This document shows, in pieces, positions 1 through 64,000 of a stretch of DNA of 64,000 nucleotides (positions within the stretch are counted from its first letter, which is position 1; every line of letters starts with the position of its first letter). Origin of the DNA: Rhodospirillaceae bacterium (GTDB taxonomy: Bacteria; Pseudomonadota; Alphaproteobacteria; Bin65); the NCBI GenBank assembly GCA_009840595.1, contig VXNK01000039.1, positions 1 through 64,000 of the forward strand, in the 5' to 3' direction. The translations under genes were made by a program, and so were the position numbers. The notes below the pieces were generated by a model. That model saw nothing but the letters and a program-made list of their open reading frames with translations, made no database searches and was not told where the DNA came from.

Positions 1-681
<681 letters not shown>

Positions 682-693
682 GAGCGTCAGGCC

Positions 694-1128
694 TCAATCG
701 TACTGGCCCTGGACGTATTTCTGCATCTCCTCGACCTCTCGCGTTGCCTCGGCGAGGCGGTATTTGACGACGTCGCCGATCGAGATCATGCCGGCCAGCG
801 TGTCGCCGTCCATCACCGGGAGATGGCGGAAGCGGCCCTGGGTCATGATTTCCATGGCCTGGGCGATGGTGGCGCCCGGCCCGATGGTGGTCACGCCCCG
901 GGTCATGAGCTGGGTGACCGGCCCGTCGAGGCATTCGGCCCCGAAGGTCGCCAGGCCCCGGACGATGTCGCGTTCCGAAAGGATGCCGGCGATGCGGCCG
1001 CCGTCCAGAATGAGCAGGGAGCCGATCTTGCGCCCGGTCATCTCGTTGGCGGCCCGGCCGACCGTCATGTCCGGCGTGCCGGAATGGATCGAACCGCCCT
1101 TGGTGCGCAGGATATCCGAAACGAACAT
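694..1128 (-). CDS. CBS-domain pair protein
   Basis: A 144-residue cytoplasmic protein made almost entirely of two tandem CBS domains (about residues 8-65 and 75-130), the adenosyl-ligand-sensing module. Sequence signs are GRAANEMTGRKIGSLLILD with GILSERDIVRGLA in the first repeat, and the parallel TIAQAMEIMTQGRFRHLPV with GMISIGDVVKYRL in the second. There is no fused enzyme or transporter domain, so it belongs to the stand-alone CBS-pair group common in alphaproteobacteria; its partner is unknown. It is convergent with uvrB, and upstream of its start lies an intergenic repeat. The family is clear, the biological role is not. Confidence 0.9.
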   Translation of the reverse strand: MFVSDILRTKGGSIHSGTPDMTVGRAANEMTGRKIGSLLILDGGRIAGILSERDIVRGLATFGAECLDGPVTQLMTRGVTTIGPGATIAQAMEIMTQGRFRHLPVMDGDTLAGMISIGDVVKYRLAEATREVEEMQKYVQGQYD

Positions 1129-1238
1129 CGCCGATCCTCCGATGGCGTGATACGGCCTGGCGGCCTTCGCTGCCCGCTATGGTTGCGCCGGAGCGGATGC
1201 AAGGCAAGCGGGTTTCGTCAGGGACGATTTCCAGCAAC

Positions 1239-1378
1239 CGTCATATCGACCGGAGCGGCCCGCAGGGCCGTGACGTCGAGATATCTTTACCTGCTGAAAT
1301 TCGAAGTCCCTGAAACCGTGCGGAGAAGATTTTTCCGCTACGCCCCGGATCGAATCCGGGGCTCCGGTCGAAATGACG
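1239..1378. repeat. REP/MITE-like intergenic element with inverted ends
   Basis: A 140-bp non-coding stretch bounded by near-perfect 18-bp inverted ends: CGTCATATCGACCGGAGC at 1239-1256 and GCTCCGGTCGAAATGACG at 1361-1378, with one mismatch. Next to the right end is a hairpin CCCCGGA-N5-TCCGGGG (1343-1361). The same stem with a different loop occurs at 33958-33976. This layout fits dispersed palindromic repeats found between alphaproteobacterial genes. No open frame is supported inside. It lies between the CBS gene start and the 3' end of the molybdopterin-enzyme gene. Confidence 0.7.
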
Positions 1379-1398
1379 TCGGGAAGTAAGGCGCCCGG

Positions 1399-1428
1399 TT
1401 CACCCCGTCTCACACCGCCTCACCCTGC
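1399..1428. repeat. Imperfect 10-bp tandem triplication over a stop codon
   Basis: Three consecutive 10-bp units (plus strand TTCACCCCGT, CTCACACCGC, CTCACCCTGC) span the stop codon (1420-1422) of the minus-strand molybdopterin-subunit gene. They belong to a set of short tandem repeats at gene 3' ends described in the findings. Copies are imperfect, so this is the weakest member of the set. Confidence 0.5.
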
Positions 1429-3753
1429 CTTCGCCGCTCGCAGCGCCTGCCAGATCGCGCCCGGCGTCGCGGGCATCGGCAGGGCGGTGACGCCGGCCGG
1501 CCGCACCGCATCGAGCAGCGCGATCATCGTGCAGGCCATGCCGCCGACGCAGCCGGCCTCGCCGGCGCCCTTGATGCCGAGCGGGTTGGTCTTCGTCAGC
1601 GTCGGGCTGGACTCGACCGCGATGAAGGGCATGTCGCCGGCCCGCGGCAGGGCATAGTCCATGAACGAGCCGGTGATGAGCTGGCCGGCCTCGTCCCAGG
1701 CGATGCCTTCGAGCAGGATATGGCCGGCGCCCTGCACGATGCCGCCCTGGATCTGGCCCTTGAGGAGCAGCGGGTTCATCACCGTGCCGGCGTCGTTGAC
1801 GGCGGTCCAGGCAAGCAGTTCCGCGGCGCCGGTTTCCGGATCGATCTCGACCTCGCAACAGTGGGTGGCGTTGGGAAAGGTCGGTCCCGGATGGCGGAAA
1901 TTGGCGGCCGCGCCGAGCCCGGATTCGAGGCCGCCCGGCACGCCGAAGAAGTTGTGCGCCATGGCCGCGATCTCGGAAATGCGGATCGAGCGGTCGGTGC
2001 CGGCGACCGAGAACACGCCGTCGTCGAAGGCGATGTCGTCCTCGGCGGTCTCGAAATGGTGCGCGGCGATCGCCTTGCCTTTCTCGATCACCCTCTCGCT
2101 CGCCAGCCGGATCGCGCCGCCGCCCAGGCCGGAGGAGCGCGAGCCGAAGGTGCCGTGGCCGTGGCGCACGATATCGGTATCGCCCTGGACGAAGCGCACC
2201 TGCTCGAATTCCACGCCCAGCGTGTCGCACAGCAGTTGCCGGAATACCGTCTCGTGCCCCTGGCCGTGGGAGAATGTACCGACCGTGAGCGTGACGCCGC
2301 CGTCGGCGTCGAAGCGGATTTCCGCGCCCTCGTCGCCCAGGCCGGCCGACTGCTCGATGGCGTTGGTGATGCCGAAGCCGCGCAGCCTGCCGCGCGCCGC
2401 GGCCTCCGCCCGGCGCGCCTCGAAGCCGGCGTAGTCGGCGGCGGCGAGCGCCTTGTCCATGTTGGCTTCGAACCGGCCGCAATCGTACGTGTATTGCAGC
2501 CCGGTCTTGTAGGGCATGGCGCTTTCGGGGATCAGGTTGCGCCGCCTGAGCGCGACCCGGTCGAAGCCCAGTTCGGCCGCCGCCTTCTCGACCAGCATCT
2601 CGCAGATGTAGATGGATTCCGGCCGTCCGGCGCCGCGATAGGGGCCGATCGGGCAGGTGTTGGTGAACACCGCGGTGACGTCGACCGAGGCCGCGCCGGT
2701 CCGGTACATGCCGACGATGGCGCCCATGTTGCCGAAGGTCGGCAGCGGGCCGAAGAAGCTGCAATAGGCGCCGAGCGCGGCGACGGACTTCACCCGCACC
2801 GCGAGGAAATCGCCGTCGTCGCTGAGCGCCAGCTCGGCGACCGGGCGGCAGTCGCGGCCATGGTCGTCGACCAGGAAATGCTCGCTGCGGTCGCCGGTCC
2901 ACTTGACCGGCCGGCCGACCCGCTTCGCCGCCCAGACGACCAGCGCCATCTCCGGGAACAGGCCGCCGCGCAGGCCGAAGCCGCCGCCCATGTCGGGGCT
3001 GACCAGACGCAGTTTGGAAATAGGCACCTTGAGCGCGTCGCGGGCGAGCAGGTTGCGGTTGTCGTGCGGGCCCTGGGTCCCGGTCCACAGGGTGTAGCGG
3101 TCGGCGACCGGGTCGTATTCGCCGATCGCGGCGCGCGGCTCCATCGGGTTCTGGGCGAGCCGGCCGATCGGCAGGTCCGCGGTGACGACATGGGGCGCCG
3201 ATTCGAAGATGGCGTCGACGGCTTCCAGGTCGCCCATGGTCTGGCGGAAGCTGACATTGTCGCCCAGGTCCGGCCAGACCAGCGGCGCGTCGGCCGCGAG
3301 CGCGTCCGGCGTGTCGATCACCGCCGGCAGTTCCTCGTAGTCGACCTCGATCAACTCGGCCGCATCGCGCGCCTGCGCCGCGGTCCCGGCGACGACGAAG
3401 GCGACCGGGTCGCCGACGAATTTGACCGCACCGGCGGCCAGAGGCGGCCGGCGGGGCTCGTGGATCGGCGACCCGTCCGGCCGCTTGAGTGGCAGCAGTT
3501 GCGGCGCCAACGAGGCGATGACGCCGAGGCCGTCGGCCTGCCAGTCGTCATGGGTCAGGACGGCGAGCACGCCGGGCGCCGCGCGCGCCGCGGCGCAGTC
3601 GATGCCGGCGATCCGGGCATGGGCGTGGGGCGAGCGTAAAACGTGGCCGCGGGCCTGTCCGGGGCGGTCCAGGTCGTCGGTATATTGGCCGTTGCCGCGC
3701 AGCAGGCGCGGATCCTCGTAGCGCGGCACGCTCTGCCCCAGTCCGAATTTCAT
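1420..3753 (-). CDS. Xanthine dehydrogenase/CoxL-family molybdopterin-binding subunit (orphan)
   Basis: Large catalytic subunit (777 residues) of a molybdenum hydroxylase of the xanthine oxidase/CO dehydrogenase family. It has the N-terminal a/b-hammerhead domain (VPRYEDPRLLRGNGQYTDDL near the start) and the molybdopterin-binding halves with GGGFGLRGG, PYRGAGR, GQGHETVFRQLL and the C-terminal GAGEAGCVGG containing the likely catalytic Glu. The PYRGAGR active-site loop is of the form II type, not the CO-specific AYxCSFR loop, so CO oxidation is unlikely and the substrate is unknown. I start at 3753 (MKFGLGQSVP) because GGGGGAG lies just upstream; a frame-open start at 3789 adds 12 poor residues. 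The FAD and 2Fe-2S partner subunits are not adjacent. The upstream same-strand neighbour is a crotonase, separated by a strong inverted repeat. Confidence 0.88.
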   Translation of the reverse strand: MKFGLGQSVPRYEDPRLLRGNGQYTDDLDRPGQARGHVLRSPHAHARIAGIDCAAARAAPGVLAVLTHDDWQADGLGVIASLAPQLLPLKRPDGSPIHEPRRPPLAAGAVKFVGDPVAFVVAGTAAQARDAAELIEVDYEELPAVIDTPDALAADAPLVWPDLGDNVSFRQTMGDLEAVDAIFESAPHVVTADLPIGRLAQNPMEPRAAIGEYDPVADRYTLWTGTQGPHDNRNLLARDALKVPISKLRLVSPDMGGGFGLRGGLFPEMALVVWAAKRVGRPVKWTGDRSEHFLVDDHGRDCRPVAELALSDDGDFLAVRVKSVAALGAYCSFFGPLPTFGNMGAIVGMYRTGAASVDVTAVFTNTCPIGPYRGAGRPESIYICEMLVEKAAAELGFDRVALRRRNLIPESAMPYKTGLQYTYDCGRFEANMDKALAAADYAGFEARRAEAAARGRLRGFGITNAIEQSAGLGDEGAEIRFDADGGVTLTVGTFSHGQGHETVFRQLLCDTLGVEFEQVRFVQGDTDIVRHGHGTFGSRSSGLGGGAIRLASERVIEKGKAIAAHHFETAEDDIAFDDGVFSVAGTDRSIRISEIAAMAHNFFGVPGGLESGLGAAANFRHPGPTFPNATHCCEVEIDPETGAAELLAWTAVNDAGTVMNPLLLKGQIQGGIVQGAGHILLEGIAWDEAGQLITGSFMDYALPRAGDMPFIAVESSPTLTKTNPLGIKGAGEAGCVGGMACTMIALLDAVRPAGVTALPMPATPGAIWQALRAAKAG

Positions 3754-3791
3754 GCTTCGCTCCCCCTGTCCGGATTGGCCGGTCCCCAAGC

Positions 3792-3857
3792 GCCGCGGAT
3801 GTTAGTCGGGCGACGGACCCGGCGAAAGGCCGAAGGCGCCCGACTAACATCCGCGGC
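3792..3857. repeat. Perfect 21-bp inverted repeat (large hairpin) between two minus-strand genes
   Basis: Perfectly complementary 21-base arms (3792-3812 and 3837-3857; left arm begins GCCGCGGATGTTAG) enclose a 24-base loop. It sits between the 3' end of the crotonase gene and the start of the molybdopterin-subunit gene, both on the minus strand. No U-tract follows, so a classical intrinsic terminator is not supported. It may act in mRNA 3'-end protection or Rho-linked termination, or be a mini-repeat element. No flanking target duplication was seen. Confidence 0.7.
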
Positions 3858-3932
3858 ACCGGGACGGCCGGGACGGCCGGGTATCCGGTGCGGCGGTCGG
3901 CCGGGCAGGCCGGCCTCGCCCGGTCCATTCGC

Positions 3933-4745
3933 CTACCCGTTCCAACTGAAATCCGGCTTGCGCTTTTCCAGATAGGCCGCGATGCCTTCCTTGAGGTCGC
4001 CGGCCTCGTAGGCGCCGAGGCGCAGTTCGCGCAGCAAATCCGGTTCTTCGGCGGCGCCGGCGGCGATCTCGCGCAGCGCACGCTTGGCGTAGCGCACGCT
4101 GTACTGGCTGTTGCGGCAGATCGATTCGACGAAGACGGCGGTCTCGCGGTCGAGCGCGTCCGGGGCACAGACCCGGTCCGCAAGGCCCCAGGCTTCTGCC
4201 GTCGCGGCATCGATCAGCCGGCCGGTGAACAGCAGGTCCTTCGTCTTCGACGGCCTGATCGCCTGGCTGACCCGCCGCGTCGAGGCCATGCTGTAGCAGA
4301 TGCCGAGCCGGGCCGGCGTGATGCCGAAGCGGCTCCCGGTGCTGCAGAAGCGCAGGTCGCAGGCGATCGCGAGTTCGACGCCGCCGCCGACGCAATCGCC
4401 GTGAATCAGGGCGATGACCGGCTTCAGGCAGTCGGCCAGCGACCCGGCGGCGCCGTTCACCGCCTGCATGTAGGCCAGCGCGTTCTCCCGGTTGCGGAAG
4501 CGTTCGCGGAACTGGCTTATGTCGGCGCCGGCGGCGAAGGCCGTGCGGTCGACTCCGCGCACGACGATGGCCTTGACCGCCGGGTCGGCCTCGGCCCGGG
4601 CGACCAGCGGCGGGATCGCCCGCCACATTTCCAGGTTGAGCGCATTGCGCTTCTCCGGCCGGTCGAGGACGAGGTGGGCGACGGCCCCGCGGCCGCCCGG
4701 ATGCGTCTCGAGGCGGATATGGCGGCTGGTCTCCGTTGCGGTCAT
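3933..4745 (-). CDS. Enoyl-CoA hydratase/isomerase family protein
   Basis: Crotonase-superfamily protein of 270 residues from the chosen start MTATETSRHI; an in-frame start at 4781 would add 12 Pro/Gly-rich residues that look untranslated. The family fold signs are LDRPEKRNALN near the N-terminus, the CoA/oxyanion-hole segment AAGADISQF, and the second oxyanion loop HGDCVGGGVELAIACDLR. The last has Gly-rich and Glu positions typical of hydratases and isomerases. Such enzymes hydrate or isomerise enoyl-CoA thioesters in beta-oxidation-like routes; the exact substrate cannot be read. It may be co-transcribed with the molybdopterin enzyme downstream, but the hairpin at 3792-3857 lies between them. 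Confidence 0.88.
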   Translation of the reverse strand: MTATETSRHIRLETHPGGRGAVAHLVLDRPEKRNALNLEMWRAIPPLVARAEADPAVKAIVVRGVDRTAFAAGADISQFRERFRNRENALAYMQAVNGAAGSLADCLKPVIALIHGDCVGGGVELAIACDLRFCSTGSRFGITPARLGICYSMASTRRVSQAIRPSKTKDLLFTGRLIDAATAEAWGLADRVCAPDALDRETAVFVESICRNSQYSVRYAKRALREIAAGAAEEPDLLRELRLGAYEAGDLKEGIAAYLEKRKPDFSWNG

Positions 4746-4799
4746 GCCCGGCGGCTCCGGCGGTTGTTCTCCCCGGCGCAATGTAGCGCGCCGGCGGGC

Positions 4800-4949
4800 T
4801 TGGGGCAGCCCGCGGCCCTGCGTCCCGAAGCCCCGCCCGAAACCCTGCCCGACGACCTGCCCGACTTCCCCGGCCCGACCGAGGGCATCTCCGACCCCAG
4901 GGAAGCGCGGGAGGCGCCGGTCATCGTCTTCCCGCAGCCCATCCTGTGA
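4800..4949 (+). CDS. Possible small proline-rich ORF
   Basis: A 49-codon frame that could begin at TTG 4800 and ends at 4949, rich in Pro, Glu and Asp (ETLPDDLPDFPGPTEGISDP, ending PVIVFPQPIL). The acidic, proline-rich composition differs from neighbouring out-of-frame translations, and its end is well formed. There is no recognisable ribosome binding site and no family was recognised. It could also be a remnant of a larger gene. Weak call. Confidence 0.22.
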   Translation: MGQPAALRPEAPPETLPDDLPDFPGPTEGISDPREAREAPVIVFPQPIL

Positions 4950-5083
4950 CTGCCGAAAGCCGTCTGCGGTCGATCCGGTTCGCGAACCGGGGCTTGCAGC
5001 GGCGCGCCATCCGGCCGATATGACGGACCGACCGGCGGCGCTCCCGAAGTTGCGATGAACCCGCCGCCGCAGGAGGACCGACC

Positions 5084-6289
<1,206 letters not shown>

Positions 6290-6296
6290 GGGGCGT

Positions 6297-6340
6297 TTAC
6301 CGCACCGTGAGCACCGGCTTGGCCCTTGAGGTGCTGGGTC
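6297..6340 (-). pseudogene. 3'-end remnant of a zinc-less alcohol dehydrogenase gene
   Basis: Read on the minus strand, these bases end with codons for HLKG, then after a one-base shift KPVLTVR and a stop. This mirrors the last residues HLRGKLVLTVR of the intact oxidoreductase at 7323-8246; the two DNA stretches share roughly three quarters of their bases. It abuts the stop of the RelE-like toxin gene. The toxin pair is therefore bracketed by two related oxidoreductase 3' ends in the same orientation. Nothing else of the gene is visible. Short, so only a moderate call. Confidence 0.45.
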
Positions 6341-6629
6341 AGGCCGAGCGATACGCTTCGTCGTGCGGCCCGACGGCCACCGGCTTCGCGTTCCCGTTTT
6401 CGAGAATCTGGAACACGAAACGATAATTCCGGGTCAGCCGGACCGAGTGAAGTTCGCCGCCGCCTCTCAGTTTTTCGTATCGGCGTCCCGGTGTCAGAGT
6501 GCCCGCCAGCAATTCGTCGATTGCCGTCGTAAGCTCCCTTTGTATCCGCCGCGGGAGCCGCTTGACCTGCTGCCGGAATTGTCCCGCCGGTTCCTCGAAC
6601 GCCGGAATTCTCGCTACCGGCACATTCAC
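6339..6629 (-). CDS. RelE/ParE-family toxin-like protein
   Basis: A 96-residue basic protein with the small RelE/ParE fold pattern: an N-terminal helical pair (FRQQVKRLPRRIQRELTTAI), then the strand block KLRGGGELHSVRLTRNYRFV with conserved Arg positions, and a C-terminal VGPHDEAY. Family members are mRNA interferases or gyrase poisons acting in the cytoplasm. It starts with GTG at 6629, only 4 bases after the stop of the upstream 189-residue gene, so the two are probably translationally coupled. That neighbour takes the place of an antitoxin but is larger than usual and unrecognised. Base composition is less GC-biased than in flanking metabolic genes, fitting a mobile module. Confidence 0.75.
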   Translation of the reverse strand: MNVPVARIPAFEEPAGQFRQQVKRLPRRIQRELTTAIDELLAGTLTPGRRYEKLRGGGELHSVRLTRNYRFVFQILENGNAKPVAVGPHDEAYRSA

Positions 6630-6633
6630 GGAT

Positions 6634-7203
6634 TCAATCGCTCGTCAATGACGAGACCAGTTCCGCGCCCGATGCGAAAGTCTTTCCGGTGGTCGGCGCC
6701 AGAGCGCCGTCATTGATCATGAGACGCCAGCGAATGTCCTGACACCGCTGGACGATTTGAGACAGCAGGTCTTCCAGGCGATCCAGTTCGCGGAATATCT
6801 CCTTCCCGTGCTCGCCCGATCCTCCTGAATGCTCCAACGCGCCACGGATTGCGCCGAGTTCGTCGCATTCGCTGCGAAAATACTCTTCCGTTTCCTCGAA
6901 CGCCTGAACGCCGACTCCATCGGGGTCCATTACCGTGCCTTGCGGGGCCGCTTCGACCTCGGCCCGAAGCTTGTCCAACATCGTGATGACGGCGGCATTG
7001 ATGGATCGGTGGCGTTCGCCAAGATTACGTTCCAACTCGGTTACGGCTCTCCGGTTCTCCCGGTCCGGGGACCGCAGGAGACAATCGGGCGTAAATCGCG
7101 ACCGATCCGGGCTTTCCGGAAATTCGGCCAGCCAAGGCAGCACCCGCCCGACATTCCGGATCGTGTCGCTGTTCGACAGAGACTGTGCTGGCGCTACGGC
7201 CAT
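6634..7203 (-). CDS. Uncharacterised protein upstream of RelE-like toxin (possible antitoxin)
   Basis: No family recognised. From the start MAVAPAQSLS the product is 189 residues; the frame stays open to 7275 but the extra 24 residues look random. It is soluble, acidic overall, and largely helical, with heptad-like runs around residues 55-80 (AVTELERNLGERHRSINAAV) and 125-150 (FRELDRLEDLLSQIVQRCQD). The C-terminus (GAELVSSLTSD) runs straight into the toxin gene 4 bases on. Position and coupling argue for an antitoxin or toxin partner, but at 189 residues it is more than twice the usual antitoxin size, and no DNA-binding domain (RHH, HTH, AbrB) is evident. A DUF-type partner is equally possible. 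Confidence 0.6.
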   Translation of the reverse strand: MAVAPAQSLSNSDTIRNVGRVLPWLAEFPESPDRSRFTPDCLLRSPDRENRRAVTELERNLGERHRSINAAVITMLDKLRAEVEAAPQGTVMDPDGVGVQAFEETEEYFRSECDELGAIRGALEHSGGSGEHGKEIFRELDRLEDLLSQIVQRCQDIRWRLMINDGALAPTTGKTFASGAELVSSLTSD

Positions 7204-7322
7204 TGTGTAACCGCTCTGTTCGGTCTGCCCGGCAGGGACGTTCGACGATGGCGCTTTAACTGGCGCGGGTCGCAATCGAAATCAAGAATCCTCGGGTCGA
7301 AACCGGGGCCGTTCCACCCGCG

Positions 7323-8246
7323 CTATCGCACCGTCAGCACCAGCTTGCCGCGCAGGTGCCGGCCCTCGCTGACCCGGTGGGCGTCGGCCGCCTGGGCGAG
7401 CGGGAAGGTGCGGACCGGCGGGACGGTCACGGCGCCGGCGGCGACCAGCTCGGCGACCCGCTCCATGTGGCGGCGGGCCCGGCCGACATCGGGCCGGAGG
7501 GAAATCACGTCGCTGCGCGGCGGTTGCGGCGCCTGGCCGCCCGAAGCGATGAACGCCGCCCGGCCGCCGGGCCGCAGCACGTCGAAGGAGCGCCGCGCAA
7601 CGTCACCGCCGACGGTCTCGAACACCGCGTCCACGCCGGAGATTTCCTCGGTGAAATCCTGCGCGCGGTAGTCGATGACCCGGTCGGCGCCCAGGCCCTT
7701 CACATAGTCATGGTTCGCCGCGCTCGCCGTCGTGACGACGGTCGCGCCGAGATATTTGGCGAGCTGGATGGCGAAGCCCGCGACGCCGCCGGCACCGCCC
7801 TGGATCAGGATCGTCTCGTCGGCCTGCAGTTTAAGCGTCTCTTCGAGCGAGACGATCGCCGTCAGCCCGGCGAGCGCCAGGGCGACGGCTTCCTCGTGGG
7901 ACCAGCCCTCGGGCTTCTTCGCCGCGAGATCGGCCCTGACCGCCACCTTCTCGGCATAGGCGCCTTCCTGGCCGGCGTCGAGCACGCCGAACACCGGATC
8001 GCCCGGCGCGAGATCGGTCACGCCCGCGCCCGCCTCGGCGACGACGCCGGAGAAATCCCGGCCCAGCACATAGGGAAAGTCCGCAATCCTGGCGTAACTG
8101 CCGGAGCGGACTTTCCAGTCCGCCGCATTCACCGAAGCGGCGTGAATGTCCACCACGATCTCGGCCGGCCCGGCCTGCGGATCCGGCAGGTCGCCGTAAA
8201 GCAGGACCTCCGGGCCGCCCTGTTCGTTCATATACGCTGCTTTCAT
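7323..8246 (-). CDS. NADP-dependent quinone oxidoreductase-like protein (zinc-less MDR)
   Basis: A 307-residue medium-chain dehydrogenase/reductase. The N-terminal GroES-like domain carries LGRDFSGVVAEAGAGV and the central Rossmann domain carries ILIQGGAGGVAGFAIQLAKY, the NADP-binding glycine motif. The structural and catalytic zinc ligand clusters are absent, placing it in the quinone oxidoreductase/zeta-crystallin branch, which reduces quinones or enones with NADPH. The start MKAAYMNEQGG is typical of the family. It stands divergent from the PhyH dioxygenase gene. A fragment resembling its last codons recurs at 6297-6340, on the other side of the toxin pair. Confidence 0.9.
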   Translation of the reverse strand: MKAAYMNEQGGPEVLLYGDLPDPQAGPAEIVVDIHAASVNAADWKVRSGSYARIADFPYVLGRDFSGVVAEAGAGVTDLAPGDPVFGVLDAGQEGAYAEKVAVRADLAAKKPEGWSHEEAVALALAGLTAIVSLEETLKLQADETILIQGGAGGVAGFAIQLAKYLGATVVTTASAANHDYVKGLGADRVIDYRAQDFTEEISGVDAVFETVGGDVARRSFDVLRPGGRAAFIASGGQAPQPPRSDVISLRPDVGRARRHMERVAELVAAGAVTVPPVRTFPLAQAADAHRVSEGRHLRGKLVLTVR

Positions 8247-8371
8247 GGCCTCCGCCGGCGTCGCTGGTTCGTCGGGCTTTCGGGCGCGCGCCGTTGATCC
8301 GGCGCAGCCGCGCGCCTATCCTTTGCCCTAACCCGTTCCGGCCGGCCCAGATGTCCAAAGGGCGCACGACG

Positions 8372-9205
8372 ATGAAGCTCACCCAAGACCAGACCGACCG
8401 GTTCCACGAGACCGGCTACCTCATGCTGCCCAGCCTGTTCTCGGCCGCCGAGACCGATGTCCTCCGGCAGGCGGCGGCGGAGGTCTACGCCCTGGACCGC
8501 AAGGAGGTGGTGCGCGAGAAGGACGGCGTCTCGCCGCGCACCGCTTTCGCGGCGCACTGCTACAACGAGGCCTTCCGGCGGCTCGGCCGCCATCCGCGCC
8601 TGATCGGACCGGTGATGCAGTTGCTCGGCGGGCCGGTGTACATGCACCAGTACAAGGTCAACGCCAAGGTCGCTTTCGACGGCGATGTCTGGCAGTGGCA
8701 CCAGGATTACGGCACCTGGTCGCGCGACGACCTGATGCCGGAGCCGCGCGCCATGAATATCGCGCTGTTCGTCGACGAGGCGACCGAGTTCAACGGCCCG
8801 CTCTGGCTCATTCCCGGCTCGCACCGCGAGGGCGTCTACGAGGCCGGCCACGATATCGCGACAACCAGCTATCCCCTGTGGACCCTGGACAAGAAGACGG
8901 TGAGCGAACTGGCGGAGCGCGGCGGCATCTATTCGGCCAAGGGCGCGGCCGGCAGCGTCCTGCTGTTCCACGGCAACCTGGTCCACGCCTCGTCGCCCAA
9001 CCTGTCGCCCTGGGGCCGGACCATCGTCTACCTGTCGCTGTGCCATGTCGAGAACCATATCCGGCGCTTCAAGCGGCCGGACTGGATCGCCCACCGCGAC
9101 TTCGCGCCCATCGAGCCGCTGCCGGACGATTGCCTGACGGCGCCGATGACGCCGTTCGCGGAAGACGGGCCCGGGGTCCGGGCGGCGGCGGAACAGGCGG
9201 CGTGA
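8372..9205 (+). CDS. Phytanoyl-CoA dioxygenase (PhyH) family protein
   Basis: A 277-residue Fe(II)/2-oxoglutarate-dependent dioxygenase. The metal-binding facial triad is visible as HQD in WQWHQDYGTW and the distal His in HGNLVHASSPN; a basic residue further on would bind 2-oxoglutarate. The chosen start MKLTQDQTDRFHETGYLMLP matches the usual PhyH N-terminus, and AAAGGG lies about 10 bases upstream; earlier starts at 8294 and 8351 are less likely. Such enzymes hydroxylate small carboxylates, CoA esters or secondary metabolites; the substrate cannot be read. Its stop overlaps the GTG start of the next gene (GTGA), so the two form a coupled pair. Confidence 0.88.
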   Translation: MKLTQDQTDRFHETGYLMLPSLFSAAETDVLRQAAAEVYALDRKEVVREKDGVSPRTAFAAHCYNEAFRRLGRHPRLIGPVMQLLGGPVYMHQYKVNAKVAFDGDVWQWHQDYGTWSRDDLMPEPRAMNIALFVDEATEFNGPLWLIPGSHREGVYEAGHDIATTSYPLWTLDKKTVSELAERGGIYSAKGAAGSVLLFHGNLVHASSPNLSPWGRTIVYLSLCHVENHIRRFKRPDWIAHRDFAPIEPLPDDCLTAPMTPFAEDGPGVRAAAEQAA

Positions 9206-10563
9206 ACCTTCACCGGCTCCTGCTGGAGCGTCAGGCGCAGGACAGGCCCGTCCGGGTCGGCATCCTCGGCTGCGGCAAGTTCGCCTCGATGTACCTCGCC
9301 CAGGCGATCCGCACGCCGGGCGTCCACATCGCCGCCATTGCAGACCTTAACCCGGCCGGGGCGCGGGAGAATCTGGCGCGCATCGGTTGGCCGGCCGAAC
9401 GCTATGCGGCAGCGGATTGCGGCGCGGCGCTCCGTTCGGGCGCGACCTGGATTACCGACGATGTCGAGGCGCCGTTCCGGCAGGAGGCGATCGACCTGGT
9501 CATCGATTCGACCGGCGATCCGCCGTCGGGCGTGCATCATGCTCTGCTCGCCTGCCGCTACGGCAAGTCGATCGTCATGGTCAACGTCGAGGCCGATGCG
9601 CTCGTCGGCCCGCTATTGGCTGAGAAGGCGCGCGCGGCCGGCATCGTCTATTCGCTGGCCTACGGCGACCAGCCGGCGATGATCTGCGACCTTGTCGACT
9701 GGGCGCGCGCCTGCGGCTTCGACGTGACCGCGGCGGGCCGGGGCCACAAATGGCTGCCGGAGTACCGGTTCTACACGCCGGACAATGTGTGGAGCGGCTA
9801 CGGCCTGACGCCGGAGCAGGCCGAAGAGGGCGGCCTCAATCCCAAGATGTTCACCTCCTTCCTCGACGGCACCAAGCCGGCGATCGAGAGCGCGGCGGTC
9901 GCCAACGCCACCGGCCTGACGCCGGCGCCGGACGGCCTGGCCTATCCGCCCGGCAGCATCGACCGGATACCGAATATCTGCCGCCCCCGGCCGGAAGGCG
10001 GCGCGCTCGACCACAAGGGGCAGGTCGAGGTCATATCCTCCCTGCACCCGGACGGCCGGGTCGTCGACTACGACATCCGCTTCGGCGTGTTCGTCGCCTT
10101 CGAGGCGGATACCGATTACATCGCGCGCTGCTTCACGGAATACGGCGTGCAGACCGACGACAGCGGCCGCTACGCTGCCCTGTACAAGCGCTGGCACCTG
10201 ATCGGGCTGGAACTGGGCATCAGCGTCGCCAGCGTCGCCCTGCGCGGTGAGCCGACGGGCGCGGCGACCGGCTGGCGCGCGGATGCCGTCGCCGTCGCCA
10301 AGCGCGACCTCAAGGCCGGCGAGTTGCTCGACGGGGAGGGCGGCTATACGGTTTCGGGCCATCTGATGCCGGCGGCGCGCTCGCTGGCCGAAGGCGCCCT
10401 GCCGATGGGGCTGACCCACAGTGTCCGTTTGGTGAATCCCGTGGCGAAAGGACAGGTCGTCCGCTGGTCGGACGTGGCGGCCGACAGCGCGCACCCGGCC
10501 GCGCAGCTGCGCCGCGAGATGGAAGAACGCTACCGGCCGGCCCTGCTTCAGGCTGCAGAATAG
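9202..10563 (+). CDS. NAD(P)-dependent oxidoreductase with C-terminal SAF domain
   Basis: A 453-residue protein starting at GTG 9202, which overlaps the upstream TGA; an open frame continues upstream but runs inside the PhyH gene. The N-terminal half is a Gfo/Idh/homoserine-dehydrogenase-like Rossmann domain (VRVGILGCGKFASMYLAQAI; later DLVIDSTGDPP). The C-terminus from about residue 360 is an SAF domain (KRDLKAGELLDGEGGYTVSG). SAF domains occur in sialic acid synthases, flagellar FlgA and some dehydratases, where they close over a sugar or sugar acid. The family is usually annotated as homoserine-dehydrogenase-like; the reaction is unknown. Coupling to a PhyH enzyme suggests the two act on the same small polar metabolite. 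Confidence 0.85.
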   Translation: MNLHRLLLERQAQDRPVRVGILGCGKFASMYLAQAIRTPGVHIAAIADLNPAGARENLARIGWPAERYAAADCGAALRSGATWITDDVEAPFRQEAIDLVIDSTGDPPSGVHHALLACRYGKSIVMVNVEADALVGPLLAEKARAAGIVYSLAYGDQPAMICDLVDWARACGFDVTAAGRGHKWLPEYRFYTPDNVWSGYGLTPEQAEEGGLNPKMFTSFLDGTKPAIESAAVANATGLTPAPDGLAYPPGSIDRIPNICRPRPEGGALDHKGQVEVISSLHPDGRVVDYDIRFGVFVAFEADTDYIARCFTEYGVQTDDSGRYAALYKRWHLIGLELGISVASVALRGEPTGAATGWRADAVAVAKRDLKAGELLDGEGGYTVSGHLMPAARSLAEGALPMGLTHSVRLVNPVAKGQVVRWSDVAADSAHPAAQLRREMEERYRPALLQAAE

Positions 10564-10598
10564 ACTTCAGAGTTGCGGCGTCGCGCGCCGTTCCGCGG

Positions 10599-11720
10599 TC
10601 ACGGCACCCGGCTCTTGTCGTTCCACAGCCGGTATTCCTCCCGGAAGGAGATCAGCGAGCGCCAGACCCGCTTGAACAGCGGATTGGCGGTGCTTTCCTC
10701 CTCGGCCACCTGCTGCCAGGCGCCCGAGAGCGCTTTGAGCACCTCTTCCGGGAACTGCCGGATTTCGACGCCCTTGGCGGTCAACTCGCGGATCGCCGCC
10801 GGCTGGAGCGAGGCGCCTTCGGCCATGCCTTCGCGGATCGTGTCGCCGCAGGCGTTCCTGATCATGGTCTTGGCGGCGTCGGCCAGGTCGTTCCAGACGC
10901 CGCGGCGGATCAGCAGTTCCAGCAGGGTCGCCGGCTTGTGCCAGCCCGGCACATAATAGTATTTCGCCGCCGTATTGAGGCCCATGTTCAGGTCGATCAC
11001 CGGGATCGAATATTCCGCCCCGGCGATCTGCCCGGCTTCCAGTGCCTTCTTCATTTCCGCCGCGTCGAGGCGGACCGCGGTCGCGCCCAGCTTCTCGACC
11101 ACCCGGGCGCCGAGGCCGAAAATCCGGATTTTCTTGCCCTTGAAGTATCCGGGTTTGGCAACCTCCTGGCGGAACCAGCCGCCGCCTTCCGCCGCCGAGA
11201 CGCCGCACAGGACCGATTTCAGCCCGTGCCCGCCATAGATTTCGTCGAGCAGCGCTTCGCCGCCGCCGTAATAGTACCAGGCCAGATATTCCCGCGCATC
11301 GGGCCCGAACGGCACGCCGGAGAACAGGGCGAGCGCTCTCTCGGTCGATGTCCAGTGGCCCGGTGTCGACCAGCAGGCTTCCACCTTGCCGTCCATCACG
11401 GCCTGGAAACACTGTTCGGCGGCGATCGGCTGGCCGGGTTCGGCAAAACCGATCTGCATGGCGCCGGCGGAGGCCCGGCGCAGTTTCGTCGTGAAGCTCC
11501 TGCCCAGGGTACCGAACTGCGGCGTGTCGCCCCGAAAGGCGCTCGCCATGGTCCATTTCAGATAGATCGATTCCGGGGCATTGAATTCGGGCTTCTCGGT
11601 GACCGTTTCGCGCACGATGATTTTCTGCGGCCCCGGTGCGAGCAGGTAGCGGCCGGCCGCTCCGCCTCCGACCAGGCAGACGATGGCGACGGTGGCGATC
11701 CGGAGAAAGAAAGGGTTCAA
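10599..11720 (-). CDS. TRAP transporter solute-binding protein (DctP-type)
   Basis: A 373-residue periplasmic binding protein of the DctP family for tripartite ATP-independent uptake. An N-terminal hydrophobic segment (RIATVAIVCLVGGGAAG) serves as signal or anchor. The body shows the family pattern: KWTMASAFRGDTPQFG near the start of the mature domain, KGKKIRIFGLGARVVEKLGA, and the ligand-groove region EYSIPVIDLNMGL followed by KYYYVPGWHKPATLLELLI. This resembles the group binding 2-oxo acids or aromatic acids. No DctQ or DctM gene is beside it, so the permease must be elsewhere. It is convergent with the SAF-domain oxidoreductase gene. Confidence 0.88.
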   Translation of the reverse strand: MNPFFLRIATVAIVCLVGGGAAGRYLLAPGPQKIIVRETVTEKPEFNAPESIYLKWTMASAFRGDTPQFGTLGRSFTTKLRRASAGAMQIGFAEPGQPIAAEQCFQAVMDGKVEACWSTPGHWTSTERALALFSGVPFGPDAREYLAWYYYGGGEALLDEIYGGHGLKSVLCGVSAAEGGGWFRQEVAKPGYFKGKKIRIFGLGARVVEKLGATAVRLDAAEMKKALEAGQIAGAEYSIPVIDLNMGLNTAAKYYYVPGWHKPATLLELLIRRGVWNDLADAAKTMIRNACGDTIREGMAEGASLQPAAIRELTAKGVEIRQFPEEVLKALSGAWQQVAEEESTANPLFKRVWRSLISFREEYRLWNDKSRVP

Positions 11721-12023
11721 GGGCCGCGCCTCACGGGTGGATGCCTGTACTTAACCGAAGTGGGCGCGCTTTTCGAGTGCAGCGAAGCGTCATTGCGCTC
11801 CTGACGCCCCTTGCGCCGTGGGCGCGCGGGCGGCCGCTTCCGGCGTTCCGGCAGCGGCCGGGCCGCTGTCCCGGCCGAACGGCGGCGCTCTTCCGCGCCG
11901 GCCGGACCGTTGATCGGCCCGCCGCGATGGGGCAGTTTGCCATCCCGTCCGGCGATCGCGCCCCGGACCCGGCCTGCCTGCCCGTTCAACGCTGCAAGGC
12001 CGAACAGCGAGAGGAATCCGAAC
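11721..12023. other. Divergent intergenic region without a supported gene
   Basis: About 300 bases between the divergent TRAP binding-protein and GST genes. All frames give Arg/Pro/Ala-rich translations with no start context or family signal. GAGAGGAAT before 12024 can serve as the GST ribosome binding site. No convincing promoter boxes, repeats or RNA gene were recognised. Confidence 0.6.
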
Positions 12024-12659
12024 ATGCCGAAGAACGACCTCAGGGTGTGGGGCATCGGAACCTCCCGCACGATGCGGGCGCACTGGATGCTCGCGGAGAT
12101 GGACGTCGACTACGAGTTGCGCCCGATCGGGCCGCGCACCGGCGAGACGCTGACCGAGGAATATCTGCGCCTGAATCCGAGGCACAAGGTCCCGGTGATC
12201 GAGCACGGGCCGTTCGTCCTGGCGGAGAGCGCCGCCATCATCAACTATCTGAGCGAAACCTTCCCGGCGCCGGAAGGCTTCTTCGTGCCCGGGGATCCGG
12301 TGCGCCGCGCTGCGCTGAACGAATGGTGTTTCTTCGTCATGACGGAACTGGACGCGCACCCGCTCTACGTTATCCGGCGGCACCTGCAGCTTGCGCACAT
12401 CTACGGCGAGGCGCCGCGCGCCATCCAATCCGCCCGGGAATATTTCTGCGAGCAGATCGACGGCATGATGAAGAAATTTCCCGACGGTATGGCCTCGCTC
12501 ATGCCGGAAGGCATGAGCATTGCCGACATCCTGATGGTGACCTGCCTAGACTATGCGCTGACGCTCGAAATCCCGCTCCCGCAGACGCTCCTGGCATATC
12601 GGGAAGGAATAGTCGAACGGCCGGCCTACCGGCGCGCCTGCGAGATCAATTTCGTCTGA
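12024..12659 (+). CDS. Glutathione S-transferase family protein
   Basis: A 211-residue GST with the N-terminal thioredoxin-like domain (LRVWGIGTSRTMRAHWMLAE, the Ser/Thr/Arg catalytic region; HKVPVIEHGPFVLAESAAII for the cis-Pro and glutathione gamma-Glu site) and an all-helical C-terminal domain (SIADILMVTCLDYAL). It would conjugate or reduce electrophiles with glutathione in the cytoplasm. I start at MPKNDLRVWG, preceded by GAGAGGAAT, and not at the upstream open frame. It lies 52 bases before a CoA-transferase gene in the same direction and may share its transcript, as in degradation clusters where GST-like enzymes isomerise pathway intermediates. The specific substrate is unknown. Confidence 0.9.
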   Translation: MPKNDLRVWGIGTSRTMRAHWMLAEMDVDYELRPIGPRTGETLTEEYLRLNPRHKVPVIEHGPFVLAESAAIINYLSETFPAPEGFFVPGDPVRRAALNEWCFFVMTELDAHPLYVIRRHLQLAHIYGEAPRAIQSAREYFCEQIDGMMKKFPDGMASLMPEGMSIADILMVTCLDYALTLEIPLPQTLLAYREGIVERPAYRRACEINFV

Positions 12660-12711
12660 CGTGCGCCGCTGAGCCGGGCTCGCGGCCGTCACGGCAGACC
12701 TCGAACGCAAG

Positions 12712-13935
12712 ATGGAAAGCAACGGACCAATGAACGGACCGCTCAACGGCGTGCGCATCCTCGATCTGACCACGATGGTCTCGGGGCCGATGGCAACGAT
12801 GATGCTGGCCGACCAGGGGGCGGACGTCATCAAGATCGAATCGCCCCGGGGCGACCACATGCGCCATGTCGGCAGCATGAGAAAGGGAATGTCGGCCTCA
12901 TTCCTGTCGTGCAACCGGAGCAAACGCAGCCTGGCGCTCGATATCAAGCGCCCGGAGGGCCTTGCCGCCGTCAGGAAGCTCGCCGCGACCGCCGACGTGC
13001 TGGTGCAGAACTTCCGTCCGGGCGCGATCGAGCGGATGGGGCTGGGCGAAGATGTCGTCCGCGAACTCCGGCCCGACATCGTCTTCGTTTCGATCAGCGG
13101 CTTCGGCGAAACCGGTCCCTATTCGGGCCAACGGGTCTACGATCCGGTGATCCAGGCGCTGTGCGGGCTGGCCGACGTCCAGACCGACCACGCGACCGGC
13201 CAGCCGCGCATGGTGCGCACGATCATTCCCGACAAGACGACGGCCGTCGCCGCGGCCCAGGCGATCACGGCGGCGCTGTACGCGCGCGCGCAGACCGGCG
13301 AGGGGCAGCATATCCGGCTCGCCATGCTCGATACGATGGTGGCCTATCTCTGGCCGGAGGCGATTTCCAGCCTGACCTGGGTCGGCAGCGAGTCCGATCC
13401 GGCCGAGGGCCAGATGGGCCTCGACCTCGTGTACCGGACCGCGGACGGCTACATCACCGCCGGTGCGGTGTCGGACTCGGAATGGCAGGGCATGTGCCGG
13501 GCGCTCGACCGCGAGGACCTGCTGGAGGACGAGCGCTTCGCGACCGCCGGGGCGCGCGCGAAGAACCGGCCGGCGCGCCGGGACATCGTCGGCGAGGAAA
13601 TGGAAAGGCGGCCAAGCGGCGAGATCCTGGCGCGGCTCGACCGCGAGGATGTCCCCTGCGCGCCGGTGCTGACCCGCTGGCAACTGCTGGACGATGCGCA
13701 GATCGCGGCGAACGGGACGATCGAGATCCACGAGGACGACCTGCTCGGCAAGGTGCGCCAGCCCCGGCCGGCGGCGCGCTTCGACCGGACGCCGGCCTCG
13801 GTGCAGGCGCTTGCGCCGTATCTCGGCGCCGACAACGCCGCCATCCTCGCGGAACTCGGATACTCCGAAGCGGAAATCGGCCGCCTGAGCGAAGACGGCG
13901 TTCTGGCCGGCGACGGGCCGGCTACGGATTGCTGA
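12712..13935 (+). CDS. CaiB/BaiF family (class III) CoA-transferase
   Basis: A 407-residue class III CoA-transferase, the normal size. It moves CoA between a donor acyl-CoA and a free carboxylic acid through an aspartyl-CoA thioester. The N-terminus (LNGVRILDLTTMVSGPMATM, then LADQGADVIKIESPRGDHMR) and the segment NRSKRSLALDIKRPEG are diagnostic. The catalytic Asp lies downstream near QTGEGQHIRLAMLDTM. Two in-frame ATGs (12712 and 12730) are possible. Its 3' end overlaps the convergent dehydrogenase gene by 14 bases. With crotonases, CoA ligase and thiolase nearby it fits CoA-dependent acid degradation; the acid is not identifiable. Confidence 0.92.
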   Translation: MESNGPMNGPLNGVRILDLTTMVSGPMATMMLADQGADVIKIESPRGDHMRHVGSMRKGMSASFLSCNRSKRSLALDIKRPEGLAAVRKLAATADVLVQNFRPGAIERMGLGEDVVRELRPDIVFVSISGFGETGPYSGQRVYDPVIQALCGLADVQTDHATGQPRMVRTIIPDKTTAVAAAQAITAALYARAQTGEGQHIRLAMLDTMVAYLWPEAISSLTWVGSESDPAEGQMGLDLVYRTADGYITAGAVSDSEWQGMCRALDREDLLEDERFATAGARAKNRPARRDIVGEEMERRPSGEILARLDREDVPCAPVLTRWQLLDDAQIAANGTIEIHEDDLLGKVRQPRPAARFDRTPASVQALAPYLGADNAAILAELGYSEAEIGRLSEDGVLAGDGPATDC

Positions 13936-14815
13936 GCAGCCGCATCAGGCTGGAGGTGTCCCAGCGCCCGCCGCCGCGCGCCTGCACCCGGGCGTAGAAT
14001 TCGTTGACCAGCGCGGTGACCGGCAGGAGCGCGCCGGCCCGGTGCCCCTGGGCCAGGCAGATATCGAGGTCCTTGCGCATCCAATCGACCGCGAAACCGA
14101 ACTCGAACTCGTCGTCGACCATCGTGGTCCCGCGGTTTTCCATCTGCCAGGACTGGGCGGCGCCCTTGGAAATCACGTCGAGCACCAGCTTCGCGTCGAG
14201 CCCGGAGCGCATGGCGAGGTTCAGCCCCTCGGCCAGCCCCTGCACCAGCCCGGCGATGCAGACCTGGTTGACCATCTTGGTGAGTTGGCCGGCGCCGACC
14301 GGGCCCAGCAGGGTCACGGCGCGGGCATAGGCGTCGATAACGCCCTTGCAGCGCTCGAAGATCGCCGGCTCTCCACCGACCATGACCGTGAGCACGCCGT
14401 TCACCGCGCCGGCTTCGCCGCCGGAGACCGGCGCGTCCATGAAGCCGAGGCCCCGGTTCGACGCTTCCGCCGCCAGTTCCCGGGCGACGTTGGCCGAAGC
14501 GGTCGTGTGATCGACGAAGACCGCGCCGTCGCCCATCCCCTCGAACGCGCCGCCCGGGCCGACCGTGACCGCACGCACATCGTCATCGTTGCCGACGCAG
14601 GCGAACACGATCTCGCCGCCGGCTGCCGCGGCGGCCGGCGTTGCGGCGGTCGTTCCGGCAAACTCCCCGGCCCATTGTCCGGCTTTCGACGCCGTCCGGT
14701 TGTAGACGGTCACTTTGTGGCCGGCGTTCGCCAGATGGCCGGCCATGTGGTAGCCCATGACCCCTAGGCCGAGGAAGGCGACCTTCCGCGGTTGCGCTTT
14801 CGCTGTTTCGTTCAT
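13922..14815 (-). CDS. 3-Hydroxyisobutyrate dehydrogenase family NAD(P)-dependent oxidoreductase
   Basis: A 297-residue beta-hydroxyacid dehydrogenase. The N-terminal Rossmann motif is FLGLGVMGYHMAGHL, and the family substrate-binding signature follows (FMDAPVSGGEAGAVNGVLTV). The catalytic Lys lies in GAGQLTKMVNQV and the helical dimerisation domain follows. The family includes 3-hydroxyisobutyrate, tartronate semialdehyde and 6-phosphogluconate-like dehydrogenases, so the substrate remains open. The gene runs opposite to the CoA-transferase, tail to tail with a 14-base overlap, and its start faces the CoxM-like operon about 240 bases away. Confidence 0.9.
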   Translation of the reverse strand: MNETAKAQPRKVAFLGLGVMGYHMAGHLANAGHKVTVYNRTASKAGQWAGEFAGTTAATPAAAAAGGEIVFACVGNDDDVRAVTVGPGGAFEGMGDGAVFVDHTTASANVARELAAEASNRGLGFMDAPVSGGEAGAVNGVLTVMVGGEPAIFERCKGVIDAYARAVTLLGPVGAGQLTKMVNQVCIAGLVQGLAEGLNLAMRSGLDAKLVLDVISKGAAQSWQMENRGTTMVDDEFEFGFAVDWMRKDLDICLAQGHRAGALLPVTALVNEFYARVQARGGGRWDTSSLMRLLSNP

Positions 14816-15051
14816 GCTCGTTCCGTCGTGCGGTGGTTCGGGCCCGGTCCCTCATCCTGAGCGGCGGGCGGAGGCGGATTATCGGGGCCGGTCCGGGTCC
14901 GGTTCAAGGCGCAATCGCGCCGAAGCCGATCCGGCCCGGCATGCGACATCGCTTCGGTCGATACCGATGCTCCCGATCCGCGACAATCGGGTTCGGGATT
15001 CCCCTTAACGATCTCCCGAATTGCGCCACAGGCACATCGCGGCGAGGGCAG

Positions 15052-15939
15052 ATGAAACCGCCGGCGTTCAAATATGTTGCGGCCGGTTCGGTCGAAGAGG
15101 CGACGGCCCGGTTGGCTGAATACGGCGACGACGCCCGGCCGATCGCCGGCGGCCAGAGCCTCGTGCCGATGATGAACTTCCGCCTCGTCAGCCCGGCGGT
15201 GCTGGTCGACATCCGCAGGATCGCGCCGCCGGACGCGATCGAGGAGGCCGATGGCCATGTCCGCGTCGGCGCGCTCACCCGGCACCGCGCCCTCGAAACC
15301 TCGCCCCTGGTCCGGGAGCGCTTCCCGGTTCTCGCCGCGGCGATGGGGCATGTCGCGCATCTGGCGATCCGCAACCGCGGGACCATCGGCGGCAGCCTGT
15401 GCCACGCCGACCCGGCGGCGGAGCTGCCGGCGCTGGCCGTGCTGCTCGATGCCCGGATCCACACGGCAAGTTGCAGCGGCGAACGCATCGTCGAAGCCGG
15501 TTCGTTTTTCGAAGGTGCGCTGTGGACCGCGCTCGAAGACGGCGAGATTGTCACGCGCATCGATTTTCCGCTGTTGCGGCCGGGCACCGGGTGGGGTTTC
15601 CGCGAATTCGCGCGCCGGCACGGCGATTTCGCGCTGGCCGGCGCCGCGGCGACCGTGACCGGGTCGGCCGGCCGGGCGGTGGAGGTCAGGATCGCGCTGT
15701 TCGGCGTCGGAGAAACGCCGGTCCGCGCCACGGCGGCCGAAGCGCTGCTGACCGGGACCGGTCTGGAGCCCGACGCGGTTGCCGCAGCCGTCGACGCCCT
15801 GCGCAACGCCATCGATCCGGACGACGACCTGCACGCCTCGGCCGAGTACCGGCGCCATCTGGCGGGCGTCATGGCCGAGCGCGCCCTGGGCGACGCCTGG
15901 GCCCGCGTGGGGGCCGGTGCAGGGGGCGGAGCGGCATGA
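15052..15939 (+). CDS. Molybdenum hydroxylase FAD-binding (CoxM-type) subunit
   Basis: A 295-residue FAD-binding subunit of a xanthine oxidase/CO dehydrogenase-type enzyme. It passes electrons from the 2Fe-2S subunit to the quinone pool or another acceptor. The FAD-binding signatures are ARPIAGGQSLVPMMNFRL (first glycine loop) and AIRNRGTIGGSLCHADPAAE (second loop, TIGGxxxxADP). I start at MKPPAFKYVA, preceded by GCGAGGGCAG; an open frame further upstream has no such context. It is first of a three-gene operon coupled by ATGA overlaps, with the order medium, small, large, as in cox-type operons. Confidence 0.93.
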   Translation: MKPPAFKYVAAGSVEEATARLAEYGDDARPIAGGQSLVPMMNFRLVSPAVLVDIRRIAPPDAIEEADGHVRVGALTRHRALETSPLVRERFPVLAAAMGHVAHLAIRNRGTIGGSLCHADPAAELPALAVLLDARIHTASCSGERIVEAGSFFEGALWTALEDGEIVTRIDFPLLRPGTGWGFREFARRHGDFALAGAAATVTGSAGRAVEVRIALFGVGETPVRATAAEALLTGTGLEPDAVAAAVDALRNAIDPDDDLHASAEYRRHLAGVMAERALGDAWARVGAGAGGGAA

Positions 15940-16421
15940 TGGAACGGATCGACATTGGGCTGACCGTCAACGGCGTCCGCCATGAGCGGCAGGTCGAGCC
16001 GCGCCGCCTGCTCTCGGACTTCCTGCGCGAGGACCTCGGACTGACCGGCACCCATGTCGGCTGCGAACACGGCGTCTGCGGTGCCTGCACGGTGCTGCTC
16101 GACGGCGACAGCGCCCGGTCATGCCTGACCTTCGCGGTCCAGTGCGACGGGGCCTCGGTCCGCACGGTCGAGGGGCTGGGCGCGCCCGGCGCGCTCCACC
16201 CGCTGCAGGAGAGCTTCCGGCGGCACCATGCCCTGCAATGCGGCTTCTGCACGCCGGGCATGCTGATGACCGCGCTCGATCTTCTGGCCAAGTATCCGCT
16301 CGCCACGGACGACGAGATTCGCGAAGGGCTGTCCGGAAACCTCTGCCGCTGCACCGGCTATGTGAACATCGTCAACGCCATCCGCGAGACGGCCGCGGCG
16401 CGCGGGGACGACACGGGATGA
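15936..16421 (+). CDS. Molybdenum hydroxylase 2Fe-2S (CoxS-type) subunit
   Basis: A 161-residue iron-sulfur subunit. The N-terminal plant-type ferredoxin cluster is bound by CEHGVCGACTV plus a further Cys after LDGDSARSC. The C-terminal four-helix domain holds the second cluster with CGFCTPGM and NLCRCTGY. It relays electrons between the molybdenum centre and FAD in the heterotrimer. Its ATG overlaps the stop of the FAD subunit gene, and its own TGA overlaps the next ATG, so all three are translationally coupled. Two adjacent ATG codons (15936, 15939) are equally good starts. Confidence 0.95.
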   Translation: MMERIDIGLTVNGVRHERQVEPRRLLSDFLREDLGLTGTHVGCEHGVCGACTVLLDGDSARSCLTFAVQCDGASVRTVEGLGAPGALHPLQESFRRHHALQCGFCTPGMLMTALDLLAKYPLATDDEIREGLSGNLCRCTGYVNIVNAIRETAAARGDDTG

Positions 16422-18799
16422 GCAAGAATACGCCGGCAGGCATGGCGGAGGCGCCCCGGCCCGGTATCGTCGGCGCCCGGGTGCAGCGGCGCGAGGATCC
16501 ACGGCTGCTCACCGGCCGGGGCAGCTATACCGACGACCGCAAAGCTGCCGGCGCGGTCCATGTCGCCTTCTGCCGAAGCGACCGGGCCCATGCCCGCATC
16601 GCCGGAATCGATATAGCCGAAGCGCAACAGGCGCCGGGCGTTCTGGGCGTCTTTACCGCCGCGGATATTGACGCCGTCGCCCGCCCGATCCGCGCGACCT
16701 CCAACATGCCCGACTACCGCGCCACCGAATTCGTGCCGCTGGCGCGCGGGAAGGTGCGCCATGTCGGCGAACCCGTTGCCGCCGTGGTCGCGGAGAACCG
16801 CTATCTCGCCGAGGATGCCGCCGCCCTCGTGTCCGTGGATTACGATCCGCTGCCGGATGCAGCCGATCCGGAGGCGGCGCTCGAGGATCGCGTGCTGCTC
16901 CACGAGGAGGCCGGGACCAATCTCATCGCGGCCCGGGAGTTCGCCAGGGGTGACGTCGACGCGGTCATGGCGGACGCCGCGCTCGTCGTCGAGGACCGGT
17001 TCCGAATCCGGCGCAAGACGCCGGCGGCGATCGAGAACCGCTGCTATCTCGCCGAATTCGACGCCGGCCGGCAGGCGCTGACCCTCCACGGGACGACCCA
17101 GGTGCCGGGCCTGCTGCGCGACGCGCTGGCCGAGATTTTCGATCTGCCGGGCCACCGCCTGCGGGTCGTCGCGCCCGATGTCGGCGGCGGCTTCGGCGCC
17201 AAGGCCTCGCTCTATCCCGAGGAGGTCGTCGTCTGCGCCCTCGCCATGCGCCTCGGCCGGCCGGTCAAATGGACCGGCGACCGCATGGAAGACCTGACGG
17301 CGACCAGCCAGGCCTTCGACGAGATCGTCCGGGCGAAGCTGGCATTCGATGCGGACGGACGATTCCTTGCGCTGGAGGCCGATGTCATCGGCGATATCGG
17401 CGCCTATTCGATTTATCCCTGGACGGCGTCGCTGGAGCCGGTCCAGGTGGTGAGCTTCCTGCCCGGCCCCTACCGGATCGCCAACTACCGCGGGCGGGTG
17501 CGCGCGGTCGCGACCTCGAAGGCGCCGACCGGGCCGTATCGCGGCGTCGGCCGGCCGGTCTCGACCTTCGTCATGGAGCGGCTGGTCGACATGGCGGCCC
17601 GGCGGCTGGACATGGACCCCGCGGAATTGAGGGTGCGGAACCTGGTGCGCGACGAGGAGTTTCCCTACAAGTCCGGCTCCGGAATCGTCTGGGACCGCGC
17701 GGGCTTTCAGGACTGCCTGCGCGTGACGCTCGACCGCTTCGGCTATGCGGAACGGCGGGCCGAGCAAGCGGCGGCGCGGGAGCGGGGCAGGCTGGTCGGC
17801 ATCGGCATCGCGTCCTACGCCGAGTTGACCGGCATCGGCTCGCGCATCTCGGCGGCGCCGGGCATGCCGATCAACACCGGCACCGAGCGCGCAACGATCG
17901 AGATCGATTCGACCGGCGCGGTCACGGCGGCCTTCGGCATCGCCTCCCACGGCCAGGGCCTGGAGACGACGCTCGCCCAGATCGTCGCCGAGGAACTCGG
18001 CGTCCGGGTCGAGGATGTCGGGATCGTGCACGGCGACAGCGCCGCGGTGGCGCACAGCACCGGCACCTATGCGAGCCGCAGCACGGTGCTCGCCGGCGGT
18101 GCGGCGACGCTCTCGGCCCGGTCGCTCAGGGCGCAGGTCGTCAAGGCGGCGTCCCATCTTCTGGAAGCCGCCGAAACCGATATCGAAATGCGCGACGGCG
18201 TCGTGTCGGTCGCCGGGACGGACGCGTCGATTACGCTGCGGGAACTGGCGCGCGCCTTCTATACTGAAATGCGGCGCATTCCGAAGGAGGCGCGCGAGTC
18301 GCTCGATCTCAGCGCCAGCGCGACTTACGACCCCTTCTTCGGCACGACGACGGCGGCGACCCATATCGCGGAAGTCGAGATCGACCCGCAGACCTTCGGC
18401 GTTGCGGTCCGGCGCTATGTCGTGGCCGAGGATTGCGGGCGCATCGTCAACCCGATGATCGTGGACGGGCAGGTTCATGGCGGCGTCGCGCAAGGCATCG
18501 GCGCGGCGCTCCTCGAGGAAGTGGTCCATGACGACAGCGGACAGCTCCTGACCGGGAGCTTCGTCGACTATGTCGTGCCGTCGGCGGCCGAAATCCCGGA
18601 CATCGATGCCGCTCATCTCGATACCGAATCGCCGTCCACGCTGGGCGGCTACCGGGGCATGGGCGAGGGCGGCACCATCGGCGCGCCGGCGGCCGTCGCC
18701 AACGCCGTCGCCGACGCCCTTTCAGGGATGGACATTCAAATCAACGAATTGCCGGTCACGCCGGAACGGCTGTTCCGCCTGATCCGCCCCGATCTGTAG
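16418..18799 (+). CDS. Molybdenum hydroxylase large, molybdopterin-binding (CoxL-type) subunit
   Basis: A 793-residue catalytic subunit binding the molybdopterin cytosine dinucleotide cofactor. Signs are VQRREDPRLLTGRGSYTDDR at the N-terminus, GGGFGAKASLYPE, the active-site loop PYRGVGR, GQGLETTLAQIVAEEL, and near the C-terminus GMGEGGTIGAPAA with the catalytic Glu. The loop is of the form II kind; a CO-oxidising form I enzyme would carry Cys in AYxCSFR, so this is not predicted to be a true CO dehydrogenase. Start ATG 16418 overlaps the upstream stop. Maturation genes (CoxD/E/F/G or MocA-type) are not nearby. An SDR gene follows after 29 bases and may be in the same transcript. It is clearly distinct in sequence from the orphan large subunit at 1420-3753. 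Confidence 0.94.
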   Translation: MSKNTPAGMAEAPRPGIVGARVQRREDPRLLTGRGSYTDDRKAAGAVHVAFCRSDRAHARIAGIDIAEAQQAPGVLGVFTAADIDAVARPIRATSNMPDYRATEFVPLARGKVRHVGEPVAAVVAENRYLAEDAAALVSVDYDPLPDAADPEAALEDRVLLHEEAGTNLIAAREFARGDVDAVMADAALVVEDRFRIRRKTPAAIENRCYLAEFDAGRQALTLHGTTQVPGLLRDALAEIFDLPGHRLRVVAPDVGGGFGAKASLYPEEVVVCALAMRLGRPVKWTGDRMEDLTATSQAFDEIVRAKLAFDADGRFLALEADVIGDIGAYSIYPWTASLEPVQVVSFLPGPYRIANYRGRVRAVATSKAPTGPYRGVGRPVSTFVMERLVDMAARRLDMDPAELRVRNLVRDEEFPYKSGSGIVWDRAGFQDCLRVTLDRFGYAERRAEQAAARERGRLVGIGIASYAELTGIGSRISAAPGMPINTGTERATIEIDSTGAVTAAFGIASHGQGLETTLAQIVAEELGVRVEDVGIVHGDSAAVAHSTGTYASRSTVLAGGAATLSARSLRAQVVKAASHLLEAAETDIEMRDGVVSVAGTDASITLRELARAFYTEMRRIPKEARESLDLSASATYDPFFGTTTAATHIAEVEIDPQTFGVAVRRYVVAEDCGRIVNPMIVDGQVHGGVAQGIGAALLEEVVHDDSGQLLTGSFVDYVVPSAAEIPDIDAAHLDTESPSTLGGYRGMGEGGTIGAPAAVANAVADALSGMDIQINELPVTPERLFRLIRPDL

Positions 18800-18828
18800 G
18801 GCCGAACCGAACGAGGGAGAATCCGGAC

Positions 18829-19587
18829 ATGGATCTTGATCTGGAAGGGAAGGTCGCCCTGGTGACCGGCAGCGGCCGGGATGTCGGCCGCGAAATCGCG
18901 CTCGCCTTTGCGGCCGAGGGCGCCACCGTGGCGGTCAACTACAGCCGTTCGGCGGACGCCGCTACCGCCGTCGTCGAGGAGATCGCCCGCGGCGGTGGCA
19001 CGGCCAAGGCCTACCGGGCGGACATCGCCGACCTCGAGGCCGTCCGGGCCATGACGGAGGCCATTATCGCCGATTTCGGCCGGATCGACGTGCTGGTGAA
19101 CAACGCCGGCTTCGTCGTGCCGCAGCGCTTCCTGGACACCGGGCCGGAGGACTGGAAGCGGCAGATCGACGTCGGCCTCTATGGCGTCATCCATTGCTGC
19201 AGCGCGGTCGGCGCCCACATGGTCGAGCGGGGCGGGGGCCGCATCGTGAACCTCGCCGGCGATTCGGCGCGGGTCGGCGAAAAGTTCCTGTCGGTGACGA
19301 CATCGGCGCGCGGCGGCGTGCTGTCGCTCACCAAGTCGCTGGCGCGGGAGTTCGGCCCGTCCGGCGTCACGGTCAACGCCGTCGCCCTCGGCTATGTCGA
19401 GACCGCCCACACCGACCGGGAGTGGCTGGAGAAGAACCGGGAGAAGATCGTCCGGCAATATCCGATGCGCCGGATCGGCAGGCCCGAAGACGTGGCGCCG
19501 GCCATCGTATTCCTGGCGTCGGGCGGCGCAGGCTGGATCACCGGCCAGGTGCTCAGCATCAGCGGCGGCTACAGCATGGTCGGATAG
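18829..19587 (+). CDS. Short-chain dehydrogenase/reductase
   Basis: A 252-residue classical SDR. The cofactor loop is ALVTGSGRDVGREIALAFAA (TGxxxxxG form), followed by NNAGF. In the active-site region the usual YxxxK is not obvious: the stretch VTTSARGGVLSLTKSLAREF has Ser/Ala where Tyr is expected but keeps the Lys. The C-terminal ASGGAGWITGQVLSISGGYS is typical. Loss of the catalytic Tyr would be noteworthy and suggests altered chemistry. A strong GAGGGAGAA lies upstream. It follows the CoxL-type gene closely and probably closes that operon. Confidence 0.9.
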   Translation: MDLDLEGKVALVTGSGRDVGREIALAFAAEGATVAVNYSRSADAATAVVEEIARGGGTAKAYRADIADLEAVRAMTEAIIADFGRIDVLVNNAGFVVPQRFLDTGPEDWKRQIDVGLYGVIHCCSAVGAHMVERGGGRIVNLAGDSARVGEKFLSVTTSARGGVLSLTKSLAREFGPSGVTVNAVALGYVETAHTDREWLEKNREKIVRQYPMRRIGRPEDVAPAIVFLASGGAGWITGQVLSISGGYSMVG

Positions 19588-19848
19588 GCCGGCGGGCGGG
19601 TATTGCCGGGGGCGGCGGGCCGGCTTATTTTTGTGTTGCTCCAATGCTTGGGGCGGACGGTAGTGACCAAATCGAACGGATCCGGGTACAGGGTTCCCTC
19701 ATTCTAAAATAGACAGACAATTCTATCTATCAACGGTCCGCAGGATTTTCGTTCGTTGTATGTGTGGCGGGACGGCCACGTCGTCTGGACCCGACACTGT
19801 TGTTGCGCTATGGTTGCTAGCGGGGAGTAGCGCATCTGGGGAAGAAAT
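19588..19848. other. AT-richer intergenic region
   Basis: No gene is supported between the SDR stop and the next ORF. The sequence shifts from GC-rich to markedly AT-richer around 19620, marking the edge of an accessory segment that runs to the tRNA-Pro gene. GGGGAAGAAAT before 19849 can serve as a ribosome binding site. No copy of the tRNA 3' end (a would-be attachment repeat) was found here by eye. Confidence 0.5.
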
Positions 19849-20358
19849 ATGGAACTTGCAAAGGCGGGATCGATAGCCTCAATTATTTCGTCGACAATAA
19901 TTTGCTTGACTTTCACCGGCGGCATTATTGCCTATTTTGCAGGATTCAGCGATAGGGATGCTAAACTCGGCCAAGATATTGCCGTAATTAATACCAAACT
20001 ATCTCATATGGAGGAGGGAATTAAAGCGTTGAGAAGCGACGTTGAAAGTTTGAAATCAATCTCAAAGAGAGTTGAAAAGAACATAAACGAAAAAAGCCAG
20101 TGGGCCAGTGGTACACTACGAAACTTCACAGGATATGTTCCAATTTCTACTTGGGTGGATATGAAAGGACAGAAGATTACGACTAAGGAAGATTACCAGA
20201 GAATATTCAATCTATTTCTGAAAGCGACGGCAAGAGTTCAAGACCTCGACGGTGCAGGTGTGACGCTGGTCTGTAGCGGAAATGTCGTTGGCTGCAAGAA
20301 AGCATTCCCCGAACCGTGGGGACCCCTCAAGATCAAGCAGATACCGGAAAAGAAATAG
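19849..20358 (+). CDS. Membrane-anchored coiled-coil protein of unknown function
   Basis: No family recognised. The 169-residue product has one N-terminal membrane segment (about residues 8-30, IASIISSTIICLTFTGGIIA). Next is a predicted coiled coil (about 35-75, with INTKLSHMEEGIKALRSDVE), then a soluble domain of about 90 residues ending in Lys-rich IKQIPEKK. Two Cys residues (VCSGNVVGC) in the C-terminal part could pair. A short N-terminal anchor plus coiled coil resembles small phage or island accessory proteins. Codon use is AT-rich, unlike the flanking metabolic genes. It is convergent with two overlapping small ORFs, 10 bases past its stop. Confidence 0.75.
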   Translation: MELAKAGSIASIISSTIICLTFTGGIIAYFAGFSDRDAKLGQDIAVINTKLSHMEEGIKALRSDVESLKSISKRVEKNINEKSQWASGTLRNFTGYVPISTWVDMKGQKITTKEDYQRIFNLFLKATARVQDLDGAGVTLVCSGNVVGCKKAFPEPWGPLKIKQIPEKK

Positions 20359-20368
20359 CACAATCAGA

Positions 20369-20479
20369 TTAGTCGCAGTCATCCCCCGTGTTCCGGCAAT
20401 GCTGGCAGATGACCAAAACGACGGCTGCAACTGCTGCAATCGACCATAGAACGAATGCGAGTGCGAAAGGCCATGTCAT
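20369..20479 (-). CDS. Putative 36-residue single-pass membrane protein
   Basis: A short frame whose translation is a well-formed transmembrane helix (MTWPFALAFVLWSIAAVAAV, then VVLVIC) followed by a Cys-containing tail (QHCRNTGDDCD). Its ATG overlaps the stop of another 36-codon frame immediately upstream (ATGA), a sign of genuine coupling. Only a weak GAGAG precedes the start. Small membrane proteins with this layout are common in phage-derived segments, but no homologue was recognised. Confidence 0.45.
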   Translation of the reverse strand: MTWPFALAFVLWSIAAVAAVVLVICQHCRNTGDDCD

Positions 20480-20586
20480 GCGGCGACTCTCTGTTCGCGG
20501 CGAGTTTTAGCCACCGCCCTTGAGCATGTGGCGATTGCTGCACCGATCGGCAAGGGAATCATGTATCGGGGCGGGCGATAGTACAT
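20476..20586 (-). CDS. Putative 36-residue basic protein
   Basis: Begins MYYRPPRYMIPLPIGAAIAT and ends TRREQRVAA; basic and partly hydrophobic. Its stop overlaps the start of the 36-residue membrane ORF by ATGA. The ribosome binding site is weak. Judged plausible mainly because of the stop-start overlap and the shared strand with the other small genes of this segment. No family recognised. Confidence 0.3.
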   Translation of the reverse strand: MYYRPPRYMIPLPIGAAIATCSRAVAKTRREQRVAA

Positions 20587-20745
20587 TGCCTGTCTCAGTA
20601 CTTCGCGGCCGGGGCTGAAGCGTTGATCGCCGCTGCCGTTTCAATAGCAAGCCTGACCTCATGACCACTTAACTGAGCGCTGCGAGCGTGACGAACGGAT
20701 GGGGCAGGAATAGGGCGTTGAACGCGAACGACAACCTAAGGGATT

Positions 20746-21024
20746 TCAAACGGGAAACCCCTTGCTTAGTTGCCCTGCTGCCTTTTTCTTCGCCGCCTCG
20801 GCCGCCGGCTCCGGAACCGCCGCAATCTGGCGGAGCCGCGTGGTATCCATACGCTCTGCAGCTGGGGTGGGCGAATTCGTAACATGTGTGTTACGATTTT
20901 TTGCGGGTCGCCCCGCGGGTTGCGCCTGCATCTCGGGTAGCGCGCCCAACTTGCGGCACAGGTCGAACCGGGTGTTGGCCACCCAGTTGCCGAGCGAGTC
21001 GAGACCTTGGAGGCGCAGCTTCAT
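20746..21024 (-). CDS. Hypothetical protein, second gene of a coupled pair
   Basis: A 92-residue frame beginning MKLRLQGLDSLGNWVANTRF, rich in Ala, Pro and Lys in its second half (AAEAAKKKAAGQLSKGFPV). It starts 4 bases after the stop of the 78-residue upstream gene, so translation is probably coupled. The first 35 residues look folded (WVANTRFDLCRKLGALPEM); the rest looks disordered. No family recognised; it may be a truncated product. Confidence 0.4.
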   Translation of the reverse strand: MKLRLQGLDSLGNWVANTRFDLCRKLGALPEMQAQPAGRPAKNRNTHVTNSPTPAAERMDTTRLRQIAAVPEPAAEAAKKKAAGQLSKGFPV

Positions 21025-21028
21025 TCGG

Positions 21029-21265
21029 TCACCGCTCGCGCAAGAAGGCGCGATAGTGATTCACTGCGGTTCCGTAGCCGGATGGAATCGACCGTGGCAG
21101 CGCTCGCTCTAGGTCGCTTCGAAGAAACGATTCGATTTCGACGCCCAAGTTACGTTCCACATAGCGAATGTCTTGGCAGTAAGTGTTGATGCTGGAATCC
21201 TTCAACGGGGCACCATCAACTTTTCGGTAGCGGGTCAGATATTCACGGTACGCTAGTTCCCTCAT
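21029..21265 (-). CDS. Integrase core-binding-like small protein
   Basis: A 78-residue protein with a strong ribosome binding site (AGGAGAAGG, about 7 bases before ATG). Its pattern resembles the SAM-like core-binding domain of tyrosine recombinases: YREYLTRYRK, then SSINTYCQDIRYVERNLGV, a DLERAL helix, and NHYRAFL at the end. The catalytic domain with its Arg-His-Arg-Tyr set is absent here and in the downstream frame. It is either a decayed integrase fragment or a stand-alone DNA-binding protein. It lies about 640 bases from the 3' end of tRNA-Pro, a classic integration site, on the same strand. Confidence 0.5.
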   Translation of the reverse strand: MRELAYREYLTRYRKVDGAPLKDSSINTYCQDIRYVERNLGVEIESFLRSDLERALPRSIPSGYGTAVNHYRAFLRER

Positions 21266-21546
21266 GCTCGCCTTCTCCTGTTTCGAGATTGCCGCAAAGC
21301 GGCGCGCATGCGTTTCTCTCCCCTATGATGCTGTAATTCAACCGGGTTGATGCCGATTGGGGAGGTGCCGGAGCAGAAGGCGCACAAGGTTTGTCCCCGG
21401 TATGGAGGCCAGGGCAAACCTTCGCCGGGGATATGCCGACCGGAGCCGGGCCATCGCTTGCGGCGGCCATCACGACGACGTTGCCTCATGGCTTGCAGTT
21501 CCTTGCGCGGACGCCATCCGCGGCAACGCCCTGTCTGCACTGACCA
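21266..21546. other. Accessory-segment DNA without a supported gene
   Basis: Frames on both strands are open, but none combines a start signal with protein-like composition. One minus-strand frame ends plausibly (GLPWPPYRGQTLCAFCSGTS) but its 5' half looks random, so it may be a decayed gene. The segment 20587-20745 is likewise without a supported gene. Confidence 0.4.
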
Positions 21547-21669
21547 TCACCCCGATTGCCGCTTTCGCAGTTGCTCTCGATTTGGCGATCTCGGTCTAAG
21601 GCTGGCCTTTGTCGGGTCCCCCAGTAGGTCGATCTTGCGTCCCTCGTGTTGGTACCTGATGATTGTCAT
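21547..21669 (-). CDS. Putative 40-residue basic protein
   Basis: Begins MTIIRYQHEGRKIDLLGDPT and ends NREQLRKRQSG; strongly basic at the C-terminus. Kept because it reads as a natural protein and shares the strand and low-GC context of the segment. No clear ribosome binding site and no recognised family. The same strand upstream (21674 to about 21780) holds another open stretch ending GVRAATCMDAMKRCH whose start cannot be fixed. Confidence 0.3.
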   Translation of the reverse strand: MTIIRYQHEGRKIDLLGDPTKASLRPRSPNREQLRKRQSG

Positions 21670-21905
21670 CGGTTCAGTGACAGCGCTTCATCGCGTCCAT
21701 GCAGGTCGCGGCCCGCACCCCCTCCCAGCCTTTGCCGGCAAGGTCGCCGTCACAATCGAACATCGCCAGCAGGTCAGCCGCCGCCCGGATTGGGGCGGGT
21801 GTGCCGGCGCTGTGCGGCGGAACAAAATCGGGTGGTTTCCGCCCAATTGGGCAGAAACCCGGCCTGTCTGACCGCTCCGAATTTCCGCTAGGTCTTTGAA
21901 AAAAT

Positions 21906-21982
21906 TGGTCGGAGTGAGTGGATTCGAACCACCGGCCCCTGCCTCCCGAAGACAGTGCTCTACCAGGCTGAGCTACACTCCG
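21906..21982 (-). tRNA. tRNA-Pro (anticodon CGG)
   Basis: Full cloverleaf on the minus strand, 77 bases including an encoded CCA. The acceptor pairs CGGAGTG with CACTCCG, the discriminator is A, the D arm contains AGCTCAGCCTGGTAGAGC, the T arm holds GGTTCGAATCC, and the anticodon loop reads TTCGGGA. It decodes CCG. A run of T follows the CCA end. The AT-richer segment with an integrase-like fragment lies on its 3' side, as expected if the gene served as an integration target. Confidence 0.96.
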
Positions 21983-22178
21983 GCCGAGCGCGCTATATAA
22001 GGGCCGGCCCCGGCCGGCGCAAGCCGCGCTTCCGGCCCGCCGCCGGGTTCCTTTCCCGCCGTTTGCCGGTGCGGCAGCTACGGTGGTCGGCGAGGGCGGA
22101 TCGATGCTACCCTGATTCCCGAAGTCTTTGGCCAGCCGGCAGATTTCCGGAATTTCCGGGCAACAGGAACCGTCGAGC

Positions 22179-22988
22179 ATGAAATCGTCGACCCGAACAT
22201 CCGAAGTGCTGCAGACGCGCCAGCGGGACGCCGTTCTCTACGCCACGCTCAATCGGCCCGAATCCGGCAACGCGCTGTCGCTCGAACTGCTCGGTTCGTT
22301 GCAGGACCTCTGGCAGCGGCTGGAGGACGATACCTCGGTTCGGGCGGTCGTTCTGGAAGGCGCCGGGCGCTTCTTCTGCACCGGTCACGACCTGAAGGAG
22401 ATACTCGACAGCAACGAAAACGGCGGAGAATTCGCCCGGCGCATGGCCGACGCCTGCAATCGCATGATGCTGTCGATCAACCGCCTCCCGCAGCCCGTCA
22501 TCGCCAAGGTTCACGGGATAGCAACCGCCGCCGGCTGCCAGCTCGTGGCCACCTGCGACCTCGCCATCGCGTCCGCAGACGCGCGTTTCGGGACGCCGGG
22601 CGTCAATATCGGCACCTGGTGTTCGACGCCCTCGGTCGCGCTCAGCCGCACCGTCGGCCGCAAGCATGCCATGCAGATGCTGTTGACCGGCCGGCTTTTT
22701 CCTGCGGACGACGCCTTTCGCATGGGCCTGATCAACGAGGTGGTACCGGCCGACGGGCTCGGTGCCGCTGTCGACGAACTGGCGGACGAGATCGCGTCCA
22801 AGTCGCCCTACGCCATTGCGCTGGGGAAGCGCAGTTTCTATCGGCAACTCGAACTCGATATCGATGCCGCCTACGACTTTTCCGGCGAGGTTGCGGCGCG
22901 CAACGCGCATGCGGCCGACGCCAGGGAAGGCGTCTCCGCTTTCCTCGGGAAACGCGAGCCAGACTGGCCCGGCCGCCAAGGCTGCTGA
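22179..22988 (+). CDS. Enoyl-CoA hydratase-related protein (crotonase family)
   Basis: A 269-residue crotonase from MKSSTRTSEV (AGGAACC upstream); an earlier in-frame start at 22128 adds 17 unlikely residues. Oxyanion-hole segments are GRFFCTGHDLKEI and HGIATAAGCQLVATCDLAIA; the second has Ala-Ala-Gly where hydratases often carry a catalytic Glu. The C-terminus (FLGKREPDWPGR) is usual. It resembles the EchA-like hydratase/isomerase group often paired with acyl-CoA ligases. The ligase gene follows 23 bases downstream, so the two probably form one unit for activating and processing a carboxylic acid. Confidence 0.88.
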   Translation: MKSSTRTSEVLQTRQRDAVLYATLNRPESGNALSLELLGSLQDLWQRLEDDTSVRAVVLEGAGRFFCTGHDLKEILDSNENGGEFARRMADACNRMMLSINRLPQPVIAKVHGIATAAGCQLVATCDLAIASADARFGTPGVNIGTWCSTPSVALSRTVGRKHAMQMLLTGRLFPADDAFRMGLINEVVPADGLGAAVDELADEIASKSPYAIALGKRSFYRQLELDIDAAYDFSGEVAARNAHAADAREGVSAFLGKREPDWPGRQGC

Positions 22989-23011
22989 ACCGCCGGGCTC
23001 CGGTTGCCGGC

Positions 23012-24571
23012 ATGCCCCTCAACCTCACTTGCCACCTGACTCGGGCGGCGCGCCGCCACCCCGATGCGCCGGCAATTCTGCATGGAGACCGGCAGCGTAG
23101 CTACGCGTGGCTGGACGATCGGGTCGGGCGGCTGGCCGGCGGATTGCGGCAGCTCGGCCTCGCTGAGGGCGACCGGGTCGGCATCGTCGTGGATATCGAA
23201 CCGCGTTCGATCGAATGCCTCCTGGGGCCGCTGCGCGCGGGGCTCGCAATCGTCCCGGTCAACAGCCGCCTGCATCCGGCCGAGCACGCCTACATGCTCG
23301 GCGACTGCGGCGCGCGGGCCGTCCTGTGCAGCGCCGCGCGGGCGGCGGGGTTGCTGGGCGTGCGGGACCGGATGCCGGCGCTGGAGCATTTCATCGTCAT
23401 CGGGGATGCCGGTCCGGCCGGTCCGGGGGTCGAGGATTACGAGGACTTGGTGGCCGGAGCGGCGCCGGTCCCCGATGTTCCCGTCAGCCGGGATACGGTG
23501 TCTTGGATTTTCTACACATCGGGCACCACCGGGCGCCCGAAAGGCGCCGTGCACACCCATCGCTCGCTCGGCGCCATGGTCGACGCCCAGCTCATCGATA
23601 TCTGGCCCAGCGGCGTCGAAGAGCGGCTGGCCCACGTCACGCCGATGAGCCATGCCGCCGGGCTCCTGGTCTTTCACCAGACTGCCGGCGCCGGCGCTCA
23701 TGTTTTCCCGGAATTTACGCGCTTCGAGCCCCAAGACTTCTACCGGATGGTCGAACGCCATCGGGTGACCAAGGCCTCGCTCGTGCCCACGATGATCCAC
23801 CGGCTGCTCGACGGTCCGTGGCCGGTCCGCAACGACATTTCCAGCCTGAAGACGGTGCAATATGGCGGCGCGCCGTTGCATCTCGAACCGCTGCGCCGGG
23901 CGCTCGACCGTTTCGGGCCGATATTCGTCAACGTCTACGCCCAGGGCGAGGCGCCGCTGGCCTGCACTTTCCTGTCGAAGTCGGAGCATCGGGCGGCCGC
24001 CGAGACGGGATCGCAACGCCTATCGTCCGTCGGGCGCGAATGTTACGGCGCGGAGGTCGATGTCTTCGATCCGGACGACAGATCCGTCGGGCCGGGCTCG
24101 AACGGCGAGATCGTCGTTCGCGGCGACGTCGTCATGCAGCGCTACTGGAACGCGCCGGAGGCAAGCGCGGAGACCCTGCGCGGCGGCTGGCTTCACACCG
24201 GCGACGTTGGCTGGAAGGACGAGGACGGCTACCTGTATATCGCCGACCGCATCAAGGACATGGTGATCAAGGGCGGGACCAATATCTATCCGCGCGAGAT
24301 CGAGGAGGTGCTGCATCGCCACCGCGACGTCGCCGAAGCGGCGGTCTTCGGCGTCCCGGACGCGGAGTGGGGCGAGGCGGTTGCCGCGGCCGTCGTGCTC
24401 CGCGCCGGCGCGCCGGCCGATGCCGCCGCGCTGATCGGGTGGTGCGCCGAATCCGTTGCCGCGTTCAAGCTTCCCGCCGACATTCATTTCGTCGATGCGC
24501 TGCCGAAGAGCGGCTACGGAAAGATCCTCAAGCGGGAAGTCCGCGCCGCGCTCTACCCCGGCATCGGGTGA
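23012..24571 (+). CDS. AMP-dependent acyl-CoA synthetase/ligase
   Basis: A 519-residue ANL-superfamily ligase that activates a carboxylic acid as acyl-AMP and then transfers it to CoA. Motifs: the P-loop FYTSGTTGRPKGAVHTHRSL, the aromatic/gate region, the hinge Asp in TGDVGWKDEDGYLYIADRIK, GGTNIYPREIEEVLHRH, and the C-terminal catalytic Lys in KSGYGKILKREVR. I chose ATG 23012 (MPLNLTCHLTRAA); the open frame upstream lies over the crotonase gene. It is likely co-transcribed with the preceding crotonase. The chain length or aromatic nature of the substrate cannot be told. Confidence 0.93.
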   Translation: MPLNLTCHLTRAARRHPDAPAILHGDRQRSYAWLDDRVGRLAGGLRQLGLAEGDRVGIVVDIEPRSIECLLGPLRAGLAIVPVNSRLHPAEHAYMLGDCGARAVLCSAARAAGLLGVRDRMPALEHFIVIGDAGPAGPGVEDYEDLVAGAAPVPDVPVSRDTVSWIFYTSGTTGRPKGAVHTHRSLGAMVDAQLIDIWPSGVEERLAHVTPMSHAAGLLVFHQTAGAGAHVFPEFTRFEPQDFYRMVERHRVTKASLVPTMIHRLLDGPWPVRNDISSLKTVQYGGAPLHLEPLRRALDRFGPIFVNVYAQGEAPLACTFLSKSEHRAAAETGSQRLSSVGRECYGAEVDVFDPDDRSVGPGSNGEIVVRGDVVMQRYWNAPEASAETLRGGWLHTGDVGWKDEDGYLYIADRIKDMVIKGGTNIYPREIEEVLHRHRDVAEAAVFGVPDAEWGEAVAAAVVLRAGAPADAAALIGWCAESVAAFKLPADIHFVDALPKSGYGKILKREVRAALYPGIG

Positions 24572-24598
24572 CGCGCCGGCCGGTCCGCCGACCGGTTT

Positions 24599-25654
24599 TC
24601 AGTAGGGCCGGTCGACCGCGAAGGCGACGAGATCGCCGAGCGCCTCGCGGATCGGGCTGCGCGCAAATCCGTCCAGGCAGCGCAGGGCGGAGTTGGCGTA
24701 ATGGCGCGCCCGTTCGACCGTTTCGACCAGCGCGCCGCGGCGGTGCATCAGTTCGATCGCCCGGTCGAGGTCGCCGTCCTCCAGCCGCTGCTCCTCCAGC
24801 GCGCGGCGCCAGAACTCCCGTTCCGCCGGCCCGCCGCGCCGGAAGGCGAGGATCACCGGCAGGGTGATCTTGCCTTCGCGAAAATCGTCGCCGACCGTCT
24901 TGCCCAGGATCGCCTGCTGCGCCGAATAGTCGAGCACGTCGTCGATCAGCTGGAACGCCATGCCGATATTCCTGCCGAAGAGGGCGAGGCTCCGTTCGGC
25001 CGGCTCCGGCTGGCCGGCGACGATCGCCCCGACCTGGGCGGCGGCCTCGAACAGCTTGGCCGTCTTCGCCGAAATGACCTCAAGATAGGCGTCTTCCGTC
25101 GTCGAGAGGTCTTTGGTCGTGACGAGCTGGTGGACCTCGCCCTCGGCGATGGTGGCCGACGCGGCCGACAGGGTCCGGAGCACTTTCAGCGAGCCGTCCG
25201 CGACCATGATCTCGAAGGCGCGGGAAAACAGGAAATCCCCGACCAGGATGCACGCCTTGTTGTCCCAGACCGCGTTCGCCGTCGGCACGCCCCGGCGCAG
25301 GTCGCTCTCGTCGACCACGTCGTCGTGCAGCAGCGTCGCGGTATGGATGAATTCGACACAGGCCGCGAGTTCGACATGGCGGTCGCCCTCATAGCCGCAC
25401 AGGCGGGCGCTGGAGAGCGTGAGCACCGGGCGCAGCCGCTTGCCGCCGGCGGCGACGATATGGCCGGCCAGTTCCGGGATCAGCGCGACCGGGCTTTGCA
25501 TCCGGTCCAGGACGACCCGGTTCACCCGTTCGAGATCGGCGCCGACGATCCTGAGGATGCGGTCCAGCCCCGGGGTGGAGGCAAAATCGGGGGCGGAGGC
25601 CAATCCGGAGCCGGTCGCCGCGGTGTTCTGCTGCAAGGTCGCGACTGGCGTCAC
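24599..25654 (-). CDS. ispB: Polyprenyl diphosphate synthase (IspB-like)
   Basis: A 351-residue trans-polyprenyl synthase that builds the ubiquinone side chain by condensing isopentenyl diphosphate with allylic diphosphates. The first Asp-rich motif is LLHDDVVDESDLRRG with the chain-length region just before it, and the second is FQLIDDVLDYS. GGKRLRPVLTL and the C-terminal helices match long-chain (octa- or decaprenyl) enzymes; decaprenyl is usual in alphaproteobacteria. The N-terminus contains about 25 variable residues. It stands divergent from the DUF2007 gene, with about 210 bases between. Confidence 0.93.
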   Translation of the reverse strand: MTPVATLQQNTAATGSGLASAPDFASTPGLDRILRIVGADLERVNRVVLDRMQSPVALIPELAGHIVAAGGKRLRPVLTLSSARLCGYEGDRHVELAACVEFIHTATLLHDDVVDESDLRRGVPTANAVWDNKACILVGDFLFSRAFEIMVADGSLKVLRTLSAASATIAEGEVHQLVTTKDLSTTEDAYLEVISAKTAKLFEAAAQVGAIVAGQPEPAERSLALFGRNIGMAFQLIDDVLDYSAQQAILGKTVGDDFREGKITLPVILAFRRGGPAEREFWRRALEEQRLEDGDLDRAIELMHRRGALVETVERARHYANSALRCLDGFARSPIREALGDLVAFAVDRPY

Positions 25655-25864
25655 GGAGTCTCCTTCCTGGAGGCGTTCGCAGCCTCGCGGCGGCCGGTGG
25701 GCGTTTCTATAACCTCTTGAAATTCTTGCAGTTATGGCGAAGAATCGCGGCCGCCGAATGGATCATCAGATACCGGCGCCGGGAATCCGGTCAAGCGGCA
25801 AACAAGCGCAGCGATGCTTCGTCCGGGCGGCGCCGGACGGGCCGGCGCGGCCGGGGGAGAAGCC

Positions 25865-26083
25865 ATGCGCGAACTGGTCAGGACGACGGATCCGGTGCTC
25901 ATCTCATGGCTCGAAGCCGCCCTGCGGGCCGAAGGCATCGAGCCGTTGGTCCTCGACCTGCATATGAGCGTTCTGGAAGGCAGCGTCGCCCTCCTGCCGC
26001 GCCGGGTCATGGTCGCCGGCGACGATTTCGCCGCCGCCCGGTCGATCCTTTCGCACGCGCCCGGTTCTCCCGATGACGGCTGA
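25865..26083 (+). CDS. DUF2007 (putative signal-transducing) small protein
   Basis: A 72-residue protein with the DUF2007 pattern: MRELVRTTDPVLISWLEAAL, then AEGIEPLVLDLHMSVLEGSV, ending in VAGDDFAAARSIL. The fold is a small ferredoxin-like domain related to the PII/ACT class; the function is not established. A GGGGGAG lies before ATG 25865. Its 3' end overlaps the start of the methyltransferase gene by 11 bases, a linkage common in alphaproteobacteria. Confidence 0.85.
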   Translation: MRELVRTTDPVLISWLEAALRAEGIEPLVLDLHMSVLEGSVALLPRRVMVAGDDFAAARSILSHAPGSPDDG

Positions 26084-26804
26084 CGCCACCGACGGCGCGC
26101 TGCTCGGCGGGCGCCTCCGGTTCCGGCAGCCGGCGACGGGGTATCGCAGCGCCATCGACCCGGTCTTTCTGGCCGCCGCCGTGCCGGCCAAGCCCGGCGA
26201 CCGGGTATTCGAGCTCGGCCTCGGCGCCGGCGCGGCCGCCCTGTGCCTGCTGGCGCGCGTTCCGGACTGCACGGTGGCCGGCGTCGAACCCGATCCGGCC
26301 CTGCGACGCCTCGCGCTGGAAAACGCGGAAGCGAACGGCATGGCCGGGCGGCTGACGGCGGCCGCCGATGTGGAGGAGCTTGGAGGCAACGCCGGATCGT
26401 TCGACCGCCTGATGTCCAATCCGCCCTTCTGGGCCGAGGGATCGGGCAATCGGCCGCCCGATGCGCGCAAGGCCCGTGCCGGTCACGAAAGCGATCTGTC
26501 GATCACGCAATGGGCGGACCGGCTGTGCCGCCTCGGCCGGCCGAAAGCGACGGTGACGACGGTCTATGCCGCGGCCCGGCTCGACGCCCTGCTGGCCGCC
26601 CTCGCGCCGCGATGCGGTGGGCCGGAGATTTTGCCGCTGTGGCCGAAGGCGGGCCGGGACGCCAAGCGGGTCCTGGTCCGGGCGCGCGTCGGGGGCAGGG
26701 GGCCGGCGCGGCTGCTGCCCGGCCTGACGCTGCACGAGGCGGACGGCCGCTTCACCCCGGCGGCCGAGGCGGTGCTGCGCGGCGGCGCCAGCGTCGAGTT
26801 TTGA
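26073..26804 (+). CDS. TrmN6-like N6-adenine methyltransferase
   Basis: A 243-residue class I SAM-dependent methyltransferase of the tRNA1(Val) A37-N6 group. The SAM loop is VFELGLGAGAAALCLLARVP, the acidic ribose contact is GVEPDP, and the catalytic NPPF is in LMSNPPFW, the mark of exocyclic-amine methylation. The C-terminal half carries the usual WPKAGRDAKRVLVRARVGGR. The last codons are tandemly duplicated beyond the stop. It overlaps the DUF2007 gene and is followed, after about 140 bases, by an S49 protease gene. Confidence 0.87.
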   Translation: MTADATDGALLGGRLRFRQPATGYRSAIDPVFLAAAVPAKPGDRVFELGLGAGAAALCLLARVPDCTVAGVEPDPALRRLALENAEANGMAGRLTAAADVEELGGNAGSFDRLMSNPPFWAEGSGNRPPDARKARAGHESDLSITQWADRLCRLGRPKATVTTVYAAARLDALLAALAPRCGGPEILPLWPKAGRDAKRVLVRARVGGRGPARLLPGLTLHEADGRFTPAAEAVLRGGASVEF

Positions 26805-26818
26805 GCGTCGAGTTTTGA
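26791..26818. repeat. 14-bp perfect tandem duplication across a stop codon
   Basis: GCGTCGAGTTTTGA occurs twice, back to back (26791-26804 and 26805-26818). The first copy holds the stop of the methyltransferase gene; a third, degenerate copy may follow. The unit length is not a multiple of three. Confidence 0.85.
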
Positions 26819-26946
26819 GCTTCGACTTCCGGGGAAAGTCCGCCACATTGCTTTCCGGCGTTCCCTTTGCAAATTACGGGCGTTATTTGTAGGCAAGCCC
26901 CTGTCGGCAAGCCGAGGCGTGCCGGGAACGGGGTCGAGGGACGGAA

Positions 26947-27777
26947 TTGTTCGGGCTCGGAAGACGTAAACCGACCGTTACGGTGTTGCGGCTGAACGGG
27001 ACGATCGGCGGTATCGGGCCGCTCAGGCGCGGTATGAGCATCCAGCGGCTTGCGCCCGCAATCCAGCGCGCCTTTTCGGCGAAGGGGCTGAAGGCGGTCG
27101 CCCTCTCGGTCAATTCGCCCGGCGGTTCGCCCGTCCAGTCGGCGCTGATCTACCGGCGGATTCGCGACCTCGCCAACGAGAAGAACGTCCCGGTGCTGGT
27201 GTTCGTCGAGGACGTGGCAGCCTCGGGCGGCTACTGGCTGGCCTGCGCCGGCGACGAGATCTATGCCGACGCCAACTCCATCGTCGGGTCGATCGGCGTG
27301 GTCAGCGGCGGCTTCGGCTTCGTCGAGGCGCTGCAGAAGCTCGGCATCGAGCGGCGGGTGTATACGGCCGGCGAGCGCAAGGGGATGCTGGATCCCTTCC
27401 GGCCGGAAAACGAGGACGACATCGCCCATCTCAAGACCATCCAGAAGGACATGCACGACAGCTTCATCGACCTAGTCAAGCGCCGGCGCGGCAAGAAGCT
27501 GAAGGGCGAGAGCCTGTTCACCGGCGAATTCTGGACCGGGCGCAAGGCGCTCGAACTCGGGCTGGTCGACGCCCTGGGCGATCTGCGGACGGTGTGCCGC
27601 GACCGCTTCGGCGAGAAGGTGCGCCTGGTTCCGGTCGGCGAACGGCGCGGCTGGCTCAAGCGGCGCTTCGGCCTGGCGGGCGAGCGGGCGCCGGCAGAAT
27701 CATGGGGCCTTGCGTTCGGTGCCGGGCTGTTGGCGGCGGTCGAGGAACGGGCCCTCTGGTCCCGTTTCGGGCTGTAG
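26947..27777 (+). CDS. S49 family peptidase (short SppA/SohB-like)
   Basis: A 276-residue ClpP-fold serine protease that degrades signal peptides or membrane protein fragments. Motifs: LRLNGTIGGIG at the N-terminus, LSVNSPGGSPVQS for the oxyanion region, the nucleophile Ser in DVAASGGYWLACAGDEIYAD, GSIGVVSGGFGF, and ERKGMLDPFRPENEDD, where the general-base Lys resides. No transmembrane segment precedes the catalytic domain, unlike long SppA. Translation probably starts at TTG 26947 with GAGGG upstream; no better ATG exists. A small membrane gene follows 14 bases downstream. Confidence 0.9.
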   Translation: MFGLGRRKPTVTVLRLNGTIGGIGPLRRGMSIQRLAPAIQRAFSAKGLKAVALSVNSPGGSPVQSALIYRRIRDLANEKNVPVLVFVEDVAASGGYWLACAGDEIYADANSIVGSIGVVSGGFGFVEALQKLGIERRVYTAGERKGMLDPFRPENEDDIAHLKTIQKDMHDSFIDLVKRRRGKKLKGESLFTGEFWTGRKALELGLVDALGDLRTVCRDRFGEKVRLVPVGERRGWLKRRFGLAGERAPAESWGLAFGAGLLAAVEERALWSRFGL

Positions 27778-27791
27778 GCGGAGGGCAGCGG

Positions 27792-28049
27792 ATGTTCGGT
27801 CTCTCCATCGGCAAGATCTTGCTGATCCTGGTCGCGGTCGTCGTGCTGCTGCTGGGGTCGCGGATCTTCCGCCAGCTCAAGAGCAACAGCGGCGATTTCT
27901 CATCACCGGACGCCGGACAACCGCGCGGCGGCCCGACAGGGTCAAGCGAGCCGCCGGCCTCCGGTTCGGCGGCGGACCTGATCCAGTGCCGGGCCTGCGG
28001 CGCCTTCGCCGCGGGAAACTGCGGCAAGCCCGGCTGTCCGCTGGCGTGA
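27792..28049 (+). CDS. Small membrane-anchored protein with Cys-rich tail
   Basis: An 85-residue protein: an N-terminal membrane helix (MFGLSIGKILLILVAVVVLL), a low-complexity Gly/Ser/Pro linker, and a C-terminal four-Cys knot (CRACGAFAAGNCGKPGC) that looks like a small zinc ribbon. The N-terminus resembles TatA-like or YtpI-like short membrane proteins, but the amphipathic helix of TatA is not evident. ATG 27792 follows GAGGGCAGCG and lies 14 bases after the protease gene, so it is probably in that operon. Function unknown. Confidence 0.75.
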   Translation: MFGLSIGKILLILVAVVVLLLGSRIFRQLKSNSGDFSSPDAGQPRGGPTGSSEPPASGSAADLIQCRACGAFAAGNCGKPGCPLA

Positions 28050-28178
28050 GGCCGCCCCTGAAGTTCCGGGCCCGGTTCCGGACGCGCCGTGCGGCGGCGT
28101 GACCCGTGCGGCCACCCGGCGGTTTTGCCATAGTGCAGCGCACAATCCCGCCGCCCTCCCAAACCAGAATCCCACCCG

Positions 28179-29114
28179 ATGGCGTCTGCCATTTCGCGCG
28201 AGACCTGCTTCCAGCGGCTCATCCTGACGTTGCAGGATTTCTGGGCCGAGCGCGGCTGCGTCATCCTCCAGCCCTACGACATGGAGGTCGGCGCCGGCAC
28301 CTTCCATCCTGCGACCACCCTGCGCTCGCTCGGGCCGGAGCCGTGGAACGCGGCCTATGTCCAGCCCTCGCGCCGGCCGACCGACGGGCGCTACGGCGAG
28401 AATCCGAACCGGCTCCAGCACTATTACCAGTTCCAGGTGCTGCTCAAGCCGTCGCCGCCGGACAGCCAGGCGCTCTATCTCGACAGCCTGCGCGCCATCG
28501 GCATCGACCCGATGGCCCACGACATCCGCTTCGTCGAGGACGACTGGGAAAGCCCGACGCTGGGCGCCTGGGGCCTGGGCTGGGAGGTCTGGTGCGACGG
28601 CATGGAGGTGACGCAGTTCACCTACTTCCAGCAGGTCGGCGGCATCGACTGCAACCCGGTCTCCGTGGAGCTGACCTACGGCCTCGAACGCCTCGCCATG
28701 TATATCCAGGGCGTCGACAACGTCTACGACCTGGACTGGGACGGCATCCCGAAAGACGAGGGCGGCGTGACCTACGGCGACGTCTTCCTGCAGGCCGAGC
28801 GGGAATTCTCGGCGTTCAACTTCGAACATGCCGATACCGGCCGCCTGTTCCGCCATTTCGAGGACGCGGAAGGCGAATGCATGGCGCTGGTGGCGGCAGG
28901 CCTGCCATTGCCGGCCTACGACCAGTGCATGAAGGCGAGCCACCTGTTCAACCTGCTGGACGCGCGCGGCGTCATCAGCGTGACCGAACGGCAATCCTAC
29001 ATCCTGCGGGTGCGGACGCTCGCCCGCGCCTGCTGCCGGGCGTGGCTCGACAGCCGGGGCGAACTCGACAACGGCGAAGCGGGCAACGGCGATCCGGGCA
29101 ACGGCGATGCCTGA
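28179..29114 (+). CDS. glyQ: Glycine--tRNA ligase alpha subunit
   Basis: A 311-residue alpha subunit of the heterotetrameric bacterial GlyRS, holding the class II aminoacylation core. Signature blocks are [60 protein letters not shown] and [20 protein letters not shown]. The normal core ends near residue 295; the last residues are a repeated [14 protein letters not shown] tail encoded by three tandem 15-base units. The stop overlaps glyS by 8 bases. Confidence 0.97.
29070..29114. repeat. Three tandem 15-bp units forming the glyQ 3' end
   Basis: Units 29070-29084, 29085-29099 and 29100-29114 all begin AACGGCGA and are in frame with glyQ, giving [10 protein letters not shown] and NGDA plus stop. 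The last unit contains the glyS start region. This is an in-frame tandem expansion at a gene 3' end. Confidence 0.85.
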
Positions 29115-31218
29115 ACTGCTGCTGGAGTTGCTGTCCGAGGAAATCCCGGCCCGGATGCAGGACCGGGCGCGCGCCGACCTTGAGCGGCTCGTCACCGAAG
29201 GGCTGAAGGAGGCCGGCCTCGGACATGGCGACGTCTGGACCTTCTCGACGCCGCGCCGCATCGGCCTGAGCGTCGCAGGTCTGCCGGAGCGGCAGCCCGA
29301 TGTCCGCCAGGAGCGGAAAGGCCCGCGGGTCGGCTCGCCGGACAAAGCCATCGAAGGCTTCCTGCGCTCGGTCGGCTTCGACAGCCTCGCGCAATGCGAA
29401 CGGCGCGAGGCCAAAGGTGCAGAATTCTGGTTCGCCGTGATCGAGCGCAAGGGCGCGGCGACCGCCGACGCGCTGGGCGGCATCGTCACCGGCGCGATCC
29501 GCGCGATGGGCTGGCCCAAGAGCATGCGCTGGGGCGGCTCGGCCTTCCAGTGGGTGCGGCCGCTGCACAACATCCTGTGCATCTTCGACGGAGCGCCGGT
29601 GGGCGGGAGCTTCGACATCGGCGGCGGCGGCGAAGCGCTGGCCTTCAACGGAACGACCGTGGGCCACCGTTTCCTGGCGCCGGGCGAAATTGCCGTCGAG
29701 TCGGCGGCGGACTATCGGACAAAGCTGGAAAAGGCGTTCGTGCTGGTCGATCCCGATGAGCGGCGGGCCCGGATCGAAGCGCAAGCGGGTGCCCTTGCTG
29801 CCAGCCTCGGTTCTTCGCTCCGCGAAGATCGGGCGCTCCTGAACGAAGTGACCGGACTGGTCGAATGGCCGGTCGCGGTGGCCGGCCGGATCGACGCCGC
29901 CTTCATGAATCTGCCGCCGGAGGTGCTCATCACCTCGATGCGCAGCCACCAGAAATATTTCGCGCTCGAAACCGCCGGCGGGCAAATGGCGCCGCATTTC
30001 ATCGCCATCGCCGACATGGAAACCGGCGACGGCGGCAAATCGGTCGCCGCCGGCAACGAGCGCGTCCTGCGCGCCCGCCTCGCCGACGCGCAATTCTTCT
30101 GGGACCAGGATCGCGCGACGCCGCTGGCCGACCGTGTCGAAGCGCTGGAGGGCATCACCTTTCATGCAAGGCTCGGCAGCGTGCGCAAAAGGGTTCACCG
30201 AATCCAAGAGCTGGTGGGAATATTCGCGTCGAGCGTCGGTGCTGACACGGATCAGGCTCAAATTGCGGCACTATTGGCAAAGGCCGACCTGACCACCGGC
30301 ATGGTTGGGGAATTTCCCGAGTTGCAGGGCGTGATGGGTCGCTATTACGCCATCAATGACGGTGAGAACGCTTCGGTTGCCGACGCCGTCGCTGGTCATT
30401 ACGCGCCCCAAGGGCCCTCCGATGTATGCCCGAGCAACCCGGTCACCGTTGCGGTCGCGCTGGCCGACAAGATCGATATGCTCGCCAGCTTCTGGCTGAT
30501 CGGCGAGACGCCGACCGGATCGCGCGATCCTTACGGCCTGCGCCGGGCCGCGCTTGGCGTCATCCGATTGATAGTAGAAAACGAACTTCGTTTGTCTTTG
30601 GTCGGGTTGCTTGAGAAGGCAGCAGTCCGGGCGTCCGAACTAGAACCCGGACAGTTGGCGGCGAAAAGCGATTCGGTGCCGGAGGAAGCGGCACAGCAGG
30701 CCTTCCGGTTCATCGTTGACCGGCTGAAGGTTCATCTGCGGGATCGCGGTGTGCGCCACGATCACGTCGCCGCCGTTTTCGCCGATGGCGGCGAAGACGA
30801 TCTGGTCCGGCTGTTATCGCAGGTCGACGCACTGGCGGCACTGCTGGGATCGGAAGACGGCGGGAACCTGCTGACCGGCTATCGCCGGGCCGCCAACATT
30901 CTGCGCATCGAGGAGAAGAAAGACGGCCGCAGTTACGAAGGCGCGCCGGCGGCGCGCCTGCTGAAAGTGGCGGAAGAAACCGATCTCTCCAAGGCACTGG
31001 ACACCGCTGCCGCCGGGACGCAGCGCGCACTGGAAAAGGAGGCCTTCGGCGAGGCCATGACGGCGCTGGCCGGTTTGCGCGGCCCGATCGACCGTTTCTT
31101 CGATGTGGCCACCGTCAACGATCCGGACCCGGCGCTGCGCGAAAACCGCCTGTTGCTGCTGTCCAACATCCGCGCGGTGATGGATAGCGTCGCCGACTTT
31201 TCCCGGATCGAGGGCTGA
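29107..31218 (+). CDS. glyS: Glycine--tRNA ligase beta subunit
   Basis: A 703-residue beta subunit, the usual length, which binds tRNA-Gly. Recognisable are [18 protein letters not shown] at the start, [20 protein letters not shown], the HD-domain-like stretch with [13 protein letters not shown] and [18 protein letters not shown], and the C-terminal anticodon-binding DALR-type region ending [20 protein letters not shown]. It overlaps glyQ by 8 bases. A central portion (about 30190-30780) uses noticeably less GC-rich codons than either end. Confidence 0.97.
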
Positions 31219-31255
31219 TGGCCGGCCCGGACCGTAAGCAGGCGGCGGCGCGCCG

Positions 31256-33922
<2,667 letters not shown>

Positions 33923-34109
33923 GCCCGGACTTTCAATCTGTACGGCCCGTCGGTACGCCCCGGACCAGATCCGGGGGTGCTCGGGACAAAGAAATATTTG
34001 CAATTGCAAATAGCTTCGTTCGCCCTGGGCAACCCTCGAAAATTCCGCTCCGATCCCGTCGAAGGAGGCTGGCCGATTCGACTTCGCGCCTGCTTTCCCC
34101 GGAATTCGA
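33923..34109. repeat. Intergenic hairpin and 18-bp perfect palindrome
   Basis: Between the convergent ppdK and ygfZ genes lie a hairpin CCCCGGA-N5-TCCGGGG at 33958-33976, with the same stem as the element near 1343, and a perfect palindrome TATTTGCAATTGCAAATA at 33995-34012. The hairpin may work as a bidirectional terminator-like structure or belong to a dispersed repeat family. The palindrome looks like a regulator binding site but has no gene start nearby to control. Confidence 0.6.
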
Positions 34110-34988
34110 CTATCGCGCGCCGGAAGCGGCGGCGTCTTGTTTCAACGCCGTCTTCAACCAGCCGGGCGGCGCGGGATACAATCGCGCCGCACCGGACCGC
34201 AGGCCGGGTTCGGCTTCGTCGATCGCCTCCGTCCGCGCGAGGACCATGACGAGGTCGCCGGCCGAGGAACGGCATTCTCCCACCGGCTTGCCGTCCCGCT
34301 CGACCATTGCGCCGCGCGGCGGCATCGGGCCGCCGACGCGCATCGGCGTGAGGCGCCGCTTGGCGAGGCCGCGGTAGTGCATCCGGGCGGTGACCTCCTG
34401 GCCCATCCAGCAGCCCTTCTCCCAGTCGATGCCGCCCAGCAGATCGGCATTGGCCTCGGCCAGCGTCGAGCGTTCGACCTCAAGGTCGCGGGAACCGTCC
34501 GGCAGGCCGAGCGCCAGACGGCGGCAATCCCAGTCCAGCGGATCGGCGGGGGCCAGGCCGGCAGCGGCCATCGCCTCCCCGACGGCGGCTGGTTCGCCGA
34601 TAGCGCGAAATCCGGCATCGCTGTGACGAGGGTCGGCGAAACAGGCGACGCCCTCGGGCGTCGGACGGGGATCGGCTCCGGAGAATGCAACGACCAGATC
34701 GTCGGCCGCCTCGACCCGCGCGTCCGAGCGCAGCGTGTAGCGCCGCAGGCGCTTGCGCAGGTCGTCCGCCCGCGCTCTTTCGCAGTCCAGCAGGATCGAC
34801 TCGCCGTCGGCCGCCAGGAAGAAGTCGTGCAGATACTTGCCCTGGGGCGTGAGGAAGGCCGCCCAGACGCCGCGGTCCCGGCCGGCCTTCGCGACATCGT
34901 TCGACACGATGCCCTGGAGGAAATCGACCCGGTCGGCGCCGGAGACGCGCAGGACCGTCCGGTCCTCGGCGATATGGTATCCGGTCAT
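34110..34988 (-). CDS. ygfZ: YgfZ/GcvT-like folate-binding Fe-S cluster assembly protein
   Basis: A 292-residue protein related to the aminomethyltransferase GcvT. The diagnostic KGCWMGQEVTARMHYRG contains the conserved Cys and the KGCxxGQE signature; SGADRVDFLQGIVSND near the N-terminus is also typical. YgfZ binds tetrahydrofolate and supports MiaB and other Fe-S enzymes. I start at MTGYHIAEDR; an in-frame ATG ten codons earlier is possible. It is divergent from the dihydroorotase-like gene about 130 bases away. Confidence 0.92.
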   Translation of the reverse strand: MTGYHIAEDRTVLRVSGADRVDFLQGIVSNDVAKAGRDRGVWAAFLTPQGKYLHDFFLAADGESILLDCERARADDLRKRLRRYTLRSDARVEAADDLVVAFSGADPRPTPEGVACFADPRHSDAGFRAIGEPAAVGEAMAAAGLAPADPLDWDCRRLALGLPDGSRDLEVERSTLAEANADLLGGIDWEKGCWMGQEVTARMHYRGLAKRRLTPMRVGGPMPPRGAMVERDGKPVGECRSSAGDLVMVLARTEAIDEAEPGLRSGAARLYPAPPGWLKTALKQDAAASGAR

Positions 34989-35116
34989 TTGCGGCGGGCT
35001 CTCTCCGGTATCGGGCACCGGTTATCTAGACGCGCCGGGAAATCCTTCAACGCCGCCGCCGCGCGGTATATGAAGCGGAACGGAATGGAACGGGGCGGCT
35101 GCGGACGGGCGACGGT

Positions 35117-36460
35117 ATGAACAGCAATTCCTTCGATCTGGTGATTTCCGGCGGCACGGCGTTGACGCCGATGGGCCGCGTCGCGGCCGATGTCGGCGTG
35201 CGCGACGGCCGGATCGCGGCGCTCGGCGATCTGGGCCGGGCCGCTGCCGCAGCGCGCTTCGACGCCGGCGGCCTGCACGTCCTGCCCGGCGTCATCGACA
35301 CCCAGGTGCATTTCCGCGAGCCGGGGCTGGAGCACAAGGAAGACCTTGAGACCGGCACGCGCGGCGCCGCGAAAGGCGGCGTCACGGCGATTTTCGAAAT
35401 GCCGAACACCTCGCCGAACACCGATTCGGCCGACGCGCTCGCCGAGAAGCTCCGCCGCGCCGAGGGGCGGGCCTGGTGCGACCATGCCTTTTTCCTCGGC
35501 GCGACGGATGCCAACGCCGAGGCGCTCGGCGCGCTGGAGCGGCTGCCGGGCTGCGCCGGCGTCAAGATTTTCATGGGCAGTTCCACCGGCTCGCTGCTAG
35601 TCGCCGACGACGCGACCCTGCGCCGAGTGCTCGCAAGCGGCCGCCGCCGCGCCGCCATCCATGCCGAGGACGAAGACCGGCTGAACGCGCGCAAGGCGCT
35701 GCTCGACCCGGCGGCCGGGGCCGCGCAGCATCCGCATCTGCGCGATGTCGAGACGGCGGTCCTGGCGACAAAGCGCGTCCTGGCGCTGGCGCGCGAGACC
35801 GGCCGGCGCATCCATGTGCTGCATATCTCGACGGCCGAGGAACTCCCGTTGCTTGCCGCGGCGACGGATGTCGCGACGGTCGAGACGACGCCCCAGCATC
35901 TCACGCTGGCGGCGCCGGAATGCTACGAGCGTTGGGGCGGCTACGCCCAGATGAACCCGCCGATCCGCGACGCCCGGCACCGGGAAGCGCTGTGGCAGGC
36001 CGTTGCCGACGGCGTGATCGACGTGATCGGCTCCGACCATGCGCCGCACACGCGGGAGGAGAAGGACCGGCCCTATCCCGCCACCCCGTCCGGGATGCCG
36101 GGGGTGCAGACGCTGGTTCCGCTGATGCTCGACCATGTCAACGCCGGGCGGCTCAGCCTCGAACGCTTCGTCGACCTGACCAGCGCGGGCCCGAACCGGA
36201 TCTACGGCATCGCCGGCAAGGGCCGGATCGCTCTGGGCTACGATGCGGATTTCACCGTCATCGATCTCAAGGCACGGCGCACGATCGCGAACGACTGGAT
36301 GGAGACCCGCTGCGGCTGGACACCGTTCGACGGCATGACGGTGACCGGATGGCCGAAGGCCACGGTGGTCCGGGGGAATATCGTCATGCGAGAGGACGAA
36401 CTGCTCGGCCGGCCGGGCGGCGCCCCGGTCGCGTTCCAGGAATGCCTGACCGCCGGATGA
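35117..36460 (+). CDS. pyrC: Dihydroorotase-like amidohydrolase (PyrC type I)
   Basis: A 447-residue cyclic amidohydrolase that would close or open the dihydroorotate ring in pyrimidine synthesis. Visible: the N-terminal beta-sandwich, the metal region VIDTQVHFREPGLEHKED, the PNTSPNT loop, KIFMGSSTGSLL containing the usual bridging Lys, a His in RIHVLHISTAEE, and the Asp of IGSDHAPHTREEK. The first metal His of the canonical HxH is Gln here (DTQVH). I recall this substitution in related alphaproteobacterial proteins, so it may mark a subgroup, not a mutation. pyrB is not adjacent. An allantoinase-like role cannot be ruled out. Confidence 0.85.
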   Translation: MNSNSFDLVISGGTALTPMGRVAADVGVRDGRIAALGDLGRAAAAARFDAGGLHVLPGVIDTQVHFREPGLEHKEDLETGTRGAAKGGVTAIFEMPNTSPNTDSADALAEKLRRAEGRAWCDHAFFLGATDANAEALGALERLPGCAGVKIFMGSSTGSLLVADDATLRRVLASGRRRAAIHAEDEDRLNARKALLDPAAGAAQHPHLRDVETAVLATKRVLALARETGRRIHVLHISTAEELPLLAAATDVATVETTPQHLTLAAPECYERWGGYAQMNPPIRDARHREALWQAVADGVIDVIGSDHAPHTREEKDRPYPATPSGMPGVQTLVPLMLDHVNAGRLSLERFVDLTSAGPNRIYGIAGKGRIALGYDADFTVIDLKARRTIANDWMETRCGWTPFDGMTVTGWPKATVVRGNIVMREDELLGRPGGAPVAFQECLTAG

Positions 36461-36533
36461 CTCCGGGAGGCCCACGTCCGGTACACTCAATGCGACGCCA
36501 TCATTGCCCGTGGACAGGAGTGCAGCCGTAACG

Positions 36534-37346
36534 ATGAATCAGCTTGCCAAACTTGTTTCTGCCGTCGCTGTCTCGGCGCTGTCGATCGCCCTCGCCGGCA
36601 CCGGTCCGGCTCGGGCCGACAAGTGCCCCGATCCCGACAACATCACCTACGTCCAGGGCCGCGATCATTGCCTGGCGATCCAGACCTACTGGGCGGGCGG
36701 CACGCCCGAAACGCTCGCGGTCTATTTCCATGGCGACGTGCCGTCCGGGCGGCCCGTCGATTTCGTGTTCGGCATCGGCAGGGCGGTCGCGCTCCGCGGC
36801 GCAAACGCGGTCATATTGATCCGGCCCGGTTTTCGGGGCGCCGGGCGCCGGTCGTCGGGCACGGCCACGCACGACCAGTACGCGTTCGCGAGCCGGGGAA
36901 TCGACGAGATCGAAAGCATGGGCGAGGCCGTCGCGCGGCTCAAGGCGCACCATCGGGCGAAGCGGCTCGTCCTGATGGGCAGTTCCGGCGGGGCGTTGAT
37001 CGCCGGCGTGCTGCTCGGCATGAGACCGGACCTGGTCGATGCCGTCCTGCTCATTTCCTGCCCCTGCGACGTGCCGCAACTGTTGTTCGAAAAAGGGTTC
37101 AGAAGCTCGGAATTCACGCAGTCGCCGCACAAGTGGCTGGAAAAGGCCAACCCGAAGGCGAAGATCGTCGCGGTTTCCGGTAGCGCCGACCACACCACGC
37201 CGCCGCACCATGTCGAGAAGTATATCGCGGCAGCCAAGGCCAGGGGGCACGACGCGCAATTCCTGATCGTACCCGGCGCCGGACACGGAGGCCGCCCGTT
37301 CGGACCGATCGTCGGGTTCGCGCTCAACGATCTGTTCAGGCGCTGA
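36534..37346 (+). CDS. Secreted alpha/beta-hydrolase fold protein
   Basis: A 270-residue protein with a clear Sec signal peptide (MNQLAKLVSAVAVSALSIAL, then AGTGPARADKCP with cleavage after ADA-like ARA), so it acts in the periplasm. The nucleophile elbow is LMGSSGGALIAG (Gly-Ser-Ser-Gly-Gly), and acid and His residues of the triad are likely in SGSADHTTPPHH and PGAGHGGRPFG. Four Cys (DKCPDP, RDHCLA, SCPCDV) may form disulfides. AGGAG lies 13 bases before ATG 36534; the upstream ATG at 36504 would spoil the signal peptide. Substrate unknown; esterase or peptidase activity is possible. Confidence 0.82.
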   Translation: MNQLAKLVSAVAVSALSIALAGTGPARADKCPDPDNITYVQGRDHCLAIQTYWAGGTPETLAVYFHGDVPSGRPVDFVFGIGRAVALRGANAVILIRPGFRGAGRRSSGTATHDQYAFASRGIDEIESMGEAVARLKAHHRAKRLVLMGSSGGALIAGVLLGMRPDLVDAVLLISCPCDVPQLLFEKGFRSSEFTQSPHKWLEKANPKAKIVAVSGSADHTTPPHHVEKYIAAAKARGHDAQFLIVPGAGHGGRPFGPIVGFALNDLFRR

Positions 37347-37418
37347 TCCGGATTCCTCTCCGCTGCCCGCGCCGGGGACGGCTCCGGCGCGTTCGCCCGG
37401 CATAGCGCGAAGACGGCG

Positions 37419-38516
37419 CTATCGGTTGCACATCCGGCGGACGGCCTGCCACTCGGCATCGGACATGGCCGTGCCCGCCCCGGTCGCGTGCTGCCTGACG
37501 AATTGCGCCCGCCCGCCGGTCGCGGGATGCGACGCGAAATAGCTGCCGATAGTCGATTCCCCCGATCCGTCTTCCCGCGCCACCATCTGGAAAAACGCCT
37601 GGAAGCCCTGGCCGGATATGCCCGCCCGGTTCAGCATCTCGACGGCGACGCGGTCGGCTTCGCGTTCGGCGTCGCGGCTGAACTTGGACGTCGCCAGGTT
37701 CTGCGCCATGTCGGTGGCGATGCCGGCAAAACCCGAGGTGTCGCCGATCAGGGCGCTCATGACGAAACTGAGGCCGAGGGCCTTGACGAGGTTTTCCATG
37801 CCGTGGCGCTCAATGACATGGCCCATCTCGTGGGCCATGACCCCTGCCAGCCCGTCGCTGCCGGCCGCATGGTCGATCAGGCCGCGAAACACGACGATAT
37901 AGCCGCCGGGCGCGGCAAAGGCGTTGACCGTCCCGTTGTCCACCACGGTGACGCGAAAGCGGTATCGGGAGGGTTTGGCCGCAGACAGGCGCCGGACCAG
38001 TTTTTTCATCGCCTGCTCACCCAGCCAGTCGTCGCAGACGCGGGAATCGGCGGCCATCAGGGCGAGTGCCTGGCGCTGGACGGTGCGTCCCAGCCCTTCT
38101 TCCCAGGAGAGCGGCACCCAGGAGGCGACCGGGCCGGCGGCCAGCGGCAGCAGGAACCAGAAGCCCGTCAGGATCGCCGCGGTTGCACCGACCCAAGCGG
38201 CCGCCCGGACCTTCAGGTTAGCGCCGCGCAGATCCTTGCGGCGCAACTGGCCGGCATGGGGGCGCAGGCGGTCGAGGAAGTCGCTGTCGGCGACGGTCAG
38301 GCGTTCGGCGCCGGACGCGCGCTTCAGGCGGAAGGGGCGGCCGGCATAGACCTCGTCGACCAGCCGCAGTTCGGCGAAAGGCCAGGTTTCCGAAACCGCG
38401 CCATCGTCCGATGCGATGCGCAGGCCCTCCGCTTCGACTGCCACCCGGACCGCGTGGCGGCGCGCCGTCCGGCCGTCGGTGAAGGTTGCCTCGATAGCAG
38501 CGGCCGAACCTGTCAT
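37419..38516 (-). CDS. M48 family zinc metallopeptidase
   Basis: A 365-residue membrane-associated metalloprotease related to BepA/Oma1. The zinc motif is VMAHEMGHVIERHGMENL (HExxH) with the third ligand in DAEREADRVAVEML. The N-terminal 100 residues form a beta-rich domain, followed by a membrane helix (VGATAAILTGFWFLLPLAAG). It starts 3 bases after the stop of the DUF898 gene and is surely in one operon with it; this pairing recurs in bacteria and suggests joint action at the inner membrane. Confidence 0.9.
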   Translation of the reverse strand: MTGSAAAIEATFTDGRTARRHAVRVAVEAEGLRIASDDGAVSETWPFAELRLVDEVYAGRPFRLKRASGAERLTVADSDFLDRLRPHAGQLRRKDLRGANLKVRAAAWVGATAAILTGFWFLLPLAAGPVASWVPLSWEEGLGRTVQRQALALMAADSRVCDDWLGEQAMKKLVRRLSAAKPSRYRFRVTVVDNGTVNAFAAPGGYIVVFRGLIDHAAGSDGLAGVMAHEMGHVIERHGMENLVKALGLSFVMSALIGDTSGFAGIATDMAQNLATSKFSRDAEREADRVAVEMLNRAGISGQGFQAFFQMVAREDGSGESTIGSYFASHPATGGRAQFVRQHATGAGTAMSDAEWQAVRRMCNR

Positions 38517-38519
38517 GAC

Positions 38520-39659
38520 TCAGATCGATGCGATGCCGAAAAACTCCATCAGGCCCTCGCCGTAGGACGGCGTGGCGACATCGGTCTGCCCGATCGCAGC
38601 GGTTCGGATGTCGCCGTGAATTTCGACATGCCGGGCGATGAAGCGCATGGTTCGCATAACGACATAGGGATAGGCGAAACCCAGTGTAAAGGCCATCAGC
38701 AGCAAGTTCGGGATGCGCAGCCCGAAGACATCCTTGAATGCGACATCCGCCCTGAAGCGGACGGAACCGTAGGTCAACGTCTTCGCGATATTACGCACCA
38801 GCGCCGCCTTGTAGGCGCAGATCAGCAGCTGATAGACAATTATCGGAAACAGGTAGATTGCAACGACGATCGCATCGAGTTGCCATGACGAAGCCGCTGT
38901 GGGATTGCGAACCAGATCGCTTTCGATGACGCTGCGGAACGCTACAGCAGCGCCGATAGTTGCAACTGCTGTGCCGATCCAGGCTAGTGTGAAGCGCCCG
39001 TACAGGCCTCCGGCATCAAGCCGGGAGTCGAAACTTCCGTTGCCGAACCAGACCCTGCTCAAGCGGTATTGGAATACCATCGAATCGGCCCAAGGCTTGG
39101 TCCAGGCCAGAGTTATGGCGTTCAGGAAGCCAAGAAAGAGGCCCAGGCCTCCGAAACTCCAGGCCGAGCCCTCCATGCCGCCGCGGATACCGAGCCACGA
39201 GGTCCGCCCGATGCGGTAGCGATAGGCCGCGAACAGGGCAACATAGTAGAACAGCATGAAGATCGGCGTCGCAGCCAGCAGGATCAGAATGAAGGTGCCG
39301 AATGCCTCGACCCCCTCCGGCAACGGCTCTTCGCCCGGTCCGGGTAATTCGGCGCCCAGCCCGAAGTACAAACCGATGATCGGCCCGTAGATCAGGACCA
39401 GGGCGAACAGAAAGCCGAGGAACAGCTCGACGCCGCGCCCGGTATATTCCAATGGCTCGCCGAGCAGGCTGGTCTGGCTCCAGACGTAGCGGCGGATCCG
39501 CGTCCGGCCCCAGAAGCGGTAGATGCCCAGCGTGAGGATCGACAGTGCCAGGTTGATCAGGAAGATGACGAACAGTTCGCCGCTGCGCCCGCCATGGGTC
39601 AGACGATGGATCGGCGGCCAGACCGCCGATGCCGCTTCCGGGTCGGTTCCGTTCGTCAT
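38520..39659 (-). CDS. DUF898/YjgN family membrane protein
   Basis: A 379-residue polytopic inner-membrane protein. The N-terminus carries the family pattern (GRSGELFVIFLINLALSILT, then LGIYRFWGRTRIRRYVW), repeated later as RNIAKTLTYGSVRFRADVAF near FTLGFAYPYVVMRTMRF. About six membrane segments are visible. Function is unknown; YjgN-type proteins are often followed, as here, by an M48 protease. Plus-strand neighbours are divergent (AcuI-like gene 130 bases away). Confidence 0.88.
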   Translation of the reverse strand: MTNGTDPEAASAVWPPIHRLTHGGRSGELFVIFLINLALSILTLGIYRFWGRTRIRRYVWSQTSLLGEPLEYTGRGVELFLGFLFALVLIYGPIIGLYFGLGAELPGPGEEPLPEGVEAFGTFILILLAATPIFMLFYYVALFAAYRYRIGRTSWLGIRGGMEGSAWSFGGLGLFLGFLNAITLAWTKPWADSMVFQYRLSRVWFGNGSFDSRLDAGGLYGRFTLAWIGTAVATIGAAVAFRSVIESDLVRNPTAASSWQLDAIVVAIYLFPIIVYQLLICAYKAALVRNIAKTLTYGSVRFRADVAFKDVFGLRIPNLLLMAFTLGFAYPYVVMRTMRFIARHVEIHGDIRTAAIGQTDVATPSYGEGLMEFFGIASI

Positions 39660-39788
39660 CGCGCCTCGACCAAATTCGCCGCGCCTGCCTTGCTTTGGCG
39701 GGCAAGACCTGATTTGACACCCGGAAGGGATGCACGTTGCGTCTGCCCCGTGCCAAGCCCTGAGATATCATAACCCCGTGAGACCGGC

Positions 39789-40769
39789 ATGACATTCCGC
39801 GCCATCCTGCTCGAAGAAGACGACGGCACCGTTACCGGCTCGGTGACGGAGCTTGACGAAGACCGGCTGCCCGAAGGCGACGTCACCGTCCGCATCGACT
39901 ATTCCGACCTCAACTACAAGGACGGGCTGATTCTGAAGGGTCTGGCCCGCCTGGTGCGCACCTATCCGCATGTGCCGGGCATCGACTTTTCCGGCACGGT
40001 CGAGGACTCGGCGTCGCCGGATTTCGCACCCGGCGACCGGGTCGTGCTGACCGGCTGGGGCCTCGGCGAGCGCCACTGGGGCGGCTTCGCCCAGAAGGCG
40101 CGGGTCAGGGCCGACTGGCTGGTCAAGGTGCCGGACGCGCTCAGCAATTTGCAGGCGATGGCGATCGGCACGGCGGGTTTCACGGCCATGATCTCGGCGA
40201 TGGCGCTGGAGCATGCCGGGCTGCGGCCCGGCGCCGGCCCGGTGCTGGTGACCGGCGCCTCGGGCGGCGTCGGCAGCGTCGCCGTCGCCATTCTGGCCGC
40301 GCTCGGTCACGAGGTGACGGCCTCGACCGGCAAGTCCGGCGAAGAGGACTATCTGCGCGGCCTCGGCGCCGCCAGCGTGATCGGCCGGCTGGAGGCGAGC
40401 GGCCGGCCGCTTGAAAAGGCGCAATGGGCCGGCTGCGTCGATACCGTGGGCGGCGCAACGCTGGCGACCGCCGCCGCACAGATGGGCCTGCACAGCGCGG
40501 TTGCGGTCTGCGGCAATGCCGGCGGTAACGATCTCGCCACCACCGTCCTGCCCTTCATCCTGCGCGGCGTCAGCCTGCTCGGCATCGATTCGGTGATGTA
40601 TCCGGCCGCGCCGCGCAAGACGGCCTGGCAGCGCCTTGCTACCGACCTGCCGATCGGGAAGCTCGAAGCCATGACCGAGGTGATCCCGCTCGGCGAAACC
40701 TTCGCCGCCGGCGAGACCATCCTCAAGGGCGGCGTGCGCGGCCGCACCGTGATCGACGTCAACGCCTGA
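39789..40769 (+). CDS. acuI: Acrylyl-CoA reductase-like MDR oxidoreductase (AcuI/YhdH)
   Basis: A 326-residue zinc-less medium-chain reductase. Family signs: MTFRAILLEEDDGTVTGSV at the start, DYSDLNYKDGLILKG, HVPGIDFSGTVEDSASPDF, RVVLTGWGLGERHWGGFAQK, and the NADPH loop PVLVTGASGGVGSVAVAILA. AcuI reduces acryloyl-CoA to propionyl-CoA with NADPH in dimethylsulfoniopropionate and 3-hydroxypropionate metabolism, and also detoxifies acrylate. No other DMSP genes were seen here, so a general detoxification role is as likely. Transcribed alone. Confidence 0.9.
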   Translation: MTFRAILLEEDDGTVTGSVTELDEDRLPEGDVTVRIDYSDLNYKDGLILKGLARLVRTYPHVPGIDFSGTVEDSASPDFAPGDRVVLTGWGLGERHWGGFAQKARVRADWLVKVPDALSNLQAMAIGTAGFTAMISAMALEHAGLRPGAGPVLVTGASGGVGSVAVAILAALGHEVTASTGKSGEEDYLRGLGAASVIGRLEASGRPLEKAQWAGCVDTVGGATLATAAAQMGLHSAVAVCGNAGGNDLATTVLPFILRGVSLLGIDSVMYPAAPRKTAWQRLATDLPIGKLEAMTEVIPLGETFAAGETILKGGVRGRTVIDVNA

Positions 40770-40795
40770 GGCGGGTCGGGACGCGCAATATCCGC

Positions 40796-41899
40796 TCAGC
40801 ACCCGGTTACGATTTCGTAGCTTGTACTGCGGCCGCCGGCGGAGCCGCGCGCGAGGATGCTGCGGTCGATCAGGTCGCGGATGTCCCGGTTCGCCGTGTC
40901 CTGCGAGCAGCCGTTCATCTTCGCCCATTTCGACGATGTGAGCTTGCCCTCGAACCCGTCGAGCAGCCGGTTGAGGGTCTTCGCCTGGCGCGGGTTGAAG
41001 GCTTCGGCGGCATGGACCTCCCAGAACCGGGCCTTGTGCAGAACGGCGGCGAGTGTGGCACCCGCATTCCCGATGGCGCGGGCGAGACATTCGAGGAACC
41101 AGACCTGCCAGGTCGTGATGTCGAGAGTGCCTCGCTGCGTCGATTCGAGGAGGTCGTAATACACGCTGCGCTCCGCCCTTATCCGGGCGGACATGCTGTA
41201 GCAGCGGTCCGGACTGTCGTCCGAGCGGGCCAGCGCCATGTCGGCGATGGCCCGCGCAATGCGCCCGTTCCCGTCGTCGAACGGATGCAGCGATACGAAC
41301 CAGAGATGGGCCATGCCGGCGGCGAGCACGGGGTCCATGGTTCGCGCGCCTTCGAACCAGTCGAGGAATGCCGCGGTTTCGTCCGCAAGGCGTTCGGCCG
41401 GTGGCGCGGCATAGTGAACGTGCTGCCGCCCGAGCGGACCGGAAACGACCTCCATCGGTCCGTCGGCGTCGTCGCGCCACGCGCCGACCCTGATCCGCCG
41501 CATGCCGCTCCGCCCGGTCGGGAACAGGGCGGCATGCCACGAAAACAGGCGTTCTTCGGTCAGCGGCGCCCCGTAGTTCCGGGTCGCGTCGAGGGTCATG
41601 TCCACGATGCCGTCGACGTCCCGGTCGGAGGCCGGCAGGCCGCCGGCATCCAGTCCGAGGCGGCCCGCGATCGACGAGCGGACCCGGTCGGGGGCGAGGA
41701 ATTCGCCTTCGATCTCGCTTGTCTTCACGACGTTTTCGGTCAGCGTGCTCAAGGTTGCTTCGCTGCGCAGGTCGAAGCCCAATGCCTCCATCCGGCCGAG
41801 CAGCCGCCCCTGGGCATGGCGCGCCGCCGCGAGCGGCCCGGTCAGCCGGGCCGGGTCGTGCCGGAAGCGCGGCCAGTCGGCGCGTTGCCAGATATACAT
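40796..41899 (-). CDS. Class II Fic protein with DUF4172 and C-terminal winged helix
   Basis: A 367-residue Fic/DOC protein that would transfer AMP (or another nucleotide moiety) to a target hydroxyl. Domains: N-terminal DUF4172 region (MYIWQRADWPRFRHDPARL); the inhibitory helix motif TSEIEG (Thr60-Glu64-Gly65, the (S/T)xxxE(G/N) rule) placed before the core, hence class II; the Fic core motif HPFDDGNGR at residues 205-213; and a C-terminal winged-helix region (KLTSSKWAKMNGCSQDTANR, DIRDLIDRSIL). Start MYIWQRADWP is set by GGAGAA 8 bases upstream. The winged helix and the palindromic operator at its own promoter suggest autoregulation. Confidence 0.9.
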   Translation of the reverse strand: MYIWQRADWPRFRHDPARLTGPLAAARHAQGRLLGRMEALGFDLRSEATLSTLTENVVKTSEIEGEFLAPDRVRSSIAGRLGLDAGGLPASDRDVDGIVDMTLDATRNYGAPLTEERLFSWHAALFPTGRSGMRRIRVGAWRDDADGPMEVVSGPLGRQHVHYAAPPAERLADETAAFLDWFEGARTMDPVLAAGMAHLWFVSLHPFDDGNGRIARAIADMALARSDDSPDRCYSMSARIRAERSVYYDLLESTQRGTLDITTWQVWFLECLARAIGNAGATLAAVLHKARFWEVHAAEAFNPRQAKTLNRLLDGFEGKLTSSKWAKMNGCSQDTANRDIRDLIDRSILARGSAGGRSTSYEIVTGC

Positions 41900-41901
41900 G
41901 G

Positions 41902-42000
41902 TTATTCTCCGCAATTTATGCAGAGAATATAGCGGATAATCTCCGCACGGCAAGATTTTCACCGCAATTTATGCGGAGAATAGGGCTGTCATTCTCCGCA
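41902..42000 (-). promoter_or_regulatory. Promoter and repeated palindromic operator of the Fic gene
   Basis: Read on the minus strand, -35 TTGCCG (41953-41948) and -10 TATATT (41931-41926) are 16 bases apart. Palindrome 1 (41903-41929) has arms TATTCTCCGCA and TGCAGAGAATA around a 5-base spacer and covers the -10 box down to the ribosome binding site. Palindrome 2 (41956-41982) has the same spacing and lies just upstream of -35. A smaller palindrome GCGGATAATCTCCGC (41932-41946) fills the promoter spacer, and a half site lies at 41990-42000. The layout is that of a repressor binding cooperatively. Confidence 0.7.
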
Positions 42001-42035
42001 CCGCCGGGTATCGGCACCGAAAACGGTGCCCGTCC

Positions 42036-43649
42036 TCACGCGATGGCGGTCGGGAAGGGGCTGCGGTCGACGGTCTCGATCTCGGCCTTGGCCAGGCGCT
42101 CCAGCATGTCCGCCCTGACCGCGGCATGGGCCGGATCGTCGTACAGGTTCGTCAGTTCGTGCGGGTCGTTCTCCAGATCGTAGAGCTCGCAATGCCCGGC
42201 GCCGCTGTAGACCGACAGCCGCCAGCGCCGGGTGATCAGCGAGTGGACGCGGAAGTCGCGCTCGAAGCCCATGATTGCGCGCTGCTGGTCGTCCTCAATC
42301 AGGACGGCGCCGCCGCCCCGGTCTTCCAGGGTTAAAATCTCCGGCTCCAGGCTGCGGCCCTGGATGCCGTTATAGGGCACGATGCCGGCGCGGCTCAGCA
42401 TGGTCCGGGCGATATCGACGGTGCCGGCCAGGGCGGAACAGGCCGCGCCGGCGTTCCGGCCGTCCGGCTCGGCCCAGATGAACGGCACCTTGACCAGCGC
42501 CTGAAAGTGCATCGGACCCTTGAGCACGATCCGGTGGTCGCCGAGGAAGTCGCCGTGGTCCGCGGTGAAGACGACGATGGTGTCGTCGGCGAGGCCGAGG
42601 GCGTCGAGCCGGGCGAGGATCCGCCCGACGGCATCGTCGATCATCGAGATCATGCCGCAGGTCAGCGCCATCGATTCGCGCGCCTCCCGCTCGGTGACGG
42701 TGTAGGCGACCTGGCCGACATTGCGGCTGCCGTCGCCCGGCGGCCGGTTTTCCCACATCCATCGGAGCGTCGGCGGCGCCTGGTTGCTCAGCCGGTGGAA
42801 GCTCTCCGGCAGGTCGAAATCGGCCGGGTCGTACATGTCCCAGTACTTGCCCGGCGGCGTGAAGGGATGGTGCGGATCGGGGAAGGAGGCGGTGAGGAAA
42901 AACGGCCGGTCGCCGCCTTCCTGCGCATAGGCGTCGAGCCAACCGATGCTCTCCTCGGCGACGTAGCTGGTGGGATAAAGCTCTTCCGGCACCGCGGTGC
43001 GCCAGCCCTGGGGCGCGACATAGTCGTGGGGCAGGGCGTTTTCCGGGCCGACCATGGTCGCCGGGTCGCCGCCCCGCGCCTTCATCCAGGCGATATAGGC
43101 GGCGCCGACCTTATCGCTGTGCATGGTGGCGAGGGAAACGTCCTCGAAGCCGTAGAAAGGCGTCGGGATTTCGTGGTCCGGATCCGCTTTCCAGGTCCAG
43201 GGCCGCTCTTCCTCGTAGGCGCCTACGGCCAGCGCTTCCGGCTTGCGCGCCTCGGCGAAGGCGTCGTCGCGCGGCTCGATCCGGCGCTGCATCGACGGCG
43301 GCTCGCCGGTCATATTCTGGAGATGGCTCTTGCCGATGAGCGCCGTGCGGTAGCCCTCGTGCCGCATCAGGTCGACGAAGGTGTTCTCCGACAGGGCGAG
43401 CGGGATGCCGTTGTGCCGGACGCCGTGCAGCGACGGCATCCGGCCGGTCACCAGCGTCGCCCGGTTGGGCATGCAGACCGGGTTGGCGACATAGAAGCGG
43501 TCGAACCGGACGCCGCGGGCGGCGATGCCGTCGATATGCGGCGTCTTCAGGACCGGATGCCCGGCGCAGCCCAGATAGTCCGCCCGGTGCTGGTCGGTGA
43601 CGATCATCAGGAAGTTCGGGCGTTTCCGGTCGGGAGCGGTATCGGCCAT
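42036..43649 (-). CDS. Sulfatase (alkaline phosphatase superfamily)
   Basis: A 537-residue type I sulfatase that hydrolyses sulfate esters. The formylglycine site is in NPVCMPNRATLVTGR (CxPxR, with Cys as the residue to be oxidised); metal ligands are visible in LMIVTDQHRADYLGC near the N-terminus and VVFTADHGDFLGDH later. No signal peptide is evident, so it is cytoplasmic, unlike many sulfatases. It is last in the minus-strand order TAXI binding proteins, TRAP permease, sulfatase, and starts 1 base after the permease stop. This suggests that the imported solute, or its product, is a sulfate ester; the CMPNR form also occurs in choline- and phosphonate-ester-hydrolysing relatives. Confidence 0.9.
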   Translation of the reverse strand: MADTAPDRKRPNFLMIVTDQHRADYLGCAGHPVLKTPHIDGIAARGVRFDRFYVANPVCMPNRATLVTGRMPSLHGVRHNGIPLALSENTFVDLMRHEGYRTALIGKSHLQNMTGEPPSMQRRIEPRDDAFAEARKPEALAVGAYEEERPWTWKADPDHEIPTPFYGFEDVSLATMHSDKVGAAYIAWMKARGGDPATMVGPENALPHDYVAPQGWRTAVPEELYPTSYVAEESIGWLDAYAQEGGDRPFFLTASFPDPHHPFTPPGKYWDMYDPADFDLPESFHRLSNQAPPTLRWMWENRPPGDGSRNVGQVAYTVTEREARESMALTCGMISMIDDAVGRILARLDALGLADDTIVVFTADHGDFLGDHRIVLKGPMHFQALVKVPFIWAEPDGRNAGAACSALAGTVDIARTMLSRAGIVPYNGIQGRSLEPEILTLEDRGGGAVLIEDDQQRAIMGFERDFRVHSLITRRWRLSVYSGAGHCELYDLENDPHELTNLYDDPAHAAVRADMLERLAKAEIETVDRSPFPTAIA

Positions 43650-43650
43650 C

Positions 43651-45645
43651 CTATTCTCCGGCTGTGGCGGGGACGGGGCGTTCGGCTGGCGGTTGCGCCC
43701 GGCGCCTGACGACGTCGGCGGCGATCAGCGCCGCGCCGAGGCCGCCGCCGGCCAGGTTGAGCCAGGGCGCCTCGGCGAAGGCGTAGACCGGCACGATCAG
43801 CGCAAGCCCGGCGGCGGCGTAAACGATGCGGAACGCGGGCGCGATGGGCGTGAACAGGAAGCCCGTGACCGCGACCGAAACCAGCAGCACGCCGAACAGG
43901 GCGGTCGTGAAGCTGAGCGCCACCTCAAGCGCGCCGCCTTGCATGATGAGCGCGGGCGACATGATGAAGACGAAGGGAATCAGATAGGCCGACCAGCCGT
44001 ATTTCACTGCCTGCCAGCCGGTCTTCATCATCGGCGCGCCGGCCAGCGTCGCCGCGGCGAAGGCGGCGATGGCGACCGGCGGCGTGATCATCGACATCAT
44101 GCCGAAATACATGACGAACAGATGGGCCGAGAGGTCCGGCACGCCCAGTTCGATGATCGCCGGCGCAACCAGCGTGGCGAGCAGGATGTAGACGCCCAGC
44201 GTCGGCATGCCCATGCCCAGGACGATGCAGACGATGGCGGCTAGGATCAGCAGGACGAGCAGGCTGCCGCCGGCGATGCCGACCAGCTCGCTGGTCAGCG
44301 CGAAGCCGAGGGCGGAGATGTTGAGCACGCCGATGATCGCGCCGGCCGCGCCGCCGATCATCAGCAGTTCCAGGCCGGCCTTGCCGGTCTTGACGAAACT
44401 GGCGACCAGCGAGCGGACGGTCAGCCGGTCGCCGCCGTAGCCGAGCAGGAAGCCGATCGGCAGGAGGGTGAGCGCCGCATAGAGCGCTGCAGTCTCCGGC
44501 TGGAGCGACCAGCGGAACAGGCACAGCACGATGACGACGAAGGGCGTCATGAAGATGCCGCCGCGGCCGGCCACCGGCAGCAGGCGCGGGATCAGCGATT
44601 TCTCGATCGGCAGGATGCCGTCGCGCGCCGCCTGCAAGTCCACCTGGATGAACAGGGCGGCGTAGTAGAGGATCGCCGGGATCAGCGCGGCGAGCACGAC
44701 CTCGGCGTAGCCGATCTGCAACAGCTCCGCCATCACGAAGGCGGCGACGCCCATCATCGGCGGCATGAGCTGCCCGCCGGTCGAGGCCACCGCCTCGATC
44801 GCCGCGGCCGAATGGGTCGGATAGCCGCCGCGCTTCATCAGCGGAATGGTGATGACGCCGGTCGAGACGACGTTTGAAACCGCGCTGCCCGAGATCGAGC
44901 CGAACAGGCTGGAGCCGACGATGGCGATCTTGGACGAGCCGCCGCGGAACCGGCCCATCAGTCCGGCGGAAATATCGGTGAAGAATCTGGCGCCGCCGGC
45001 CGGCTCGAGCAGGAAGCCGAAGAACATGAAGGCGAGCACGATGGTCGTGGACACCTTCATCGGGAAGCCGAACATGCCGTTGGCGTCGAGCACGACATAG
45101 ATCGCCAGTCGGTCGACCGGGACGTTCTCGCCCTGGAGCCGGCCCGGGATCAGATGGCCGACCAGCGCAAAGATCAGGAAGAACAGCAGGAAGGCGAACA
45201 GGATGGGGCCGGCGGTCCGGCGCAGCCCCTCCACGATGGCGGCGAGCAGGATCGCCGCCGCGGCCACAGCGTCCGGCGGATTGTCGGCGAAATTATCGAG
45301 GATGACCGGGTATTCGACCGTCACATAGAGCGCCGCCGCGGCGGAAACGGCGGCGATGACCAGGTCGTACCAGGGCACATGCGTGCGCGGTTCGCCCTTG
45401 CGCGCCGGCACACAGAGATAGAGCGCCGCCAGCCCGATCGCGAGCATGGCGGCGTAGAACTGCTCGTTCATGAAGACGAGGCCGACCGCGCGGTAGAGAT
45501 CCGCCGCCCAGAGCAGGGCGCCGGCGGTCAGCGCTGCGCACAGACCGCCGCCCGCCCAGGTAATCAGGAGATTGCCCGAGGGGGCGGCGGCCTCCGCTTC
45601 AACCTCGCCCGCGAAGGACTCCGCGTCCGGTGCGGGGTCCGTCAC
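43651..45645 (-). CDS. TRAP transporter fused permease (DctQM, TAXI type)
   Basis: A 664-residue inner-membrane protein of the 4TM/12TM fused class, combining the small and large TRAP permease subunits. Many hydrophobic helices are visible; conserved DctM regions include AIVGSSLFGSISGSAVSNVV, STGVITIPLMKRGGYPTHSA, GQLMPPMMGVAAFVMAELLQ and GMGMPTLGVYILLATLVAPA. Such permeases use the sodium gradient and work with TAXI-type binding proteins, two of which lie just upstream (24 bases from the nearer). The C-terminal 80 residues add extra helices. Confidence 0.92.
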   Translation of the reverse strand: MTDPAPDAESFAGEVEAEAAAPSGNLLITWAGGGLCAALTAGALLWAADLYRAVGLVFMNEQFYAAMLAIGLAALYLCVPARKGEPRTHVPWYDLVIAAVSAAAALYVTVEYPVILDNFADNPPDAVAAAAILLAAIVEGLRRTAGPILFAFLLFFLIFALVGHLIPGRLQGENVPVDRLAIYVVLDANGMFGFPMKVSTTIVLAFMFFGFLLEPAGGARFFTDISAGLMGRFRGGSSKIAIVGSSLFGSISGSAVSNVVSTGVITIPLMKRGGYPTHSAAAIEAVASTGGQLMPPMMGVAAFVMAELLQIGYAEVVLAALIPAILYYAALFIQVDLQAARDGILPIEKSLIPRLLPVAGRGGIFMTPFVVIVLCLFRWSLQPETAALYAALTLLPIGFLLGYGGDRLTVRSLVASFVKTGKAGLELLMIGGAAGAIIGVLNISALGFALTSELVGIAGGSLLVLLILAAIVCIVLGMGMPTLGVYILLATLVAPAIIELGVPDLSAHLFVMYFGMMSMITPPVAIAAFAAATLAGAPMMKTGWQAVKYGWSAYLIPFVFIMSPALIMQGGALEVALSFTTALFGVLLVSVAVTGFLFTPIAPAFRIVYAAAGLALIVPVYAFAEAPWLNLAGGGLGAALIAADVVRRRAQPPAERPVPATAGE

Positions 45646-45669
45646 GGCGGCTCTCCGGAAGGTCCGGGG

Positions 45670-46623
45670 CTACTTCGCCTGGCCGGTCTCGCGATAATAT
45701 TTCATCGCGCCGGGGTGATAGGGCACGCCGATATCGGTATACATCTGCTTCGGATTGAAGTCGTGCATGCCCTTGAAGGCGGCGACCATCATCTTCTTGT
45801 TCGCCGCCATCGCCTTGACCAGCTTGTAGACGATATCGTCGGAGACCTTGGCGTTCGCCGTGATGATGAAGGGCGCAGCCATGATGTTGGTCGGGCCGGT
45901 CACCCCGGCGTAGGCCGGCGACGGGCCGATCTTCTCGACCACCGAGCCGGGCGCAATCGCCTGCATCTTCTTCACCGACGCCGGATCGTCGGGCAGCGAG
46001 ACATATTTGAAGCCGCGCGAGGCATTGGCCTGGCGCATCTTGCCGGAGGTGATGGAGAACATGCCGGCATCGACCTTGCCGCCCATGTAATCGTCGACCC
46101 CGCGCACGCCGTTCGGCGCCGGCACGCCCTTGACGTCCTTGAAGGTCAGGTCCGCCATATTCAGCAGGGCGCTCCAGAAGGTACCCTGGATGCGTTGCTT
46201 GGCGAACCCGGAGGACAGGCGCACACCCTTGAGATCGGCGACCGAATTGATCTTCGAATCCTTGGGCGCAAAGATGCCGAGCCGTAGCGTGCGCAGCCGG
46301 GCGACAACGCGGACATTCGGCTGCGGCTTGCCCTTGAACATCGCCTTGCCCTGGTTGGCAAAGGCGGCGACGACGCTGACCGCGATCGAGAAATTGAGCC
46401 GGCCCCTGTCGACCAGCGGCAGGGTGACGACCGGGCCGCCTTGCGGCACGACGCGGGCGCGCAGGTTGAGCACGTCCTTGGCGACCTTCGCCACGGCGGC
46501 GCCGGTCGCATAGGCCGAGGAGCCCTGCGGGTTGGTGCCGATGCTGTACGTCTGTGCGAATGCCGGTGCGGCGGCGAGGGTGAGGGCGGCGGCGCCTGCG
46601 GCGGCGAGGGCAATGACTTTCAT
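45670..46623 (-). CDS. TAXI family TRAP solute-binding protein (copy 1)
   Basis: A 317-residue periplasmic binding protein with signal peptide MKVIALAAAGAAALTLAAAP ending AFA. The mature N-terminus QTYSIGTNPQGSSAYATGAA and GFAKQRIQGTFWSALLNMAD are TAXI marks. It is nearest to the permease and is about four-fifths identical by eye to the neighbouring copy; the signal peptide, PNGVRG/PNGVRS and the last 20 residues are almost the same. TAXI proteins deliver organic acids such as glutamate or aromatic compounds, but ligand residues cannot be assigned from sequence. Confidence 0.93.
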   Translation of the reverse strand: MKVIALAAAGAAALTLAAAPAFAQTYSIGTNPQGSSAYATGAAVAKVAKDVLNLRARVVPQGGPVVTLPLVDRGRLNFSIAVSVVAAFANQGKAMFKGKPQPNVRVVARLRTLRLGIFAPKDSKINSVADLKGVRLSSGFAKQRIQGTFWSALLNMADLTFKDVKGVPAPNGVRGVDDYMGGKVDAGMFSITSGKMRQANASRGFKYVSLPDDPASVKKMQAIAPGSVVEKIGPSPAYAGVTGPTNIMAAPFIITANAKVSDDIVYKLVKAMAANKKMMVAAFKGMHDFNPKQMYTDIGVPYHPGAMKYYRETGQAK

Positions 46624-46772
46624 GGTTTCCTCCCGGATTTCGGTTCGGATTGGCGAACCCGGTGCTTTCTTAACCCACCGGTGCGGCTGCCGCTACCGGG
46701 CAATCACCGCCGCATCCGCCGGTTGCGGACATCCGGATCCGGTTCTTCGCCCGCGCACCGGAATGGCCGGCG

Positions 46773-47714
46773 CTACTTCGCCTGGCCGGTCTCGCGATAG
46801 TATTTCATCGCGCCGGAATGATAGGGCACGCCGATGTCGACATACATCTTTTTCGGATCGAAGCCGGCCATGCCCTTGAAAGCGGAAACCATCGTCTTCT
46901 TGTTCGCCGCCATGGCCGTGACCAGTTTGTAGACGATGTCGTCAGACATCTTGGCGTTCGCCGTGACGATGAAGGGCGTGGCCAGAACTTTGGTCGGGCC
47001 TGTCACGCCGGCAAAGGCGGGCGCGGGGCCGATCGTTTCGACGACCGTACCGGGATGGATGGCCTGGAATTTCCTCACCGACGCCGGGTCGTCGGGCAGC
47101 GAGACATATTTGAAACCGCGCGAGGCAAAGGCCTGGCGCATCTTGCCGGAGGTGATGGAGAACATGCCGGCATCGATCTTGCCGCCCATGTAATCCTCGA
47201 CGCTGCGCACGCCGTTCGGCGCCGGGACGCCCTCGACATCCTTGTAGGTCATGTCGGCCATGTTCAGCGTCGCACGCCACATCACGCCGATTATGCGCTG
47301 CTTGGCGAAGCCGGAAGGGATTTTCCTGCCCTTGAGTTCGGCAATGCTCCGGATCGTCGAATCCTTCGGGACGAAGAGGCCCACCCGCAACGTGCGCAGG
47401 ACGGCGACCACGCGGAAATTCTTCTGCGGTTTGCCCTTGAACATCGCCCGGCCCTGGTTGGCGAAGGCGGCGACGACGCTGACCGCGATCGAGAAGTCCA
47501 GCTTGCCCTGGTCGACCAGCGGCAGGGTGACGACGGGGCCGCCCTGCGGCACGACGCGGGCGCGCAGGCCGAGCACGTCCTTGGCGACCTTGGCGACGGC
47601 GGCGCCGGTCGCATAGGCCGCGGACCCCTGTGGATTGGTGCCGATGCTGTAGGTCTGCGCAAAAGCGGGCGCGGCCAGAACGGCGCCTGCGGCAGCGAGG
47701 GCAAGTATCTTCAT
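46773..47714 (-). CDS. TAXI family TRAP solute-binding protein (copy 2)
   Basis: A 313-residue paralogue of the adjacent binding protein, starting at MKILALAAAG (GGAGGA upstream); the open frame reaches 47774, but those residues precede the signal peptide. The mature protein begins QTYSIGTNPQGSAAYATGAA. Differences from copy 1 cluster at stretches that may line the ligand site (for example KIPSGFAKQRIIGVMWRATL against RLSSGFAKQRIQGTFWSALL). Two binding proteins served by one permease imply uptake of two related solutes. About 150 bases separate the copies, enough for an internal promoter. Confidence 0.93.
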   Translation of the reverse strand: MKILALAAAGAVLAAPAFAQTYSIGTNPQGSAAYATGAAVAKVAKDVLGLRARVVPQGGPVVTLPLVDQGKLDFSIAVSVVAAFANQGRAMFKGKPQKNFRVVAVLRTLRVGLFVPKDSTIRSIAELKGRKIPSGFAKQRIIGVMWRATLNMADMTYKDVEGVPAPNGVRSVEDYMGGKIDAGMFSITSGKMRQAFASRGFKYVSLPDDPASVRKFQAIHPGTVVETIGPAPAFAGVTGPTKVLATPFIVTANAKMSDDIVYKLVTAMAANKKTMVSAFKGMAGFDPKKMYVDIGVPYHSGAMKYYRETGQAK

Positions 47715-47790
47715 GATTTCCTCCGTTCGGGTTCCGTAAGTTCGGCGTTGCGGGGGGATTGTGAGGCGGCGCACGCCGGGCCGGACGCGG

Positions 47791-48028
47791 TTACTCCGCG
47801 GCGGCAGCGAATTCGGTTTCGCGCATCTTCCTGATCGCCCGGCGGCTGTAGGCCACCGCCTTGTCGTGGCCGCGCAGGAGGAGCTTGCGCGCGGGGTCCT
47901 TGCCCACCGCTTCCTGCTGCGCCTCGATGAAAATCTTGTCCTCGAGAAACGCTTCCAGAATGTCCGTGTGGAACGCGGTGTTGGCCGGCGAATCGAGCGC
48001 CTGACCGCGGACGGCGGTAGAAAAGAAA
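47791..48028 (-). pseudogene. Rieske oxygenase gene, 3' fragment (cut off by transposon)
   Basis: After the transposon, this fragment supplies the last 76 residues of the oxygenase (from STAVRGQALDSPANTAFHTD to RETEFAAAAE and TAA at 47793-47791). It contains FLEDKIFIEAQQ, whose Asp (residue 304 of the rebuilt protein) matches the third ligand of the mononuclear iron in dicamba-monooxygenase/VanA relatives. Because the fragment has no start of its own, the cell should not make this part, and the truncated N-terminal product lacks the metal ligand. Bases 48021-48028 are one copy of the target duplication. Confidence 0.93.
48021..48028. repeat. Target-site duplication (left)
   Basis: AAAAGAAA, identical to 50828-50835 at the other end of the transposon. 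Confidence 0.95.
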
Positions 48029-48050
48029 GGCGATTATATACTTGACTGAA
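48029..48050. repeat. Terminal inverted repeat (left)
   Basis: 22 bases, exact reverse complement of 50806-50827. It contains the stop codon TAA (48036-48034) of the last gene of the element and an inward-facing TTGACT. Confidence 0.96.
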
Positions 48051-48201
48051 TATCGCGCTTGGCAGTGGCGGCTTTCTGCGATTTCCGCTTCATCGGCTTG
48101 ACGGGCCGCATGAGTGCGCGGCCTACCATTTCAGGCGTCGCCCCGGCATAGCGCGGGTTCAGGACTTCCGGCTTCCGGGGCGGCTTGGGCTTCGCGGTCA
48201 T
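48034..48201 (-). CDS. 55-residue transposon passenger protein
   Basis: Begins MTAKPKPPRKPEVLNPRYAG, continues ATPEMVGRALMRPVKP and ends in a Lys-rich tail (KPMKRKSQKAATAKRDIQSSI, split here only for description). It is preceded by a strong GGGAGGAAG, and its ATG overlaps the TGA of the nuclease gene (ATGA). Its stop lies inside the left terminal repeat, so the coding region fills the element to its very end. The N-terminal NPRYxGATPExVGRAL pattern resembles small proteins I have seen annotated only as hypothetical. A role as regulator, inhibitor or antitoxin of the neighbouring enzymes is a guess. Confidence 0.75.
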   Translation of the reverse strand: MTAKPKPPRKPEVLNPRYAGATPEMVGRALMRPVKPMKRKSQKAATAKRDIQSSI

Positions 48202-48836
48202 GGCTTCCTCCCTTCAAGTTCCTCGACGCGGGCGCGGGCGAGATACTCCAGCCGTTGGGCTTGCGCCAGTAGCGTCTTCCGGATTCCGATCTCGACATTC
48301 CGCTCACTGATACCGCGGGCAAGGCTGGCGATTGTGCGAGCGCGGCGCGCAATCCTGATGTCCGGGTGCTGGCGCGCGCGGCGGACCTCATCGGGCAATA
48401 CGGACACACGCACGGAGCGGGGCAGAGCGATGGCGTCGGCTTCCTTGATCGCTTCCTCGTTCAGGATCACGCTGAACGTCGATCCCTGAACCGCCAGCAT
48501 GTAGACCGCATATTCGGCACGACTCAGTGTCGCCTTCACGTCCTCTTTGGCCAGTTCCCAGAACGGCCACATTTCGATTTCGGCAACCTCGAACGGGTCA
48601 AGGACCGCCTTAGCCACGGCGTCGGTTCTTTGCCCGGTGAGATGGCGGCGAACGCGCGTGCGCAGGTCTTCCTTCGTGCGCCCCACATAGATCGGCTCTC
48701 CGTCATAGTCGTAGAACAGGTAGACGCCATGCTCGCAGTCTCCGACGCGCCGGCCGTCGCCATAGTCGGTATCCAGTGCCTTTGTGACGCCAGCGTAGAG
48801 CGCCCGCACATCGTCCGGCGCTCTACGGCGCGTCAT
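48198..48836 (-). CDS. GIY-YIG nuclease (transposon passenger)
   Basis: A 212-residue protein with the GIY-YIG nuclease core: GVYLFYDYDGEPIYVGR (GVY at 37-39, YVG at 50-52), the catalytic Arg in EDLRTRVRRHL, and the metal-binding Glu in LSRAEYAVYML (about residue 108), followed by an Asn in SVILNEEA. The C-terminal 80 residues are helical and charged (SLARGISERNVEIGIRKTLL). Start ATG 48836 overlaps the stop of the methyltransferase gene (ATGA), so I prefer it over the start at 48875. Beside a DNA methyltransferase it is best read as a restriction endonuclease; a homing- or repair-type nuclease is the alternative. It does not resemble Eco29kI closely, as far as I can recall that sequence. Confidence 0.85.
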   Translation of the reverse strand: MTRRRAPDDVRALYAGVTKALDTDYGDGRRVGDCEHGVYLFYDYDGEPIYVGRTKEDLRTRVRRHLTGQRTDAVAKAVLDPFEVAEIEMWPFWELAKEDVKATLSRAEYAVYMLAVQGSTFSVILNEEAIKEADAIALPRSVRVSVLPDEVRRARQHPDIRIARRARTIASLARGISERNVEIGIRKTLLAQAQRLEYLARARVEELEGRKP

Positions 48837-49810
48837 CGTTGCATGATCGGGCGGAGACAGTGCTTGCCCAGCCATTCGATTACCGGCACGCAGACTGCAT
48901 CCCCAAGCGCGAACATCGCCTGTGCGGGCGTCACAGCGCCGTAGCGCAGGTGTCCCGCGCCTTGCAGGCGGGCATATTCCATGACGTTCATCCAGCGCGC
49001 CGCGATGCAGCCGTTCCCGGCCCGGACGATGGCCTGTTTCGCCGACCCGCCGCGCGTCGTCCGCAATGCCCCGGCCCGTTCATCGGCCCGCACTTCCCAA
49101 ACCGGACGGCCCGCCCTGGTACGGCGGAACGCGCCGAAATAGCCCGGACGCTTCCGGCGCTGATAGGACGTGACGCGCTGCGACTGGATGGGCGACATGG
49201 ACGTGAGGAACTGGCCCAGCCGTTTCGCCGGCCACCATTCACCGTCCGGCGCGGCGACCTCGGCCAGCCGGAGATCGTCGCGCATTGGCGGCGGCTCGGG
49301 TAGCATGACGCCGCCCTTGTGGCCGAACAGAAACACGCGGGCGCGGCTTTGCGGGACGAAGGCGGCGGCGTCTACCACGACATGCCCCGTCGCATAGCCG
49401 AGGTCGTGCAACGCGCCGATCACGGTGTGCCAGTCCCGGCCGCCGTTGGCCGTCAGGAACCCGGTGACATTCTCGATCATCAGGGTTCGCGGCGATCGCT
49501 CGCCCATTTCGCCGAGAATGCGCAGGAAATCCCGCACAAGGCCGGATTGCTCGCCATCCAGTCCCTTCCGGTATCCGGCCAGCGATAGATCGGTACAGGG
49601 GAAAGAGGCCGTCGCAAGATCGACCGCGGGGATGTCACCGCCGGACAGGCCGCGAATGTCGCCGACGTTCAATTCGGCGTCGCCCCAATTGTCCCTGTAG
49701 AGCGCCGCCTTGATTGGACAGATGTCGTTCGCGAAAACCGTCTCGATACCGGCAGTTTCGAGGCCGGCGCGCATGAGGCCCATGCCGGCAAAGAACTCGG
49801 CGGCGCGCAT
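48833..49810 (-). CDS. DNA (cytosine-5-)-methyltransferase (transposon passenger)
   Basis: A 325-residue C5-cytosine methylase with all main motifs: I (FFAGMGLMRAG, residues 6-16), IV with the catalytic Cys72 in ASFPCTDLSLAGYRKG, VI ENV at 113-115, VIII PQSRARVFLFG near 153-163, and IX/X (NVMEYARLQGAGHLRYG; FALGDAVCVPVIEWL). The target-recognition region, about residues 200-270, is variable and its site cannot be read. Its ATG overlaps the transposase stop by one base, and its TGA overlaps the nuclease start. It would protect host and element DNA if the nuclease is a restriction enzyme. Confidence 0.94.
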   Translation of the reverse strand: MRAAEFFAGMGLMRAGLETAGIETVFANDICPIKAALYRDNWGDAELNVGDIRGLSGGDIPAVDLATASFPCTDLSLAGYRKGLDGEQSGLVRDFLRILGEMGERSPRTLMIENVTGFLTANGGRDWHTVIGALHDLGYATGHVVVDAAAFVPQSRARVFLFGHKGGVMLPEPPPMRDDLRLAEVAAPDGEWWPAKRLGQFLTSMSPIQSQRVTSYQRRKRPGYFGAFRRTRAGRPVWEVRADERAGALRTTRGGSAKQAIVRAGNGCIAARWMNVMEYARLQGAGHLRYGAVTPAQAMFALGDAVCVPVIEWLGKHCLRPIMQR

Positions 49811-50754
49811 CAGGCGATCAGGTCGCGGTACATCAACCGCTTGCCGACCAGCCCGGTAACGACGCCCGCCATCTGATCGACGGTATCGGCGTTGCGGACG
49901 TTGTGCCGACCCGCGAACTCCCGGACGTATCGGGCCAGATGCTTTTCGGACAGGTGATGGAACGTGCCGTGGTAGCCGCGCTTGAACAGGGACCAGAACG
50001 ACTCGATTCCATTCGTGTGAGCCATCTTGCGGACGTATTCGCCGACCGAGTGATTGACCGACTCGTGATCGAAACCGGCCATGCCCCGGTAAGCTCTGGC
50101 GTCGTCTGTGAAGACCTGCGCGCCGGGTTCAACGTGTTCCCGGACGAAGCCTTGCAGCGTCGGGCCGTCCGTCGCTTCGACCGGGCGGGCGACGATCCGG
50201 TTTGTCCCCCGATCCTTCACACCGGCGACAACGGCCTTGCCGTGACCGCCCCGGCCCTTCAACTGCTTCCGCTTCGCTTTCGGCATGTTCTTGCGCTTGC
50301 CACCGATGAACGTCTCATCGACTTCCGCCGGGCCGGTGAACAGCGCCGCTGCCTCATCGGCCCAAGCTTCGCGAATGCGGTGCAGCATGAACCATGCGGT
50401 CTTCTGTGTCACTTTCAAATCGCGGTGCAGCCGCATCGAACTGACGCCCTTGAGGCTGACCATTTCCAAGTAGATGGCGAAGACCCACTTGCGCAGCGGA
50501 ACCTTCGACCGCTCTAGCGCCGTGCCGATCCGCACGGAGAACGCCCGCTTGCAGCCGGAACAGTAGTAGGGAAGCCCGGACGTTTCCGCCGCCTCATGCG
50601 TCTCCGTGCAACCGCAACGCGGGCAGTGACGGCCTTCCGGCCAGACCAGCGACTCGAACCATGCCGTCGCCGCCGCTTCATCCGGGAACATCTCGGTCAA
50701 CTCGATCAGGCCGATGCCTTCGCGGTGTGCCTTTCCCGGTCCCTTCTGCGCCAT
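49810..50754 (-). CDS. IS1595 family transposase
   Basis: A 314-residue transposase. The N-terminal zinc ribbon is formed by CPRCGC and CSGCK (Cys 44, 47, 65, 68). The DDE-type core has PAEVDETFIGGKRKNMPKAK (Asp146), VFTDDARAYRGMAGFDHESV (Asp217/218) and NGIESFWSLFKRGYHGTFHH (Glu251), all diagnostic for IS1595. The gene is full length with GAGGCAAAG before ATG and a strong promoter reaching into the terminal repeat. Its stop and the methyltransferase start share one base, so transposition and passenger genes are expressed together. Confidence 0.96.
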   Translation of the reverse strand: MAQKGPGKAHREGIGLIELTEMFPDEAAATAWFESLVWPEGRHCPRCGCTETHEAAETSGLPYYCSGCKRAFSVRIGTALERSKVPLRKWVFAIYLEMVSLKGVSSMRLHRDLKVTQKTAWFMLHRIREAWADEAAALFTGPAEVDETFIGGKRKNMPKAKRKQLKGRGGHGKAVVAGVKDRGTNRIVARPVEATDGPTLQGFVREHVEPGAQVFTDDARAYRGMAGFDHESVNHSVGEYVRKMAHTNGIESFWSLFKRGYHGTFHHLSEKHLARYVREFAGRHNVRNADTVDQMAGVVTGLVGKRLMYRDLIA

Positions 50755-50785
50755 CGTCTTTGCCTCAAACCCTTGTCCTGTCTAG

Positions 50786-50814
50786 AATATAGGGATTGAC
50801 GGCCTTTCAGTCAA
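50786..50814 (-). promoter_or_regulatory. Sigma70-type promoter of the transposon operon
   Basis: On the minus strand, -35 TTGACT (50814-50809) and -10 TATATT (50791-50786) are separated by exactly 17 bases. The -35 box lies inside the right terminal inverted repeat, the -10 outside it. Transposase bound to the repeat would thus block its own promoter. Confidence 0.75.
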
Positions 50815-50827
50815 GTATATAATCGCC
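50806..50827. repeat. Terminal inverted repeat (right)
   Basis: 22 bases ending TATATAATCGCC, exact reverse complement of 48029-48050; carries the -35 box of the transposase promoter. Confidence 0.96.
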
Positions 50828-50835
50828 AAAAGAAA
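50828..50835. repeat. Target-site duplication (right)
   Basis: AAAAGAAA, identical to 48021-48028. One copy is part of the oxygenase coding sequence (codons for Phe-Phe-Ser). Confidence 0.95.
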
Positions 50836-51656
50836 TAGTGGAAGTTCTCGTCGTCCGCCGGGGTCGCGTGATGGAACAGCCGGACGGCCATGCCGCCGGG
50901 CTTTTCCCGGTTTTCGCGCCCGCCGGTCCCGGAGTCGTGGCCGCCGCCCCACTGCAGGACCGAGGCAGGGGCGACATATTCGAACTCCTGCCAACGGTCG
51001 ACTTTGCCCTCGAAGCCGGCGACCTTGACGAAGGACGGCGGCGGGGTCGATTCCATCATCCAGCGGACATAGCGGGCGCCGCGCGCGGTCCGCGTCGTCG
51101 TCAGTTCGGCGTCGTCGTGTTCGCCGGGGTGGCCCCCGATGGTCGACGTATGGACATAGCCCAGGTGGGTCAGGTCCATGAGGTTGTCGATCATGAACAT
51201 GTAGTTGGCGGCGATGTCGTAGCGCGCGTAGTGGAAATTCCACTCGTCCGTCCTGTCGTGCCAGGCGAAGTCGACGATCAGGCCGGTATCGGCCAGCGCG
51301 GGGTCGCCCATCCAGATCCACACGAAATGCTGGCGCTCGACGACCGGAAAGGCGCGCACGCAAAAGGTCGGGCTGGTCCGCTCGCCCGGATTGACGACGC
51401 AGGCGCCGCTGCCGTCGAAGACCAGGCCGTGATAGCCGCATTGCAGACCCTGTTCGACGGCAGCGCCCAGCGAAAGCTTCACGCCGCGATGGCTGCAGCG
51501 GTCTTCCAGGGCGGCTGCCGTGCCGTCGCCGCTGCGGAACAGCACGACATCCTCGCCCAGGATCCGGCGGGCGATCGGCCCTTCGTCCAGTTCGTGGGAC
51601 CAGGCGCCGATGTACCAGGCGTCGTGGACCAAGGGTTCCATGGCGAAATCGGACAT
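50828..51656 (-). pseudogene. Rieske non-heme iron oxygenase gene, 5' part (interrupted)
   Basis: The first 276 residues of an aromatic-ring oxygenase or O-demethylase (VanA/dicamba monooxygenase-like). The Rieske cluster is bound by CSH (54, 56) and CGYH (73, 76); the mononuclear iron site starts with DLTHLGYVH (His164, His169). As it stands, translation runs into the transposon and ends after four foreign residues (RLYT) at 50811. Joining to 47791-48020 restores a 352-residue protein with the missing Asp ligand. The MarR gene lies 68 bases upstream, and the TAXI binding protein genes follow the 3' fragment. A reductase partner is not adjacent. Confidence 0.94.
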
Positions 51657-51724
51657 CGGTATTTTCCTCGTTCAGCCCCGCTCGGGTTGCGGCGCGTACG
51701 CCGGCCGGAAAGCATCGGGCCGGG

Positions 51725-52168
51725 TCACGGCGACCAGCCTTCCGCAATCATCGCGTCGGCTTCGGCGACCAGTGCGCTGAGATACCGCCGCAGCCGCGCG
51801 CTGTCGGCCGGCGAGAAATCCCTCAGGAGGCGTTCTTCGCGGGCGAGCGCGAAACGGGCGATTTCGTCGTGCACCGCCCAACCCTTATCCGTGAGCGCGA
51901 CATAGGAGCGACGCCGGTCCGCCGGATCGCCCTCCCGCCGCACCAGCCCGCGTTTCTCCAGCCGGGCGACCGAGCGGCTGGTGCCGCCGCGATCCATGGC
52001 GATCCGGTCCGCAATCGCAAAGATCGTCGAACGGCCGTCGCTGCCCAGAACCTGAACGATGCGCCACTCGCGCAGGTCGAGGCCGAGGCCGCGCGCATGA
52101 TGGCGCATCGCGTGCAGCCCGATCTTGCCGCCGAGAATCACGAACAGCGCCGGAATGTGGCTGTCCAT
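51725..52168 (-). CDS. MarR family transcriptional regulator
   Basis: A 147-residue winged-helix regulator: helical dimerisation N-terminus (MDSHIPALFVILGGKIGLHA), the recognition region TIFAIADRIAMDRGGTSRSV with ARLEKRGLVRREGDPADRRR forming helix and wing, and a C-terminal helix. MarR proteins usually repress degradation genes and release DNA upon binding a phenolic ligand. I choose ATG 52168 because the promoter boxes lie between it and the other in-frame ATG (52267), which would sit upstream of the -10. It is first in the minus-strand order marR, Rieske oxygenase, TAXI-TRAP, sulfatase and probably controls them. Confidence 0.88.
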   Translation of the reverse strand: MDSHIPALFVILGGKIGLHAMRHHARGLGLDLREWRIVQVLGSDGRSTIFAIADRIAMDRGGTSRSVARLEKRGLVRREGDPADRRRSYVALTDKGWAVHDEIARFALAREERLLRDFSPADSARLRRYLSALVAEADAMIAEGWSP

Positions 52169-52255
52169 GTCCACACGCGGTTTCGTGCCGGGCGATTGCC
52201 GGGCGCCGGAAATGGCCGCTGCCTCTGTCAGTTTGCGCCCTCCAAACCGGAAGAC

Positions 52256-52298
52256 ACTATACGACATTTAATGATAAGTCAATTATTGATTTATCATT
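52256..52298 (-). promoter_or_regulatory. Promoter and MarR-type operator
   Basis: Minus-strand -35 TTGACT (52282-52277) and -10 TATAGT (52261-52256), 15 bases apart. An inverted repeat AATGATAA (52270-52277) and TTATCATT (52291-52298) with an inner palindromic TCAATTATTGA spans the -35 box. This is the usual size and AT-richness of MarR operators, so autorepression is likely. Confidence 0.65.
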
Positions 52299-52505
52299 CA
52301 GTAAAATGCCACCCAGACAGGCGAGCATTTTATCCGTTCGCGCTTCGACGGTCGTTGACAATGAGGGAAAGCCGCGATGCAGACAGAAGCAGGAGCGTTC
52401 ATCGCCGCCGATTATCCGATGTTATCAGCGGCGATTACCCGGGGATTATGCAGCGGCGGGATCCCGACGCAGCGATCTCCGAGAACGTCTCAACTATGGC
52501 TGCAA
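52299..52505. other. Intergenic region, possible truncated divergent gene
   Basis: A plus-strand frame with good signals starts at ATG 52377 (GAGGGAAAG upstream, TTGACA just before that). It reads MQTEAGAFIAADYPMLSAAI and then loses protein character inside the ATPase 3' end. It may be the stump of a gene once divergent from marR. Two related short direct repeats (GCCGATTATCC and GGCGATTACCC) lie at about 52409-52442. No complete gene is supported. Confidence 0.35.
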
Positions 52506-53726
52506 TCAAGACCACAGTGCCGAGACAGGGGCAGCAGACATTTGCTCGCCGAACGGTACGGTGCGGTCGCCGTCGTACAGGACAATACCTGACACGAATT
52601 TTTTGCCGGCGCCGGCCGCCAGGCGGCGCAGCCCGGAAAAATCTCCCGAGGTCACGGTCGCTGCAGCTTTCACTTCGATGCCGACGATCCGCCCCTGTCC
52701 GTCTTCGATTACGATGTCGACCTCGTTGCGATCCTTGTCGCGGAAGTGCGAGAAGGCGTACCGATCCTCGCTCCAGCTGGCGAGTTTCAACGTTTCGCCG
52801 AATACGAATGACTCCAGCACCGGCCCGAACGGCTGGCGGTCCCTGTCGACGCGATTCGGCGTTAAGTCCCTCAGCGCGGCCAGCAGGCCCGAATCGAGAA
52901 AATGCAGCTTGGGAGATTTTGTCAGACGCTTGAGGGTGTTGGTGTACCAAGGCGGCAACGTGGACAAGAGGAACAGGTTCTCTAAGACGCCCAGGTATTT
53001 TTGTACTGTTACATGGTTCATGCCGAGCGATGCGCCGAAACCGGAGTAATTGACGAGTTGTCCGGAATGTTCGGCGAGAACGCGCATCAGCCGCGGCATC
53101 AGGTTCAACTGATCGATTCGGGCGATGTCGCGGACATCGCGTTGAACGATCGCTTCGACATAGTCCATGCACCAGCTTTGCCGACGTCGCCAGGCGGAAC
53201 GGGTCAATGCCTCGGGGTAGCCGCCGGCGAGAACGGTTTCCACAAGGTCGTTTCCGACAATCGGGGTTTGAGACGCCGGCGCTTTTCCTGCAAACGCCGT
53301 GTCGAGAAATGACGGACGGACGTCGCGCATTTCCGCTTGGGCGAGAGGCAGCAAGCGGATAATCGCCATGCGGCCGGCGAGCGAATCCGCGACGCGCGGC
53401 AGCGTCATCAGGTTGGCCGAGCCGGTGAGCAGGAAGCGTCCCGGACGCGGGTCGGCGTCCACGGCGGTCTTGATCGCCAGGATGAGATCCGGCGCACGCT
53501 GGATTTCGTCGATGACCGCCCGATCGATGCCGCGCAGAAAACCGGCCGGGTCGCTCAGGGCTGCGTCGAGTGTCGAGGCATCGTCAAGGGTGAAGAAGGG
53601 AAGCGAGTCGCCCGCGATGCGCTGCGCAAGAGTCGTTTTTCCCGATTGGCGGGGGCCGCATAGCAGCACGACCCTCGTATCCGCCAAGGCCTCCCGAACC
53701 TGCTTTTCGATGAATCGGGTATACAT
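52506..53726 (-). CDS. AAA ATPase with DUF4143 (PD-(D/E)XK-like) domain
   Basis: A 406-residue protein: N-terminal P-loop ATPase (Walker A LLCGPRQSGKTTLAQRIAGD; Walker B RAVIDEIQRAPDLIL; sensor LTGSANLMTL), a winged-helix middle (LVNYSGFGASLGMNHVTVQK), and a DUF4143 C-terminus with a nuclease-like core (RNEVDIVIEDGQGRIVGIEV, then KAAATV; D-x(n)-ExK). This is the AAA_14/DUF4143 family, frequent in islands and of unproven function. It begins MYTRFIEKQV immediately after five 22-bp direct repeats. The crotonase gene lies upstream on the same strand, with the repeats between. Confidence 0.92.
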   Translation of the reverse strand: MYTRFIEKQVREALADTRVVLLCGPRQSGKTTLAQRIAGDSLPFFTLDDASTLDAALSDPAGFLRGIDRAVIDEIQRAPDLILAIKTAVDADPRPGRFLLTGSANLMTLPRVADSLAGRMAIIRLLPLAQAEMRDVRPSFLDTAFAGKAPASQTPIVGNDLVETVLAGGYPEALTRSAWRRRQSWCMDYVEAIVQRDVRDIARIDQLNLMPRLMRVLAEHSGQLVNYSGFGASLGMNHVTVQKYLGVLENLFLLSTLPPWYTNTLKRLTKSPKLHFLDSGLLAALRDLTPNRVDRDRQPFGPVLESFVFGETLKLASWSEDRYAFSHFRDKDRNEVDIVIEDGQGRIVGIEVKAAATVTSGDFSGLRRLAAGAGKKFVSGIVLYDGDRTVPFGEQMSAAPVSALWS

Positions 53727-53734
53727 GCCGCCAT

Positions 53735-53844
53735 GCCGACCAATTGAAACTGAATTCCCGACCGATTGAAAATATATCCCCGACTAATTGAAAATCAATG
53801 CCCGACTGATTGAAAAATAAAGCCCGACCGATTGAAACGATCCG
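53735..53844. repeat. Five 22-bp direct repeats upstream of the ATPase gene
   Basis: Units start at 53735, 53757, 53779, 53801 and 53823, exactly 22 bases apart (two helical turns). The shared core is CCGACYRATTGAAA; the 3' third of each unit varies and is AT-rich. The array lies 9 bases before the ATPase start codon and ends 27 bases from the crotonase stop. Exact phasing on one DNA face suggests an operator or iteron for cooperative protein binding. It is not a CRISPR array: there are no spacers of constant size and the units are contiguous. Confidence 0.9.
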
Positions 53845-53870
53845 GCCGTTCCGGCAGGCGAATCCTCCGC

Positions 53871-54740
53871 CTACTCGTACTGCACCGGGCCGGTGCGGAT
53901 CGGCCAGAGTTCGTCTAGGTACTCGCCGCTGTCGCGCTCTTTCACCGCCTGCTTGAAGCCGGCTTCCTCGGCCCGGCGCTTGAAGGCCATGCCTTCGGGC
54001 GAATGGCGGGTGATGCCGTCGAAGATCGTGGCGATCGTCTGGGTGGTTTCCAGGCCCATGTTGGTCATCGCCTGGTTGATCATCAGCTTCTGCATCATCA
54101 GCTGGTTTTTCGGCACGCCGGCCATGCGCTGCGCCAGTTCCTCGACCCGGTCGTCGAGCCGGTCGGCCGGCACGGCGTCGGTCACAAGGCCCATCGTCTT
54201 CGCCTCGGTCCCGGTCACCAGGTCACCGGTCAGCAGCATGCGCTTGGCGCCCTCCGCGCCCAGGCGATAGACCCACATCGCCGTCGTCGGGCAGCCCCAG
54301 ACCCGGGCCGGCGGATAGCCGATCCTGGCGTCCTCCGCCATGACGACGAGATCGCAGCACAGCGCGATGTCCGAGCCGCCGGCAACGGCATAGCCGTGAA
54401 CCTTGCAGACGACCGGCTTGTAGGAGCGCCACAGGCTCATGAACTTCTCGGTGTAGCCCTTCATCAGGGCATAGTCCTTCATCGGGTCCCAGGGCATGCG
54501 CTCCTGGATCCCTTCGCTGGAACCTTCGGCGAAGTCCTTGAGGTCGTAGCCCGAACAGAAGGCCGCGCCCCGGCCGGCGAGGACGACGACATGGACCCGG
54601 TCGTCGGCATTGGCCTCGGCGACCGCGGCCTCGATGTCGTCCGGCGTGGCGGCGGCGATGGCGTTCAGCCGCGCCGGCCGGTCGAAGGTTATTCTGGCAA
54701 CCCGGCCGTCGCGTTCATAGGTAAGGGTCGAATAGGCCAT
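53871..54740 (-). CDS. Enoyl-CoA hydratase-related protein (crotonase family)
   Basis: A 289-residue crotonase starting MAYSTLTYERDGRVARITFD. Oxyanion-hole parts are GRGAAFCSGYDLKDFAEGSS and HGYAVAGGSDIALCCDLVVM; the second lacks the hydratase Glu at the usual place, with Asp-Ile instead, so isomerase, hydrolase or decarboxylase activity is possible. A longer insert after the first loop (IQERMPWDPMKDYALMKGYT) is seen in a subgroup common in Actinobacteria and Rhodospirillales. It stands alone, divergent from the DedA gene. Confidence 0.87.
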   Translation of the reverse strand: MAYSTLTYERDGRVARITFDRPARLNAIAAATPDDIEAAVAEANADDRVHVVVLAGRGAAFCSGYDLKDFAEGSSEGIQERMPWDPMKDYALMKGYTEKFMSLWRSYKPVVCKVHGYAVAGGSDIALCCDLVVMAEDARIGYPPARVWGCPTTAMWVYRLGAEGAKRMLLTGDLVTGTEAKTMGLVTDAVPADRLDDRVEELAQRMAGVPKNQLMMQKLMINQAMTNMGLETTQTIATIFDGITRHSPEGMAFKRRAEEAGFKQAVKERDSGEYLDELWPIRTGPVQYE

Positions 54741-54877
54741 GACGCCGGTATCCTTCTGCTTCGTTCGGTCCCTGCCGCAGAGGCTTGCGGTGCCCCCGCA
54801 ACCGGTGTTTACGACATTGCCTGCCTGACGCGCAGCCGATTCCGGCGGCCGCGGCCAAGAATGGGAAGGGTCTTGCG

Positions 54878-55552
54878 TTGGACGTCGCCGAACTGATCCG
54901 CGAGTATGAGAACCTCTTCTACGCCATCACTTTCGGCTGGGCCTTCATCGAGGGCGAGAGCTTCCTGATCTTCGCCGGGGCCGCCGCGTTCAAGGGCGAT
55001 CTCAACATCTACATCCTGATCCTCGCCGCCTGGTGGGGCAGCTTCCTGGGCGACCAGTGCTGGTTCGCACTCGGCCGCTTCTTCGGCGCGAAGCTGCTGG
55101 TGCGCCTGCCCAAGCTGAAGGCCGGCGTCTCCGTGGCCATGGATATGGTCCAGAAATACGACGTGCTGTTCATCCTCAGCTTCCGCTTCATCTACGGCGT
55201 GCGCAACGTGGCGTCGCCGGCGCTCGGCATGAACGGCTATCCTTGGGGACGCTTCGCGCTGTTCAACTTCATCGCCGCCTTCATCTGGGCCAACAGCTTC
55301 GCCTGGGGCGGCTACATCCTCGCCAAGGCGTTCGAGGAGGTGCTGGGCGATATCAGCGAGAACTTCGGCTATGTCATGCTCGCCGTCTTCGCGATCGTCT
55401 GCTGCATCCTTTTCTTCGTCCACCGCAGCGGCCAGAAGCGCTACAAGAAGATGCTGGCGCAGAGCGAGGCCGATCCGCCCGGCGGCGGCGGCGGCGCGGA
55501 ACCGGGTTCCGGCGCATCCGGCGCTTCCGCTGCGGGCGGCAGCGACCGATGA
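54878..55552 (+). CDS. DedA/VTT family membrane protein
   Basis: A 224-residue inner-membrane protein of the DedA family, thought to be proton-dependent lipid (undecaprenyl phosphate or phospholipid) flippases. Family marks: AFIEGESFLIFAGAAAFKGD with its acidic residue in the re-entrant loop, GSFLGDQCWFALGRFFGAKL, and the Arg motif FRFIYGVRNVASPALGMNGY. Probable TTG start at 54878 (GGGAAGGG upstream); no ATG fits. The C-terminal tail is a Gly/Ser/Ala low-complexity run with 9-base repeats. It is followed by tRNA-Thr on the other strand. Confidence 0.9.
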   Translation: MDVAELIREYENLFYAITFGWAFIEGESFLIFAGAAAFKGDLNIYILILAAWWGSFLGDQCWFALGRFFGAKLLVRLPKLKAGVSVAMDMVQKYDVLFILSFRFIYGVRNVASPALGMNGYPWGRFALFNFIAAFIWANSFAWGGYILAKAFEEVLGDISENFGYVMLAVFAIVCCILFFVHRSGQKRYKKMLAQSEADPPGGGGGAEPGSGASGASAAGGSDR

Positions 55553-55587
55553 CGTCGGCCGGCTCTCGAAGGAGGAAGTGAAGGGGC

Positions 55588-55662
55588 TGGTGCCGCGGGG
55601 GAGATTTGAACTCCCGGCCCCACCCTTACCAAGGGTGTGCTCTACCCCTGAGCTACCGCGGC
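55588..55662 (-). tRNA. tRNA-Thr (anticodon GGT)
   Basis: Minus-strand cloverleaf, 75 bases with encoded CCA. The acceptor pairs GCCGCGG with CCGCGGC and the discriminator is A. The D arm reads AGCTCAGGGGTAGAGC, the anticodon loop TTGGTAA and the T arm AGTTCAAATCT. Decodes ACC (and ACT). Confidence 0.96.
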
Positions 55663-55699
55663 GCGCCATGTGTCGGGCGAACTTCGGGGCGGCTTCCCT

Positions 55700-55723
55700 G
55701 AACGGTTCGGGGAACGGTTCGGG
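55700..55723. repeat. 12-bp tandem duplication
   Basis: GAACGGTTCGGG twice in a row (55700-55711, 55712-55723) between tRNA-Thr and the next small gene. The rest of 55663-55849 holds nothing else recognised. Confidence 0.75.
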
Positions 55724-55849
55724 CAGGCCGCGCAAAGGCGGGCGGAATATGCGGACGGCCCCGGCGGGCGTCAATGCCGGGCAGGGCGGTGCCTGCCGGG
55801 CGAAGTGAAGCGGTTGGACTTCTGCTGCGGGCAAGGGCCATATAGCGGC

Positions 55850-56011
55850 ATGACCGACCGGAAGGACCAGCAGACGCCGCGCAGGAGCAGCCAGACGCAG
55901 CCGAAGGCAAAGTCCGGCGCGAGGGAAGAGCGGCAGGCCCGGCTCGCCGCGGCCCTGCGGGAAAATCTGCGCCGCCGCAAGAAAGGCAAAACGGCCGGCA
56001 AACCGGACTGA
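55850..56011 (+). CDS. Small basic protein upstream of murA
   Basis: A 53-residue, Lys/Arg/Gln-rich protein (MTDRKDQQTPRRSSQTQPKA, then REERQARLAAALRENLRRRK). A single C-terminal helix is likely, the rest disordered. A short protein of this kind with the AALRxNLxRRK motif commonly precedes murA in alphaproteobacteria. It lies 139 bases before murA. Function unknown. Confidence 0.65.
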   Translation: MTDRKDQQTPRRSSQTQPKAKSGAREERQARLAAALRENLRRRKKGKTAGKPD

Positions 56012-56150
56012 TCGGCTGCATTCCCGGATGCTGCCGTAGGCCGATCCGTCCGGTTGAGGCGGGCCGGGAGGTTCGCTAGAACCGGCGCAGCCTCCGGCGG
56101 TCGGCCGGCGGCGTAAACAGCGGTCGCGAACAGAGGAACGGTCAGCGCCG

Positions 56151-57416
56151 ATGGACAGACTCCGGATCGCCGGCGGCGCCGCGTTGGACGGCGAAATCCC
56201 GATCGGCGGGGCCAAGAACGCCGCCCTGCCGCTGATGGCCGCCTCTTTGCTGACCGCCGAACCCCTCGAGTTGACCAACGTCCCCCGGCTGCGCGACGTG
56301 GGCACCCTCATCAAGGTGCTGGAACAGCATGGCGTCGAGGTCGAGGCCGGGCCGGGCACCCTCCGGCTGACCGCGGCGGATATTCCGAACACGATGGCGC
56401 CCTACGATCTGGTGCGCCAGATGCGGGCCTCGGTGCTGGTGCTCGGGCCGCTGGTGGCGCGCTTCGGCAACTCGGCGGTTTCCCTGCCCGGCGGCTGCGC
56501 CATCGGCTCGCGCCCGATCGACCTGCACCTCATGGCGCTCGAACAACTCGGCGCGGAGATCAGCCTGGGCCGCGGCTACATTCACGCCGAAGCGCCGCCG
56601 GGCGGCCTCGTCGGCAACAGGATCATCTTTCCCAAGGTCTCGGTCGGCGCCAGCGAGAACGCGATCATGGCGGCGACGCTGGCGCGCGGCACGACGGTGA
56701 TCGAGAACGCCGCCCTGGAGCCGGAAGTCGCCGACCTCGCCGATTGCCTGAACGCGATGGGCGCGCGCATCGAGGGCATCGGCAGCGAGCGGCTCGTCAT
56801 CGAGGGAGTCGACGAACTGCACGGCGCGCAGCACAGGGTCGTCGCCGACCGGATCGAGGCCGGCACCTACGCCATGGCGGCTGCCATCACCGGCGGCGCG
56901 GTCACGCTGCAGAATGTCGGCGAGGACCTGTTCGGCGCCGCCGCCGCCGCGTTGCGCGAAGCCGGCGTCGCGCTGGAGCCGAACGGCGCGGGCATTCGCG
57001 TATCCTGCACCGCCGGCGACCTGACCGGGGTCGATGTCATCACCGATCCGTTCCCCGGTTTCCCGACCGACCTGCAGGCCCAGTTCATGGCGCTGATGTC
57101 GAAGGCCGGCGGCGCGTCCATGATCACGGAGACGATTTTCGAGAACCGCTACATGCATGTGCCGGAACTCAAGCGCATGGGGGCCAATGTGAACCTCCAC
57201 GGCGCGTCGGCCATGGTGCGCGGGGTCGAGAGGCTCTACGGCGCCGAAGTGATGGCTACGGACTTGCGGGCATCCTCCAGCCTGGTCATCGCCGCGCTGG
57301 CCGCCGAGGGAGAAACGACCATCAACCGGGTCTATCACCTCGACCGCGGCTACGAACGGCTGGTCGAGAAACTGACCGGCTGCGGCGCCCGGGTCGAGCG
57401 TATCGCCGGTTCCTGA
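56151..57416 (+). CDS. murA: UDP-N-acetylglucosamine 1-carboxyvinyltransferase
   Basis: A 421-residue MurA catalysing the first committed step of peptidoglycan synthesis, transfer of enolpyruvate from PEP to UDP-GlcNAc. Conserved Lys22 is in [16 protein letters not shown], the PEP-binding and fosfomycin-reactive Cys116 is in [16 protein letters not shown], and the two inverted alpha/beta domains are complete (ending [20 protein letters not shown]). The Cys means fosfomycin sensitivity at the target level is expected. The gene begins the conserved block that continues to hisD. Confidence 0.97.
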
Positions 57417-57437
57417 CTTGAGGTGCGGAAGCGGTCG

Positions 57438-57929
57438 ATGGCCTTCCGGAAATTGCGGCTGCGGGCGGAAAGCCCGGACGATCTCGACGTTATCGGCGCG
57501 GTGCTGCAGGACGCGCTGATCCCGGCCGCCGACATGGCCTACCTGCCGGAGGAGGGCCGCTTCGCGCTGGTGGCGAACCGCTTCTGCTGGGAAAGCGAGG
57601 CCGGCGGCGCGCCGCCCGGGCCGGCCGCCGCCCGGCGCGGCGCGCCTTCCGGACAGGGCGGGCACCACCGGGTCAACGCCGGCGTGTTGTTCGGCAATGT
57701 GCAGGGCGTGCAGACGCGCGGGTTCGACCGCGAGGACACGGCACGCATTTTGTCGCTGCTGTCGATCCGCGCCGAAGCCGGCCTTGATGCAACGGAAATC
57801 ACCTTAATTTGTGCCGGTGCCGCTTCCATCCGCCTGCGCGTAGCGGGAATCGATTGCCGGCTGGACGACCTTGGCGAACCCTGGCCGACCGCCTGGCGGC
57901 CGTCCCACGGGGATGCCGAAGCGGACTGA
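57438..57929 (+). CDS. DUF2948 family protein
   Basis: A 163-residue protein starting MAFRKLRLRAESPDDLDVIG, with AVLQDALIPAADMAYLPEEG and FALVANRFCWESE typical of DUF2948, an alphaproteobacterial family of unknown role found between murA and hisG or hisD. The C-terminal part has LRVAGIDCRLDDLGEPWPT. ATG 57438 is preferred over 57423 because the shorter N-terminus matches the family; GAGG is close upstream. Confidence 0.88.
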   Translation: MAFRKLRLRAESPDDLDVIGAVLQDALIPAADMAYLPEEGRFALVANRFCWESEAGGAPPGPAAARRGAPSGQGGHHRVNAGVLFGNVQGVQTRGFDREDTARILSLLSIRAEAGLDATEITLICAGAASIRLRVAGIDCRLDDLGEPWPTAWRPSHGDAEAD

Positions 57930-57956
57930 TCCATCCGGCGAAGGACCGCTTCTGGC

Positions 57957-58658
57957 ATGGACGCCGCAAACCTGCCATACGCCGCCAACGAACCGTTGGT
58001 GCTCGCTCTGCCGAACGGACGCATCCTCGGCGAGGCGATGCCGCTGGTCGAGGCTGCCGGCATCCGGCCGGAGCCGGCGTTTTCCGACCCCGAATCGCGC
58101 AAGCTGCGCTTCGCCACCGATCTGCCGAACCTCGAGATCGTTCGGGTCAGGAGTTTCGACGTGGCGACCTTCGTCGCCTTCGGCGCGGCCCATCTCGGCA
58201 TCGCCGGCAACGATGTGGTGAACGAATTCGGCTATGCCGAACTGTATGCGCCCCTGGATCTGAAGATCGGCCGGTGCCGCCTGTCGGTCGCCGCGACCCG
58301 GGATCTGGTCGACGCCGAAGACCCGTCGCGGTGGAGCCATGTCCGCGTGGCGACCAAATATCCGGCGACGACACGCCGGCATTTCGCCGCCCAGGGCGTG
58401 CAGGCCGAATGCATCAAGCTGAACGGCGCGATGGAGCTGGCGCCGGCGCTCGGCCTGTGCCGCCGGATCGTCGATCTGGTCTCGACCGGCGCGACCCTGA
58501 AGGCGAACGGACTGGTCGAGGTCGAAAAAATCGCCGAGGTTTCTTCGCGGCTGATCGTCAACCGTCCGGCGATGAAGACCCGGCCGGCGGAAATCCGCCG
58601 TTGGGTCGATGCCTTTGCCGATGCGGTGGAGAAGCAAGATGCCGGCGCGGCAGCTTGA
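57957..58658 (+). CDS. hisG: ATP phosphoribosyltransferase, short form
   Basis: A 233-residue HisG_S catalysing the first step of histidine synthesis (ATP plus PRPP). Motifs: [55 protein letters not shown], and the PRPP loop [19 protein letters not shown]. It lacks the C-terminal regulatory domain of long HisG, so it needs HisZ, which is not in this window. Its 3' end overlaps hisD by 20 bases. Confidence 0.96.
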
Positions 58659-59955
58659 CCGGTCCGCCCCGGGCTTCGAGGCGGAATTTGCCGGGCTGAT
58701 CGGCGCCAAGCGCGCTGCCGAAGCCGATGTGGACGCGGCGGTCGCCGAAATCCTGGCGGCGGTGCGCGAAGGCGGCGATGCGGCGCTGCTCGACTATACG
58801 GCACGGTTCGACCGGTTCGAGGCCGATGCAACGGGCCTGAGGCTTCCGGCCCGGCGGATCGCCCGGGCCCGCGACGCGGTCCCGGCGCAGCAGATCTCCG
58901 CCCTGGAACACGCCGCCCGGCGCATCCGCGCCTATCACGAGCGGCAGTTGCCCGAAGACTGGGTCTATAGCGACGAAGCCGGCTATGAGCTCGGTTCGCG
59001 CTGGACCGCGGTCGAGGCGGTCGGCCTCTACGTTCCCGGCGGGACCGCGGCCTATCCCAGCTCCGTGCTGATGAACGCGATCCCGGCGAAAGTCGCCGGC
59101 GTCGGGCGGCTGGTCATGGTTACGCCGACGCCGGACGGCGCGGTCAACGATCTGGTGCTGGCTGCGGCGGACATCGCCGGCGTCGACGAAATCTACCGGA
59201 TCGGCGGCGCCCAGGCGGTCGCCGCGCTGGCGTTCGGCACGCAGACCGTCCGGCCGGTCGACAAGATCGTCGGGCCCGGCAACGCGTATGTCGCTTCGGC
59301 CAAGAAGCAGGTGTTCGGCGTCGTCGGCATCGACATGATCGCCGGGCCGTCCGAAATCCTCGTGGTTTCGGACCGGCGCAGCGATCCGGAATGGATCGCC
59401 GCGGACCTGCTGTCCCAGGCCGAGCACGACATCTCGGCGCAGGCCATCCTGATCACCGACAGCCCGGCCTTCGCCGACCGGGTTTCGGCCGCCGTCGAGC
59501 GGTTACTGGAAAGCTTGCCCCGGGCGGCGATCGCGCGGGAGAGCTGGGAAAAGCTGGGTGCGATCGTCGTGGTCGATTCGCTGGCGGCGACCGCGCCGCT
59601 GATCGACCGCATCGCGCCGGAGCATCTCGAACTGGCGATGGACGGAGCCGACGCGCTCGCCGCCTCGGTGCGCCACGCCGGCGCCATCTTCATCGGGCGC
59701 CACGTTCCCGAAGCGATCGGCGACTATATCGGCGGTCCGAACCATGTCCTGCCGACATCCCGGACGGCGCGCTTCGCCTCCGGCCTCGGCGTGCCGGACT
59801 TCATGAAGCGGACCTCGACCATCAAGGGAGACGCCGACGCCCTGCGCACGGTCGGGCCCGATGCGGTCACGCTCGCGAAGGCCGAAGGACTGGAGGCGCA
59901 CGCCCTGTCGGTCGGCATCCGGCTCGACGCCGGCACGGCGCCCGGCGACGGTTGA
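58639..59955 (+). CDS. hisD: Histidinol dehydrogenase
   Basis: A 438-residue zinc enzyme performing the last two steps of histidine synthesis (histidinol to histidine, two NAD). Signature stretches: [56 protein letters not shown], the zinc Gln/His in [12 protein letters not shown], and [16 protein letters not shown] 58639 (MPARQLDR) sits within the hisG 3' end; the start at 58609 adds ten unlikely residues. Confidence 0.97.
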
Positions 59956-59960
59956 GGGCG

Positions 59961-60434
59961 ATGGCCGGAAACGCCCGACTGGCCGATATCCGCCTGGACG
60001 AAAGAACCGTCGTCCGGCGCAACGCGGATATCGAACACGAACGCGCCGTCGCCATCTACGACCTGCTGGAGGAAAACAGCTTCGCGCCGGCCGTGGAAGC
60101 CGACGGCCCCTACAATCTCGTCCTGTCGGTCAGCGAAAACCGGCTGCTGTTCGACATCCGCGACGGCAACGATGCCGAACTGACCGTCGTTCCCCTGGCG
60201 CTTCAGCCGTTCAAGCGCACGGTGAAGGACTATTTCACCGTCTGCGAGAGCTATTTCGCGGCGATCAAGACCGCCAGCCCCAGCAAGATCGAAGCCATCG
60301 ACATGGGCCGCCGCGGCCTGCACAACGAAGGCTCGGAACTTCTGCTGAGCCAGCTCAAGGGCCGGATCGAGATGGACTTCGATACCGCCCGGCGGCTGTT
60401 CACCCTGTTGTGCGTGCTGCACATCAAGGCGTAG
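59961..60434 (+). CDS. UPF0262 family protein
   Basis: A 157-residue protein of the alphaproteobacterial UPF0262 family, usually found right after hisD. Recognisable: [78 protein letters not shown]. Starts 6 bases after the hisD stop. Function unknown. Confidence 0.9.
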
Positions 60435-60459
60435 CGGGCCGGCCGGCACGCGCCGGGCC

Positions 60460-60504
60460 GGTCGGGGCAAGATCGGTCGGGGCAACACCGGTCGGGACAG
60501 GGCG
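60460..60504. repeat. Tandem 15-bp repeat, three copies
   Basis: GGTCGGGGCAAGATC (60460-60474), GGTCGGGGCAACACC (60475-60489) and a more divergent third copy starting GGTCGGGACAG. It lies between the UPF0262 stop and the phosphatase start. Confidence 0.75.
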
Positions 60505-60513
60505 CGCTTCCGG

Positions 60514-60951
60514 ATGAGCGACCTGCCGGGCAGCGTCCTGTTCGTCTGCACGATGAATGCCATCCGTTCGCCGATCGCGGAGGGCTATCTCAAATTTCTC
60601 CACGGCACGCGCATCTACGTCGATTCGGTGGGCATCCGCACGCAACGGGTCGACGGATTCGCGATCGCCGTCATGGAGGAAATGGGCATCGATATTTCGC
60701 GGCATGCCGCCAAGACGTTCGACCACCTGGAGGACGACCTGTTCGATATCGTCGTCACCCTGTCGCCCGAAGCGCACCACCGCGCCCTGGAATTGACCCG
60801 GACCAGCCCGGTCGAGGTCGAATTCTGGAACACCTTCGATCCCAGCGTCGTCGAGGGCAGCCGCGAACAGCGGCTGGATGCCTACCGGCAGGTGCGCGAC
60901 CGGATTTTCGAGCGAATCCTCACCCGCTTCGCACCGCAGATGAAGCCCTGA
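60514..60951 (+). CDS. Low-molecular-weight protein-tyrosine-phosphatase-like protein
   Basis: A 145-residue protein with the LMW phosphatase/arsenate reductase loop VLFVCTMNAIRSPIAEG (Cys12-x5-Arg18). The C-terminal half lacks an obvious Asp-Pro general acid; TLSPEAHHRALELTR stands where it would be, as in the infA-linked subgroup. Substrate unknown. It continues the conserved order UPF0262, phosphatase, infA. Confidence 0.88.
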   Translation: MSDLPGSVLFVCTMNAIRSPIAEGYLKFLHGTRIYVDSVGIRTQRVDGFAIAVMEEMGIDISRHAAKTFDHLEDDLFDIVVTLSPEAHHRALELTRTSPVEVEFWNTFDPSVVEGSREQRLDAYRQVRDRIFERILTRFAPQMKP

Positions 60952-61152
60952 TTCGGCATCTCTTGTGCCGGTTTTTCTTGCGGTTTGAAGACAATTTATT
61001 CAACGAATTTTGCGGACCGGCAAGATTTGCACAAAGTCATTTCAAGCTGAATATTTTTCTCGACTTCTATATTCAATATGACTAATTGGTTATTCAACTC
61101 TTTCATTTCGCAGGCCGATTACCGGCTTGGGCCGCAAATTCCGGTACATGCC
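60952..61152 (+). promoter_or_regulatory. AT-rich promoter-like region
   Basis: Local AT content rises sharply (60970-61100), unlike the rest of the cluster. A TATATTCAATATGA stretch at about 61066-61079 and TTGAAG/TTCAAG hexamers upstream are promoter candidates. No open frame with protein character precedes 61153. It probably drives the small secreted ORF and infA. Confidence 0.4.
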
Positions 61153-61395
61153 ATGACGTTCAATGCATTCCGCCGCCCGCTGCTTTGGCTGTGCCCGGCC
61201 CTGGCCGTCGCCGCAGCCACCGTGGCGACGGCGCATATGGACTACGCCACCGACCCGGTCCACCGCAACGGCGAAAAATGGGTCGCCGAACATGGCGGCA
61301 TGGCCTTGAATGTCGCCATCGTCCCGGATCGGAGCGCGCCCTGCATCCCGGCGCGCCCCTTCCTGCTCGCCAGCCTCCAGCCGGCCGTCCGATAA
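61153..61395 (+). CDS. Small putative secreted protein
   Basis: An 80-residue frame with an N-terminal signal peptide (MTFNAFRRPLLWLCPALAVA, then AATVATAHMDYA). The short mature part ends LLASLQPAVR, with one Cys (SAPCIPARP). In-frame starts exist further upstream (61078), but this ATG gives the cleanest signal sequence. Its stop lies inside a 13-bp tandem repeat. No family recognised. Confidence 0.45.
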   Translation: MTFNAFRRPLLWLCPALAVAAATVATAHMDYATDPVHRNGEKWVAEHGGMALNVAIVPDRSAPCIPARPFLLASLQPAVR

Positions 61396-61425
61396 GGCTG
61401 TCCGATAGAGCCGTCCGATAGGGCC
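61387..61425. repeat. Tandem 13-bp repeat over a stop codon, three copies
   Basis: GTCCGATAAGGCT (61387-61399), GTCCGATAGAGCC (61400-61412) and GTCCGATAGGGCC (61413-61425). The first contains the stop of the small secreted ORF. Confidence 0.8.
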
Positions 61426-61583
61426 GTGCGGTTCGGCGGCGCTTGCGGCCGGCTCGAAGCGCGACAATTCCACCGTTTTCCGGACTCCGGCGCCGCCGGC
61501 GCCGCGGCAAGCCGCTTGACCCGGCCTGCCCGTCCGGCCATGTTCGGCCGCAACGGATTGACGATTCCAAGGAAATCGGCCGC

Positions 61584-61802
61584 ATGGCGAAAGAGGATCT
61601 GCTGGAATTTTCGGGGACGGTCACCGAAATTCTGCCGGACGCGATGTTCCGCGTGAAGCTGGAAAACGATCACGAAATCCTGGCGCACACGTCGGGCAAG
61701 ATGCGCAAGAACCGGATCCGGGTCTTGACGGGCGACAAGGTCAGCGTGGAGATGACCCCCTACGACCTGACCAAGGGACGGATTACTTTCCGTTTCAAAT
61801 AG
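61584..61802 (+). CDS. infA: Translation initiation factor IF-1
   Basis: A 72-residue OB-fold IF-1, full length, which blocks the ribosomal A site during initiation. [40 protein letters not shown] and RITFRF match the family; AAGGA precedes the ATG. The final codons are part of a 15-bp tandem repeat. Confidence 0.97.
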
Positions 61803-61838
61803 GGCCGCTTCAAGTAGGACCGCTTCAAACAGGGCCGC
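61794..61838. repeat. Tandem 15-bp repeat at the infA 3' end, three copies
   Basis: TTCAAATAGGGCCGC (61794-61808, holding the infA stop), TTCAAGTAGGACCGC (61809-61823) and TTCAAACAGGGCCGC (61824-61838). Copies 1 and 2 would each end a reading frame at TAG. Confidence 0.85.
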
Positions 61839-61916
61839 CCCGGGGCAAGCCTCCTTTCGCCGGCGCCGTTTCGGGCGGCGTCCGGAGCAGGCCGGTCCGC
61901 CGGGCGGTTGAGGACC

Positions 61917-62664
61917 GTGACGTTCGTTCTCGCCTCCGCTTCGCCGCGCCGCCTCGAACTGCTCGCCCAGATCGGCCTGACGCCGGACCGGGTCGTTCCC
62001 GCCGACATCGACGAATCGCCGCGCCGCGCCGAACTGCCGGCGGCCTATGCCGAAAGGATGGCGCGGGAAAAATGTGCGCAGGTTGGTCGGCAGTGCAGCG
62101 CGGAGCGGGTGCTGGCCGCCGATACGGCGGTCGCCCCCGGGCGGCGCCTTCTCGGCCAGCCGGCCCCAGCGGCCGCCGCGCGCCCGTGTCGGGGCCTTGT
62201 GTAAGGCCGCCGACATGGCGTGGTGGGCGCCGTGGGGCGGGGGGCCGCCGCTGGGCGCGGGGGCGGGGGGGGGGGGGGTGGGGCCGGCCCGCCCCCCGGC
62301 CCCGGCGCCCCCGCGCCGGTGTCTCGGCCTGCTGTCCGGCCGCCGACATCGCGTGATCGGCGCGGTCGCGCTGGCGACTCCCGGTCCGGCCGCTTCGGGC
62401 CGTGCTGCCGGCCCCGCGGCGGAACCTGCGGCGGAACCGGCGCGAATTGCGGTCCGGGTCGTCCAGTCGACGGTTACCTTCAAGCGGCTGCATCCGGACG
62501 AAATCGACCGCTACATCGAGAGCGGCGAATGGCGGGACAAGGCCGGCGGCTATGCCATCCAGGGCCGGGCGGCGATTTTCGTGCGCCGCCTGTCCGGCTC
62601 CTATTCGAACGTCGTCGGCCTGCCGCTGTTCGAAACCTGGAGCCTGCTGGAGGGCGCCGGATGA
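61917..62664 (+). pseudogene. maf: Maf/YhdE nucleoside-triphosphate pyrophosphatase, disrupted
   Basis: The 5' part starts at GTG 61917 (TFVLASASPRRLELLAQIGL, later [10 protein letters not shown] and [19 protein letters not shown]) and hits a stop at 62202-62204. The 3' part in the next frame reads [51 protein letters not shown] and [14 protein letters not shown] and ends at 62664. The two are separated by a 133-base imperfect duplication; deleting 133 bases gives a normal 204-residue Maf. Maf hydrolyses modified or canonical NTPs and affects septation. The damage contains a run of 14 G and G-biased changes, so a sequencing or assembly fault is likelier than a real mutation. Confidence 0.85.
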
Positions 62665-62719
62665 CCGGGCAGGCGGCCATGCCGGACGGGCCTGCACGGC
62701 CCGGATTCAGACGGCAGCC

Positions 62720-62995
62720 ATGCCCGTGAGCTGCCCGGTCTGCGGCAAGCCGGCCGAAGCGGCCTACCGGCCCTTCTGCTCGCGCCGCTGCGCCGATGTC
62801 GATCTCGGGCGCTGGTTCAACGAGGACTACCGCATTCCGGCCGCAGAATCGGACGACGAGACGGATACGGAAGCGGGAGAAGACGGCGACGACGGCGCTG
62901 CAGAAAACCCGCCCAGCGCGGCGGCGCACCCGGACGCAGGGGGCGGCGCAGCGGGTGGACTTGCCCGTGGACTTGCGGGGACGTTAAACCTATAA
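62720..62995 (+). CDS. yacG: DNA gyrase inhibitor YacG
   Basis: A 91-residue protein with the YacG zinc ribbon [20 protein letters not shown] (Cys 5, 8, 20, 24) and [13 protein letters not shown]. YacG binds GyrB and blocks DNA binding. The C-terminal 40 residues are an acidic then Gly/Ala-rich tail with a 12-base duplication (GGLARGLAG). In relatives a ribonuclease G gene often sits between maf and yacG; it is missing here. Confidence 0.9.
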
Positions 62996-63053
62996 GTCGC
63001 ATTCTTCGCGCGGGGCCGCCGATCCGGTTCCAGGCCGCCCCGCCCGAATCGGG

Positions 63054-63129
63054 GCCCAGGTAGCTCAGTTGGTAGAGCACGTGACTGAAAATCACGGTGT
63101 CGGTGGTTCGATTCCGCCCCTGGGCACCA
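63054..63129 (+). tRNA. tRNA-Phe (anticodon GAA)
   Basis: 76 bases with encoded CCA. The acceptor pairs GCCCAGG with CCTGGGC, discriminator A. The D arm is TAGCTCAGTTGGTAGAGC, the anticodon loop CTGAAAA and the T arm GGTTCGATTCC. Confidence 0.97.
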
Positions 63130-63179
63130 TTCCCGCCGCTCGTCTTCAGCCTGCGAACCTTTCGGGGGGGCGCTGAGTC

Positions 63180-64000
63180 ATGGGGCGCCGGCGGGCTGCC
63201 GCGCGGGCGGCGCGGTTCCTGCGGCTGGTCCAGGCGCTCGAAGCCGCGCCGGTTTTCCTGTTCCTGGGCCTGATGCGGCTCGTTCCCTCGCCGGCCGCCT
63301 CGGCGATCGGCGGCTTCATCGGACGCACCCTCGGCCCCCTGCTGCCCTTTTCGCGGCGCGCCAAGGTCAACCTGAAACGGATTTTCCCGGATATGCCCGC
63401 GCCCCGGCGGCGGCAGGTCGTGCGCCGGATGTGGGACAATCTGGGCCGGGTCGCCGCCGAATCGGCGCGCATCGAGGCGCTGTGGGATCCCGCCTTGCAG
63501 GAGGCCCTGTCCGAGACCGGCATCGAGCGCCTGATGGCGGCGGCGCGGGCCGGGGAGTCGGTCAGCCTGCGGGGCGGGCGGATCGAGATCCGCGGCGCCG
63601 AAAATTTCGTCCGCCTGCTCACCCACCGCGGGCCTGCGTTGATTTTCGTGCCCCATATGGGCAACTGGGAATTCCTGGCGGTCGGGGCGGCGAATTTCGG
63701 CGCCTTCACCTCCGTCGTGTTCCGCCGCCCGAACAACCCCTATGTCGCCTGGCTCGTGGACCGCAACCGCGCCGGCCTGTTCGAACTGCTGCCCAAGGGC
63801 TACCAGGGCGGCGTCGCGGCGGGCCGGGTCATGGCCGAGGGCGGCCGGCTCGCGTTGCTGGTCGACCAGAAGAACAATCGCGGCGTCGCGCTGGATTTTC
63901 TCGGCCGGCCGGCCATGACCGGGGTGACGCTGGCGCGCCTTGCCTTGCGCTTCGATGCGCCGGTGTTCGGCGCGTGCTGCCGGCGTCTGGGCGGCCGGCG
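63180..64000 (+). CDS. LpxL/HtrB-like lysophospholipid/lipid A acyltransferase (3' end outside window)
   Basis: The frame starts at ATG 63180 (GRRRAAARAARFLRLVQALE) and is still open at the window end, about 273 codons. It belongs to the lauroyl acyltransferase family, which adds secondary acyl chains to lipid A at the inner membrane. Marks: a hydrophobic N-terminal stretch (APVFLFLGLMRLVPSP), KVNLKRIFPDM, RRMWDNLGRVAAE, and the catalytic H(x4)E motif in FVPHMGNWEFLAVG. Later LLVDQKNNRGVALDFLGRPA is typical. It lies 50 bases after tRNA-Phe. Confidence 0.9.
   Translation, partial: MGRRRAAARAARFLRLVQALEAAPVFLFLGLMRLVPSPAASAIGGFIGRTLGPLLPFSRRAKVNLKRIFPDMPAPRRRQVVRRMWDNLGRVAAESARIEALWDPALQEALSETGIERLMAAARAGESVSLRGGRIEIRGAENFVRLLTHRGPALIFVPHMGNWEFLAVGAANFGAFTSVVFRRPNNPYVAWLVDRNRAGLFELLPKGYQGGVAAGRVMAEGGRLALLVDQKNNRGVALDFLGRPAMTGVTLARLALRFDAPVFGACCRRLGGR

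Follow-up and report, generated by a model that had tools for sequence, protein, structure and literature searches.

The 64,000-nucleotide window analysed here holds an insertion sequence of the IS1595 family whose passenger genes, with a probability of roughly 85%, make up a complete type II restriction-modification (R-M) system. Its genes are read from the minus strand in the order transposase, C5 methyltransferase, GIY-YIG nuclease and a 55-residue protein (Table 1). A preliminary description of this DNA had named the four genes, a terminal repeat and a mobile element, all of which were borne out with nothing material wrong. It had also seen a C5 methylase coupled to a nuclease in one self-contained transposable unit, and the conservation of this pairing across phyla agrees with that view.

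Table 1. Features of the element and of its insertion site (positions in the window; TIR, terminal inverted repeat; TSD, target-site duplication)
Feature	Position	Strand	Remarks
Complete IS1595-family element	48029..50827	-	2799 bp; TIRs, TSD, unoccupied sites in five congeners
TIR, end of the 55-aa ORF	48029..48050	+	GGCGATTATATACTTGACTGAA; includes the final codons and the stop of the 55-aa ORF
TIR, transposase end	50806..50827	-	Identical 22 bp; includes the operon's -35 box
TSD, left copy	48021..48028	.	AAAAGAAA
TSD, right copy	50828..50835	.	AAAAGAAA
Putative promoter, sigma70-like	50786..50814	-	TTGACT-N17-TATATT; 10/12 matches; reads into the operon
IS1595 transposase, 314 aa	49810..50754	-	Zn-ribbon and DDE domain; PF12762, PF12760, NF033547
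C5-cytosine DNA methyltransferase, 325 aa, compact form	48833..49810	-	PF00145, PADLOC
GIY-YIG nuclease, 212 aa from inner ATG (225 aa from 48875)	48198..48836	-	PF01541
55-aa Pro/Lys-rich protein, IS1595-associated small end protein	48034..48201	-	ATPEMVGRALMRPV core; relatives beside the end repeat
Rieske oxygenase gene, 5' part	50836..51656	-	PF00355 and PF19112; orthologues 91-94% identical in five congeners
Rieske oxygenase gene, 3' part	47791..48028	-	In frame once the element is removed; unoccupied site in congeners

The transposase exceeded the curated cut-offs for an IS1595/ISXO2-type enzyme, with matches to PF12762 (4.7e-41, 140.8 bits, cut-off 27) and NF033547 (2.7e-58, 197.4 bits, cut-off 75); PF12760 was also matched (3e-07). 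Its reading frame shares one base with that of the methylase (TGATG). The methylase and nuclease genes overlap by four bases (ATGA) with the nuclease start at 48836 (212 aa) and by 43 bases if the upstream ATG at 48875 is used (225 aa), and a further four-base overlap (ATGA) joins the nuclease gene to the 55-aa ORF, whose stop codon lies inside the terminal repeat. The overlaps of one or four bases that had been claimed earlier hold with the inner ATG of the nuclease, and the placement of the last stop codon within the repeat was likewise seen. One sigma70-like site was found, in keeping with the proposal of one promoter; its -35 box lies inside the TIR at the transposase end, and this layout recurs in several other IS1595 elements. 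This promoter would drive the four-gene operon, and the transposase would recognize the 22-bp ends and insert the unit with an 8-bp duplication. With the transposase in first place, ahead of the methylase, the gene order does not show how restriction would be delayed after entry, and this was counted against the R-M reading.

The methyltransferase matched PF00145 over residues 1-318 (1.3e-42) and the PADLOC type II MTase model PDLC03243 (344 bits), and in an alignment of methylase relatives the catalytic PC, ENV and QxRxR motifs were invariant or nearly so, which places it among the C5 DNA methyltransferases. It is without about 40 aa ahead of the target-recognition region. Relatives of the nuclease adjoin a homologous C5 methylase at nearly all loci in many phyla, mostly without a transposase; the few that have no detectable full methylase neighbour include L118 and, at the end of a contig, L147. 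Among the analysed pairs, 78 of 85 are on the same strand, and the two genes mostly overlap or lie a few tens of bases apart. The genes also co-diverge (Mantel r = 0.71; 0 of 5000 permutations reached this value, the highest being 0.20), and in close pairs of relatives dN/dS was mostly 0.05-0.23 (near 0.1) for both, which shows both genes to be under selection in these relatives.

A type II R-M system has a methylase gene linked to an endonuclease gene, the two being kept together in evolution; the present pair shows this and very probably constitutes such a system. We infer methylation, cleavage and a shared site for it: host DNA would be marked by the methyltransferase at a short site that contains cytosine, and unmarked copies of that site would be cut by the nuclease, so that incoming DNA would be restricted and loss of the element penalized. 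Such behaviour in defence or addiction would follow that of R-M systems generally. The preliminary description had regarded related elements with the same transposase and no such pair as a challenge to the link. Sister elements do carry other cargo; the methylase-nuclease link survives them, unbroken, because the pair exists without the transposase.

The pair might act mainly as a selfish stabilizer (an addiction module) of the transposon and not in phage defence, which we regard as possible, if somewhat doubtful. Loss of an R-M system can be lethal to the cell (PMC3031569), and the carrier is a minimal transposon without other selectable cargo. However, the pair is mostly found outside transposons, and clean loss of a replicating IS copy is rare. 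The sequence cannot tell addiction from defence, and the two roles are not exclusive.

The 55-residue protein had earlier been counted as part of a possible defence or addiction module. If so, the four genes would together be a single transposable module dedicated to defence, and this protein would regulate the nuclease or serve as its antitoxin. Its ORF belongs to the same operon and shares the ATGA overlap with the nuclease gene, and several elements whose nucleases differ have a related small ORF downstream of their R-M genes. However, relatives of the protein adjoin the end repeat in IS1595 elements of differing cargo (an XcyI R-M system, methylase-HNH proteins or an EamA transporter), and the element with the EamA transporter (L073) has no R-M genes. 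Matches resembling the protein accompany IS1595 transposases, and motif scans found no such protein at the many GIY-YIG/methylase pairs outside IS1595. A dedicated module is unlikely on these grounds, and the protein was rejected as an antitoxin of the R-M system: it is not specific to the nuclease-methylase pair and, since relatives of it stand last in IS1595 elements whose cargo is unrelated, its distribution assigns it to the transposon. It had no match in Pfam, NCBIfam or PADLOC, no significant PHROG match and no match among the plasmids searched. Its AlphaFold model contains one short helix (residues 23-30), and no function was read from it because the confidence was low.

The nuclease matched PF01541 (4.5e-08, 33.7 bits, cut-off 22.6) and has the catalytic Tyr, Arg and Glu positions of GIY-YIG enzymes. 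Residues Y52, Y63, R74, H78, E121 and N139 (225-aa numbering) were invariant in 68 relatives, and all six match the active-site positions of Eco29kI, which are Y49, Y76, R104, H108, E142 and N154 (PMC1952068). Its AlphaFold model, for which plasmid rows were left out of the alignment, had a mean pLDDT of 89.3, with low values for the first ~20 aa. In a fold search, this model retrieved the UvrC GIY-YIG core (probability 0.99, E ~0.02), a weak match to Eco29kI (E 0.6, TM 0.23) and a weaker one to Hpy188I. Comparison with PDB chains by phmmer and profile gave UvrC only, with weak E-values, and no sequence match to Eco29kI; the GIY-YIG R-M enzyme models of Pfam, NCBIfam and PADLOC gave no strong match. 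This and the outcome of the fold search count against the R-M reading. The nuclease resembles Eco29kI and Hpy188I as a GIY-YIG endonuclease of similar size paired with a methylase, but it has no significant sequence match to them, the additions around the GIY-YIG core differ in the model, and its C5 partner comes from a separate family. Agreement with Eco29kI is confined to the active-site residues and does not extend to the sequence or the whole fold.

The nearness of the GIY-YIG core to UvrC, in both sequence and fold, would suit an orphan-type methylase that shields the element from host restriction, together with a GIY-YIG repair or structure-specific nuclease that handles mismatches or branched DNA. 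C5 methylases often accompany repair nucleases such as Vsr, and Vsr is separately present in many relatives: a Vsr-like ORF adjoins the pair at many loci, in plasmids, Vsr genes are annotated close by, and one decayed relative (L101) has a Vsr-like gene within the element. Such a division of labour is nevertheless quite improbable because the two genes diverge closely together, share operons in different phyla and keep, in the nuclease, the Eco29kI-type R...H pair with all six active-site positions. The GIY-YIG nuclease is not a Vsr substitute, because its gene persists alongside Vsr. The Vsr-like genes near the pair, like the conserved Eco29kI positions, also count in favour of an R-M system.

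The ends and the target site are those of an IS1595 element: the TIRs are complementary over 22 of 22 bp (100%), and 8 of 8 bp are identical on either side. When the element and one 8-bp copy were excised in silico, the Rieske reading frame was restored, and five congeneric genomes have an unoccupied site at the exact insertion point, with 88-94% identity across it. The insertion into the Rieske oxygenase gene is recent, and its lineage-specific occurrence suggests that the element is able to transpose. Although the host assembly is a draft of 168 contigs, a chimeric assembly is hardly credible beside perfect TIRs and TSD and the occurrence of separate elements with this layout elsewhere, in other genomes, and it was rejected on the exact unoccupied site in the five congeners.

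IS1595 elements with passenger genes are already known, and so are transposons with R-M genes. The former class, which the preliminary description had mentioned, is that of the transporter IS (tIS), such as tISCpe8 and MTnSag1/tISSag10 (PMC5704250; Siguier, Gagnevin and Chandler 2009, as cited there and in PMC3129680). The present element, in which the ends of a single IS enclose a methylase and a nuclease that are both unrelated to transposition, is a tIS, and it shares with that class the IS1595 transposase, inverted repeats of ~22-25 bp, the 8-bp duplication and passenger gene(s). The cargo of the named examples is antibiotic resistance and mobilisation, whereas here it is a complete R-M pair with a small end protein. 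No report of R-M passengers in IS1595 was found in the literature searched, in which the 2009 IS1595 paper was represented by its citations. Tn7-like transposons also move defence cargo, R-M systems being the most common kind (PMC8649781), but they are large and have several transposition genes, whereas this element measures 2.8 kb and has one transposase that shares an operon with the cargo. In composite transposons, R-M genes are likewise moved by IS elements (PMC3031569 and works cited there), but they lie between two flanking IS copies and not, as here, inside one.

Three further complete IS1595 elements (L094, L111 and L114) have perfect 8-bp duplications and the same R-M pair; matches of the TIR/TSD scan in which the TSD had two mismatches or the GG start was absent were mostly chance and were left out. 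This kind of R-M system has been acquired by IS1595 elements several times. The cargo of sister elements comprises XcyI-, MvaI/BcnI-, HNH-, D12- and type IIG-type systems; a single simple type of transposon seems to have picked up and carried R-M systems repeatedly, and the layout of transposase, R-M genes and small basic end protein recurs and looks new. We tentatively suggest, as a conjecture, that a lineage of IS1595 elements may have become a general R-M vehicle, with a constant framework (TIR-borne promoter, transposase and a small end protein with the ATPE motif) that would be loaded repeatedly with unrelated systems (GIY-YIG, HNH, XcyI and others). The end protein might then aid transposition or couple it to cargo expression, for example by delaying restriction until the new host is methylated.

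R-M genes appear in scattered genomes, often with no clear sign of what carried them. In the present case, a very small and precisely bounded transposon holds a whole R-M pair, and related elements hold unrelated pairs, which offers a concrete, testable route for the movement of R-M systems within and between phyla. The small end protein represents a new small-protein family, and together with the IS1595 transposase its ATPE motif provides a search rule for new R-M systems.

The element interrupts a Rieske oxygenase gene and is delimited by perfect 22-bp inverted repeats, with the 8 bp on either side identical (AAAAGAAA). Removal of the element together with one 8-bp copy restores the Rieske frame. 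In five congeneric genomes, which carry orthologues of the interrupted gene (91-94% identical), the DNA is continuous across the insertion point and lacks the element. The restored frame and the uninterrupted congener DNA therefore exclude an assembly artefact for practical purposes, and the element is a real, recent insertion. Two adjacent, similar genes beside the interrupted gene appear by eye to be TAXI-type solute-receptor paralogues (table).

The four genes meet at the junctions TGATG, ATGA and ATGA, and the stop codon of the final 55-aa ORF lies within the end repeat. The preliminary description of an operon with one- or four-base overlaps, read from a single promoter and ending inside the repeat, thus agrees with the sequence: the operon is preceded by a promoter-like TTGACT-N17-TATATT whose -35 box is within the repeat. 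In several other IS1595 elements, too, this position in the repeat holds a -35-like hexamer with a 17-base spacer. The 4-base methylase/nuclease overlap presupposes a nuclease start at 48836, preferred over 48875 because the added residues are of low confidence in the structural model and the inner start fits several relatives. An outward-facing promoter-like site (TTGACG-N16-TATAAT, 11/12 matches), with its -10 box in the transposase-end repeat, could drive DNA flanking the element.

Features of the element, its surroundings and other IS1595 elements (L, compared loci; TIR, terminal inverted repeat; TSD, target-site duplication)
Feature	Location	Strand	Basis or bounds
IS1595 element	48029-50827	minus
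IS1595 transposase		minus	PF12762 4.7e-41; NF033547 2.7e-58
C5 methyltransferase		minus	PF00145 1.3e-42
GIY-YIG nuclease		minus	PF01541 4.5e-08
55-aa ORF	48034-48201	minus	no family match
Outward promoter-like site	50796-50823	plus
TAXI-type paralogues	45670-46623; 46773-47774	minus	by eye
GIY-YIG pair elements	L121:1-2372; L125:16-2387
N6/N4 methylase-HNH fusion	L055:530-3630; L072		TIR and TSD
XcyI-type endonuclease, adjoining methylase-like ORF	L067		TIR and TSD; ORF unscanned, TSPPY motif
Methylase, MvaI/BcnI endonuclease	L175:1475-2993; L176:5888-7419		TIR and TSD; L176 methylase by eye from TSPPYN motif
D12 methylase, type II endonuclease-like HNH protein	L211		TIR and TSD
Type IIG protein, specificity subunit	L224		TIR and TSD

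As first proposed, the methylase and the nuclease form a pair. Among 14 plasmid records matching the nuclease, nine were opened; a C5 methylase gene is near it in all eight that are annotated, and tblastn found one in the ninth. In a scan that took one genome from each species, 461 nuclease relatives turned up, of which 80 were kept, and a homologous methylase adjoins nearly all of these 80. Hosts include Chloroflexota, Acidobacteriota, Acidimicrobiia and Gammaproteobacteria, and most loci have no IS1595 transposase. Both genes share a strand in 78 of 85 analysable pairs, most overlapping or lying a few tens of bases apart. Across these 85 pairs the protein distances correlate (Mantel r 0.71, reached by 0/5000 permutations), which we read as long co-inheritance rather than proof of interaction, because shared host ancestry contributes. 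Both genes are under purifying selection in relatives (dN/dS ~0.05-0.23 in close pairs). Vsr, a repair nuclease, is a usual companion of C5 methylases in restriction-modification (R-M) loci; many pairs have a Vsr-like ORF beside them or annotated Vsr genes close by.

GIY-YIG restriction enzymes are known, and a model together with mutants of all residues except Y76 places the Eco29kI active site at Y49, Y76, R104, H108, E142 and N154 (PMC1952068). The equivalents here (Y52, Y63, R74, H78, E121 and N139) are invariant in 68 sequences, with the four-residue R-H spacing retained, and the nuclease should be active. By sequence and overall fold it does not belong to the Eco29kI family. The UvrC GIY-YIG core is the sole solid match of its AlphaFold model (pLDDT 89.3), making it a candidate GIY-YIG restriction enzyme with no solved close relative. 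The methylase keeps its motifs and is ~40 residues shorter ahead of the target-recognition region; over a third of relatives share this compact form.

The same kind of R-M system has entered IS1595 several times. A transposase gene lies immediately upstream of the pair in six other loci (L094, L101, L111, L114, L121 and L125) and remnants lie beside it in L095 and L123; of these, L094, L111 and L114 are complete, having good repeats and perfect 8-bp duplications. On the transposase tree, supported branches force at least four changes for the seven GIY-carrying rows (five on the best tree), and therefore a single capture with simple descent does not explain the cargo, gains and losses being indistinguishable on the tree. 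The transposase closest to ours, with moderate support (86/99), is that of L055, from the same genus, with a different system as cargo. L121 and L125 share 97.3% identity across 2372 bp; their MAGs are assigned to Anaerolineae and Acidobacteriaceae, and each lies on a contig of ~3 kb that may be misbinned.

Elements with the same transposase and without this pair, which the preliminary description held to speak against a linked module, do exist as sister elements with other R-M systems (table) or other cargo, but the pairing persists in relatives mostly outside IS1595. A methylase with HNH lies beside an IS1595 transposase in L280, L292 and L298, and a C5-methylase-like ORF with a 264-aa ORF (by eye) beside an apparently broken one in L285; a scan of these four found no repeat pair. 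Cargo other than R-M comprises an EamA transporter (L073, same genome as the element), a proteasome-like protein (L070) and DUF3800 (L221). A 141-aa protein precedes the fusion in L055, and L072 and L283 likewise have similar proteins of 141-147 aa ahead of their cargo. In L175 and L176, both viral-collection contigs, methylase, endonuclease and transposase form one operon. Another such contig (IMGVR_UViG_3300037840_000188, 141 kb) has two IS1595 transposase loci, L211 and L237, one being the delimited D12 methylase-HNH element.

IS1595 elements with passengers were, as the preliminary description noted, already known (as tIS; PMC5704250, PMC3129680); R-M systems are common Tn7-like cargo (PMC8649781), and R-M gene movement has been linked to IS (PMC3031569). 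In the literature covered, a key 2009 paper excepted, we found neither R-M systems described as cargo that recurs in IS1595 nor any mention of the small end protein.

This 55-aa end protein is part of the transposon. By motif scan, small Pro/Lys-rich relatives (core ATPExxxRAxxRPV) were identified in L055, L067, L071, L072, L073, L095, L101 and others, several directly beside the end repeat. The version in L111 is recognisable; in L094 and L114 the corresponding position is taken by small basic ORFs with only loose similarity. In our element and L055, the repeat itself fixes the final residues (SSI). When 372 class-level genomes were searched with a profile, 20 gave matches; an IS1595 transposase or fragment (at least 55% identity) lies within ~5 kb in 12 of 20 inspected regions, or 11 of 17 excluding three that were in the profile. 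In the element's own genome, each of the four matches (at least two of them in the profile) has an IS1595 transposase, or the remnant of one, no more than 2.5 kb away, against a ~1% chance for one random site. Its suggested role in a defence or addiction module is not supported, since relatives end IS1595 elements with other cargo, including L073, which lacks R-M genes; our guess is an action in transposition or element expression.

In the working that we propose, the methylase would modify a short C-containing site and the nuclease would cleave that site when unmethylated. The encoded transposase would move the element, incoming DNA would be restricted, and loss of the element would carry a cost to the host.
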